A stretch of 41,615 nt of DNA from Methylococcaceae bacterium. GTDB taxonomy: Bacteria; Pseudomonadota; Gammaproteobacteria; Methylococcales; Methylomonadaceae. This document shows positions 1-41,615 of this stretch, in pieces. The stretch covers positions 1-41,615 of the forward strand of contig QYQN01000013.1 in NCBI GenBank assembly GCA_007280895.1, given 5' to 3'. The notes under the pieces are model-generated. The model did no database searches, had not been told where the DNA came from, and was given only the letters and a program-made list of their open reading frames with translations. How positions within the stretch are numbered: position 1 is the stretch's first letter; every line of letters starts with the position of its first letter. The translations under genes were made by a program, and so were the position numbers.

Positions 1-158
1 CCTGGTGCTATTGCTTGTAATAATACTGGTTTAGCGCCAACGCCTAAAGGAAATAAGGTTATCACTAACACAAAGAATAATAAGGGATTAATGATTTCTG
101 AACGCTTACGCAACGCTAAACGTAAATCACGTCGGACTATAGCAAAAAAAGCATACAT
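1..158 (-). CDS. ccmB: Heme exporter protein CcmB, N-terminal part only (cut by window edge)
   Basis: Inner-membrane subunit of the CcmABCD heme export/relay complex of system I cytochrome c maturation. Only about the first 52 codons are present, because the gene runs off the left edge on the minus strand. The visible residues match the CcmB start: a basic stretch (VRRDLRLALRKRSE), then a hydrophobic helix ending in ITLFPLGVG, as in E. coli CcmB. I chose the ATG at 158 because it forms a TAATG overlap with the ccmA stop, implying translational coupling. An in-frame ATG at 167 is the alternative. The gene follows ccmA in the usual order. Confidence 0.82.
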   Translation of the reverse strand, partial: MYAFFAIVRRDLRLALRKRSEIINPLLFFVLVITLFPLGVGAKPVLLQAIAP

Positions 159-787
159 TAAAGGCATGGCGATAAAGAAATACGTTGCACAGCAACATTA
201 GTCAGCTGTATTGGATGATGAGAAGTTAATACAATCATGCCGCCTTGGGCGCAGTGTTCACTCATGAGTTGTTCGGTCAATTGAATGCCCTGTTTATCCA
301 AGGACGTAAAGGGTTCGTCTAATATCCATAAACATTTCGCTGTGACTAACAGTCGCGCCAGTGACAACCGACGCTTTTGCCCCGCTGATAAGGCACTGAT
401 TAACACATCTTGGTATCCAGCAAGAGTAACCCGCGCCAACGCCTCATCTAAAGAACAACCGTTCCCTTGTCCTAACGCCACAGCCACGCGTAAATTTTCA
501 AGCACAGTGAGTTCTTTTTTTACCCCATCCAAATGTCCCACAAACGCCATGTTTGCTCGGTATTCGGAGGAGGAAATGGCCGCATCACACCAACTCACTT
601 GCCCAGCATCAGGCTCGCGAAACCCACATAAAATACGCAATAACGACGTTTTACCACTTCCGTTTTCGCCTTCTAGCAATAACACCTCACCCGAACCTAA
701 CACAAAACTTAACTCACTAAACAAGCTACGATCATCACGGATGCACGCCAAGCCAAGCCCTTGTAATAATGGCGAGAGACTGTTCAT
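158..787 (-). CDS. ccmA: Cytochrome c biogenesis heme exporter ATP-binding protein CcmA
   Basis: ABC ATPase of the CcmABCD complex. Its ATP hydrolysis releases holo-CcmE heme chaperone during periplasmic cytochrome c maturation. At 209 aa it has the usual CcmA length. Walker A is GENGSGKTS (about residues 40-48), the ABC signature is LSAGQKRRLSLARLL (about 133-147) and Walker B is LWILDEPF. The start ATG overlaps the rlmB TGA as ATGA, and the stop overlaps ccmB, so rlmB-ccmA-ccmB look co-transcribed. Methanotrophs need large amounts of c-type cytochrome, which fits the setting. The remaining ccm genes would lie to the left of the window. Confidence 0.93.
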   Translation of the reverse strand: MNSLSPLLQGLGLACIRDDRSLFSELSFVLGSGEVLLLEGENGSGKTSLLRILCGFREPDAGQVSWCDAAISSSEYRANMAFVGHLDGVKKELTVLENLRVAVALGQGNGCSLDEALARVTLAGYQDVLISALSAGQKRRLSLARLLVTAKCLWILDEPFTSLDKQGIQLTEQLMSEHCAQGGMIVLTSHHPIQLTNVAVQRISLSPCL

Positions 788-1527
788 GTATACAATCGTT
801 GCCGTAAAATTTCGTACAATACCACCCCACTGGCAACGGATACATTTAAGCTTTCCACCTGCCCCAACATTGGCAAGCTTACTAAAATATCACAGTGCTC
901 ACGCGTTAAGCGTCGCATTCCTTTACCTTCTGCGCCCATCACCAAGGCTAAAGGTACTGTGAAATCAGTGTGATAAATAGATTGCGTTGCTTCACCGTCG
1001 GCACCCATCACCCAAATACCCTGTTCTTTTAACCACCGCAAGGTGCGCGCTAAATTAGTCACTTGATAAACAGGCACTGTTTCTGCTGCACCACATGCCA
1101 CTTTGCACACAGTCGGTGTAATACCCGTAGCATTATCTTTAGTAATAATTACGCCACTAGCACGCGTGCCGTCAGCACTGCGTAAACAAGCCCCTAAATT
1201 ATGGGGATCTTGCACATTATCAAGGACTAAAAATAAGGCTGGACTGGTTAAATTTTCTACACAGGTATGCAAGGCTTGTTCAGATAACACTGCGGGCAAT
1301 TCCACCTCAATCACAATACCTTGATGCCCATTACCGTCAGCAAGTTTATCTAATTTAGCGCGTGCAACTTTCTCAGCCACAATCCCTAAATCTTCCAATT
1401 GATTAATTAAGGGCATTAACCGCTTATCTTGGCGCTGCTCATCAAGCCACGCTTGACTGATTTTTGTAGGGGAATAATCAAGCGCTGACTGCACGGAATG
1501 CAGACCATAAATTTTACTGAGTTTCAT
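784..1527 (-). CDS. rlmB: 23S rRNA (guanosine-2'-O)-methyltransferase RlmB
   Basis: SPOUT-family TrmH-like enzyme that methylates the 2'-O of G2251 in the peptidyl-transferase loop of 23S rRNA using SAM. The 247-aa length is typical. An N-terminal substrate-binding domain starts at IYGLHSVQSAL. The knotted SPOUT domain carries motif 1 (NVQDPHNLGACLRSADG), motif 2 (LVMGAEGKGMR) and motif 3 (LPMLGQVESLNVSVASGV). GAGG sits just before the ATG at 1527, which supports the start. It lies downstream of rnr, as in E. coli, but about 275 bp separates them, and it overlaps ccmA by four bases. Confidence 0.95.
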   Translation of the reverse strand: MKLSKIYGLHSVQSALDYSPTKISQAWLDEQRQDKRLMPLINQLEDLGIVAEKVARAKLDKLADGNGHQGIVIEVELPAVLSEQALHTCVENLTSPALFLVLDNVQDPHNLGACLRSADGTRASGVIITKDNATGITPTVCKVACGAAETVPVYQVTNLARTLRWLKEQGIWVMGADGEATQSIYHTDFTVPLALVMGAEGKGMRRLTREHCDILVSLPMLGQVESLNVSVASGVVLYEILRQRLYT

Positions 1528-1556
1528 TACACCTCATAAGCTATGCATAAAGGAAT

Positions 1557-1580
1557 TGAGTGAGTGATTGATTGATTGAA
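1557..1580. repeat. Short tetranucleotide tract (TGAG x2, TGAT x3, TGAA)
   Basis: Six consecutive four-base units lie 30-53 bp upstream of the rlmB start codon. The tract is imperfect and short. Tetranucleotide tracts in this position can shift promoter or leader spacing, but six imperfect units are few for phase variation. Confidence 0.4.
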
Positions 1581-1698
1581 CAAGACTGTCTACTACGAAT
1601 AAATGCTGCATAACAAGATTTTATTTGTCAATTACGATTGATAGACTTAAAGGAACTATCAACAGATAAGAACATAAAATCATGACGTTGTGCATGTT

Positions 1699-1733
1699 AA
1701 AAGCCCCCGCCACTCCGCTTCGGGTACTTTTTT
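1699..1733. terminator. Possible weak terminator-like hairpin between rnr and rlmB
   Basis: AAAAG and CCCG on the left pair with CGGG and CTTTT on the right, with a two-base internal mismatch and a C-rich loop, flanked by A and T runs on either side. It could act weakly in either direction. The imperfect stem keeps confidence low. Confidence 0.25.
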
Positions 1734-1767
1734 AAAGACCAGATTAGGCGTGAACTTTCTCACACCT

Positions 1768-1802
1768 CTGACTAAATGCGCTCATTGTGAGCGGTTAATC
1801 AG
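1768..1802 (-). terminator. Two-part hairpin immediately after the rnr stop codon
   Basis: On the minus strand CTGATTAA pairs with TTTAGTCAG and, inside that, CGCTCA pairs with TGAGCG around a three-base loop, giving about 14 pairs with one small interruption. It begins inside the last base pairs of the rnr reading frame. No T run follows on the minus strand, so it may be an RNA-stabilising 3' structure rather than an intrinsic terminator. On the plus strand it is followed by ATTATTTTTT. Confidence 0.4.
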
Positions 1803-1803
1803 A

Positions 1804-4077
1804 TTATTTTTTACGCCGTTTTTTCTTAAATTTAGCAATTGTTTTGGGCGCTGTTGATGCGTTTTTTAATACGAGATCAAAATCCATTTTCTTTTCATCT
1901 AAATCCACCCTAGCTACGCGCACTTGCACACTGTCACCTAATCGGTACACAGTATTGGTGCGCTCACCTTTTAATTGATAGGTGATAGGATCAAAATTAA
2001 AATAATCTTGCCCTAAATGACTAATATGAACTAGACCTTCAACATAAATTTCAGCTAACTCAACAAAAAAGCCAAAAGACGTCACAGCTGAAATAATGCC
2101 ACTAAACTCCTCGCCAATTTTATCCATCATGTATTCACATTTTAGCCAGCTCACGACATCACGTGTGGCGTCATCAGCACGCCGTTCGTTTGCAGAACAA
2201 TGCTCGCCCAAAATAACCATATCAGGAATGCCATAAATAAAACTTTCAGCTTTTTTCCCTTGTAAGGTATGACGGATAGCTCGATGAACTAATAAATCTG
2301 GATACCGACGAATTGGCGAAGTGAAATGTGCATAGGCTTCTAAAGCCAAACCAAAATGACCTTTACTATCAGGACTGTAAACTGCCTGAGACATGGAACG
2401 CAATAAGACAGTTTGAATTAAATGTGCGTCTTGACGGTCTTTAATTGATTCCATTAAAGCCATATAATCCAACGGTGTTGGTTGATTTCCACCGCCTAGA
2501 ACCAATCCTAGTCCACCCAAAAACTTTTTGAGATTAAATAATTTATCTGCGTTTGGTCCCTCATGAATACGCAGCAACTTAGGCATTTTTTTGCCATTCA
2601 AATAACGCGCTGCCGCACTATTAGCAGTAATCATAAACTCTTCAATAAGCTTGTGAGCATCATTGCGCACAACGGGCACGATAGTTTCAATTTTTCGATT
2701 CTGCCCAAAAATAATACGTGTTTCTTGGGTATCAAAATCCATCGCACCACGCAACTCACGTTGTTTACGCATCATTTTAAACAGCGCGTATAACTCTAAT
2801 ACATGTGGAATAACCGAGCGATATTGTTCGGTTAATTGCGCTACTTTTGCTACGTTAGGCGCGGCGGCACTTGGCAATAATTCGGCAACATCGTTGTACG
2901 TTAAGCGTGCATGAGAATTCATTACCGCCTCATAAAAACGTGATCTAATCACATTGCCTTCCGCGTCAATCACTAACTCGCACACCATACACAAACGATC
3001 CACATGAGGATTGAGTGAGCATAAGCCATTCGATAAAATCTCTGGCAACATAGGGATGACGTTTTCTGGGAAATAGACCGAAGTGCTGCGATTTTTTGCC
3101 TCATTATCTAAGGCGGTATTGGCAATAACATAATGCGAGACATCAGCAATGGCGACTAATAATTTCCAGCCTTTTGGCGTTTTTTTACAATACACAGCAT
3201 CATCAAAATCTCGCGCATCTTCACCATCAATCGTTACTAACGGTAAATGACGAATGTCTTCACGACCGTCCTTAGCTGTCTCTGGAACTTCTGGAGTAAG
3301 TGAGGCGATTTCTGCGACGACTTCGGACGGCCAGTTATGGGGTAATTCGTGGGTGCGAATGGCCATCTCAATTTCCATCCCAGGCGCTAAATGATCACCT
3401 AAGACTTCAATGATACGCCCTATAGGTTGATGCAGTTTAGTGGGTTGCTCAACGATTTCAGCAACAACAATCTGTCCTTGGGTTGCCCCACCTACGCCAT
3501 CTTTTTGCAATAATACCGTTTGTGAAATATTTTTATTGTCCGGCACTACGTAGGTAAAGCCATCTTCTTGATATAAGCGCCCAACAATTTGGTGCGTATT
3601 ACGCTCTAAAATCTCAACAACTGCGCATTCACGCCGACCTTTTTTATCAATCCCTACAATACGCACCATGGCACGGTCATTGTGTAATAAGGGATTCATT
3701 TCGCGGGGAGATAAAAACAAATCTTCCGAACCATCATCAGGGCGAATAAAACCAAAGCCATCTGCATGGCCAATAATTCGTCCAACAATTAAATCTTTAT
3801 TATTAACCAGACAATAGCGCTGCTCCCGATTAAACAATAATTGCCCATCGCGCTCCATCGCACGTAAGCGTCTTCGAAGCGCTTCTAGCTGCTCCTCTGT
3901 TTCCAACTGAAAAGACGCAATAATTTCTTTACGCAGAAGAGGTTTTCCTAAATGCTCGAGCAATTGAATAATCAATTCTCTGCTGGGAATTGGATTTTCG
4001 TATTTTTCAGCTTCACGCTGAGCAAAGGGATCATTTGTTGAATTAAAATCAACTTTTTTTTTGGACTTCAAGGACAT
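1804..4077 (-). CDS. rnr: Ribonuclease R
   Basis: Processive 3'-5' hydrolytic exoribonuclease of the RNase II/RNB family that degrades structured RNA and takes part in rRNA quality control and cold or stress responses. The 757-aa protein has the full architecture: N-terminal winged helix (about 25-85), cold-shock OB domain (VGRIIGHADGFGFIRPDDG, about 97-115), RNB catalytic domain with acidic cluster DGEDARDFDDAV (about 285-296), S1 domain (GIISAVTSFGFFVELAE) and a lysine/arginine tail ending KKKRRKK. No clear Shine-Dalgarno precedes the ATG at 4077, but the N-terminus aligns with the family. The hydrophilic leader SLKSKKK is normal. Confidence 0.96.
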   Translation of the reverse strand: MSLKSKKKVDFNSTNDPFAQREAEKYENPIPSRELIIQLLEHLGKPLLRKEIIASFQLETEEQLEALRRRLRAMERDGQLLFNREQRYCLVNNKDLIVGRIIGHADGFGFIRPDDGSEDLFLSPREMNPLLHNDRAMVRIVGIDKKGRRECAVVEILERNTHQIVGRLYQEDGFTYVVPDNKNISQTVLLQKDGVGGATQGQIVVAEIVEQPTKLHQPIGRIIEVLGDHLAPGMEIEMAIRTHELPHNWPSEVVAEIASLTPEVPETAKDGREDIRHLPLVTIDGEDARDFDDAVYCKKTPKGWKLLVAIADVSHYVIANTALDNEAKNRSTSVYFPENVIPMLPEILSNGLCSLNPHVDRLCMVCELVIDAEGNVIRSRFYEAVMNSHARLTYNDVAELLPSAAAPNVAKVAQLTEQYRSVIPHVLELYALFKMMRKQRELRGAMDFDTQETRIIFGQNRKIETIVPVVRNDAHKLIEEFMITANSAAARYLNGKKMPKLLRIHEGPNADKLFNLKKFLGGLGLVLGGGNQPTPLDYMALMESIKDRQDAHLIQTVLLRSMSQAVYSPDSKGHFGLALEAYAHFTSPIRRYPDLLVHRAIRHTLQGKKAESFIYGIPDMVILGEHCSANERRADDATRDVVSWLKCEYMMDKIGEEFSGIISAVTSFGFFVELAEIYVEGLVHISHLGQDYFNFDPITYQLKGERTNTVYRLGDSVQVRVARVDLDEKKMDFDLVLKNASTAPKTIAKFKKKRRKK

Positions 4078-4177
4078 TTAAATAATAGTAAAGGGAGTGA
4101 CTAAGCAAGCTAAGGCTCAATATGATACATGCTTAATTAGTAAGCGTGGCACAAGAAGAGCAAATTTTATAATAATC

Positions 4178-4972
4178 TCATCGATGTAAAATAAGTTTTA
4201 ACACAAACTTACTTCCAAAATACCCCAACAACAAGAGAAAAAAACCAAACACTGTCCATTGTATGGCTAACGTACCCCGCCATCCATAGCATTTTCTGCC
4301 TAGCAATAAACCAGCAAAAATAAACCATGCCAGTAATGACAGAAGCGTTTTATGCACTAAATGTTGAGCAAAAACATCTTCTAAAAAAATAAAACCACTA
4401 ACCAGCGACAACGTTAAAAAAAATAATCCTGCCGCCAACATTTCAAATAATAAAGCCTCCATCGCCTGCAAAGAAGGCAGTGCATGAACAAAACGCTTAG
4501 GCGGGTGGCTTTTTAATTGTTGATCTTGAAACGCCAACAATGCCGCTTGCAAGGCGGCAATATTTAACAAACTAAAGGCAATAATCGACGTTAAAATATG
4601 ACTCGCCATAGTCCAATGATACACCGGCATTGGTTGCGCCGTATCATCAAAAGACATGGTTAAACTCAGCATTAAGGCCGCAATAGGAAAAACAGCTACA
4701 CCCAATTTAGCTACTGGCTTAGTGATTGCAGCCAAAAGTAATAATAGTGCCACAATCATACTGACAAAAGAACACGTCGCAACAAAACTGAAACTAAACC
4801 CTTGCTGCGCTACACACCCCAAAACAATATAAAGCAAATGCCCAACAACCGCTAAGCATGCTAAATAAAGTGGCACATGTTGAGTTGTCTTTTGCGTAAA
4901 ATGGCGCACAATAAGCCCTGAACTTAGCACGTACAGACCTATTGAAAACCCTGCTATAAAATAATAACTCAT
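4178..4972 (-). CDS. ypjD: CcsA/HemX-like inner membrane protein, YpjD family
   Basis: Polytopic protein of the cytochrome c assembly (CcsA-like) superfamily, 264 aa, with about eight hydrophobic segments spread through its length. E. coli YpjD sits in the same place, divergent from ffh, so context supports the name. Conserved histidines occur in the middle region (HWTMASHILTSI, about 118-129) and near the C-terminus (QHLVHKTLLSL), as in heme-handling relatives. Its molecular function is not established. It could equally be named cytochrome c assembly protein. It starts at the ATG at 4972, and the next gene on its left, rnr, points the same way. Confidence 0.85.
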   Translation of the reverse strand: MSYYFIAGFSIGLYVLSSGLIVRHFTQKTTQHVPLYLACLAVVGHLLYIVLGCVAQQGFSFSFVATCSFVSMIVALLLLLAAITKPVAKLGVAVFPIAALMLSLTMSFDDTAQPMPVYHWTMASHILTSIIAFSLLNIAALQAALLAFQDQQLKSHPPKRFVHALPSLQAMEALLFEMLAAGLFFLTLSLVSGFIFLEDVFAQHLVHKTLLSLLAWFIFAGLLLGRKCYGWRGTLAIQWTVFGFFLLLLGYFGSKFVLKLILHR

Positions 4973-5134
4973 TGTTTTTTAAGAAAATTAAACAGTTTGC
5001 ACATGATAACACACACTCTTTCATGGCTACCTGTATTGATACAATCACGTTAATAGCTATGGTAATATATTGAATTAAATAGTCCTAATGCAATTGTATT
5101 TAGATAATCATCCTATACCTTTAATAAAAATACT

Positions 5135-6493
5135 ATGTTTGATAATTTAACCGACCGACTCAGTAACACGCTTAAAAAATTAAAAGGTCAAGGTCGCCTG
5201 ACTGAAGACAATATCAAAGACACCTTACACGAAGTACGGCTTGCTTTATTAGAAGCAGATGTTGCGCTTCCAGTGGTTACCGAATTTATTCAGCATGTTA
5301 AAACCGGCGCCATGGGCAAAGAAGTTCAATCTAGCCTGTCACCTGGTCAAGCCTTCATTAAAGTGGTTAATGCAGAATTAATCAAGGTAATGGGTGAAGC
5401 CAATGAAGGTCTTAACCTTAAGGCCAATCCGCCTGTAGTTATCTTATTGGCAGGCTTACAAGGTGCGGGTAAAACCACTACCGTTGGTAAATTAGGTCGC
5501 TGGCTGCAACACACACAAAAGAAAAAAGTGGGCGTTGTCAGTGTTGATATTTATCGTCCGGCCGCGATAAAACAACTACAGGTGCTTGCTGAAGACTTAG
5601 CGCTGGACTTCTTTCCCAGCGACACCTCGCAACAACCTATCGACATTGCTACCAATGCAATTGCTGCGGCCAAAAAGAAATTTCTTGACGTCATCATCAT
5701 TGACACCGCTGGACGCCTGCATATTGACGCCGACATGATGACGGAAATAACAGCCCTTCATGACGCCATTCAACCCACCGAAACCCTGTTTGTCGTAGAC
5801 AGCATGACGGGGCAAGATGCTGCAAACACGGCAAAGGCCTTCAATGAAGCGCTTCCATTAACAGGTATAATCCTAACTAAAGCAGACGGCGATGCACGCG
5901 GTGGAGCCGCCTTATCCATACGCCACATCACAGGAAAACCCATTAAATTTATAGGAATGGGTGAAAAATCTACCGAACTCGAACTCTTCCATCCAGATCG
6001 AATCGCCTCCCGTATTTTAGGGATGGGTGATATGCTGAGCTTAATCGAGGAAATCGAACAAAAAGTTGATAAAGAAAAAGCTGAAAAATTTGCTCAAAAA
6101 ATTAAAAAAGGCAAAAGTTTTGACTTCGATGATTTCCGTGAACAACTAGAACAAATGCAAAATATGGGGGGAATTAGCTCCATGATGGAAAAATTACCCG
6201 GCGCAAACAACATCCCTCAAGAAATGCGCGACAAGGTAAATGACAAAATGATCGCCCGTCAAATTGCCGTTATTTGCTCAATGACTAAACAAGAACGACG
6301 CTTTCCTGATTTGATCAAAGGCAATCGCAAAAAACGTATTGCTGCTGGCTCTGGTCAAGAAATACAAGATGTTAATCGCATCCTAAAGCAATTTATCATG
6401 ATGCAAAAAATGATGAAAAAAATGAAAAATGGCAACATGGCAAATATGATGCGAGGCATTAAAAGCAATGTTCGTAATACTATGCGACGGTAA
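5135..6493 (+). CDS. ffh: Signal recognition particle protein Ffh
   Basis: GTPase of the bacterial SRP. With 4.5S RNA it binds signal sequences on translating ribosomes and delivers them to FtsY at the membrane. At 452 aa it is of usual size. The N domain starts at the initiator Met. The G domain holds G1 (GLQGAGKTTT, about 107-116), G3 (DTAGR) and G4 (TKADGDARGG, about 248-257). The M domain is methionine-rich with the RNA-binding helix region (SGQEIQDVNRILKQF) and ends in MMQKMMKKMKNGNMANMMRG. It is divergent from ypjD and 118 bp upstream of rpsP, the standard gammaproteobacterial order. Confidence 0.97.
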   Translation: MFDNLTDRLSNTLKKLKGQGRLTEDNIKDTLHEVRLALLEADVALPVVTEFIQHVKTGAMGKEVQSSLSPGQAFIKVVNAELIKVMGEANEGLNLKANPPVVILLAGLQGAGKTTTVGKLGRWLQHTQKKKVGVVSVDIYRPAAIKQLQVLAEDLALDFFPSDTSQQPIDIATNAIAAAKKKFLDVIIIDTAGRLHIDADMMTEITALHDAIQPTETLFVVDSMTGQDAANTAKAFNEALPLTGIILTKADGDARGGAALSIRHITGKPIKFIGMGEKSTELELFHPDRIASRILGMGDMLSLIEEIEQKVDKEKAEKFAQKIKKGKSFDFDDFREQLEQMQNMGGISSMMEKLPGANNIPQEMRDKVNDKMIARQIAVICSMTKQERRFPDLIKGNRKKRIAAGSGQEIQDVNRILKQFIMMQKMMKKMKNGNMANMMRGIKSNVRNTMRR

Positions 6494-6541
6494 ATTTAAC
6501 TCATCATCGTGTTGATAAATCACTCGCCCCGCATTTTTTTC

Positions 6542-6569
6542 TTCACATATCAACAAATTCGCGTAAAAT
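6542..6569 (+). promoter_or_regulatory. Sigma-70 promoter of the rpsP operon
   Basis: A -35 box TTCACA (6542-6547) and a -10 box TAAAAT (6564-6569) are separated by 16 bases. Each matches consensus at five of six positions. The predicted start lies about 35 bases before rpsP. Confidence 0.55.
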
Positions 6570-6611
6570 GCGTCGGCTAACTTTTACTAAATGTTTTTTT
6601 GAGGAAATTAG

Positions 6612-6863
6612 ATGGTAACCATACGTCTTTCAAGAGGGGGTTCAAAAAATCACCCCTTTTATCATGTTGTTGTAACCGATAGCCGTAACGGTCGTGATGG
6701 ACGTTATATAGAACGGATCGGCTTTTTTAACCCATTTGCTCGGGGCAATGAAGAACGTTTACGCTTAAATAGCGAACGCGTTGATTACTGGCGTTCAAAT
6801 GGTGCGCAACCTTCTGATCGCGTTGCAAAGTTGATTAAAGACGCTGCAAAAATAGCAGCTTAA
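6612..6863 (+). CDS. rpsP: 30S ribosomal protein S16
   Basis: Primary small-subunit ribosomal protein, 83 aa, which is the normal length. The N-terminus [20 protein letters not shown] and the central [14 protein letters not shown] segment are diagnostic of S16. GAGG is placed seven bases before the ATG at 6612. It is the first gene of the rpsP-rimM-trmD-rplS operon, with rimM beginning five bases after its stop. Confidence 0.97.
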
Positions 6864-6867
6864 TCGC

Positions 6868-7377
6868 TTGCCAGATACTAAACTTATAAAAATTGGCGAA
6901 ATAACCAGCAGTTTTGGCATTAAAGGGTGGTTAAAAATTTTTTCTTTCACAGATGAGCGTGCAAGAATTTTAGATTTTACACCGTGGATAATAAAAAAAC
7001 CTCATGCTGAACCTGCTAATTACACACTCTCTGACGGCGCATTACATGGCAAAAATGTCATTGCAAAACTTAAAGAGATAGATACCAGAAATCAAGCTGA
7101 CACGTTCATTGGCTCAGAAATTTTTATTCGACAAGAGCAATTACCACGCCCTCAACAAGGTGAGTATTATTGGTCTGACTTACTAGGAATAGCCGTGTCA
7201 ACGCTATCCAATGTGCCTTTAGGTTATATTGATAGCATGCTAGAAACAGGTGCCAACGATGTAATGATTATCAAAGGCGAGCGAGAGTATGCCATTCCAT
7301 TCATTCATGGTCAGGTTATCATCAGCATTGATTTGCCAGAAAAAAAAATGATCGTTGACTGGGATCCAGAGTTTTAA
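6868..7377 (+). CDS. rimM: Ribosome maturation factor RimM
   Basis: Assembly factor that binds S19 and helps fold the 3' domain of 16S rRNA in the 30S subunit. It is 169 aa with an N-terminal RimM beta-barrel (IGEITSSFGIKGWLKIFSFTD, about 8-28; wider domain to about 90) and a C-terminal PRC-barrel-like domain (GEYYWSDLLGIAV onward; ends MIVDWDPEF). No ATG is available near the family start. The reading frame begins with TTG at 6868 and has no clear ribosome binding site, so translation is probably coupled to rpsP, four bases upstream. The stop overlaps a non-used ATG, and trmD starts ten bases later. Confidence 0.93.
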   Translation: MPDTKLIKIGEITSSFGIKGWLKIFSFTDERARILDFTPWIIKKPHAEPANYTLSDGALHGKNVIAKLKEIDTRNQADTFIGSEIFIRQEQLPRPQQGEYYWSDLLGIAVSTLSNVPLGYIDSMLETGANDVMIIKGEREYAIPFIHGQVIISIDLPEKKMIVDWDPEF

Positions 7378-7386
7378 TGAACCCCT

Positions 7387-8142
7387 ATGCAGTTTGATGT
7401 CATTACCTTATTTCCAGAAATGGTGCTTCAAGCAGCAGGCCATGGCGTCACAGGTAAAGCTTTAGAAACTAATTTAGCTCGCGTAAATGTTTGGAACCCA
7501 AGGGATTATGTCATCGACAAGCACAAAACTGTCGATGATCGTCCTTATGGCGGAGGTCCTGGCATGGTAATGAAATACCAACCACTCCACGACGCTGTCA
7601 CTGATGCTAAAAAAAATTACCAAGCGGGCGAGTCTAGTAAAGTCATTTACCTAAGCCCACAAGGTAAAGTCATCACCCAACAGGTATTATCAGAAGCGCT
7701 TAATCTTTCGCAAATCATTTTAGTTGCAGGACGCTATGAAGGAATTGACGAACGCTTTATTACGCTTGATTGTGATGAAGAATGGTCACTTGGCGATTAT
7801 GTTATTAGTGGCGGAGAACTTGCAGCACTTATTGTGATTGACGCAATGCTCCGTTTAATCCCTGGCGTATTAGGTGATAGCGAGTCTGCATTATACGACT
7901 CACACACAGACGGATTATTAGACTACCCCCATTATACGCGCCCTGAAACTATAGCAGCAACGACAGTGCCCACCGTACTAACCAGTGGTCATCATGCAGA
8001 TATAGATCGTTGGCGACGCAAACAGGCGTTAGGCAGAACATTGCAAAAACGACCTGATTTATTAAAAAACAAGCAACTTAATGCAGAACAAAAAAATTTG
8101 CTGAATGAATTTATATTAGAATCAAACCCATTTAAGGTATAA
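7387..8142 (+). CDS. trmD: tRNA (guanine-N1)-methyltransferase TrmD
   Basis: SPOUT methyltransferase that makes m1G37 in tRNAs with G36, preventing +1 frameshifting. The 251-aa protein begins [12 protein letters not shown], the standard TrmD start. It carries the trefoil-knot motifs [10 protein letters not shown] (about 98-107), [13 protein letters not shown] (about 117-129) and [13 protein letters not shown]. An upstream ATG overlapping the rimM stop is out of frame and leads quickly to a stop, so 7387 is the start. It lies two bases before rplS, consistent with one operon. Confidence 0.97.
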
Positions 8143-8144
8143 CA

Positions 8145-8486
8145 ATGAGCAATATTATTGATGAACTAGAAGCAAAACAATTAAAACAAATCCCAGATTT
8201 TAATTCTGGTGATACTGTTGTCGTTCAAGTAAAAGTAAAAGAGGGGGAACGTGAACGTATTCAGGCATTTGAAGGGATTGTGATAGCTAAACGTAATCGT
8301 GGCTTAAATTCTGCGTTTACAGTAAGAAAAATCTCCCACGGCACCGGCGTAGAGCGTGTTTTTCAAACACATAGCCCAATGATTAGTGAAATTATTGTCA
8401 AACGTCGGGGTGATGTGCGCAGAGCCAAACTGTATTACCTACGCAACTTAACAGGTAAAGCAGCACGTATTAAAGAAAAATTATAA
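8145..8486 (+). CDS. rplS: 50S ribosomal protein L19
   Basis: Large-subunit ribosomal protein at the 30S-50S interface, 113 aa, normal for the family. The core [20 protein letters not shown] and the C-terminal [20 protein letters not shown] are diagnostic. It is the last gene of the rpsP operon, starts two bases after trmD, and is followed at once by a strong terminator. Confidence 0.97.
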
Positions 8487-8493
8487 TACGCAT

Positions 8494-8526
8494 AAAAAAA
8501 GGCAACCTAGGTTGCCTTTTTTATTT
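8494..8526. terminator. Bidirectional rho-independent terminator between rplS and galU
   Basis: GGCAACC (8501-8507) pairs perfectly with GGTTGCC (8510-8516), flanked by a run of A on the left and of T on the right. It therefore fits termination of the rplS operon and of the convergent galU. Confidence 0.93.
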
Positions 8527-8543
8527 TCTATAAAAATGTCTGC

Positions 8544-9449
8544 TTACTGCACAGAACCATTTAAATTTTTATGGGCTTTAATCAATTTTCTTAAGTAAGC
8601 AAGAAAATCATCTTTAAGCTCTTTGTGCAACATACCATGCTCTACAGTAGCAATTAAAAAACCTAACTTTGAGCCACAATCATAACGCCGACCTTCAAAT
8701 TCATACGCTAACACTTGCTCATCTAACATTAACTCAGCGATAGCGTCAGTAAGCTGAATTTCACCTCCTGCGCCGCGCCCGGTTTTTTTAATTTTATCGA
8801 AAATAGTTGGGCTTAAAATATAACGTCCAACCACCGCTAAATTAGAAGGCGCATCTTCTGGCTTAGGCTTTTCAATGATAGTTTCCACAACAGCAGATAA
8901 GCCGGTGAAGTCAGCCGTTTTGACTATGCCATAGCTTCCTGTATCAGAAGGATTAACACGCTCAACACCTAAAATTGAACAATGATTTTGTTCATACAAT
9001 TTTACCATTTGCGCCATACAACCACGCCCAGCATCTTCAATTAAATCATCGGCTAAGATAACAGCAAAAGGCTCATCGCCAATAACAGGACGCGCACAAT
9101 AAACAGCATGACCTAAACCAAGCGCCTCGGCTTGACGAATAAAAATACACGAAACATGTGCCGGTAAAATATCGCGAATTAAATTTAATGTTTCGACTTT
9201 ATTTTTTGCCTCAAGCTCTTTTTCCAATTCGTAGGCTTTATCAAAATGATCTGTAATCGCATTTTTACTACGTCCAGTAATAAACACCATGGTATCAATA
9301 CCTGCCGCAACCGCTTCTTCCACAGCATATTGAATCAATGGTTTATCCACAATAGGCAACATTTCTTTTGGACTAGCTTTAGTTGCAGGTAAAAAGCGTG
9401 TACCCAAACCTGCAACAGGAAAAACTGCTTTGGTGATTATTTTACTCAT
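8544..9449 (-). CDS. galU: UTP--glucose-1-phosphate uridylyltransferase
   Basis: Makes UDP-glucose from UTP and glucose-1-phosphate, feeding polysaccharide, glycogen/sucrose and envelope synthesis. About 301 aa, typical. The nucleotide-binding signature VFPVAGLGTRFLPATKASPK opens the protein. Later motifs include DKPLIQYAVEEA, GLGHAVYCARP and the sugar-binding EKPKPEDAPSNLAVVGRY. An in-frame ATG eight codons earlier exists, but AAGGATAG lies seven bases before the ATG at 9449, and the family begins there, so I use 9449. It stands alone between terminators. Confidence 0.95.
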   Translation of the reverse strand: MSKIITKAVFPVAGLGTRFLPATKASPKEMLPIVDKPLIQYAVEEAVAAGIDTMVFITGRSKNAITDHFDKAYELEKELEAKNKVETLNLIRDILPAHVSCIFIRQAEALGLGHAVYCARPVIGDEPFAVILADDLIEDAGRGCMAQMVKLYEQNHCSILGVERVNPSDTGSYGIVKTADFTGLSAVVETIIEKPKPEDAPSNLAVVGRYILSPTIFDKIKKTGRGAGGEIQLTDAIAELMLDEQVLAYEFEGRRYDCGSKLGFLIATVEHGMLHKELKDDFLAYLRKLIKAHKNLNGSVQ

Positions 9450-9594
9450 GAACCTATCCTTTTTTATTATCAAACTAAAAACCTACGTCAAAAACGTAGC
9501 TGAACGTCAACACTCCCACCTGCTAATGGCGTTATTATAAGCTGAATTGTATCCTGATAATACCGCCCCAGCAGTTGCCAATACACGGCCAACG

Positions 9595-10329
9595 TTACGC
9601 TATTTTTTTAAGTGCGGCTAAGCGATCTTGAACGCTTGCACTTAACTCTGGCTGACCACTGACCGCAGCCATCGCCGCTTTAATATCTGGATTATCTTCA
9701 ATCACGGTAGGTTGCAATAAACTAGCTTTACGTGAAGCCGCATCAGCGGCCACCAATGATTGTTCAGCTAAATGATTCATGTGATCCAAAGCTGAACTTA
9801 ACGACGACGAACTTCCTGATAAACCACTTGCCATTTTTGCTGCGGCTTCTTTTTCTAACGCTTGTTCTTTGATTAACTTTGCTCGCTCCATCGCTTTTTT
9901 AGCTTGCTCAACGGTCGCGCGTGCACTGGTTAATTTCGACGCATACTGTTTAACTAAGCCCTCTAATTCTTGCATATATTGCTTTGCCTCGTCTGCCTCC
10001 TGTTTTTCTCTTTCCACATCAGCGTGCATTGTTTCCAATAACGTCACTAATTGCGTTAAAGCCTCAGCTTTTTCAGGCAGTGTCTGCAAATGTTCAGCCG
10101 CCGCTAAGCGTTGGTTATACAGAGCAATAATTGTACGTGCCTCGTTATCTTCTTTAACAAATGCTTGTTTTGCTTTAGAAAATGTCAAATTTAATTTATC
10201 AAATTTTTCCTCTATTTCTGCAATTGCCGCCTCAGTTGCACCTTCAGGATCAAACTTAACAATTGCCTCACCTAATAAATTTGCCAAATCTTTCGCTTTT
10301 TGAATACCGTAATTTTTAAAAAATGCCAT
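9595..10329 (-). CDS. PspA/IM30-like coiled-coil protein, YjfJ type
   Basis: A 244-aa, almost entirely helical, charged protein without signal peptide or membrane helix; heptad-rich coiled coil covers about residues 35-165. The serine cluster GSSSSLSSALDHM (about 173-185) and a C-terminal tail ending in VQDRLAALKK resemble the YjfJ branch of the PspA/IM30 (ESCRT-III-like) family, which coats or repairs the inner membrane. The assignment rests on pattern, not alignment. The neighbours support it: the next upstream gene is DUF2491-like, and E. coli yjfJ and yjfK are adjacent in the same way. It is transcribed with the two upstream genes (88-bp gap). Another coiled-coil function is possible. Confidence 0.6.
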   Translation of the reverse strand: MAFFKNYGIQKAKDLANLLGEAIVKFDPEGATEAAIAEIEEKFDKLNLTFSKAKQAFVKEDNEARTIIALYNQRLAAAEHLQTLPEKAEALTQLVTLLETMHADVEREKQEADEAKQYMQELEGLVKQYASKLTSARATVEQAKKAMERAKLIKEQALEKEAAAKMASGLSGSSSSLSSALDHMNHLAEQSLVAADAASRKASLLQPTVIEDNPDIKAAMAAVSGQPELSASVQDRLAALKKIA

Positions 10330-10417
10330 GTCTACTTCCTAATGTGTAAAATTAATTAATTAATTGCTCTCACGCAGCACTTCAACGCTGCTCAGCAAGA
10401 AAAATTCAACGTCAATA

Positions 10418-11026
10418 CTAGCCTAATAAGGTAAACAGTGCTGGATCAATATCAAAACCTACATAAAAACCAACCTCTGCACGCTGTGCTTGCTCACTTA
10501 CTTCAACGACAATACGGAGTTTTTCCACACACGTGCTTGACGGCACTGTTCTAGCAAAGATCATTAACGAATTTTCGCCTTCAGCAACCCCACTTTCCGT
10601 TTGCAATCGTTCCGTAAATCTAATTAATTCAGCCTGTTGACTCGCGCCACCCACGGTACGAGTAAAAATAATATCATCCATCTCAAACTCAGGACTGGCC
10701 ATATCATGCAACACCTCCACCCACTCTTCCTCTGTTGGCGTAAGCGTTAAAATATTTTGATACAGACTAACGGACGTTACTTTATTCTCTGCCAAGGTAA
10801 TAGCAAACACATAAAAGTTGCCCTTATTCTCAGCATAAATACAGGTATCGATAAGTTGATCCTGCGCAAAGTTTTCACCAATTGCCTTAATAAAAAAAAG
10901 TCCTTCTGGACGAACAAAAGCAGGATGTAAGTCCACGCCAAGTGTATCGACCAAATTAACTTCAAGATGACTGGTCAAAGATACCTGCAATCCATGCGGT
11001 TTTGAAGGGGTAAATTTGCTAAACAT
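10418..11026 (-). CDS. DUF2491-family (YjfK-like) cytoplasmic protein
   Basis: A 202-aa soluble protein with no membrane helix or signal peptide. It begins with a GLQVSLTSHLEVNL-type strand and continues with alternating beta strands, including EGLFFIKAIGE and a middle segment EEEWVEVLHDMASPEFEMDDIIFTR. The layout fits DUF2491, a family of unknown function seen in E. coli YjfK next to a PspA-like protein. The start ATG at 11026 forms a TAATG overlap with the stop of the upstream TAXI-domain gene, so the two are translationally coupled. It precedes the PspA-like gene. Function is unknown; a role in membrane-stress response is inferred from the neighbourhood only. Confidence 0.55.
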   Translation of the reverse strand: MFSKFTPSKPHGLQVSLTSHLEVNLVDTLGVDLHPAFVRPEGLFFIKAIGENFAQDQLIDTCIYAENKGNFYVFAITLAENKVTSVSLYQNILTLTPTEEEWVEVLHDMASPEFEMDDIIFTRTVGGASQQAELIRFTERLQTESGVAEGENSLMIFARTVPSSTCVEKLRIVVEVSEQAQRAEVGFYVGFDIDPALFTLLG

Positions 11027-12543
11027 TATTGTTTCACGGCCTCTTTGTAATTGTTCTCAAGATCAGTCAGTGCTAAGGCAATTTTTGCCGCACTATCAGC
11101 GTGTGTTGTACGCCAATTGGTGCGCATGACAAACAGCGCAGGGGTGACAACCGTCGCAACAAAACGATCACCAAACACTCCTTTTGCCTGAATGGCCTTA
11201 CTGTAATCAGCAGAAGATAAGGTGCGCTTTTGATAAACCTTACTTTGCGTTAGTTTTTCATCATCAATAGCCAGCAACTGCAAGTCATCTCGATCAATTA
11301 AGCGATCAATAGCTGCCGCATGTGGCGCCGCCATATAAAACAAACAAGCACGCTGCGCAATGGCTTTCAAAATTGCATCTTGATAATTTACCGCCGACCT
11401 AAGCTTAACGCGTTGATAAGCAGGATTTAACGCCACAAAGCGTTGCCAAGATAAACTAGAACCAGACCGATTTGGAATCCATAATTCGTTATCAGCAAGC
11501 TCAGATAATTTGGTAATGGACAACGCTGTACTACAGGCTAAATGCGCGGCTTCCAAAAAAGGCGTAAATAACACCTCCAATTGTTGTGCATCGTAATCTG
11601 CATCGCCTTGAATAAACCCAGCATCACAGTCACCACTTGCTAATTTGGCTAAAATTTCAGGCGTGCCCTGAGTGATAATTGGGCTCACATTAACCCATTC
11701 GACTAACGCCGGCAACATTAACGATTGTGCAATTTTGTAATACGCGCCCCCCTCTGAACCAACACAAATCTTAAAATCAGCTTGACTGGACTTTAAGGCT
11801 TCCTCAGACATAACTGCTGCAACAGGAACATTAGCAGGCAACCAATTAGGGTTAATTGGCGTGGCAGTTTGGCTGTTTTTAACTGCATCCAAAGAAGCTA
11901 ATTGCGCTTTCAAGTCGACATTGTCTTTGGCTAACTGATCTGCCTCAGTACGCCATTTTTGATAATCTGGATCTTGCTGATGGTGATAGGCGTATTGTCC
12001 GGCTGAAGCATTATTATTTAATAAACTGTATAAAAATAATCCTGATAACAAGCCAAACGTATGGCTACCACCATTAACTGTCATCGGTGCTTGCGCTTGA
12101 TAATATTGGGTGCGTTCATGCCAACGATTGGGCGAACGCTGAGCTTGCCGATACCACGCATGACTAGAATACGAGCTACGGTATCGTTGCAAATCAGCCG
12201 GAGGAAAATAACGTGGCTTCGTAGAACTTACCGAATTTGGCAAGGCGTTATAGGCACGCTTTGCAGACTGTTGTGTATATTGACGCTCAAATGTGGAATT
12301 ATACTGGGTACCAAATTTTGAACTAACTGATGTTTTTTTACTGCTATACGCTGGCCTAGACCACCCCGGACTGGGTGCAGAATACGCTCTAGTCGACTTA
12401 AATCTAGTGCTAGATGAACTCCGCGAGCTGTAACTCTTTGCTAACACCGACTCTGAAAGTATGGCACCCATAACCATCATCAGCACTAAAATTGATGTAG
12501 AGGAATTAAACCAACGAGATGCCGTTATGGATTGATTTTTCAC
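11026..12543 (-). CDS. Membrane-tethered TAXI-type periplasmic ligand-binding protein
   Basis: About 505 aa from a GTG start at 12543. GAGG lies eight bases before this GTG, whereas the longer frame begins with TTG at 12609 without a binding site. Residues about 12-35 form a hydrophobic signal/anchor (ILVLMMVMGAILSESVLAKS). A long Ser/Tyr/Arg-rich low-complexity segment follows, then a short hydrophobic patch (FGLLSGLFLYSLL), a short coiled coil, and from about 255 a TAXI/TRAP-type solute-binding fold (ICVGSEGGAYYKIAQSL; later GDCDAGFIQGDADYD). TAXI proteins normally work with TRAP permeases, but none is present. It is coupled to the DUF2491 gene and divergent from a KirBac channel, suggesting sensing rather than import. 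That role is inference. Confidence 0.65.
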   Translation of the reverse strand: MKNQSITASRWFNSSTSILVLMMVMGAILSESVLAKSYSSRSSSSTRFKSTRAYSAPSPGWSRPAYSSKKTSVSSKFGTQYNSTFERQYTQQSAKRAYNALPNSVSSTKPRYFPPADLQRYRSSYSSHAWYRQAQRSPNRWHERTQYYQAQAPMTVNGGSHTFGLLSGLFLYSLLNNNASAGQYAYHHQQDPDYQKWRTEADQLAKDNVDLKAQLASLDAVKNSQTATPINPNWLPANVPVAAVMSEEALKSSQADFKICVGSEGGAYYKIAQSLMLPALVEWVNVSPIITQGTPEILAKLASGDCDAGFIQGDADYDAQQLEVLFTPFLEAAHLACSTALSITKLSELADNELWIPNRSGSSLSWQRFVALNPAYQRVKLRSAVNYQDAILKAIAQRACLFYMAAPHAAAIDRLIDRDDLQLLAIDDEKLTQSKVYQKRTLSSADYSKAIQAKGVFGDRFVATVVTPALFVMRTNWRTTHADSAAKIALALTDLENNYKEAVKQ

Positions 12544-12811
12544 AAGTAAAGCCTCATTTGATAAAAAAATGTTGACACAATAATGCACTAAGTTAACCTG
12601 ATCTGACAACTAACGGCTTTAACTATTGTTGTGTAATAGGTATTGTACGACAATAGCAGATGATTAAAAATTTCCTAATTTAAACCGCTTAGTGGCTAAA
12701 TTTTCACTTCTCCACACCCCAAGACAGCTTATTAAACAGCTGCAAACAAGTAAGCTACGCCGCTTTAACTTTTCTAAATACATATAAGTTATTTAAACAC
12801 TGGAGAACGTA

Positions 12812-13780
12812 ATGGCTCAACCCAAAACGCAATATCGGGATAAAAAAACAAACTACTTCCAAATGCAGATTAAAGGACGCAGCTTAATTCCTCACCTTGA
12901 TGTGTATCATTGGTTAATGCAATGCTCGTGGTTTCAGTTTTTAGGTTTATGTGCAGCTATTTTTATACTACTTAACGTTTTTTTTACCTGCTTATATTTG
13001 CTTGAACCAAACAATATTTTCAATGCACGCAATCAAAGTTTTGAAGATACGTTTTACTTTTCTATCCAAACTTTTGCCACCATTGGTTATGGGTATTTAA
13101 CACCTGCAACACGCTGGGCTAATTTAATTGCCATAACGGAAGCCTTTGTTGGTATTTTTAGCACCGCAGTCATCACAGGCGCAGCGTTTTCGCGCTTATC
13201 TCGGGTCAATGCAAAGGTGTTATTTACGGAAAAAATAGTCGTCAACGCCCGCAATGGCGTGCCACATTTACAAATTCGTTTAGCTAACTGGCGTCATAAC
13301 AATGTTGTCGAAGCGCAGTTACGCGTCGCCATGTTAATCACCGAACAAACCCTTGAAGGTGAAACAGTACGGTATCCCCTTGACCTACCTTTAGTTCGCA
13401 GTCGTACTGATCATTTCCGTTTAACCTGGACAGCAATGCATCGCATAGACCAATCTAGCCCCTTGTGGGGCGCCGATTCAATGCAACATCTAACCAGCTT
13501 AAATGCAGAATTTTTAGTTACCTTTATTGCGCAAGACCAAACACTTGGGCAATTAATTCATGCACATCATAATTATCAATTACAAGATATTGCCTGGAAT
13601 GCACGCTTCGCTGATGTACTAAAAATTCGTGCAGATGGCGTTAGAGAATTAAACTACCATGATTTTCATAACATTATTGAACTCCCAGGCGAGATTGATT
13701 GGAGTACACCTGGTTATGAACAAAGTTATCCGTGGACGAATAAAGCTAGAAACCAACAGCCACCACTGGCTGTTGAGTAA
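12812..13780 (+). CDS. KirBac-type inward-rectifier potassium channel
   Basis: Two-helix potassium channel with a cytoplasmic immunoglobulin-like domain, 322 aa. An amphipathic slide-helix region (about 30-45) precedes TM1 (FLGLCAAIFILLNVFFTCLYL, about 47-67). The pore loop has selectivity filter TIGYGYLTP (about 92-100). TM2 (ANLIAITEAFVGIFSTAVITG) follows, then the beta-rich IRK domain to about 300. GGAG six bases before the ATG supports the start. It is divergent from the TAXI/DUF2491/PspA-like operon, and ion channels recur near yjfJ/yjfK-type genes in other bacteria. A nine-pair hairpin lies inside its last codons. The filter has Tyr where many KirBac proteins have Asp after GYG. Confidence 0.88.
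   Translation: MAQPKTQYRDKKTNYFQMQIKGRSLIPHLDVYHWLMQCSWFQFLGLCAAIFILLNVFFTCLYLLEPNNIFNARNQSFEDTFYFSIQTFATIGYGYLTPATRWANLIAITEAFVGIFSTAVITGAAFSRLSRVNAKVLFTEKIVVNARNGVPHLQIRLANWRHNNVVEAQLRVAMLITEQTLEGETVRYPLDLPLVRSRTDHFRLTWTAMHRIDQSSPLWGADSMQHLTSLNAEFLVTFIAQDQTLGQLIHAHHNYQLQDIAWNARFADVLKIRADGVRELNYHDFHNIIELPGEIDWSTPGYEQSYPWTNKARNQQPPLAVE
13754..13775 (+). terminator. Hairpin inside the 3' end of the KirBac gene
   Basis: CAACAGCCA (13754-13762) pairs perfectly with TGGCTGTTG (13767-13775) around a four-base loop, just before the stop codon. No T run follows, so it may be an RNA-stabilising end rather than a true intrinsic terminator. Confidence 0.4.
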
Positions 13781-14224
13781 TAGTGCGACTAAGGTCGTGA
13801 CTATGGAAAATTAAGGCGCTGAACGTTATTGTAAATAATCAAATGGCTTGGCAAACAAGAAACAACTGAGCGCACCACACTGCTCATTATCATCCTCACC
13901 GTAAACATGGAGTCCAATGGCTTTACCTTCGTTAAAAAGACTGAAGCCTACTTACTCGTCCTTACCTTTTCACCACGAAAGGATCTGAACATCATCATTA
14001 AGCCACACTGCGCCACACAACACCCCGTCATAATCTGAAGCATTAGAGAGAAATATAAATTAACTTCGTGATTAACACTCTTAGCCCATAATACCCCCTT
14101 CAAACACTCAAAATTTATTTTAACTAATTGAATATTAAAAGGTTTGCTTAAATAAAATTTAACGGTAAATTGTCTGTGCTTTCTGCTCAATTAACCTAAA
14201 TCAATTTCCACGTTGGAGAATACT
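13781..14224. other. Intergenic region with degraded coding remnant
   Basis: This 444-base stretch lies between the KirBac channel and a tiny membrane protein gene. Besides the remnant at 13826-14059, an 80-codon minus-strand frame (13948-14190) is open but composed of fragments in competing frames and lacks a ribosome binding site. I see no promoter or RNA gene with confidence. Confidence 0.5.
13826..14059 (-). pseudogene. Possible degraded small gene with two in-frame stops
   Basis: On the minus strand one frame reads ASDYDGVLCGAVWLNDDVQI, then meets TGA at 13970-13972 and TAA at 13952-13954, and continues with NEGKAIGLHVYGEDDNEQCG and AKPFDYLQ before a final TAA at 13826. Both halves have a mixed, protein-like composition unlike translated spacer. 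A neighbouring frame (13948-14190) fits the upstream part, which suggests several small indels. I do not recognise the family. Chance open frames cannot be excluded. Confidence 0.35.
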
Positions 14225-14413
14225 ATGTCAGACCACGACACAAACACGACCCATTCCTCAGATTCACCTGAAGACGCTAATGAAGGCAACAATTTAAAAG
14301 GCACGTTAAAAGCCTTAATTATTGCGCTGGGTGGCGTTGGCCTATTAATGAGTATTTTTGTACTATTACCCATGCTGTTTACATTATTATCAAATGGCGA
14401 TTATCGTCCTTAA
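14225..14413 (+). CDS. Small single-helix membrane protein, function unknown
   Basis: A 62-aa protein with an acidic, Ser/Thr/Asp/Asn-rich N-terminus (about 1-25), one transmembrane helix (ALIIALGGVGLLMSIFVLLPML, about 32-53) and a short polar tail. A longer frame starts with TTG four codons earlier, but GGAG lies six bases before the ATG at 14225, so I use that. A strong hairpin follows the stop, so it is probably a monocistronic gene. I do not recognise the family. The acidic N-terminus and single helix would suit a small regulator or subunit of a membrane complex, which is speculation. Confidence 0.65.
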   Translation: MSDHDTNTTHSSDSPEDANEGNNLKGTLKALIIALGGVGLLMSIFVLLPMLFTLLSNGDYRP

Positions 14414-14428
14414 TGCTTGACGGAAGGA

Positions 14429-14467
14429 TAAATAAGGGTATTCACAATGCTTAGATGCCCTTATTTA
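14429..14467 (+). terminator. Terminator hairpin after the small membrane protein gene
   Basis: Thirteen pairs (one G-T) form between 14429-14441 and 14455-14467 around a 13-base loop, 15 bases after the stop codon. The right arm is T-rich, but there is no uninterrupted T tail. Confidence 0.6.
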
Positions 14468-14697
14468 TTAATAGTCACTGCTGCTTCATACTGTAGCCAC
14501 TTAACAATATAATTAGCCTATTTTCTTTCCCTAAGGCAAGTTGCCTTATAATTCATATCCCCCACTGCCTTTCTAAGTCATCATGCAAAGGTTGTTTAAC
14601 TAACGAGGGCAACTATAATGTTAATAACCTTATAAATAGCGCCCCTACCCCAAGCGTGTTAAATACTTATCAAATTGATTTTATTTACGTTTATTTC

Positions 14698-15225
14698 ATG
14701 AGAATGCAGACCCCAGCACGATTAACAATGGCCTCTAACGCCCCAGCGTTGCACCTTGATATTTCTATCTCAGCACAGATGCTTAGCTTATGTGCGGCTG
14801 ACGCTGTAATTAAAAAATATCCCATATCAACGGCAAAAAAAGGGGTGGGTGAACGTCGTGGAAGCGAATGCACGCCGCGTGGTTGGCATTGTGTGCGCGT
14901 TAAAATAGGCGACCAACTGCCATTGCATACGGTATTTGTTGGTCGTCGTCCCACGGGTGAAATTTATCAAGCTGACTGGGCGTTGCACTATCCTCAACGA
15001 GATTGGATTTTAACGCGCATTTTATGGTTAAGTGGTTTAGAACCTCAGCGCAATCGTTATGGTATGGTGGATAGCGCTTGGCGGTATATTTATATTCATG
15101 GCTGCCCTGATGATTTCATTACCGGAACGCCTGCCTCTCACGGATGTATTCGTATGAAAAATAACGACATTATGGAATTGTTTGCACGCATTCCAGTGCG
15201 CACACGGGTATTCATTCATGAGTAA
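14698..15225 (+). CDS. YkuD-family L,D-transpeptidase, no signal peptide
   Basis: About 175 aa. The C-terminal YkuD catalytic core is clear: IHGCPD (about 137-142) and SHGCIRM (about 153-159), with the nucleophilic Cys, His and Arg in place. YkuD enzymes cross-link peptidoglycan or attach lipoproteins, normally in the periplasm. Here no signal peptide is visible from any of the candidate starts (ATG at 14698, 14704 or 14728; GTG at 14656). I chose 14698 without a good ribosome binding site. The stop overlaps the truA start by eight bases. Secretion by another route, or a cytoplasmic substrate, is possible. Confidence 0.8.
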   Translation: MRMQTPARLTMASNAPALHLDISISAQMLSLCAADAVIKKYPISTAKKGVGERRGSECTPRGWHCVRVKIGDQLPLHTVFVGRRPTGEIYQADWALHYPQRDWILTRILWLSGLEPQRNRYGMVDSAWRYIYIHGCPDDFITGTPASHGCIRMKNNDIMELFARIPVRTRVFIHE

Positions 15226-16027
15226 CACTCGTATTGTCTTAGGTATTGAATACAATGGTTTTAGTTTTTCTGGTTGGCAAACACAAGCTCAACGTCGCTG
15301 TGTTCAACAGTGCGTAGAGTTGGCTTTAGCAAAAATTGCTAACCATCCTATTAGCGTTCAGTGTGCGGGGCGTACTGATACGGGTGTTCATGCGCTAGAA
15401 CAAATTGTGCATTTTGATAGCTGTGCGCAACGACCGCTAGAAGCGTGGACATTGGGAGGCAATAGTCATTTGCCTGCTGATATTAAAATCATCTGGGCTC
15501 GGCCTGCAATTACTGACTTTCATGCTCGGTTCAGCGCTATTGCTCGATTTTATCGCTACGTTATTTATAATCGCGCCACAAAATCTGCGCTTTATCATCA
15601 ACAAACCACTTGGCAAGGTACGTATTTAGATGCTGAAAAAATGCACGAAGCGGCTCAAGCGTTAATTGGACATCATGACTTTTCTTCGTTTAGAGCGGCC
15701 GGTTGCCAATCTAAAAGCCCCTGTCGCACACTCTATTTTATCAATGTGTACAGAGAGCATGATTACGTATATGTAGAATTATCTGCCAATGCTTTTTTAC
15801 ATCACATGGTAAGAAATATCGTCGGTGTATTAATGGACATAGGCACTGCAAAAAAAACACCTGACTGGACGGTCGAGTTACTTTCCCTTAACGATAGAAG
15901 TAAGGCAAGTGTGACGGCTCCGCCCAATGGTCTATTTTTAGCTGGCGTATTTTATCCAGCCCACTATGGTATTGCCGCACATCCGATATTTGCTAAACTG
16001 CCTTACAATGCAGCACGCTTTGATTAG
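15218..16027 (+). CDS. truA: tRNA pseudouridine(38-40) synthase TruA
   Basis: Isomerises uridines 38-40 in the anticodon stem-loop of many tRNAs. About 269 aa, the usual length. The catalytic aspartate is in CAGRTDTGVHALEQIVHFD (about 48-66). Other conserved blocks are IEYNGFSFSGWQTQ near the start, FHARFSAIARFYRYVIYNR and NAFLHHMVRNIVGVL. The frame extends twelve codons upstream, but the family starts at MSNTRIVLGIEYNG, so I use ATG 15218, inside the end of the preceding YkuD gene. The overlap implies translational coupling. Confidence 0.96.
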   Translation: MSNTRIVLGIEYNGFSFSGWQTQAQRRCVQQCVELALAKIANHPISVQCAGRTDTGVHALEQIVHFDSCAQRPLEAWTLGGNSHLPADIKIIWARPAITDFHARFSAIARFYRYVIYNRATKSALYHQQTTWQGTYLDAEKMHEAAQALIGHHDFSSFRAAGCQSKSPCRTLYFINVYREHDYVYVELSANAFLHHMVRNIVGVLMDIGTAKKTPDWTVELLSLNDRSKASVTAPPNGLFLAGVFYPAHYGIAAHPIFAKLPYNAARFD

Positions 16028-16149
16028 TAGAATGTGCGTTAACGATTTAGTTTTGAATGACTATCGCACTGATAAAAAGAAGCAAGTAACGGGCTTCACT
16101 TGTCTGCGCTCAATTAATAATTATTAAAAACGCTTACGATTTTTACAAC

Positions 16150-16172
16150 AAAGGCAGTCATAACTGCCCTTT
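16150..16172 (+). promoter_or_regulatory. Hairpin directly before the DUF2231 start codon
   Basis: AAAGGCAGT (16150-16158) pairs with ACTGCCCTTT (16163-16172) with one bulged C and a four-base loop. It ends three bases before the ATG at 16176 and would occupy the ribosome-binding region, so it could modulate translation or be a leftover terminator after truA. Confidence 0.4.
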
Positions 16173-16175
16173 ACT

Positions 16176-16819
16176 ATGAGCAAACAAACCATGGATTCAT
16201 TACTATCATTTCAAATTCACGGCGGCGCAGATCATGGCAATGGTCTATTGGACACCTTACTAGCGCTTCTTACTTTTATTGAAGGCCTGACTACACAGGA
16301 GCCAAGCGGTGCTTTTGCAGCGCTACTGCCTGGCATAGTTAGTCTTAATAATATTCATCCGCTGTTAGTCCATTTTCCCATTACTTTATTATTACTTTAT
16401 TATTACTTTTTTTTATTACTGATCTAATTGGCACTCTTTTTAAAAAATATGAATGGCGAGAATATGCTAGTCGTTTATTGTACTTAGGCACTGGCTTTGC
16501 TTTATTAACGGTGCTTGCGGGCTTAAGTGCTGCTGATTCGGTTCCTCATCTTGACGATGTTCACGACATCATGGAACGTCACGAAGCGTTTGGTTTTTGG
16601 ATACTAGGCATAGCATCACTCTTATCCGTTTGGCGCATCATCCTAAAACCCTATCCACTTCACCCTAGCAACCCATTTTTTTTACTCTTAGCTGGCTTAT
16701 TGTGCATTATTATTAGCTTAGGTGCCGATTTAGGCGGCTTAATGGTTTATAAATATGGCGTGGGCGTTGCTGCGGTAAAAGTGGAAGCCAATAATCATCA
16801 TACTGAACACACTCAATAA
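16176..16819 (+). CDS. DUF2231-family membrane protein, interrupted by a frameshift at a T8 run
   Basis: Four-helix membrane protein of the DUF2231 type. The diagnostic NIHPLLVHFPI (about 62-72) ends the first half. At the run of eight T (16407-16414) the frame then falls to a TAA at 16425-16427. The second half continues in the -1 frame as DLIGTLFKKYEWREYASRLL, two more helices, and an end rich in His (NNHHTEHTQ). One extra T would restore a protein of about 214 aa. The site TTTTTTA, in the zero frame TTT TTA, is also the classic -1 slippery heptamer. Sequencing error, real mutation and recoding are all open. A histidine-rich tail and HGGADHGNG suggest heme or metal contact, unproven. Confidence 0.7.
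16407..16414 (+). repeat. T8 homopolymer at the DUF2231 frameshift
   Basis: Eight consecutive T follow TAC. Nine would give one continuous reading frame. The run forms part of a U UUU UUA heptamer in the correct phase for -1 slippage. Confidence 0.85.
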
Positions 16820-17086
16820 CGCAACAATCATGCTGTGCAGTGCGACTCAGTAACAACGCCAGCATCGCCTAACGCACCGACTGTTGCTAAATCCTGTAGC
16901 CATGCAGTCGTAGTGCCAATTGCACCTTATTCTATGCCGCTTACGGGTTAAGCTGCTGTCACGAACAATAGCTGGCATCATGTTAAATAGACTAAATGCG
17001 CCTTATTTTGGTATAGTTGCAAGGTTATTTAAATTTATTACCCATCCAAGCAGTTCATTATTTCAACCCTTTTAAGAGGAAACACA
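16820..17086. other. Intergenic region before gap
   Basis: 267 bases. On the minus strand a 33-codon frame near 16830-16930 reads AIGTTTAWLQDLATVGALGD, which looks protein-like but has two stops just upstream and no start; it may be a remnant or chance. No confident promoter for gap was found, though AAGAGGA precedes its ATG. Confidence 0.35.
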
Positions 17087-18100
17087 ATGTCAATTAAAGT
17101 TGCTATCAATGGTTATGGTCGAATTGGACGTAATATCGTTCGTGCTTTGTATGAATCAGGACGTACAAATGAAATTCAAATTGTGGCTATCAATGATTTA
17201 GGCGATGCCAACACAAATGCTCACCTCACTCAATATGATTCAGTACATGGTAAATTCCCATTTGAAGTGAGTGTTGATGGCGAATATATGGTAATTAATG
17301 GCGATAGAATCAAAGTTTTCTCAGAACGCGATCCATCAAAATTACCATGGGGTGATTTAGACATTGATGTTGTTCATGAATGTACTGGCTTCTTCACTAG
17401 CAAAGCAAAAGCCTCTGCACATATCACTGCGGGCGCAAAAAAAGTCATCATTTCAGCACCAGGTGGTGATGATGTTGATGCCACTATCGTTTATGGCGTT
17501 AACCATCAGGTGTTAAAAGCCACGGATACTGTCATCTCCAATGCGTCATGCACTACAAACTGTTTAGCGCCTTTAGTTAAACCCTTGCATGATGCGATAG
17601 GTGTCGTACATGGCTTAATGACGACCATTCATTCCTACACTAACGACCAAGTATTAACTGATGTATACCACAGTGATTTACGTCGTGCGCGTTCTGCTAC
17701 ACAATCTATGATTCCTACCAAAACAGGTGCCGCCGCAGCCGTAGGTTTAGTGTTACCTGAATTAGCAGGTAAATTAGATGGCTTCGCTATGCGCGTTCCT
17801 ACTATCAATGTTTCAGTGGTTGATTTAACCTTCACCGCAGCAAGAAACACTAGCATTGCTGAAATCAATGATATTTTAACTGCCGCGTCTGAAGGCCCGT
17901 TAAAAGGCATTCTTGAAATCAACCACAAACCTTTAGTGTCCACAGATTTCAATCACAATCCAGCCTCTTCAATTTACGAAGCACCGCTTACTAAAATTGT
18001 TGATGGCAATTTTGTTAAAGTTTTATCTTGGTACGATAACGAATGGGGTTTTTCAAATCGTATGTTAGATACGTCAATTGCGCTAGTTAATGCGGGATAA
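17087..18100 (+). CDS. gap: Type I glyceraldehyde-3-phosphate dehydrogenase
   Basis: Converts glyceraldehyde-3-phosphate, phosphate and NAD(P)+ to 1,3-bisphosphoglycerate. It is 337 aa, with Rossmann motif [15 protein letters not shown] (about 7-21), the catalytic Cys in [12 protein letters not shown] (about 151-162) and the conserved C-terminal [19 protein letters not shown] precedes the ATG at 17087. It is five bases upstream of pyk, so the two form an operon for lower glycolysis, relevant for carbon entering from the RuMP cycle in type I methanotrophs. The cofactor could be NAD or NADP; no claim is made. Confidence 0.96.
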
Positions 18101-18105
18101 ACTCA

Positions 18106-19554
18106 ATGTTAAGAAGAACAAAAATTTTAGCCACGTTAGGGCCAGCAACGGATAAACCAGGCGTGCTTGAGGCGTTATTTGAAGCAGGTATTGATGTCGT
18201 TCGGATGAACTTTTCTCATGGCTCTGCCGAAGATCATCTTGCACGAGCTCAAAAAATACGTGATCTTAGCCATGCAACAGGCAGACGCGTGGGTATTCTT
18301 GCAGACTTACAAGGGCCTAAAATTCGTATTGCTCGTTTTATTGACACCAAAGTCTTTTTGGAAGAAGGTCAAGCGTTCGCTTTAGATATCAATTTTGATC
18401 CCTTAGCAGGAGATAACACGCAAGTAGGCATCACTTACGAACCCTTAGCGCTTGAAGTAAAACCTGGCAGTCGCTTGTTATTAGACGATGGTCGTATAGT
18501 CTTGGATGTGATTAATGTTGAAAACATGCGCGTCAATTGCACCGTTGTGGTGGGTGGTTATTTATCCAACAACAAAGGTATTAATTTACTGGGTGGTGGA
18601 CTTTCAGCGGCTGCGTTAACAGACAAAGACAAAGAGGATATTAAAACCATCGGCATCATGAAATGTGATTATGTGGCGGTCTCTTTTCCACGTTGTGCAG
18701 AAGATTTACACGAAGCACGACGTTTATTAAAAGAAGTCGGCTGTGAAGCAGGCATCGTTGCAAAAGTTGAGCGTGCCGAAGCCATTGTCGATGACGTTAT
18801 GGATGAAATCATCTTAGCCTCAGATGCTGTCATGGTTGCGCGGGGAGATTTAGGCGTAGAAATTGGTGATGCAAATTTACCAGCTGTACAAAAAAAATTG
18901 ATTAAACGCACACGAGAATTAAATCGTGTTGCCATTACTGCAACGCAGATGATGGAATCAATGATTGAAAATCCAATTCCTACCCGTGCTGAAGTATTTG
19001 ACGTGGCGAATGCTGTTTATGACGGCACTGATGCCATTATGCTCTCTGCTGAAACTGCGTCAGGAAACCACCCTGTGAAAGCAGTGGAAGCCATGAATCG
19101 GATTTGTATCGAAGCAGAAAAACAACCCAGTGTGCGTGAGTCAGATCACCGTATTAATATTCAATTTGAACGCGATGATGAAGCCATTGCTATGTCTGCA
19201 ATGTACATGGCAAACCATTCTAAAATCAAAGGGATTGTTGCCTTAACAGAATCTGGCTCGACCCCGCTGTGGATGTCGCGCATCAGCTCAGGCATTCCTA
19301 TTTTTGCGTTTAGTCGTGTGGAAGAAACTTTAGGTAAAGCCACGTTATTCCGTGGTGTATTCCCTATGTTTTATGAATTGTCAGACACGCAAGATCATGC
19401 AGAAGTTAATCGTGGTGTTGTAAAAGAGCTGAGAAAATGGAATATTGCGAAAGACGGCGATAAATTCATCATTACCAAAGGCGATTTGAACGGTATTAAA
19501 GGCGGCACGAATGCCTTAAAAGTTATTGTTGTTGGTCAGGGCCTAACACCTTAA
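18106..19554 (+). CDS. pyk: Pyruvate kinase
   Basis: Makes pyruvate and ATP from phosphoenolpyruvate and ADP. It is 482 aa with the full domain set: RRTKILATLGPATDKP at the N-terminus, the B domain around 70-165, the substrate/metal motif VMVARGDLGVEIG (about 242-254) and TATQMMESMIENPIPTRAE (about 274-292). The C-terminal regulatory domain is present (ALTESGSTPLWMSR). It follows gap by five bases with only weak ribosome binding features, so translation may be partly coupled. A good terminator follows. Confidence 0.96.
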   Translation: MLRRTKILATLGPATDKPGVLEALFEAGIDVVRMNFSHGSAEDHLARAQKIRDLSHATGRRVGILADLQGPKIRIARFIDTKVFLEEGQAFALDINFDPLAGDNTQVGITYEPLALEVKPGSRLLLDDGRIVLDVINVENMRVNCTVVVGGYLSNNKGINLLGGGLSAAALTDKDKEDIKTIGIMKCDYVAVSFPRCAEDLHEARRLLKEVGCEAGIVAKVERAEAIVDDVMDEIILASDAVMVARGDLGVEIGDANLPAVQKKLIKRTRELNRVAITATQMMESMIENPIPTRAEVFDVANAVYDGTDAIMLSAETASGNHPVKAVEAMNRICIEAEKQPSVRESDHRINIQFERDDEAIAMSAMYMANHSKIKGIVALTESGSTPLWMSRISSGIPIFAFSRVEETLGKATLFRGVFPMFYELSDTQDHAEVNRGVVKELRKWNIAKDGDKFIITKGDLNGIKGGTNALKVIVVGQGLTP

Positions 19555-19582
19555 GTCTTTGTAAATATCAGGTTTTAAACTA

Positions 19583-19617
19583 CAACCACACGCGTCTCTT
19601 ACTCGTGTGGTTTTTTA
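19583..19617 (+). terminator. Rho-independent terminator after pyk
   Basis: AACCACACG (19584-19592) pairs with CGTGTGGTT (19604-19612) over nine bases with an 11-base loop, and a run of T follows. Confidence 0.88.
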
Positions 19618-19725
19618 GTTTTAAGAGAAGCTATCAGCCATGACATACTAAGTTCATAGGCTGATGTGGTCACCACAAAAACCTTGTAGCACGCTAAGAA
19701 ATTAAAGGCTTGTAAGTTTTTTCTA

Positions 19726-19734
19726 TGCTAGAAT
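19726..19734 (+). promoter_or_regulatory. Extended -10 promoter of the small secreted protein gene
   Basis: TGC followed by TAGAAT is an extended -10 element (TATAAT with one change). No good -35 is seen at 17 bases, which extended -10 promoters tolerate. It would give a leader of about 95 bases. Confidence 0.4.
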
Positions 19735-19749
19735 TTTAAGCGGTTTATG

Positions 19750-19796
19750 GCTAATGTGGCGAGGGCGATTATCGCAATCAAACTGCGTTCATTAGC
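19750..19796 (+). promoter_or_regulatory. Structured 5' leader
   Basis: GCTAATG (19750-19756) pairs with CATTAGC (19790-19796), enclosing a GCGA-TTA-TCGC hairpin (19665-19675 offset within 19765-19775). It lies between the predicted promoter and the start codon at 19837. It matches no riboswitch class I know. Confidence 0.35.
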
Positions 19797-19836
19797 ATGA
19801 CCTTACTTTATTTTTATCAACCCAGAGGTTTACACA

Positions 19837-20211
19837 ATGCAAGTATTAAAAAAATTAGCGCTTTCTGTTCTTATGTTAGGTTTGTGTGCAAATGTATTCG
19901 CTGTTGAAGAAACAGCTGCAAAAGTAGCAGCTGCCGCAACAGGAACCATCGAAAAAATTCAAGAAGCTGTTAATTTATCAGATCAAAAAGGCAACAAAGA
20001 AGAAATCGTTAAATTAATCAACGATGCACGTCAATTACAAAAAGAATTTCGTTATGAAATCACTGAGCGTCAACGTCAAAAATCAAATGACAAATTAAGA
20101 ATTGCACGTGATAGCTACGAAAGTGGTGATTTGGCAACTGCTGAAACTAAATTAAAAGAAGCATTAGCTGGCTTTACAGAAATGAAAGCGACTTATGACG
20201 CTAATCACTAA
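19837..20211 (+). CDS. Small secreted helical protein, function unknown
   Basis: A 124-aa protein with a clear signal peptide (MQVLKKLALSVLMLGLCANVFA, cleavage predicted after residue 22). The mature part of about 102 aa is highly charged and helical: an alanine-rich segment, then QKGNKEEIVKLINDARQLQKEF, and a last pair of helices (DSYESGDLATAETKLKEALAGF) that resembles a single TPR-like unit. There are no mature cysteines and few histidines, so metal binding is not suggested. AGAGG precedes the ATG. It has its own promoter and structured leader. Periplasmic location is inferred from the signal peptide; the family is not recognised. Confidence 0.75.
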   Translation: MQVLKKLALSVLMLGLCANVFAVEETAAKVAAAATGTIEKIQEAVNLSDQKGNKEEIVKLINDARQLQKEFRYEITERQRQKSNDKLRIARDSYESGDLATAETKLKEALAGFTEMKATYDANH

Positions 20212-20311
20212 GTAAATTTAACGCTAAATAACCTAACAAACAACAATCTGGTTATAATAGCGTCCTTTTTTTGTCCTGGATTTACGTTCCAGCTTACAAA
20301 TCAAGGTAAAT

Positions 20312-21301
20312 ATGACTTCAATTGTTGTTTGTGCTCTCTATAAATTCGTTACCCTAGATAATTTTCAAGAACTTCGCCTTCCTTTACATAAGGTTATGGA
20401 AAGTTATCATATTCGTGGCACACTTCTATTAGCCCAAGAAGGCATTAATGGCACGGTCGCTGGTTCCAGACAAGACATTGATACCTTGCTCTATTGGCTT
20501 CGCTTAGATCCCCGCTTAAGTGATATTGATTGCAAAGAATCCTTTACTGAAATTCAGCCATTCAATCGCACCAAAGTTAAACTCAAAAAAGAAATTGTTA
20601 CGTTAGGCGTGCCTGGCATCGACCCCAAACGAGTTGTGGGAACCTATGTCAACCCAAAAGAATGGAATCAACTGATTTCTGATCCAGACGTTATTGTAGT
20701 TGATACCCGTAATAACTATGAACATCAAGTGGGTACGTTTAAAAATGCGCTTAATCCACAGACCGAAAGCTTTCGTGAATTTCCTGACTATGTCCGCACG
20801 CACTTAAGTGATGCTAAAGATAAAAAAATCGCTATGTTTTGCACCGGTGGAATTCGTTGTGAAAAATCAACCGCGTACTTAAAAGAACTAGGTTTTCAAG
20901 AGGTGTACCATTTAAAGGGAGGGATTTTAAAATATCTCGAAGAAATTGCCCCTGAAGATACTCTTTGGGAAGGCGAATGCTTTGTTTTTGATGAACGCGT
21001 GACGGTTAATCATCATTTAGAAAAAGGGCAGTATGATCAATGCAACGCGTGTCGCTTACCCATTACTGAAGAAGATAAAGCGGATAAACATTATCAGCAA
21101 GGCGTAAGCTGTCCACAGTGTTTTGATAAAGTCAGCCAAGCACAAAAAGCACGTTTTTCAGAACGTGAAAAACAAATTCAATTAGCAAAACAACGTGGTG
21201 AAACGCATCTTGGTGCTGACGCAGCGCGGGCATTACTTGCTAAACGCCAGTCTAAACAGCAACTAACGCGCCGCCAACAAGAACAACAACAGCAGCAATA
21301 A
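20312..21301 (+). CDS. trhO: tRNA uridine(34) hydroxylase TrhO (rhodanese family)
   Basis: YceA/TrhO family: oxygen-dependent hydroxylation of tRNA U34 to 5-hydroxyuridine, the precursor of cmo5U/mcmo5U. It is 329 aa. An N-terminal acylphosphatase-like domain contains [15 protein letters not shown] (about 36-50). A rhodanese domain starts at [17 protein letters not shown] and has the active-site loop [12 protein letters not shown] (about 175-186). The C-terminal zinc-like CNAC and CPQC pairs are typical. The tail ends in a run of glutamines (QQEQQQQQ), encoded by CAA/CAG repeats. AAGGT precedes the ATG. The next gene, tag, starts three bases later. Confidence 0.93.
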
Positions 21302-21304
21302 GCA

Positions 21305-21877
21305 ATGCAGAAATGTGCGTGGTGCTTAAGTCACCCTTTACTAGAAACGTATCACGATCATGAATGGGGCGCACCTATTCATGATGATCGGCAATTGTTT
21401 GAACACCTTGTTTTAGAAACAGCCCAAGCAGGCTTAAGTTGGCTCACTGTGCTGAAAAAACGTGCAGCTTACCGTAGCGCGTTTGCTAACTTTGATGCTG
21501 CTCAGGTAGCGTTAATGACCTCTACACAGAGTGAATTGTTACTGAAGGATTCAGGCATTATTCGTCATCGCTTAAAAATTGCCGCCACTATTCATAATGC
21601 TCATGCGTTTTTAGCAATACAAGCTAAGTTTGGCAGTTTTAATGACTTTATTTGGCAGCATGTTGATGGCAAGACTCTGCACAATCAATGGCAACATCAC
21701 TGCGACATTCCTAGCCAAACACCCCTGTCAGTAAGTCTTAGTACGCACCTTAAAAATAACGGCTTTAAATTTATTGGCGCAACGGTGTGCTATGCCTATC
21801 TACAAGCCATTGGCATCGTTAATGATCACACCGTTGACTGCTTCCGACACCTACAACTGCTCCGCACTCCTTCTTAG
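21305..21877 (+). CDS. tag: DNA-3-methyladenine glycosylase I
   Basis: Base-excision enzyme removing 3-methyladenine from alkylated DNA; a helix-hairpin-helix superfamily member with a structural zinc. It is 190 aa, as usual. The zinc ligands expected from E. coli Tag are visible: Cys4 and His17 at the N-terminus (KCAWCLSHPLLETYHDHEWG) and a His and Cys four residues apart in NDHTVDCFRH near the end. The catalytic Glu lies in LVLETAQAGLSW (about 37-48). It is three bases after trhO, so the two are likely co-transcribed. Confidence 0.95.
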   Translation: MQKCAWCLSHPLLETYHDHEWGAPIHDDRQLFEHLVLETAQAGLSWLTVLKKRAAYRSAFANFDAAQVALMTSTQSELLLKDSGIIRHRLKIAATIHNAHAFLAIQAKFGSFNDFIWQHVDGKTLHNQWQHHCDIPSQTPLSVSLSTHLKNNGFKFIGATVCYAYLQAIGIVNDHTVDCFRHLQLLRTPS

Positions 21878-21904
21878 CAACTCATTACTTTATTGGGAAT
21901 AATT

Positions 21905-22345
21905 ATGCGTTATTTACATACGATGGTTCGTGTACGTGACTTAGAAGAGTCCTTACATTTTTATTGTCAGCAATTAGGCTTAATTGAAAGCCATCGCTTT
22001 CAAAGTGACAGTGGTCGCTTTACGCTGGTTTATTTGCACGCCCCCTTAGATGCTGAACAGGCTATGACTAGTTCCGCACCATTACTAGAACTTACTTACA
22101 ATTGGGATACCGAAACCTACACGGGCGGTCGTAATTTTGGTCATCTCGCTTTTGAAGTTGAAAATATCTACCTCACCTGTCAACAACTTGTTGATAACGG
22201 TGTCATTATCAACCGCCCACCTCGTGATGGGCACATGGCATTTATTCGCTCGCCCGACGGCATCTCAATAGAATTATTACAATACCATGCACCATTACCT
22301 CCTGCTGAGCCGTGGTTATCCATGAGCAACGTAGGGTCGTGGTAA
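21905..22345 (+). CDS. gloA: Lactoylglutathione lyase (glyoxalase I)
   Basis: Isomerises the hemithioacetal of methylglyoxal and glutathione to S-lactoylglutathione. It is 146 aa from the ATG at 21905, four codons after a TTG that opens the frame; [10 protein letters not shown] matches the family start. All four metal ligands known from E. coli GloA can be placed: His5, the Glu in LLELTYNW, the His in FGHLAFEV and the Glu in GISIELLQ, with the Ni/Co-type short loop pattern. It is 27 bases downstream of tag. Methylglyoxal detoxification fits a cell with strong triose-phosphate flux. Confidence 0.93.
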
Positions 22346-22403
22346 ACATCTGTCATGCGTTGCATCCCCTTCCCTGTTCAGTCACTCATTGTCATTAAGC
22401 CTC

Positions 22404-24473
22404 ATGAATGCTATTAAAACCTCGCTCATCTGGCTGTTAATTAGTCTCGTTGGCGCTTCCGCAATCGGTGGTATTGCCCTACATCGCGGCGAAAGCATTA
22501 ACGCCTTATGGTTTATTACTGCCGCATTGTGCGTGTATGCCATCGCTTATCGATTTTATGCACGCTGGTTAAGCACTCGCGTATTTGTTCTTGATGAAAC
22601 ACGCGCCACGCCAGCGGAACGCTTAGATAATGGCAGTGATTTTACCCCCACACATCGCTGGATTGTGTTTGGTCATCATTTTGCTGCCATTGCTGGCCCT
22701 GGCCCGTTAATAGGCCCTACACTGGCGGCACAGTTTGGCTATTTGCCCGGTACATTGTGGATTATTTTTGGTGCTGTGTTAGGTGGCTGTGTGCAAGATA
22801 TGGCGATTTTATTTTTATCAACACGACGCAACGGCAAAAGTTTAGGACAAATGTCGCGTGATGAATTGGGCTTACTTGGTGGCTCGGCAGCGTTAATCGC
22901 AACCTTTGCGATCATGATTATCTTGATTTCAGTCTTGGGTTTAGTGGTAGTAAATGCCATGAAACATAGCCCTTGGGGAACCTTTACGGTGGCGGCGACC
23001 ATTCCTATTGCCTTACTGGTAGGCGTATATATGCGCTATCTTCGACCTGGGCATGTGCTAGAAGCCTCAGCGTTAGGGGTTGGCTTATTATTATGTGCCG
23101 TTGCCGCAGGCGGCTTCGTTGATTCGCATCCTACGCTACACAAATGGTTTGATCAGGATGGCTTAACCCTCGCATGGTGCATTATGGGTTATGGCTTTGC
23201 AGCCGCCATTATGCCGGTTTGGATGTTATTAGCACCGCGTGATTACTTATCAACTTATATGAAAATAGGCACAATTAGCTTACTTGCCATTGCCATTGTG
23301 CTGTTACAACCTGACATTAAAATGCCTGCCCTGACCCCATTTATTGAGGGAAATGGCCCTATTTTTGGTGGCAAATTATTTCCTTTTGTTTTTATTACCA
23401 TTGCTTGCGGTGCAATTTCAGGCTTTCATGCGTTAATCTCTTCAGGAACAACACCTAAGTTAATCAGCAATGAACGCTACATTCCCTTAATTGGCTATGG
23501 CAGCATGCTGTTAGAATCCTTCGTTGCCATCATGGCAATGATCGCTGCAACCGTTCTTGAACCCGGTGTGTTCTTTGCCATTAACAGTTCAGCTGGGGTT
23601 GTGGGCAGCGATGCCCTTGCCGCCACCGCCAAAATTACCGCTTGGGGGTATCCTGTTACGGCGCTACAGATGCAATCTTTGGCTCAACAAATGGGAGAAG
23701 CCACCTTATTTGCACGTACCGGTGGCGCACCGTCTCTTGCTGTGGGCATGGCGAGTATTTTTGGCAGTGCTTTTGGTCAAGGCATGTTGGCAATGTGGTA
23801 TCACTTTGCCATTATGTTTGAAGCTATTTTTATTTTAACAACCTTAGATGCGGGCACTCGCGTTGGGCGTTTCATGTTACAAGACATGCTGGGTAATCTC
23901 TGGCCTAAAATGGCAGAAACATCCTGGCTACCTTCAGTTATTTTAAGTAGTGCAGTGGTTGTCGCTGGCTGGGGATATTTTTTATATATCGGCGTAATTG
24001 ATCCCAATGGCGGCGTGAATATTTTATGGCCGTTATTTGGTATAGCCAATCAGATGCTGGCCGCGATTGCGTTGGCAATTGCCACGGGCATTTTAGTTAA
24101 ATCTAAACAACTAAAATTTTCTTGGGTAACTGCTGTACCGCTACTTTGGTTAGTGATTATAACCACCACAACTGCTTGGCAAAAACTGGTTAGTCCCGAT
24201 GTGCGTATCGGTTTTTTAGCCGCTGCTGAACAGTTAAGCCTGCAACTTAACCAACACTTACTTTCGCCAGAAAAAGCTTCGGTGGCGCCTCAGCTGATTA
24301 TTAATTTAAATGTTGATGCCGTGATTACGTTCATTTTTACCAGCTTAATGTGGTTAATCGTGCTAGACATGCTCCACACTTGCTATCGCTATTTAACCGA
24401 CCAACCCACCTCACCGTTAAGTGAAACCCCTCATGAAGTCTCTCTTTTAAATGCAGAATGGGTACGGGATTAA
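22404..24473 (+). CDS. cstA: Carbon starvation protein A family transporter (CstA/BtsT)
   Basis: Large polytopic inner-membrane transporter, about 689 aa, with some sixteen hydrophobic segments. CstA and BtsT of E. coli import peptides or pyruvate. Conserved blocks include FGHHFAAIAGPGPLIGPTLAAQ (about 87-108; shown in two parts FGHHFAAIAG and GPLIGPTLAAQ), HALISSGTTPKLI and LDAGTRVGRFMLQD. The frame opens with TTG at 22389, but ATG 22404 is the more likely start. The stop overlaps the start of a YbdD-family gene as TAATG, the pairing seen at E. coli cstA-ybdD and btsT-yjiX. The substrate cannot be decided from sequence; pyruvate is attractive next to this metabolism. Confidence 0.9.
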   Translation: MNAIKTSLIWLLISLVGASAIGGIALHRGESINALWFITAALCVYAIAYRFYARWLSTRVFVLDETRATPAERLDNGSDFTPTHRWIVFGHHFAAIAGPGPLIGPTLAAQFGYLPGTLWIIFGAVLGGCVQDMAILFLSTRRNGKSLGQMSRDELGLLGGSAALIATFAIMIILISVLGLVVVNAMKHSPWGTFTVAATIPIALLVGVYMRYLRPGHVLEASALGVGLLLCAVAAGGFVDSHPTLHKWFDQDGLTLAWCIMGYGFAAAIMPVWMLLAPRDYLSTYMKIGTISLLAIAIVLLQPDIKMPALTPFIEGNGPIFGGKLFPFVFITIACGAISGFHALISSGTTPKLISNERYIPLIGYGSMLLESFVAIMAMIAATVLEPGVFFAINSSAGVVGSDALAATAKITAWGYPVTALQMQSLAQQMGEATLFARTGGAPSLAVGMASIFGSAFGQGMLAMWYHFAIMFEAIFILTTLDAGTRVGRFMLQDMLGNLWPKMAETSWLPSVILSSAVVVAGWGYFLYIGVIDPNGGVNILWPLFGIANQMLAAIALAIATGILVKSKQLKFSWVTAVPLLWLVIITTTTAWQKLVSPDVRIGFLAAAEQLSLQLNQHLLSPEKASVAPQLIINLNVDAVITFIFTSLMWLIVLDMLHTCYRYLTDQPTSPLSETPHEVSLLNAEWVRD

Positions 24474-24658
24474 TGCTAAAAAAATTACTGCTGCTCTGGC
24501 AGGGCATTCGACACCTGTCGGGAGATGATGCTTATGAACGCTACTTACTGCATCATCACGTACAACATAGCCAAGAAAATATTCCCGTGCTAAGCAAAGC
24601 AGAATTTTTTAAACGCTGGCAAGACCAGCAATGGCAAGGCATAAAACGCTGTTGTTAA
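24473..24658 (+). CDS. ybdD: YbdD/YjiX family small protein
   Basis: A 61-aa basic protein with the family core GDDAYERYLLHHHVQHS and the C-terminal FFKRWQDQQWQGIKRCC. Its start overlaps the cstA stop by one base (TAATG), as in the E. coli cstA-ybdD and btsT-yjiX pairs. Such small partners are thought to assist the CstA-type transporter; the mechanism is not established. Confidence 0.9.
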   Translation: MLKKLLLLWQGIRHLSGDDAYERYLLHHHVQHSQENIPVLSKAEFFKRWQDQQWQGIKRCC

Positions 24659-24787
24659 GATAAGTTGTGTGCCTAACCAACGCGCACTCAACTCGCGCAA
24701 CATCCTTAATGCGCACGCATCAAGAAAAAAATCCCTTAATTTTTTAACGATAAATCACAACACACTGCCTACATTAACTCAGCGTTT

Positions 24788-24801
24788 TGTTATAATGTAA
24801 C
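24788..24801 (+). promoter_or_regulatory. Zur-type operator overlapping the -10 of the ZIP gene
   Basis: TGTTATAATGTAAC is an imperfect inverted repeat (GTTA...TAAC) that matches the core of the gammaproteobacterial Zur box, whose half-sites are TGTTATA. It contains a perfect TATAAT -10 hexamer (24791-24796), so bound repressor would block RNA polymerase. It lies 32 bases before the start codon of a ZIP transporter gene. Confidence 0.6.
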
Positions 24802-24832
24802 TTTCAAATATTCTCTTCACTTAAGGCTCTTT

Positions 24833-25783
24833 ATGACCGCAAATGCTACACTTTTTGACAGTTTAAAAAACGCGCTTGAACACTCCGTTAATACAGTTGT
24901 CGCCAGCAAATTTTATCAATATTTACTGACCTTGCCGGTAATTAAACGGATAGCAATTCTTACAGGACTTGGCTTACTTGCGTTAAGCTGTTTAATGGGT
25001 AGTTTATATCTAGTCTTTGGCAAAATCGTTGTTATTGGCTTCATTGCTAGTATTTTAGCGGGCTTAGCAACGGGCGTAGGTGCCTTACCTGCACTCTTTT
25101 TTAAACAGATTTCCAATAATTTATTTAATTCTATTTTAGGTGCCGCAGCTGGCGTTATGCTTGCGGCTACCGCTTTTTCACTCTTAGTACCAGGCATTGA
25201 CTATGCCAATCAACTTTGGCCAGGCAAAGGTATTTACTTAATCTCTGCCGGCATGTTAATTGGAGCATTGTTTTTACATGCTGCGGATAAACACTTACCG
25301 CATGTGTATTTTGATAGCATTGATAACGACCAATTAAATACGCTTAATAAAGTGGGCTTATTTATTATGGCGATCACCTTACATAACTTCCCTGAAGGTT
25401 TGTCGGTTGGGGTGAGTTTTGGTGCTGATCAAATGAAAAACGGCATTGTTTTAGCGATTGCCGTGGCATTACAAAATATTCCCGAAGGGTTAGCCGTTGC
25501 CTTACCCTTGGTGGGGATTGGTGTGAATAAATGGCGTGCCGTTGGCATTGCCACACTCACCGGATTAGTCGAGCCAATTGGTGGTTTATTGGGAGTAACC
25601 ATGGTCACGGTCATTGAACCCATTATGCCAATAGCCATGGGCTTTGCAGGCGGAGCAATGTTATTTGTGATTAGTGAAGAAATTATTCCAGAAACCCACG
25701 CTAAAGGCCGTTCACGCTATGCCACTTTTGCGTTAATGATAGGCTTTATCGTCATGATGATTTTGGATAATATGCTTGGCTAA
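24833..25783 (+). CDS. ZIP-family divalent metal transporter, probably zinc uptake
   Basis: A 316-aa inner-membrane protein with about eight hydrophobic segments. The two ZIP metal-site helices are clear: HNFPEGLSVGVSFG (about 183-196) and NIPEGLAVALPL (about 213-224). The overall form is closest to the ZupT/GufA type but with an N-terminal extension of about 60 residues including an extra helix region. The Zur-like box on its promoter supports a role in zinc acquisition under zinc limitation; other divalent metals are possible. It is separated from ybdD by 174 bases and followed by palindromic DNA. Confidence 0.88.
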   Translation: MTANATLFDSLKNALEHSVNTVVASKFYQYLLTLPVIKRIAILTGLGLLALSCLMGSLYLVFGKIVVIGFIASILAGLATGVGALPALFFKQISNNLFNSILGAAAGVMLAATAFSLLVPGIDYANQLWPGKGIYLISAGMLIGALFLHAADKHLPHVYFDSIDNDQLNTLNKVGLFIMAITLHNFPEGLSVGVSFGADQMKNGIVLAIAVALQNIPEGLAVALPLVGIGVNKWRAVGIATLTGLVEPIGGLLGVTMVTVIEPIMPIAMGFAGGAMLFVISEEIIPETHAKGRSRYATFALMIGFIVMMILDNMLG

Positions 25784-26082
25784 GACACATTAAAATTTTC
25801 TCAAGAATCAGACTGCCCACGCCCTGCACAGTCGTTTCTTTTGTGGAGTTCGTTTATTATGACAGCGATTCTCATTATGGCAGGGAGAATCATCACGCTG
25901 ATTTAATACGTTAAAAGCATCCTCATCAGTAAGCAAGAGTAAAAAGGCTTTAGCCTTTTTACTCAAGGGCTAAAGCCCTTGGACTCCAGAGCGCCCTACT
26001 CAGCAGTCCGGCTAGTGTGGACGAGGCGCTTTAGGCAAAGCCTCGGCCACAACAACGCCACACAACGCTTAACTGTTGCTGG
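25784..26082. other. Palindrome-rich intergenic region (REP-like)
   Basis: Between convergent ZIP and HupE/UreJ genes. It holds an interrupted hairpin (25863-25900), a 13-pair palindrome (25937-25964), a directly adjoining 7-pair hairpin (25965-25980), and a GAGGC/GCCTC-bounded repeat near 26023-26044. No coding sequence seen. Confidence 0.6.
25937..25980. repeat. Twin palindromes sharing a GGCTWWAGCC core
   Basis: GAGTAAAAAGGCT pairs with AGCCTTTTTACTC (25937-25964, two-base centre), and AAGGGCT pairs with AGCCCTT (25965-25980). The two cores, GGCTTTAGCC and GGCTAAAGCC, are each other's complement-like variants. This is typical of REP-type dispersed repeats and could also terminate either convergent gene. 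Confidence 0.65.
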
Positions 26083-26667
26083 CTAATTGCTAAGGCTCAC
26101 GAAAAGGCTAATTCCAGCCCCCACGCAAACTATACCCAATGCAGAGAACAGAGGCCGTGACGTTCGCATTGCTTGCCCTACCCAAAAACCAACCCCATGC
26201 AGCACCGCAGTAGACAATAGAAAGCCTAACGCAAACCATCGCGCATCCACGCCAGCAGATAACTCAGCTGCATGAACATAACCATGAGCAACGGCCAACA
26301 CCATCAGTAAGCCTAAAGAAATACTCATAGTTAATGTAATAGACCGCCCCACCAAAACGCCCATCACCACCACTGAACATGCCACCCAGCCTTCAGCCAA
26401 GGGCAACACCCCACCGTACATGGCAAACATTGCACCCACCGCCATTGCGCCTAAAAATGTTAACGGACATAAATAACGCAAGCGACCTTGCTGCATAGCT
26501 GCCCACACGCCGACACATAGCATCACTAACACATGATCAATCCCCATCAAAGGATGCATTAGACCCGCTAACATTCCCTCAGCTCCATTACCAGAATGTG
26601 CAAAAACTGGACTTAGGTTCATTAATAAACCCAAAAATAATACGCTTTGTTTGCTTGTTAATTTCAT
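26083..26667 (-). CDS. HupE/UreJ family membrane protein
   Basis: A 194-aa protein with a signal-peptide-like N-terminus (cleavage near PVFA/HSG) and about six further hydrophobic segments. The family motif HPLMGIDHVLVMLCVGVW (about 38-55) is present, followed by a His in LAVAHGYVHAAE. HupE and UreJ proteins are associated with hydrogenase or urease clusters and proposed to move nickel or cobalt. Neither enzyme is nearby here. It lies 35 bases downstream of the hydroxypyruvate reductase gene on the same strand and may be transcribed with it. Possible role: cobalt or nickel supply; not shown. Confidence 0.8.
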   Translation of the reverse strand: MKLTSKQSVLFLGLLMNLSPVFAHSGNGAEGMLAGLMHPLMGIDHVLVMLCVGVWAAMQQGRLRYLCPLTFLGAMAVGAMFAMYGGVLPLAEGWVACSVVVMGVLVGRSITLTMSISLGLLMVLAVAHGYVHAAELSAGVDARWFALGFLLSTAVLHGVGFWVGQAMRTSRPLFSALGIVCVGAGISLFVSLSN

Positions 26668-26702
26668 TACACAGCCTCGTTGATAAGTTTAAATAAACGC
26701 CA

Positions 26703-27674
26703 CTACACCACGCGATCAGCAGGCTCATGCCCGTCAAAATAAGCCACTAGATTGCTGACCACGCGCTCCCCCATCGCTATCCTTGTTTCTTCACTTGCAC
26801 TGCCAATATGCGGCAATAGCGTAATATTATCTAAGCTTAAAAACTCGGGATGAATATGCGGCTCTCCCTCATACACATCTAAGCCAGCCCCCGCAATCCA
26901 GCCTGCTTTTAACGCTTTAATTAAGGCGTTGCTGTCGATCACATCGCCCCGTGCAGTATTGATTAAATGAGCAGAAGGACGCATTAATTGTAAACGTTGT
27001 TCGTTAATTAAATGCCGCGTGGCCGCCCCGCCTGGGCAATGCACAGAGACAAAATGGGCTTCAGATAAAAGCTCGTCAACACTTTGGCAACGAACGGCCT
27101 GCAACGCTTCAACAATCGCAGAATCAGGCTCTGAGGGCACATAAAATAAAATCTTCATCCCAAAACCATAATGAGCTTTTCTTGCCACAGCTTGCGCAAT
27201 ACGGCCAAAACCAATTAAACCCAAGGTTTTACCCGTCACTTTTTGCCCCATTAATTGCGTAGGCCCCCAGCCTGTCCATTGCCCACTAAGCAGCAGACGC
27301 TCAGCTTCAGCGGCGCGTCGTGCCGACATTAACAGTAATAACATGGCGATATCAGCCGTACAATCAGTCAGCACATGCGGCGTATTTGTCACCACGACAC
27401 CGTGTTGCTGAGCGACATGTATATCAATATTGTTATACCCCACACCAAAATTACCAATAAACTGTACTTGCCGCGCAGCAACATTAAGCACATCAGCAGA
27501 AATGGCATCAGTTACGGTTGGCAAGAGTGCATCCGCTGTTTGCATGGCGTGCATTAATGCCTCAACTGACAAGGGTTGATCCGTTTCATTTAACTGCACA
27601 TCAAAACGTGCTTTAAGTTGATTTTCTACCGCTACAGGCCATTTTCTAGTAACAACAACTTTTGGTTTATTCAT
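26703..27674 (-). CDS. hprA: Hydroxypyruvate/glyoxylate reductase (D-glycerate dehydrogenase), serine cycle
   Basis: NAD(P)H-dependent D-2-hydroxyacid dehydrogenase, about 323 aa, reducing hydroxypyruvate to D-glycerate. The nucleotide-binding motif is GLIGFGRIAQAVARKA (about 147-162). The catalytic Arg lies in INTARGDVID, the Glu in DVYEGEP and the His in LLPHIGSAS. The frame opens five codons earlier, but GAGGA lies within that stretch, just before ATG 27674, so I use this start. It lies downstream of sga, separated by a hairpin terminator. A general glyoxylate reductase is the alternative, but the location among serine-cycle genes favours hydroxypyruvate as substrate. Confidence 0.88.
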   Translation of the reverse strand: MNKPKVVVTRKWPVAVENQLKARFDVQLNETDQPLSVEALMHAMQTADALLPTVTDAISADVLNVAARQVQFIGNFGVGYNNIDIHVAQQHGVVVTNTPHVLTDCTADIAMLLLLMSARRAAEAERLLLSGQWTGWGPTQLMGQKVTGKTLGLIGFGRIAQAVARKAHYGFGMKILFYVPSEPDSAIVEALQAVRCQSVDELLSEAHFVSVHCPGGAATRHLINEQRLQLMRPSAHLINTARGDVIDSNALIKALKAGWIAGAGLDVYEGEPHIHPEFLSLDNITLLPHIGSASEETRIAMGERVVSNLVAYFDGHEPADRVV

Positions 27675-27729
27675 GAGATTCCTCAACATAGGAATAAATT
27701 AGAAAAAAATCAAGTGACTGAATGCAAGA

Positions 27730-27760
27730 AACCCACCAAATCTGCTCGATAAGGTGGGTT
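27730..27760 (-). terminator. Hairpin between sga and hprA
   Basis: AACCCACC pairs with GGTGGGTT over eight bases around a 15-base loop, about 55 bases after the sga stop codon on the minus strand. Only a short T-containing tail follows, so it may be a partial terminator that lowers hprA relative to sga. Confidence 0.6.
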
Positions 27761-27813
27761 ACCCTTCACACCATTACCATACTTAACGTAATGATAATAG
27801 AACGCTTCAGTTA

Positions 27814-28980
27814 TTAGTTTGCTGTAGCACGATAATATTCAAGCGCAGCAGCCACGCCACTGCCAGCTTTAATATCAATACCACTATCCAACAAGGCCAT
27901 TTCAACACCAGCAATCGCCCCTAACATAGACACGTCATTCATATCGCCAACATGACCAATACGGAAGACTTTACCTGCCAGTTCAGACAAGCCTGCGCCC
28001 AAAGAAATATTGTATTTACTGAAAGCGATACTAATAACTGTTTTAGCATCCTTACCTTCTGGTACCACAATAGCCGACACGGTATCAGACTCAAAACCAG
28101 GTTGAGCGCATAAGCTTAACCCCCATGCCGCCACTGCTTTACGAGTACCCTCTGCTAAGCGGTGATGACGTGCATAGACCGTGTCCAACCCCTCAGCCAA
28201 CAACAAATCTAATGCCTTACGCAAGCCGTACAATAAGGGCAAATTTGGTGTGTAAGGCGTGTAGCCGTCTTTATTAGCATTCATTTGATCTTTTAAATCC
28301 AGAAAGCAACGAGGATACGTTGAAGTTTCAATTGCTTTCAAGGCTTTTTGACTAAAGGCTAAAAAAGCACCGCCTGCAGGCAGCATAAAGCCTTTTTGCG
28401 AACCACTAATTGCCCCATCAACGCCCCAATCATCCATACGGAATTCAATACTGGCAATTGAACTCACGCCATCAACAAATAACAAGGCAGGATGCTGGCA
28501 GGCGTTTAAGGCCTTACGAACACCAGCAATATCACTGGTTACACCCGTTGCTGTTTCATTATGAGTAGCTAACACGGCTTTAATTTCATGCAGGGTATCT
28601 TCTTGCAAACGCGCCGCAAGTTTATCCAGAGGAATACCCATCCCCCAAGGTTCCTGATGAATTTCTACATTAAAGCCTAACCGCTTCGCCATTTCCGCCC
28701 ATAAATGACTGAATTGTCCAAAACGATAAATCAATACTTTATCACCAGGATTTAAACAATTAGTTAAAGCAATCTCCCAGCCTGCTGTGCCGGTAGCAGG
28801 AAAGACAAAAGCTTGCCCTGCTTCAGTTCTAAATATTTTTTTTAAATCATTGAGCAGTGGTGTTAATAATTGTGGAAAAATCGGTGAACGATGATCTTCC
28901 ATAGGAACATGCATCGCATTTAAAATTTCGTTAGGAACATTTGTTGGCCCTGGAATATAAAGGTGGTTACGACCCGCCAT
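27814..28980 (-). CDS. sgaA: Serine--glyoxylate aminotransferase
   Basis: PLP-dependent class V aminotransferase converting serine and glyoxylate to hydroxypyruvate and glycine, the key transamination of the serine cycle. It is 388 aa. The start MAGRNHLYIPGPTNVPNEIL is characteristic of the serine-glyoxylate/alanine-glyoxylate aminotransferase group. The PLP lysine is in SGSQKGFMLPAGGAFL (about 192-207), preceded by LFVDGVSSIAS. GAGG lies five bases before the ATG at 28980. It is divergent from mcl across a 401-base regulatory region and upstream of hprA, a grouping seen in other serine-cycle methylotrophs. Confidence 0.94.
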   Translation of the reverse strand: MAGRNHLYIPGPTNVPNEILNAMHVPMEDHRSPIFPQLLTPLLNDLKKIFRTEAGQAFVFPATGTAGWEIALTNCLNPGDKVLIYRFGQFSHLWAEMAKRLGFNVEIHQEPWGMGIPLDKLAARLQEDTLHEIKAVLATHNETATGVTSDIAGVRKALNACQHPALLFVDGVSSIASIEFRMDDWGVDGAISGSQKGFMLPAGGAFLAFSQKALKAIETSTYPRCFLDLKDQMNANKDGYTPYTPNLPLLYGLRKALDLLLAEGLDTVYARHHRLAEGTRKAVAAWGLSLCAQPGFESDTVSAIVVPEGKDAKTVISIAFSKYNISLGAGLSELAGKVFRIGHVGDMNDVSMLGAIAGVEMALLDSGIDIKAGSGVAAALEYYRATAN

Positions 28981-29381
28981 GATTACCTCGTTAGATTATA
29001 ATGATTAAAAAATTGAAAGATGTGGTGCGTTATTTTCGCTACTCACATTGATTACTTTGGTGAAAGTCAAATGCTTAACGCAAGATTTTAGCGCGAATAG
29101 TTCTGTACATTGTTTATTAACTAAGCTTAATAGGCTAAATGTTAATAATTATGAGTATAAAACAGCCTGACGTGATAAAAAAGCCACCCATTAAAAACGC
29201 AGAATAATGACATAGGCATATTCAATCGGCAAGTAACAATGCACATTTAAGCGTGGTAAAAAATTGACATTAATAAGTCTGAAAGTAGAATGGTCGATTT
29301 AATTTTGTCTGGTAAAAGCCAGTTTTATTTTTTATAGGTACTTATGCTAAGTATGCTATCACCTCAATTAGGAATGTACAG
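28981..29381. other. Divergent regulatory region between sga and mcl
   Basis: 401 AT-rich bases without a supported gene. It holds the mcl promoter (29264-29291), a weak CTGG/CCAG hairpin followed by a T-rich stretch near 29308-29337, and, towards sga, a TATAAT on the minus strand at 28995-29000 that lies too close to the sga start to be a normal promoter. Confidence 0.55.
29264..29291 (+). promoter_or_regulatory. Sigma-70 promoter of mcl
   Basis: A perfect -35 TTGACA (29264-29269) and -10 TAGAAT (29286-29291) are separated by 16 bases. The leader would be about 85 bases long and contains a short hairpin followed by T-rich sequence. Confidence 0.65.
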
Positions 29382-30332
29382 ATGAGTCACACTTTATATT
29401 CAGCTTCAATTCAACGAGTACAACGTAGTGAGTTGGCAGTTCCCGGTTCAAATCCTGATTTTTTTGAGAAAGCCCTTAAAAGCGGGGCAGACTTTATCTT
29501 CCTTGATCTTGAAGATGCGGTTGCGCCAGATGATAAATTACGTGCACGAAAAAACATCATTGAAGCCATTAATGATCTTGATTGGCAAGGACATGGCGTG
29601 ACCTTATCAGTGCGTATTAACGGCTTAGACACCCAATACATGGTGCGTGATGTTGTTGATTTAGTAGAACAATGCGGTGCTAAAATTAATACCTTGTTAA
29701 TTCCTAAAGTAGGCGTGTACGCGGATATTTATATGGTTGAAGCCATGCTTAACCAGCTTGAAATGCAACAAGGCTTAACTCATAAAATAGGCCTAGAAGC
29801 GTTAATTGAAACCGCCTTAGGCATGGCAAATGTTGAAGATATTGCGCGACAAGGTGCCTCGGGTCGTCTTGAAGCATTACACTTTGGTGTTGCCGATTAT
29901 GCAGCAAGCAACCGTGCAAGAACCACCAATATTGGTGGCTTAAATCCTGATTATCCTGGCGACCAATGGCATTATGCGATCAGCCGTATGACGGTCGCCT
30001 GCCGTGCCTTTGGTTTACGAGCCATTGATGGCCCTTTTGGAGACATCAAAGACCCAGAAGGCTTTAATTTAGCTGCTAAACGTGCAGCGGCGTTAGGCTG
30101 CGAAGGCAAATGGGCGATTCATCCAAGCCAAATTACTTTAGCAAACGATGTGTTTACCCCACCACCTGCTGAAATTGAAAAAGCAAAACGTATTTTAGTC
30201 GCCTTGCAAGAAGCCGCAGCACAAGGTAAAGGAGCTGCGTCCTTAGACGGTCGTTTAATTGACGCTGCCTCTGAAAAAATGGCCAACAATATCGTCAGAA
30301 CGGCAGAAGCTATCGCCGCAAAAGTAAACTAA
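29382..30332 (+). CDS. mcl: Malyl-CoA lyase
   Basis: HpcH/HpaI-type aldolase (CitE superfamily) cleaving malyl-CoA to glyoxylate and acetyl-CoA in the serine cycle. It is 316 aa. Conserved features include RSELAVPGSNPDFFEKALKS (about 16-35), the metal/CoA region DFIFLDLEDAVAPDDK (about 37-52), the Glu in GLEALIETALGMANVE and the HFGVADYAAS block (about 167-176). AGGA precedes the ATG at 29382. It opens the plus-strand serine-cycle set, followed by mtkA after 201 bases. Closely related beta-methylmalyl-CoA lyases are excluded only by context. Confidence 0.93.
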   Translation: MSHTLYSASIQRVQRSELAVPGSNPDFFEKALKSGADFIFLDLEDAVAPDDKLRARKNIIEAINDLDWQGHGVTLSVRINGLDTQYMVRDVVDLVEQCGAKINTLLIPKVGVYADIYMVEAMLNQLEMQQGLTHKIGLEALIETALGMANVEDIARQGASGRLEALHFGVADYAASNRARTTNIGGLNPDYPGDQWHYAISRMTVACRAFGLRAIDGPFGDIKDPEGFNLAAKRAAALGCEGKWAIHPSQITLANDVFTPPPAEIEKAKRILVALQEAAAQGKGAASLDGRLIDAASEKMANNIVRTAEAIAAKVN

Positions 30333-30462
30333 GTTAACGTGCTATCTAAGCCGTCATTGCACCACGCCAAATAACTACCTCGTGCAACTAAAAATTCTTT
30401 GGCGCTGATGTTAACAACAAACAGTCAGGGTGATTTTAAAAAATTAACGACCTAATTGAGCA

Positions 30463-30496
30463 TTGTTCAAACAATTGACTGCGCTTATAAGCAGTC
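30463..30496 (+). promoter_or_regulatory. Possible separate promoter and leader hairpin of mtkA
   Basis: TTGTTC (30463-30468), 17 bases, then TATAAG (30486-30491) is a fair -10 with a poor -35. GACTGC and GCAGTC form a six-pair hairpin at 30477-30496 overlapping it. Either could be spurious. Confidence 0.3.
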
Positions 30497-30533
30497 CATC
30501 GATTATTCAATAACAACACATAATGGAGATGCT

Positions 30534-31715
30534 GTGGATATTCATGAGTATCAAGCAAAAGAAATTTTAAATGAATACGGCGTTAAAATCGCTTTAGGCG
30601 GTTTAGCCTATAGTCCAGATGATGCCGTACAACGCGCACGTGAAATCGGTGGCCGTGTCTGGGCAGTCAAAGCCCAAATTCACTCTGGCGCACGTGGCAA
30701 AGCGGGTGGCATCATTATCTGTAAAAATCATGATGAGGTTGCCAACGCCGCAGAAAAATTATTAGGTAAACGCTTAATCACCCACCAAACAGGCCCTGCG
30801 GGTAAAGTCTGTGGGCGCTTATACATTGAAGCAGGCACTGACATTGCAAAAGAAATGTATTTTTGCCTCTTGGTTGATCGCACTGAAGAGCGCATTGTCA
30901 TGATTGGCTCGGCACAAGGCGGTATGGATATCGAAGCATTAGCACTCACCGATCCTGACGCTATCACCAAAATCTACATTGATCCAGCCGTAGGTTTACA
31001 AGACTACCAAGCCCGTGAAATGGCCTTTACCTTAGGTATTCAGGCAGATAGCATGAGTCATGCAGTAAAAACAATCAAAGGTTGTTATCGCGCATTACGC
31101 GATCTTGATGCAAACATGCTAGAAATTAATCCCTTAGTCATTGCTGCCAATGGTGATTTACTGGCTTTAGACGCCAAAATGGGCTTCGATGAAAATGCCC
31201 TGTTCCGCCAACCTAAAATCTCAGAATTGCGCGATAAAACACAAGAAGAGCCACGCGAAACCGCTGCGGCAGATCGAGGCTTAAGCTATGTAGGCTTAGA
31301 TGGCGACATTGGCTGCATGATTAATGGTGCTGGTTTAGCCATGGCGACAATGGACATGATTAAACTTGCCGGTGGTGAACCTGCCAATTTCTTAGATGTT
31401 GGCGGCGGTGCTTCTGCCGAACGCACTGAAAAAGCTTTCCGCCTAGTGCTAGCAGATCAAAATGTTAAAGCGATGTTGGTCAACATTTTTGCAGGCATTA
31501 ATCGTTGTGACTGGATTGCTGAAGGCGTTGTGCAGGCAGTAAGAAAAATTGACATGAAAGTCCCCTTAATTGTGCGTCTTTCAGGAACCAATGTAGCAGA
31601 AGGTCAACGCATTATTGCCGACAGTGGCTTACCCATTATCACTGCAGAAACTTTAGCTGAAGCGGCAGAAAAAGCCGTGCAAGCACGTAACGAAGTTGTT
31701 GCCAGAGAGGCTTAA
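30534..31715 (+). CDS. mtkA: Malate--CoA ligase (malate thiokinase) subunit beta
   Basis: ATP-grasp subunit of malate-CoA ligase, a homologue of succinyl-CoA synthetase beta; with MtkB it makes malyl-CoA from malate, CoA and ATP. About 393 aa from a GTG start at 30534. GGAG lies five bases before it and the family begins [16 protein letters not shown], while the longer frame has only a TTG. ATP-grasp residues occur in [18 protein letters not shown] (about 36-53) and [20 protein letters not shown]. The CoA-ligase half contains [12 protein letters not shown]. Adjacent mcl, sga and hpr genes distinguish it from sucC. Confidence 0.93.
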
Positions 31716-31722
31716 GGAATTT

Positions 31723-32610
31723 ATGGCTATTTTACTTAACGAAACTACCCGCATTATCGTCCAAGGCTTCACTGGAAAAATTGGCTCCTTTCACGCGCAA
31801 GACATGATTAATTACGGCTCCTGCGTGGTCGGTGGTATTACTCCTGGTAAAGGTGGGCAAACCCACTTAGGCTTACCGGTCTTTGATAGAGTCAAAGAAG
31901 CCGTCCAAGAGGTTGGTGCCGAAGCCAGTATCATCTTTGTCCCCCCTGCTTTTGCAGCTGACTCCATCATGGAAGCGGCTGATGCTGGCATTAAATATTG
32001 TGTAGCCATTACTGATGGCATTCCTACTCAGGACATGATGCGCGTAAAAAACTTTTTAAGCAGATTTCCAGAACATGAACGTATGATTTTAACTGGCCCA
32101 AACTGTGCAGGCACTATCAGCCCAGGTCGGGCGATGTTAGGCATTATGCCAGGGCATATTTATCAACAGGGCCACGTTGGCATTGTTGGTCGCTCAGGAA
32201 CACTTGGCTACGAAGCCGCTGATCAAATGAAACGCTTAGGCATCGGCATTTCAACCTCAGTTGGTATTGGTGGGGATCCTATTAATGGCAGTTCACACCG
32301 AGATATTTTTGAGCATTTCGAACGCGACGACGAAACAAAAGTCGTGCTTATGATTGGCGAAATTGGCGGTCCACAAGAAGTACAAGCAGGTTTATTTGCA
32401 AAAGAAAATATGACTAAACCAGTGGTTGCTTATATTGCCGGCTTAACTGCCCCAGAAGGCAGACGCATGGGACATGCCGGGGCAATTATCTCTTCAGCTG
32501 GAGAAAGTGCCGCAGAAAAAGTAGCCTTATTAACGGAAATGGGCATTACTATTAGTCCAACCCCCGCTGCAATGGGTGAAACAGTTGCAAAGGTCTTAGC
32601 AAAACTTTAA
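31723..32610 (+). CDS. mtkB: Malate--CoA ligase (malate thiokinase) subunit alpha
   Basis: CoA-binding and phosphohistidine subunit of malate-CoA ligase, about 295 aa, related to SucD. The N-terminal Rossmann CoA site has IIVQGFTGKIGSFHAQDM (about 11-28). The ligase domain has GPNCAGTISPG and GRSGTLGYEA. The phosphorylated histidine is in RMGHAGAIISSAGESA (about 246-261). The frame opens inside mtkA, but ATG 31723 with AAGGA before it is the family start, seven bases after the mtkA stop. The tight spacing supports co-translation in equal amounts. Confidence 0.93.
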   Translation: MAILLNETTRIIVQGFTGKIGSFHAQDMINYGSCVVGGITPGKGGQTHLGLPVFDRVKEAVQEVGAEASIIFVPPAFAADSIMEAADAGIKYCVAITDGIPTQDMMRVKNFLSRFPEHERMILTGPNCAGTISPGRAMLGIMPGHIYQQGHVGIVGRSGTLGYEAADQMKRLGIGISTSVGIGGDPINGSSHRDIFEHFERDDETKVVLMIGEIGGPQEVQAGLFAKENMTKPVVAYIAGLTAPEGRRMGHAGAIISSAGESAAEKVALLTEMGITISPTPAAMGETVAKVLAKL

Positions 32611-32618
32611 CTAGCAAC

Positions 32619-32647
32619 TGGATAGCATTACGCTTACGCACTATCCA
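32619..32647 (+). terminator. Hairpin after mtkB
   Basis: TGGATAG (32619-32625) pairs with CTATCCA (32641-32647), starting nine bases after the mtkB stop; the sequence after it is only moderately T-rich. Confidence 0.45.
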
Positions 32648-32660
32648 ACTTTAATAAAAA

Positions 32661-32688
32661 TTGGGGATAAACAGCGCTTTATCCCCAA
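32661..32688 (-). terminator. Terminator of the proC-yggT operon
   Basis: TTGGGGATAAA pairs perfectly with TTTATCCCCAA over 11 bases around a six-base loop. On the minus strand a TTTTTATT tail follows, so it fits termination of yggT, whose stop is 17 bases away. Confidence 0.8.
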
Positions 32689-32704
32689 CAACATCCTCAA
32701 CAAC

Positions 32705-33280
32705 TTAACTCAATAAATTGGCTATCTCATGCAACGGCGGCAAAATAACCATTTTTGCTAATTGCAAAAACAACAAGGCCGCCAAAGGTGATAAATCCAT
32801 CCCCCCTAAATAAGGTATAAACTTACGGCACAATGTTAATAACGGCTCAGTTAAGGTCGCTAAAATACTGGCTGCGGCATCATAAGTACCAGGATTCATC
32901 CAGCTTAAAATGGCTCTGGCAAAGATTGCAAAGATAAATATATTAATCACCAAAGACACTAAATCTATAATTGACAAGACAATTAATGCCGCAATGTTTA
33001 AGGCAACGCCTTTTAACATCAAGATAATAAAATTAGTCAACATCTGTAATACCAACGCCAAAACCAGCGACGACGTATCCAGTTTGCCAATAGAAGGCAC
33101 AAAACGACGCAGAATTCGCAAAGGTGGATGCGTAATAGTTACCAAAAACTGCGAAATTGGATTATAAAAAGCAGCCCCCGTCCACTGCAACATAAAGCGT
33201 AATAACACGGCCAAAACATACAACGAAGCCAGTGTATCAATGACTAAAATAAGCGGATCGATTAAATAATTTGCCCCCAT
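32705..33280 (-). CDS. yggT: YggT family membrane protein
   Basis: A 191-aa inner-membrane protein made of two tandem YGGT units, each a pair of hydrophobic segments with the conserved pattern LRFMLQWTGAAFYNPISQF (about 26-44) and, in the second unit, FARAILSWMNPGTYD (about 121-135); each is followed by a PLLTLCRKFIPYLGG- or PPLRILRRFVPSIGK-type loop. The precise role is not known; relatives affect osmotic tolerance and membrane or cell-division organisation. It follows proC by six bases, a common pairing. The start is ATG 33280 (a GTG one codon earlier is possible). Confidence 0.9.
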   Translation of the reverse strand: MGANYLIDPLILVIDTLASLYVLAVLLRFMLQWTGAAFYNPISQFLVTITHPPLRILRRFVPSIGKLDTSSLVLALVLQMLTNFIILMLKGVALNIAALIVLSIIDLVSLVINIFIFAIFARAILSWMNPGTYDAAASILATLTEPLLTLCRKFIPYLGGMDLSPLAALLFLQLAKMVILPPLHEIANLLS

Positions 33281-33289
33281 CACAACAAC

Positions 33290-34105
33290 CTATAATGCAG
33301 ATAATTCAATAGAACGATCACGCGCAGCATGAATTGCTTTAGCAACCAACGCACTAAATTCACCTTCATTTAACACATTAAGTGCCTGCTCTGTAGTGCC
33401 GCCTGGCGACGTCACTTGTAGGCGTAGTTGTTCTGGAGAATGCAATGACTCAAGTGCGATTTTAGCTGCGCCTAAAGCTGTTTGTTGAACGATTAATCGA
33501 GCAACAATAGGATCTAGCCCAAATTCAATAGCTACTTTTTCCATAGCTTCCATCATTAAAAAATAGTATGCAGGGCCACTTCCAGAAATGGCAGTCACCG
33601 CATCTAAATCACTTTCTTTATCAACCCAAAGCGCAACGCCCACAGAACGCATAATACGCTCAGCAAGATCACGATTTTCTAAGGTGACATTAGCATTAGC
33701 ATTCATAACAGTGGTGCCTGTTAACACCATTGCAGGTGTATTGGGCATGCAACGGACAATAGCGACATCACTGCCTAAGCAATTAGCTAAATTTTGTTGG
33801 GTAATACCCGCCGCAATGGATAACACTAAGATTTGTTTTTTCTGAATGTCAGCGGCAAGTGCTTTTGCCACTTCTTCGATCATTTGTGGCTTCACTGCAA
33901 GCACAATCACATCCACCTCTTCGACAATAGCTTGATTATCGCTTGAGGTATTTACTTCATGAAATTCTGCTAAAGCATCCAGCGTATCTTTATTAATATC
34001 CGATACCCAGATTTGTGAGGAAGGGTGACCACTAGCACACAAGCCACTGATTAGACTTGAACCCATATTACCGCCGCCAATAAAACCAATTTTATGTATT
34101 GTCAT
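33290..34105 (-). CDS. proC: Pyrroline-5-carboxylate reductase
   Basis: Last enzyme of proline synthesis, reducing 1-pyrroline-5-carboxylate with NAD(P)H. About 271 aa. The N-terminal dinucleotide-binding motif is KIGFIGGGNMGSSLISGL. The C-terminal domain holds the family block GSGPAYYFLMMEAMEKVAIEFG (read in parts: GSGPAYYFLMMEAM) and VTSPGGTTEQALNVL (about 230-244). A GTG three codons upstream opens the frame, but the ATG at 34105 is the better start. It is cotranscribed with yggT. Confidence 0.95.
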   Translation of the reverse strand: MTIHKIGFIGGGNMGSSLISGLCASGHPSSQIWVSDINKDTLDALAEFHEVNTSSDNQAIVEEVDVIVLAVKPQMIEEVAKALAADIQKKQILVLSIAAGITQQNLANCLGSDVAIVRCMPNTPAMVLTGTTVMNANANVTLENRDLAERIMRSVGVALWVDKESDLDAVTAISGSGPAYYFLMMEAMEKVAIEFGLDPIVARLIVQQTALGAAKIALESLHSPEQLRLQVTSPGGTTEQALNVLNEGEFSALVAKAIHAARDRSIELSAL

Positions 34106-34213
34106 GTATTTCACTTTAAAATTTAAATTAAGAAATGGATAGGATAAATATAGTCTACCTTATAGCCCTTAAAGAGAGAAAAAGGCTTATTTAACTATAA
34201 TAAACTAAGGTTA

Positions 34214-34230
34214 CGCAGAGCTATTCTGCG
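34214..34230 (-). terminator. Hairpin downstream of the agmatine deiminase gene
   Basis: CGCAGA and TCTGCG pair around a five-base loop, about 80 bases after the stop codon of the minus-strand gene. The tail has few T, so it is only a possible terminator. Confidence 0.35.
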
Positions 34231-34309
34231 GTAAAAAAATAAATCGCTTTTACGACACTTTTTAAATCAGGCATCGTCATACCAAAGCGCAACGCAAGCT
34301 AACCAACCC

Positions 34310-35332
34310 TTACGCTGCAAACACAGCGGCTGGAAACTGCATCGTCATACAATGTAAACTTCCATACTGATGCACTAAAGGGCGACAAGGCGTAGCAATA
34401 ATTTTGCGCTCAGGAAAACACTCAGCCAAACGCGCTAACGCAATATCATCATGAGGATCCTCATAGACAGGTACCATCACCGCACCATTAATAATTAAGA
34501 AATTAGCGTAGTTCGCAGGAAGCTGTTGCCCATGTTCATCATAAATGGCTTTGGGCATGGGTAAAGGGACTAAATGATAGGGCAGATTATCAACCGTACG
34601 CAACGCCGCCAATTGCTCGTGCATCGCCTGTAAACCTTGATAATGTGGATCAGTTTCATCGGTGCAGGCGGTGTAAGCAATGGTGCTGGACGAGCAAAAA
34701 CGCGCCAAGGTATCAATATGTGCGTCCGTATCATCACCTGTTAAATTTTCTTGATCTAGCCATAAAATACGCTGCGCACCCAACGACTGCTGCAACTGTT
34801 GCTCAATCTCAAAAACAGATAACCCCTTGTTTCTATTTTCATTAAGTAAGCATTGACGCGTAGTGAGCAACGTCCCTACACCATCGCTTTCGATGCTACC
34901 ACCTTCTAAAATAAACGCACTCTCCAACGGTGCAATGCCTGCAAACACAGCAGTGTTTAATAGAGTAGTGTTTAGCGCATTATCAAAGTCATGAGGGTAT
35001 TTTTCACCCCAGCCATTGAAACGAAAATTACATAATTGCACCTGACCATCATTTTCAACCGTTAAAAATACGGTATCACGCACCCAAATATCATTAACTT
35101 GTGCCTGACAAAAACTAAGCCGTGATGACTCACCTAACAGTGTCTGGATATGTTGCTGATGTGCGGCATCATGACAAACAATCACTAGCCGTTGATATTG
35201 TAAGATAGTTAATGCAATAAACTGATAAGACGCTTCTACTGCATGAAGACGCGTACTAAAATCGCCCGAGGCATGTGGCCATGCAATTAATACGGCTGAT
35301 TGAGGTTCCCATTCAGCTGGAAATCGAATCAT
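34310..35332 (-). CDS. aguA: Agmatine deiminase / peptidyl-arginine deiminase family protein
   Basis: Guanidino-group modifying enzyme, 340 aa. In the agmatine deiminase group it converts agmatine to N-carbamoylputrescine and ammonia on the way to putrescine. Family features are the N-terminus FPAEWEPQSAVLIAWPHASG (about 4-23), VRDT with WVRDTVFL, EGGSIESDGVGTLL (about 145-158), the catalytic His-containing NLTGDDTDAHIDTLARF and the nucleophilic Cys in GSLHCMTMQFP near the end. No aguB (carbamoylputrescine amidase) lies beside it, so polyamine use is not confirmed. It stands alone on the minus strand. Confidence 0.88.
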   Translation of the reverse strand: MIRFPAEWEPQSAVLIAWPHASGDFSTRLHAVEASYQFIALTILQYQRLVIVCHDAAHQQHIQTLLGESSRLSFCQAQVNDIWVRDTVFLTVENDGQVQLCNFRFNGWGEKYPHDFDNALNTTLLNTAVFAGIAPLESAFILEGGSIESDGVGTLLTTRQCLLNENRNKGLSVFEIEQQLQQSLGAQRILWLDQENLTGDDTDAHIDTLARFCSSSTIAYTACTDETDPHYQGLQAMHEQLAALRTVDNLPYHLVPLPMPKAIYDEHGQQLPANYANFLIINGAVMVPVYEDPHDDIALARLAECFPERKIIATPCRPLVHQYGSLHCMTMQFPAAVFAA

Positions 35333-35445
35333 TATGTTATGTCCCTGTTGTTATAGTTAAAAAATTGGTAATTATTCAGCACCCTGCCAAAATTACGTTG
35401 TAAACATAGACCTCCCCATTAAAAAATAGGGTGGGAACTGAATCA

Positions 35446-37134
35446 TTACAAAAATTGCTGCTCACTTAACGAAGAATGAGCAAGCATTTCTGTGGCATGT
35501 GCCAACGTGTTTGCTGTGATCGTCACACCGCCAAGCATACGAGCGGTCTCATCAATACGTTCTGGCAAACTTAATAACCGCACATGCGATGTCGTTATGT
35601 CGGTTTGATTGTTTTTTTCAACATACAAATGCTGATGCGCTTGGGCGGCTACTTGGGGCAAATGCGTCACACACAACACTTGCCGCTCGGCACCAAGAGC
35701 ACGTAATTTTTGTCCCACAATTTCAGCAATACCACCACCAATGCCAGAATCAACTTCATCAAAAATCATTGTGGGGGTGCTTTTATCGTGGCTAGTCGTA
35801 ACTTGAATCGCTAAACTTATGCGCGATAATTCACCGCCAGAAGCTACTTTAGCCAAAGGTTTAGGCGGCAAACCTGTATTTGCACTGACTAAAAACGTCA
35901 CCGCATCCCAGCCATTAAACTTTGGCGTATTATGTTCTAAGGCGGACACCTCTACGATAAACTCACCTTGCGGCATCCCTAATTCTTTAATCATCAAAGA
36001 AATCTGTTGCGATAACAACGCAGCACCTTGGTGTCGCCGTGACGATAACTGTGTAGCTAAAAGAGTGTACTGATCAACAAGCGACGTCAGATTCTCTTCC
36101 TGCTCAGCAATACGTTCGGCACTGTGCGTTAAGGTGCGTAATTCCTGTTCTAATTGCTGAAGCAACGCAGGTAGATCTTCTGGCGCACTATGATGCTTAC
36201 GAGTCAAGCTTAGCACCAACGCGATCTGCTTATCCAGTACATCCAGTCTTGCAGGATCAGCATCTTGACTATCTAAAAAGCGTCGTAACTGCTTCGCCGC
36301 CTCTTCCGTTTGAAGCTGTGCTTCAGTTAATAATTGTACAATATCCGTTAATTCAGACGCAAAGCGTGCAAGCTGGGTTAGCTCAGTCACCCCCTGATTA
36401 ATAACACTGGCCACTGCCTTAGGCGCGTCATATAACTGCTCAACTAACTTATTTCCTGTGTCAAAAATTTCCTGAAAATTAGCTAATCTACTGTGCTCTT
36501 CTACTAACGCTTGATAATCAAACTGCGCTAAATCCAGTTGCTGTAACTCTTCAATTTGATACGACAGTATCTCTTCTCTTAAGCTACGTTCAGCACAGGC
36601 TTTTATTAAGTGCGCCGACTCTTTACTGATTTTCAACCACGTTCGATAACACGTGCTTAACTCGTCAAGAAGCCATTGGTTTTTAGCAAAATTATCGACG
36701 ACACGAAGCTGCTCACCCGCATTTAGCAAGGTTAAATGCGCGTGTTGCCCATGGATTTCCACCAATTTTGCACTAAATGTTTGTAAGGTTTGCAAATTAA
36801 CCGCCGCGTTATTAATAAACGCTTTTGAGCGACCATCTTGACTGACCACACGTCGAATAATACACGCGTGCTCATCATCCATTTCATGCTCCTGCAACCA
36901 CTGCACCGCCGCAGGTGCATCGCTGAGATCAAACTGCAAATTAACCTCTGCACGTTTGCAATGCGGACGAATATAGCCTGCATCTGCCCTGCCCCCCAAC
37001 GCCAAACCTAAAGCCGTCAATAAAATTGACTTGCCTGCGCCCGTCTCCCCGGTTAATACAGACATTCCTTTGTGTAAATCCAAATCCAGCGTTTTAACGA
37101 CTGCAAGATCATTAATAGTAAGATTAATTAACAT
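35446..37134 (-). CDS. recN: DNA repair protein RecN
   Basis: SMC-like ATPase of the double-strand break response that tethers DNA ends. About 562 aa. The N-terminal half has Walker A GETGAGKSILLTALGLALGG (about 30-49). A long coiled-coil middle covers about 150-370. The C-terminal half holds the signature LAKVASGGELSRISLA and Walker B TMIFDEVDSGIGG. The frame extends seven codons upstream, but MLINLTINDLAVV is the family start, at 37134. This overlaps the end of nadK by 11 bases, implying translational coupling as in many gammaproteobacteria. Confidence 0.95.
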   Translation of the reverse strand: MLINLTINDLAVVKTLDLDLHKGMSVLTGETGAGKSILLTALGLALGGRADAGYIRPHCKRAEVNLQFDLSDAPAAVQWLQEHEMDDEHACIIRRVVSQDGRSKAFINNAAVNLQTLQTFSAKLVEIHGQHAHLTLLNAGEQLRVVDNFAKNQWLLDELSTCYRTWLKISKESAHLIKACAERSLREEILSYQIEELQQLDLAQFDYQALVEEHSRLANFQEIFDTGNKLVEQLYDAPKAVASVINQGVTELTQLARFASELTDIVQLLTEAQLQTEEAAKQLRRFLDSQDADPARLDVLDKQIALVLSLTRKHHSAPEDLPALLQQLEQELRTLTHSAERIAEQEENLTSLVDQYTLLATQLSSRRHQGAALLSQQISLMIKELGMPQGEFIVEVSALEHNTPKFNGWDAVTFLVSANTGLPPKPLAKVASGGELSRISLAIQVTTSHDKSTPTMIFDEVDSGIGGGIAEIVGQKLRALGAERQVLCVTHLPQVAAQAHQHLYVEKNNQTDITTSHVRLLSLPERIDETARMLGGVTITANTLAHATEMLAHSSLSEQQFL

Positions 37135-38023
37135 GCGATTGTGTGGGGTAGCCACTGCTCCAATTTAATTTATTCCTGAGTATATGAAAAAAGTCATACC
37201 CTTCTGGATGTAAAATTCTAATCGGTTTACATGCCTTTTTTATGACAATCTTGTCACTAATTAACACTTCAGGAATTTCTATATGATCACAAGTAACTAA
37301 GGCATTGATTTGTTTGGCTTGGCAAAAACTAATCTCAATTTCCACCGAGTCTGCAATCACAATAGGTCGGTTAGATAAAGTATGAGGATTTAGTGGTACC
37401 AACACCAATGCGTTTAAAGTAGGGTGTAAAATCGGCCCACCTGCTGACAAAGAATAGGCTGTTGAGCCCGTGGGTGTGGAAATAATTAGGCCATCAGAAC
37501 GTTGTGAATTTAAAAACACATTATCAATTTTAGTGATAATTTCAATCATACTTGGCGTTACCCAGCGATGAATAACGACCTCGTTAACCGCCGTTTCTTC
37601 ATGAATCACCTGCTCATCACGAATAATTTTAGCGCACAATAAATAGCGCAACTCTTCCGTATAATTGCCCTGTAACATGGGTGTTAACACTTCGGATAAT
37701 TCACCGGGAGAAATATCCACTAAAAACCCCAGTCTTCCCAAGTTAATACCAATTAAGGGAATATCATAGTTAACAATTGCACGTGTAGCAGCCAGAAACG
37801 TACCATCGCCACCCACAGCAATAACCATATCGCAATACTGTCCAAGGGTCTCAACAGCACACGCCGTCACGGCTGCATCGTGAATAAAAGGCAAACTATC
37901 TGTACTAACAATAACGGTGCAGTGTAATTTCTTTAACAACGTATGCAGCACCAATAACGTCCCAGAAATACTAGGGTCGCTGGGTTTACCTATAATTCCA
38001 ATCGTTTTAAAAGAAGTTTGCAT
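37124..38023 (-). CDS. nadK: NAD kinase
   Basis: Phosphorylates NAD to NADP using ATP or polyphosphate. About 299 aa. The conserved GGDGT motif is in MVIAVGGDGTFLAATR (about 66-81), followed by IGINLGRLGFLVD and the NE/D region with TPTGSTAYSLSAGGPI (about 182-197). The frame extends 12 codons upstream from a weak start, but ATG 38023, beginning QTSFKTIGIIGKP, fits the family. It overlaps recN by 11 bases, so the two genes are coupled. Confidence 0.95.
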   Translation of the reverse strand: MQTSFKTIGIIGKPSDPSISGTLLVLHTLLKKLHCTVIVSTDSLPFIHDAAVTACAVETLGQYCDMVIAVGGDGTFLAATRAIVNYDIPLIGINLGRLGFLVDISPGELSEVLTPMLQGNYTEELRYLLCAKIIRDEQVIHEETAVNEVVIHRWVTPSMIEIITKIDNVFLNSQRSDGLIISTPTGSTAYSLSAGGPILHPTLNALVLVPLNPHTLSNRPIVIADSVEIEISFCQAKQINALVTCDHIEIPEVLISDKIVIKKACKPIRILHPEGYDFFHILRNKLNWSSGYPTQSHVN

Positions 38024-38456
38024 AATGAAAAAATAAATCGAAAGAACAAGATTATACAAAAGTGTTTTAAATAGCTTTACACAAATTTTTAATCACTGAT
38101 GTTATGCCTCCTGACTAAGTGTTACCGAAACAAATAATGAAATCGCGGCTACCCACTTAAGGCGGGACAGTTTCAGGTTAAGCCTTGCGCTGTGTCCCAA
38201 CTTAAGTGGGAAGCTGAAATCGCTAAGACATAAGCAAATTTTATTATGACCCTGTTGGGAACCCACACAGGCTGAATCATGAGCTTGTTGATTGATTGAG
38301 ACATGAATGGAAAAAGCCAACCACCCTAAACGGTATCAAAAAAACGTCAAGGTAGCGCTTAATAAACGGAACGTTTATAGGCACAATTGAAATAACCTAT
38401 TAGCCCTTTTTAAGAGTAAAATACACCTCTACTTAAACTAACGAAAGCGGTGCCTT
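38024..38456. other. Intergenic region with palindromic repeat
   Basis: 433 bases between divergent nadK and a small membrane protein gene. The main content is the element at 38138-38223. A 72-codon minus-strand frame (38102-38320) runs through the palindrome and has no ribosome binding site, so I do not treat it as a gene. Confidence 0.6.
38138..38223. repeat. REP/MITE-like palindrome flanked by 9-base direct repeats
   Basis: CCCACTTAAG (38152-38161) pairs with CTTAAGTGGG (38201-38210), and GGGAC (38164-38168) pairs with GTCCC (38194-38198) after a two-base mismatch. The same nine bases, TGAAATCGC, lie outside both arms (38138-38146 and 38215-38223). The form suggests a dispersed palindromic element or a miniature transposon relic. 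Confidence 0.6.
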
Positions 38457-38678
38457 ATGTCTTTATCATTAAATCTTCCCCGAATTATCGCATTTCCAAT
38501 TATGCTTGTTAGTGCTGTGGCGTCTGTTGTGTTGTTCTCCGTATTTTTTGCCGTATTACTCATACCCATTTCAATAATTGGCTTCAAAATTTGGAAAACA
38601 AAGCAAGTAGCACAGAAAAATCAACATAAAAATGTTATAGAAGCGCAATACACTGTTCTTAAAAATGATGATGAATAG
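38457..38678 (+). CDS. Small single-helix membrane protein, function unknown
   Basis: A 73-aa protein: short N-terminus (SLSLNLPRIIAFP), one long hydrophobic segment (about 14-44, including VVLFSVFFAVLLIPISIIGF), then a basic stretch and a polar tail ending IEAQYTVLKNDDE. Short proteins with one long hydrophobic region and an acidic IEG/AEY-type tail occur in other proteobacteria, but I cannot name a family. There is only a weak ribosome binding site (AAAGCGGTG) and no confident promoter. ATAGCC/GGCTAT forms a short hairpin overlapping the stop codon. Confidence 0.6.
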   Translation: MSLSLNLPRIIAFPIMLVSAVASVVLFSVFFAVLLIPISIIGFKIWKTKQVAQKNQHKNVIEAQYTVLKNDDE

Positions 38679-38706
38679 CCGTTTTTGGCTATACGCTTAA
38701 GGCTAA

Positions 38707-38766
38707 GCGACTTCTAGTCGCCCCTTGCCAAGACATCTAAATCCGCTGACAAGTTTGCGAACTTGT
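38707..38766. repeat. Pair of short hairpins, possible REP element
   Basis: GCGACT-TCT-AGTCGC (38707-38721) and ACAAGTT-TGCG-AACTTGT (38749-38766) are perfect, closely spaced stems just downstream of the small membrane protein gene. They may form a two-hairpin element or terminate that gene. Confidence 0.5.
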
Positions 38767-38948
38767 AGTTTATCGGCGTACTTATTAAGTATTCAATGTA
38801 TTTTTGTTTTGTTGTCATGCTGAAATTTTATGCCTACAAAGTAAAAACAACGCGTTACAAAGTTCGGTCAAGTTTGTTTTCTAATTATCTGCGTAATGAA
38901 CTTTTATCTCATAGAATCACAGTTTAGCGAAAGTCCTCATTAAAAATC

Positions 38949-38976
38949 TTGACAATAATTTTTTAAAATTTACATT
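38949..38976 (+). promoter_or_regulatory. Sigma-70-like promoter of the first heme-binding protein gene
   Basis: A perfect TTGACA (38949-38954) is followed after 16 bases by TACATT (38971-38976). The predicted leader is about 125 bases. Confidence 0.45.
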
Positions 38977-38979
38977 CAT

Positions 38980-39017
38980 TTAACTGTTTAATATCGAGAA
39001 GTGGTAGAAACAGTTAA
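38980..39017 (+). promoter_or_regulatory. 10-bp inverted repeat at the predicted transcription start
   Basis: TTAACTGTTT (38980-38989) and AAACAGTTAA (39008-39017) are exact complements around an 18-base centre, immediately after the -10 box. It could be an operator or a 5' RNA hairpin. Confidence 0.5.
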
Positions 39018-39099
39018 TTAAAACCTATGATTATTTTTAAGACCTGAATTCAGCAGATATGTTTTAAGTACCAACATTAAAAATTAGTTAATAATATTT

Positions 39100-39134
39100 G
39101 AGGTTATATCATGAAAGAAAGTAAAAATATTTGA
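39100..39134 (+). promoter_or_regulatory. Strong ribosome binding site and ATG out of frame with the heme-binding protein
   Basis: GAGG (39100-39103) precedes ATG 39111 by seven bases, the best start in the area, but this frame ends at TGA after seven codons. One extra T in the TTT at 39130-39132 would join it to the frame of the secreted protein and give a normal signal peptide with a lysine-containing start. Confidence 0.55.
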
Positions 39135-39934
39135 TTTCTGCTTTAGTTTTAGCAGTAACAGCATTTGCGTCTTCTGCAATGGCAAGTACTTGTGCTGATT
39201 TACCAACTGCGGCAGAATTAAAAGCGGCATTGATGTCAGTTGCAAAATTAGACGGTGGCGTGAGTAATGGTGGAGTTGGTGCGCCTGAATGGCTAACTGA
39301 AGTAGATAGCAGTGGGATTATATGTGCAATCGTCCACAACTTGCCTGTTGGCACTGATGTAACTAAACATCTGGCAATAAGTCACCGTATACTTTCTGCC
39401 CAAAAAGCTGGTATTTCGAATGGTTTTAGCCGTTCTAATGGTACGCCTGGTACAGGTTTAGCTGTATCGTCAGCAAATATTTTCTTTGGTTCACAATTTA
39501 ACGAAGTTGCACAAGGACTGGATTCTCTTGTTAATAGCCAGCTTGACCCATTTGTAGGTAATCCTAAAACATGGGGAACTCCAAAAGACCCTTTAGTTGG
39601 TAACCGTGTAGGTGGTACTGCCGCTATACCAGGTGGCCTATCGTTGTGGGACAGTACAAAAACAAAAGTCGGAGCGATTGGGGCTTCTGGTGATTTCCGC
39701 TGCACAGACCATGTTATTGCCTGGAAAGTTCGTGAGCTTTTAAGAAATAAAGCTTACTCAGTTGCCAATGTTCCTTATGGATTATCTGGCGCGCGTAATG
39801 ATGCACTAGTACAAGATGTTGACCCAGATACTCGTCAAAGTAAAAGTGGTTATGGATATTTTGTATGCGCTAATAATCCTACTCCAGAAAACGATGGCGG
39901 TTCAATCGAACATGCAGGCGGTGCGAGCGAATAA
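39131..39934 (+). CDS. Secreted GlcG/HbpS-type heme-binding protein, first paralogue (start damaged by probable frameshift)
   Basis: About 267 aa in the open frame, beginning with a TTG inside the signal peptide (ALVLAVTAFASSAMA, cleavage near AMA/STC). The mature protein resembles the GlcG/HbpS (DUF336) fold in an extended form: GVGAPEWLTEVDSSGIICAI, FGSQ, DPLVGNRVGGT and KVGAIGASGDFRCTDHVIAW (about 180-199). Four mature cysteines are shared with the paralogue at 40403-41281, suggesting two disulphides. Members of this fold bind heme in the periplasm or outside the cell; ligand binding here is inferred. The intended start is probably ATG 39111, lost by a single-base deletion. Confidence 0.8.
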   Translation: MISALVLAVTAFASSAMASTCADLPTAAELKAALMSVAKLDGGVSNGGVGAPEWLTEVDSSGIICAIVHNLPVGTDVTKHLAISHRILSAQKAGISNGFSRSNGTPGTGLAVSSANIFFGSQFNEVAQGLDSLVNSQLDPFVGNPKTWGTPKDPLVGNRVGGTAAIPGGLSLWDSTKTKVGAIGASGDFRCTDHVIAWKVRELLRNKAYSVANVPYGLSGARNDALVQDVDPDTRQSKSGYGYFVCANNPTPENDGGSIEHAGGASE

Positions 39935-40033
39935 CTGAATATCAATCGATTTGAATTTACCAGCCACTTTAAAAAAGCGTGAATATTTGACTATCAAAAA
40001 TTGGTAGTGATAATTTAAAAAGTATTTTTGTGT

Positions 40034-40059
40034 GTAGGTTTGAATTAATTCAAACCTAC
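40034..40059 (+). terminator. Perfect 26-base palindrome, probable terminator of the first heme-binding gene
   Basis: GTAGGTTTGAATT is followed at once by its reverse complement AATTCAAACCTAC. It lies 100 bases after the stop codon, and a CCCTTATTTTTATT stretch follows. As RNA it would fold with a four-base loop. Confidence 0.65.
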
Positions 40060-40087
40060 CTCCCTTATTTTTATTCAATGTAATAAG

Positions 40088-40174
40088 TTACTCTCGGTTC
40101 GCCCATTCAGACGGCCAGTTCAGCTGATTGCCCAGCAATGCCTTGATAAAGGCTAGCAGGGAATTCAAGCAACG
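40088..40174 (-). pseudogene. Possible C-terminal remnant of a lost gene
   Basis: On the minus strand, 28 codons read LLAFIKALLGNQLNWPSEWA then NRE and stop, with no start and a TAG just upstream. The tryptophan-rich, protein-like end suggests a gene fragment, perhaps from a mobile element, but the family is not recognised. A second frame over the same bases is also open for 32 codons, so chance is possible. Confidence 0.25.
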
Positions 40175-40342
40175 CTAAAATACGCGCCTGTACTGTATTT
40201 AGCATACATCGGCAATCCGTTTTATACAGTTTTTTTTAGCTACAAATGTGTGCTGTATCTTGCATGTATTAGCACTTATTGAAAAAATCAGTACATAGGT
40301 CGCAATACGCCCAGCGACTATTGCAATCTAAGGCACTGGCAT

Positions 40343-40384
40343 AAAAAAACCTGACAGGCTTTAGTATCCTGTCAGGTTTTTTTT
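40343..40384 (-). terminator. Strong bidirectional terminator beside the second heme-binding gene
   Basis: AACCTGACAGG and CCTGTCAGGTT form an 11-pair stem around a nine-base loop, flanked by A and T runs on both sides. It lies 19 bases beyond the minus-strand stop codon and also faces the convergent paralogue. Confidence 0.92.
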
Positions 40385-40402
40385 AGATTAAATCAACACT
40401 AC

Positions 40403-41281
40403 TTATTCATTACCATTAGAGCGAATGATAGCACCGCCATCATTCTCTTTACTTGGGTTATTAATTAAACAAACAGGGTATCCAAAACCGCTAGCACTTT
40501 TACCGGTTGTTGGGTTGATATCTTGAATCATTGCATCTGTACCATTTGAAGGATTTTGTGCATTATTTGGATCAAATGCCACACCGAATGGATTGTTGTG
40601 AGCGTTGTAGGCGTTATCTCTTAATTTCTCACGGACTTTCCATGCGATAACATGGTCAGTACAGCGGAAGTCACCAGCAACACCGATTGCGCCGACTTTA
40701 TGTTTTTGGCTGTCATACAATGGTAAACCACCGCCTAACATGTTTGAGCCACCCACACGTTTTCCAACTAATGGGTCTTTTTCAGTTCCCCAAGTCGTTG
40801 GTTTTCCACCGTAAACATCGATACTTGCAGTGTTTAAACCTAACAAGCCGCTGCTGACTTCAGCATCAAAACCTTGTTGGTTGGCTACGTGTAAATATAA
40901 ATTGGCAGTAGAAACACCGATACCATCACGAGAATAAGAATTGGCTGTTTCTGCGGCAAAAATGGATGATGGACGATGCATAATGCCCAATTTGGTCGTT
41001 ACGTCAGTTTTTTCTGGTAGAGAATGGACAACAGCACAAACCGTACCGCTGGTGTCAACCAAACTTAACCATTCAGGTGCGCCAACACCACCATTAAGGG
41101 TAACATCTGAAGACACACCCGTTGCTAAATTAACCGTATTTAAAGGAATAACTTCTTGAAGAGCTGCTTTAAGTTCAGCATAAGTAGGTAACTCTTTGCA
41201 GGTATTTGCAGTGCTTTGAGCTGAAAATGATATCCCAGCCAATAACAAAGCTGGTACTAATAAATTTGTTGCTTTATTCAT
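40403..41281 (-). CDS. Secreted GlcG/HbpS-type heme-binding protein, second paralogue
   Basis: About 292 aa with an intact signal peptide (NKATNLLVPALLLAGISFSA, cleavage near STA/NTC). The frame opens two codons earlier with TTG; ATG 41281 has AAGG seven bases before it. The mature part repeats the blocks of the first paralogue: LNGGVGAPEWLSLVDTSG, DPLVGKRVGGS, KVGAIGVAGDFRCTDHVIAW and a C-terminal KENDGGAI. The four cysteines are conserved. It is about 25 residues longer, with insertions near 45-60 and 225-245. It is convergent with the first paralogue and has a different promoter region containing an inverted repeat. Heme binding is inferred from the fold. Confidence 0.85.
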   Translation of the reverse strand: MNKATNLLVPALLLAGISFSAQSTANTCKELPTYAELKAALQEVIPLNTVNLATGVSSDVTLNGGVGAPEWLSLVDTSGTVCAVVHSLPEKTDVTTKLGIMHRPSSIFAAETANSYSRDGIGVSTANLYLHVANQQGFDAEVSSGLLGLNTASIDVYGGKPTTWGTEKDPLVGKRVGGSNMLGGGLPLYDSQKHKVGAIGVAGDFRCTDHVIAWKVREKLRDNAYNAHNNPFGVAFDPNNAQNPSNGTDAMIQDINPTTGKSASGFGYPVCLINNPSKENDGGAIIRSNGNE

Positions 41282-41319
41282 AATCAAACCTTAATTTAGT
41301 TAAAATGATATGCACCAAA

Positions 41320-41335
41320 ACAATACCTTCGCCAA
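41320..41335 (-). promoter_or_regulatory. Left arm of 15-bp inverted repeat; possible sigma-54-like promoter of the second heme-binding gene
   Basis: On the minus strand TTGGCGAAGGTATTGT has GG and the TTG separated exactly as in -24/-12 promoters (TGGC-N7-TTG), although the -12 C is replaced by T. It points at the gene starting at 41281 and would give a leader of about 28 bases. Confidence 0.4.
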
Positions 41336-41396
41336 ACATATAAGCTAAGTTGCAATCTGTGTTTTTGCAGTTATAACCGATTGATTAGTCAGTAAT

Positions 41397-41432
41397 TTTT
41401 GATTTTTAGAACAATACACCTAAAAATCAAAA
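41397..41432. repeat. 13-pair hairpin between the two inverted-repeat arms
   Basis: TTTTGATTTTTAG (41397-41409) pairs exactly with CTAAAAATCAAAA (41420-41432) around a ten-base loop and abuts the right arm of the 15-bp inverted repeat. It could terminate transcription in either direction or form a protein-binding cruciform. Confidence 0.6.
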
Positions 41433-41448
41433 TTGGCGAAGGTATTGC
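41433..41448 (+). promoter_or_regulatory. Right arm of 15-bp inverted repeat; sigma-54-like promoter pointing right
   Basis: TTGGCGAAGGTATTGC fits the -24/-12 pattern TGGC-N7-TTGC with the correct 12-base distance between the invariant GG and GC. It points out of the window, and no start codon with a long frame follows inside it. Confidence 0.45.
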
Positions 41449-41524
41449 CAAAACCTAATATAATAAATAATAAGTATAGATGCCTTTATAGGTTAGCATG
41501 TTTTTTAAAGTCTACAAACAATCC

Positions 41525-41615
41525 TTATTTATCTAAGGAATTTCTTTTATAAAAAGAAGCAAAATCAATTTCTGTAACTTGCGGGCATTCAGGGGTTAAA
41601 GCGCAGCGTTGTAAG
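41525..41615 (-). CDS. Possible C-terminal end of a gene entering from the right edge
   Basis: On the minus strand the last 29 codons are open (including CPQVTEIDFASFYKRNSLDK before TAA at 41525-41527). The composition is protein-like, but the stretch is too short to rule out chance, and I do not recognise it. Confidence 0.3.
   Translation of the reverse strand, partial: LQRCALTPECPQVTEIDFASFYKRNSLDK

Follow-up and report, generated by a model that had tools for sequence, protein, structure and literature searches.

The window, as the stretch of 41,615 nucleotides analysed here is called, contains four adjacent open reading frames, three of which lie on the minus strand and encode a stem-TAXI protein, a DUF2491 protein and a helical hairpin protein, while the fourth runs divergently and encodes a KirBac potassium channel (Table 1). 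The ORF listing of the window places all four where a preliminary description had located them, and confirms both the TAATG overlap from which translational coupling of the TAXI and DUF2491 genes had been proposed and the divergent spacing of about 270 bp, which amounts to 268 bp when counted from the KirBac start to the likely GTG start of the stem-TAXI gene (12543), the start favoured by orthologue N-termini (alignment, n=6). The one-base overlap is likewise present in G133, G015, G120, G662 and G659, and it extends to four bases in G089. When the window is compared with its close relative G133, dN/dS amounts to 0.03 for the hairpin gene, 0.14 for DUF2491, 0.11 for TAXI and 0.05 for KirBac, and on this comparison all four genes look to be under purifying selection. 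Three of the names originally given pass their Pfam cut-offs: NMT1_3 (PF16868) for the TAXI domain (29.5 bits, cut-off 27), PF10679 for DUF2491 (51.2 bits, cut-off 25, positions 1-209 of 210) and IRK_C (PF17655) for KirBac (78.8 bits, cut-off 22.5), the latter also aligning with KirBac3.1 (E 1.4e-54) over the K+ filter TIGYG. The fourth name, PspA-like, is not borne out by Pfam and stands only in the sense of a distant relation, as discussed below.

Table 1. Features of the locus in window coordinates
Feature	Position	Strand	Details
Helical hairpin protein, distant PspA/YjfJ relative	9595..10329	-	244 aa; profile-profile and fold comparison
DUF2491 (YjfK-type) protein	10418..11026	-	202 aa; PF10679; hydropathy
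TAATG overlap, TAXI stop/DUF2491 start	11024..11028	-	read from sequence
Stem-TAXI protein	11026..12543	-	505 aa, GTG start; ORF open to TTG at 12609
TAXI solute-binding domain	11029..11802	-	residues 248-505 of stem-TAXI protein
Stem core	11788..12075	-	residues 157-252; profile search of 3018 ORFs and Azospirillum fusions
Ser/Thr/Tyr/Arg-rich stretch	12076..12438	-	residues 36-156 of stem-TAXI protein
Predicted cleavable signal peptide	12439..12543	-	residues 1-35; hydropathy peak 17-35 (GTG numbering)
KirBac channel, divergent neighbour, judged outside the unit	12812..13780	+	IRK_C; KirBac3.1; distribution

The TAXI domain has the two-lobed fold of solved TAXI proteins. It falls below the cut-off of NCBIfam TRAP_TAXI (TIGR02122; 24.4 vs 84.35 bits) and its Thiosymbion homologue (L041) has no Pfam match at E<=0.01. 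According to the available part of the VcGluP study, glutamate is contacted there by Y45, S75, Q93, E125, Y200 and M201 (PMC11574862); at the equivalent positions, as read from alignments, the window protein carries Y268, T294, Q312, E331, Y403 and M404, a glutamate-type set. Across 11 sequences these positions are occupied by Y (11), T (9) or S (2), Q (11), E (11), Y (10) or L (1), and M (8) or V (3), and four cysteines (C260, C306, C337 and C400) are kept in 11/11 domains. With its contact residues conserved, the domain likely binds a solute, in keeping with the proposal that it acts as a solute reader, and it looks built to bind glutamate. DctM (PF06808) was found in none of nine genomes, eight of which carry stem-TAXI, the window's included, which agrees with the reported lack of a TRAP permease; the same search gave a match in 7 of 14 control genomes, and divergent members can escape family searches of this kind.

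Upstream of the TAXI domain, where Ser and Thr account for 33% of residues 20-120 of the ORF, only the N-terminal segment (residues 17-35) reaches the hydropathy threshold. The junction at residue 35 resembles, by eye and via the -3/-1 rule, what we take to be a signal peptidase I site, and since no Cys lies near the signal peptide, the protein is not a lipoprotein as judged from its sequence. The stem-TAXI protein seems to be exported, with no transmembrane segment following the signal peptide. It had been described as membrane-tethered and remaining anchored, a claim left unsupported, since the TAXI version lacks the transmembrane helix that other stem proteins possess and its sole hydropathy peak before the TAXI domain belongs to the predicted cleavable signal peptide. 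The conserved FGLLSGLFLYSLL segment was also considered as a transmembrane helix, which would make the TAXI domain cytosolic. This segment of the window stays below 1.3 hydropathy over 19 residues, and relatives carry an equivalent segment together with a separate strong helix; with it counted, DUF2491 would end up outside, hence the rejection.

The stem core is made up of a conserved FGxLSGxFLYxLL segment, followed by HxxDxDYxxWRxEA and then by a coiled segment. In the profile search of 3018 ORFs, this 96-residue core recurs without TAXI, in stem-TM and stem-TM-DUF2491 proteins. Indeed, one Methylococcales genome and Azospirillum plasmids encode the stem, a transmembrane helix and DUF2491 as a single polypeptide, with DUF350 and then a hairpin gene lying downstream of the fusions. 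These fusions suggest that the stem is located outside and DUF2491 in the cytosol, the topology of the Azospirillum proteins being less certain because of two hydrophobic peaks near their N-terminus. The DUF2491 protein of the window has no hydropathy peak of transmembrane quality and appears to be cytosolic as well. Searched against PDB sequences, the DUF2491 set returned 0 matches. The family is almost without literature, a full-text search having retrieved a single paper that names it. Opinions on its nature differ: an enzymatic activity has been predicted for DUF2491 (PMC11237479), and YjfK has been described as a likely primitive outer-membrane porin, an assignment that the membrane predictors of the same paper did not confirm in the part available (PMC12492005). 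In favouring a cytosolic DUF2491, the fusions bear on this disagreement.

The TAXI protein, DUF2491 and the hairpin protein form a conserved unit. Five of the 151 genomes in the family sample match the DUF2491 protein, and all five hold TAXI with the hairpin gene adjoining, so that the co-occurrence expected from the preliminary description holds for these three genes; KirBac, present in two of the five, does not follow them. DUF2491 is the next gene in 9/12 stem-TAXI genomes. Counting against the unit are M. psychrotolerans (G103), which has stem-TAXI and no DUF2491 or hairpin match, and G635 and G652 (92% and 76% complete), which have the hairpin gene and no DUF2491 or TAXI match; in G659 the hairpin gene is frameshifted. 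This stem-TAXI variant of a little-understood gene set for membrane maintenance is found in some methane-eating bacteria and in one worm symbiont. Class-wide, the hairpin search (E<=1e-8) retrieved 1/369 genomes, the window's own, and PF10679 at least 7/369, a lower bound, since the DUF2491 of the window itself escaped a search of this type; for the same reason, the failure to find DUF350 and PF04012 in the window's genome weighs little. Five of the seven PF10679 neighbourhoods (L094, L095, L097, L098 and L100) have the canonical order, complete or partial, L096 being readable only in part and L099 unreadable from ORF calls. Pairwise identities across seven triads correlate (r 0.92-0.97), which is not evidence for linkage, as shared ancestry alone yields it.

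It is rather doubtful, in our estimation, that stem-TAXI is an orphan binding protein serving a transporter whose gene lies elsewhere, and is placed beside DUF2491 and the hairpin gene for co-regulation only. TAXI proteins without TRAP permeases are known, and the accessible text of PMC12344293 includes an elongated, helically dimerised one coupled to gltS; moreover, the contact residues look functional, and M. psychrotolerans retains the stem-TAXI gene by itself. No recurrent transporter, however, lies beside stem-TAXI, whose tested neighbours comprise an aminotransferase, an HI0933-like flavoprotein, RsfS, a PhnA-type protein and others, although in G636 the gene diverges from an ABC permease (BPD_transp_1, 93.1 bits) and in G089 an MFS gene is located two genes upstream. 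The frequent adjacency of DUF2491 and the stem core shared with the stem-TM-DUF2491 fusions both argue for membership of the unit instead.

Recognising the hairpin protein as a PspA/YjfJ relative requires profile and fold comparison. PspA identity by Pfam alone was discarded, since PF04012 (PspA/IM30) gives no match at E<=1, the YjfJ control reaching 172.3 bits. The profile-profile score with YjfJ is 36.1, above every shuffle and reversal (<=19.3 in 40 shuffles), at an alignment probability of 51%. The structural model is modest (pLDDT 70.7, pTM 0.47) and shows a short N-terminal helix, a hairpin (28-81/85-170) and three shorter helices; its first eight Foldseek matches are all Vipp1 structures (best E 2.4e-3, none < 0.001). 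A rival reading denies any kinship with PspA, taking the protein for an ordinary coiled coil and the three gene products for a structural or surface assembly that does not remodel membranes; it would fit the silence of PF04012, the PDB profile search with the orthologue set, which gave three chance matches only, and VIA-align, in which other helical proteins rank level with Vipp1. We nevertheless hold this to be improbable in view of the YjfJ alignment, the Vipp1 matches, the helix layout, which matches that of YjfJ, and the equivalent operon position with DUF2491 and DUF350. The relation to PspA/YjfJ is a distant one.

KirBac, earlier counted with the system, is probably no more than a neighbour of it. 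It adjoins the unit in 2/12 stem-TAXI genomes, namely the window and its close kin G133, and BLAST of 24 loci finds it in these two only; it occurs in 4/151 family genomes, two of which (G007 and G124) match neither TAXI nor DUF2491, and it is absent from 3/5 DUF2491-bearing family genomes. A four-part circuit in which solute sensing by TAXI governs membrane repair and, via KirBac, potassium flux as well is thus highly improbable on this distribution and with KirBac being a channel type other than that of the yjf operons, despite the divergent arrangement in the window and G133, the Ion_trans_2 channel with a TrkA-like domain in canonical yjf operons (PMC11237479) and the TrkA gene that, in M. 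psychrotolerans, diverges from the solitary TAXI gene.

We give about even chances to the reading that the minus-strand trio derives from a yjfJKL/PSP-like module for envelope maintenance, has been fitted with TAXI and is modulated by a solute. The module has a computed basis in gene identities, conserved linkage, the shared stem core, the stem-TM-DUF2491 fusions, the TAXI fold and the contact residues. What we infer beyond this is that the hairpin protein, in the YjfJ/PspA position, would assemble on the cytosolic face of the inner membrane, with DUF2491 (YjfK), produced by translational coupling, as its presumed cytosolic partner; the third protein would be exported, its Ser-rich stem bearing a TAXI Venus-flytrap domain that may bind a periplasmic, glutamate-like solute and so modulate the module. 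Since the TAXI version is without the transmembrane helix of the stem, the signal would have to reach the cytosol through a membrane-spanning partner. Against this mechanism stands the lack of any transmembrane segment joining stem-TAXI to the cytosol, and with DUF2491 apparently cytosolic, signalling through it is harder than first thought. The stronger version, a solute-gated PSP-like system in which a periplasmic glutamate-binding Venus-flytrap on the exported stem tells an ESCRT-III-like protein when to act, is possible but unlikely; if it is true, membrane remodelling would be linked with a signal from osmolytes or nutrients. More generally, an exported protein with a putative glutamate-binding domain suggests that membrane maintenance may receive such a signal as an input. 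The fusions identify an exported domain as a partner of the module and, for methanotrophs, a candidate ligand, and an unassigned PSP-like operon is thereby opened to binding and topology experiments.

When compared with known systems, the unit most readily recalls E. coli yjfIJKL and the PspA-DUF2491-K+ channel-DUF350 operons, where DUF2491 likewise lies beside a PspA-type hairpin protein, which upholds the parallel to yjfJ-yjfK drawn at the outset; DUF350, a component of this class, is also found in several non-TAXI relatives (PMC11237479). The complete canonical yjf/PSP set (DUF2170-PspA dyad, K+ channel, DUF2491, DUF350, DUF1190 and GSP synthase) was not found: DUF2491 is the only one of the unit's proteins to exceed the cut-off of a canonical component, and DUF2170, DUF350, DUF1190, the RCK-type channel and GSP synthase are lacking in the unit. 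Conversely, the unit adds an exported stem protein bearing a TAXI domain, and the stem profile has no match in the canonical yjf loci fetched. Among the literature matches listed, from a scope that leaves out most subscription journals, no paper ties TAXI to PspA or DUF2491. In contrast to the TAXI-TRAP proteins VcGluP and TtGluBP, the window TAXI domain is fused to a stem, a DctM permease was found in none of the nine genomes searched, and it possesses the four invariant cysteines. TAXI-GltS (BP0403), as described in the accessible text of PMC12344293, similarly has TAXI preceded by an N-terminal extension that includes a helical segment, a likeness set side by side by description only, and shows translational coupling to its partner and no TRAP genes; the partner in the window, however, is DUF2491 rather than a transporter, and the window protein, judged by its sequence, is no lipoprotein. 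Finally, although the hairpin protein escapes PF04012, it shares with PspA/Vipp1, the ESCRT-III-like membrane remodellers that supply its first Foldseek matches, a long hairpin preceded by a short N-terminal helix.

The window holds a three-gene unit made up of the stem-TAXI gene, a DUF2491 gene and the gene for a helical hairpin protein, a probable distant relative of PspA/YjfJ. The stem-TAXI protein combines a Ser-rich stretch, a 96-residue stem core and a TAXI (NMT1_3) solute-binding domain. The family names TAXI, DUF2491 and KirBac used in the preliminary description were borne out, with all three proteins scoring above their Pfam cut-offs (29.5 bits against 27, 51.2 against 25 and 78.8 against 22.5, respectively), and the label "PspA-like" for the hairpin gene was not, Pfam yielding no PspA match at E<=1. 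From comparison with the close relative G133, all four genes look to be under purifying selection. The window's host is probably a methanotroph, since the nearest homologues in named records come from an uncultured Methylococcaceae bacterium and Methylovulum/Methylobacter genomes. In the window (8544-9473) and in locus L024 (10675-11574) the unit has a GalU-like nucleotidyltransferase gene as its same-strand neighbour, the two sharing 43% identity; it lies downstream of the unit in the window and G133, and upstream in G089.

Genes of the unit and the neighbouring channel gene in the window
Gene	Position	Strand	Remarks
Stem-TAXI	11026-12543	minus	GTG start; ORF open up to TTG at 12609
DUF2491	10418-11026	minus	
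Helical hairpin	9595-10329	minus	
KirBac	12812-13780		divergent from stem-TAXI gene

The DUF2491 protein was matched in 5 of the 151 genomes of the family sample (the window's own, G133, G089, G015 and G120), and all five keep the order TAXI-DUF2491-hairpin, with the window's wider surroundings recurring in G133 and differing in the other three. Whole-genome searches with PF10679 missed the window's own DUF2491, though hmmscan gives it 51 bits, so counts from family searches of this kind are minimum values. A scan of the species-genome collection (84,980 genomes) with two peptide patterns only returned 10 loci; combined with genome searches, the stem-TAXI protein is found in 12 genomes, namely the same five plus G103 (M. 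psychrotolerans), G659 (M. oryzae), G662, G660, G636, G582 and the Ca. Thiosymbion ectosymbiont (locus L041). The next gene is DUF2491 in nine of them, after a 340-bp gap in G660 and, in L041, identified by BLAST (26.5% identity, E 2.8e-11) without a Pfam match. In G636 the contig ends where DUF2491 would follow, and a genome search of G103 gave no DUF2491 match. In G582 (L114:926-3009), the place of DUF2491 is taken by a 170-aa ORF that overlaps the divergent stem-TAXI gene; this ORF has no Pfam match at E<=0.01 and may be a shortened DUF2491. A whole or partial hairpin gene comes after DUF2491 in 8 of the 12 genomes, being frameshifted in G659 (L036:9904-10800) and interrupted by the contig end in G662. 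The described overlap between the TAXI stop and the DUF2491 start stood, measuring one base in the window, G133, G015, G120, G662 and G659, and four bases in G089, with a gap instead in L041 and G660.

Across the order, the hairpin alignment matched 36 of 301 genomes at E<=0.001 and 25 at E<=1e-12. DUF2491 adjoins the hairpin gene in 20 of these 25 loci, all inspected, a count that takes in the broken G659 copy and two fusion loci with DUF350, a family of yjf/PSP-like operons, in between. Six of the 20 were checked individually: DUF2491 exceeds the Pfam cut-off in the window, G034, G070, G536 and G571, and that of G051, with no Pfam match at E<=0.01, was assigned through alignment to its neighbours' orthologues; the remaining assignments come from profiles built in this analysis. 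The five loci without adjoining DUF2491 belong to G635, G652, G660, G582 and G636 (a 38-residue fragment), the last three carrying stem-TAXI on a different contig. Hairpin genes without adjoining DUF2491 are seen at L079:4976-5704, L080:6139-6870 and L081:6412-7143, in one case immediately after a gene for a glycosyltransferase.

The 96-residue stem core of 10 stem-TAXI proteins, with the Ser-rich stretch excluded, was made into a profile and searched against the 3018 ORFs of the fetched loci. Besides the source proteins, their duplicate loci and fragments of them, it matched L041 (3e-29), G536 (2e-13), G034 (7e-12) and G582 (1.4e-7), together with overlapping loci of these genomes. The gene order in G034 is DUF350, stem-TM (TM, transmembrane helix), DUF2491 and hairpin, and in G536 a single protein comprises signal peptide, stem, TM and DUF2491 (74.2 bits), after whose gene come those for DUF350 (107.9 bits) and the hairpin protein. 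G571 encodes a Ser-rich-TM-DUF2491 protein (48.6 bits), in which the profile did not recover the stem core, together with a hairpin gene and a DUF350 gene that shares 57% identity with its G536 counterpart. Searching plasmids with the window protein by tblastn gave five records, all from Azospirillum and every match inside a DUF2491-annotated gene; the three read encode a stem-TM-DUF2491 fusion, DUF350 and a "hypothetical" protein matching the hairpin profile (2.7e-77 to 4.8e-82). The Azospirillum hairpin and fusion queries each retrieved 15 plasmid records, 14 of them in common (12 Azospirillum and 2 Bosea, the Bosea match being confined to the DUF2491 part).

Patterns of hydrophobic segments in the three kinds of protein lead to the prediction that the stem and TAXI domain are exported and DUF2491 is cytosolic. 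All nine non-TAXI proteins considered (seven Ser-rich proteins and the G536 and G571 fusions) have a hydrophobic segment at the N-terminus and another close to the C-terminus or ahead of DUF2491, after which positive residues outnumber negative ones. The stem core is recognised in G034 and G536 only, the assignment of the other Ser-rich proteins resting on their position, a start resembling a signal peptide, their Ser-richness and the helix. In the three Azospirillum fusions both stem core and helix are present, but two hydrophobic peaks near the N-terminus make their topology less certain. The proposal that the TAXI protein stays anchored is not supported, as hydropathy scans of three stem-TAXI proteins (window, L041 and L026) show no peak from the end of the N-terminal segment up to the TAXI domain; the window's single weak peak (1.42) falls within the TAXI domain, at a strand of the structure model.

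Co-occurrence of all four genes, as initially envisaged, holds for the three genes of the unit and fails for KirBac. The channel was found in 4 of the 151 family genomes at E<=1e-8, two of which (G007 and G124) lack TAXI and DUF2491 matches, and a BLAST search of the ORFs in the 24 loci fetched, which include each of the 12 stem-TAXI genomes (several represented by short contigs), placed it solely in the window and G133. In G103 (L026:9020-12104), whose genome has neither DUF2491 nor hairpin match, the divergent neighbour of the lone stem-TAXI gene is a TrkA-type potassium-uptake gene, a second potassium gene in this position besides the window's KirBac.

The simplest account of the unit would be a yjfJKL/PSP-like module with a rebuilt exported arm, in which the TAXI domain would have taken the place of the transmembrane helix and fused DUF2491, with DUF2491 split off as a protein of its own, coupled in translation. 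That the change ran from fused to split is a guess, made because the fused form is spread over two classes. Signal transfer is the weak point of this mechanism, the window's version having no known membrane-spanning part. It is possible, instead, that stem-TAXI is an orphan binding protein serving an unlinked transporter, to which the ABC permease gene (BPD_transp_1) divergent from stem-TAXI in G636 (L039:6394-7797) and the MFS gene two genes upstream in G089 would lend some weight. A different TAXI protein, stemless and with an apparent N-terminal transmembrane segment, occurs in other Methylomonadaceae (L027:9439-10782, L028:7408-8697, L030:3855-5156 and L031:6512-7861); no TRAP gene was recognised by eye near these four, and the one copy read, that of L027, lacks an equivalent of VcGluP Y200.

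The TAXI variant of the module was not found among the papers listed in literature searches, which lay mostly outside subscription journals. The link between yjfJ-type PspA, DUF2491 and a K+ channel is already in print, PMC11237479 describing operons in which PspA is accompanied by DUF2491, DUF350 and a K+ channel, and PMC12344293 pairs TAXI with GltS rather than TRAP. According to PMC12492005, yjfIJKL is up-regulated in heat-evolved E. coli and YjfK is proposed to be a primitive outer-membrane porin, a role against which the stem-TM-DUF2491 fusions speak.
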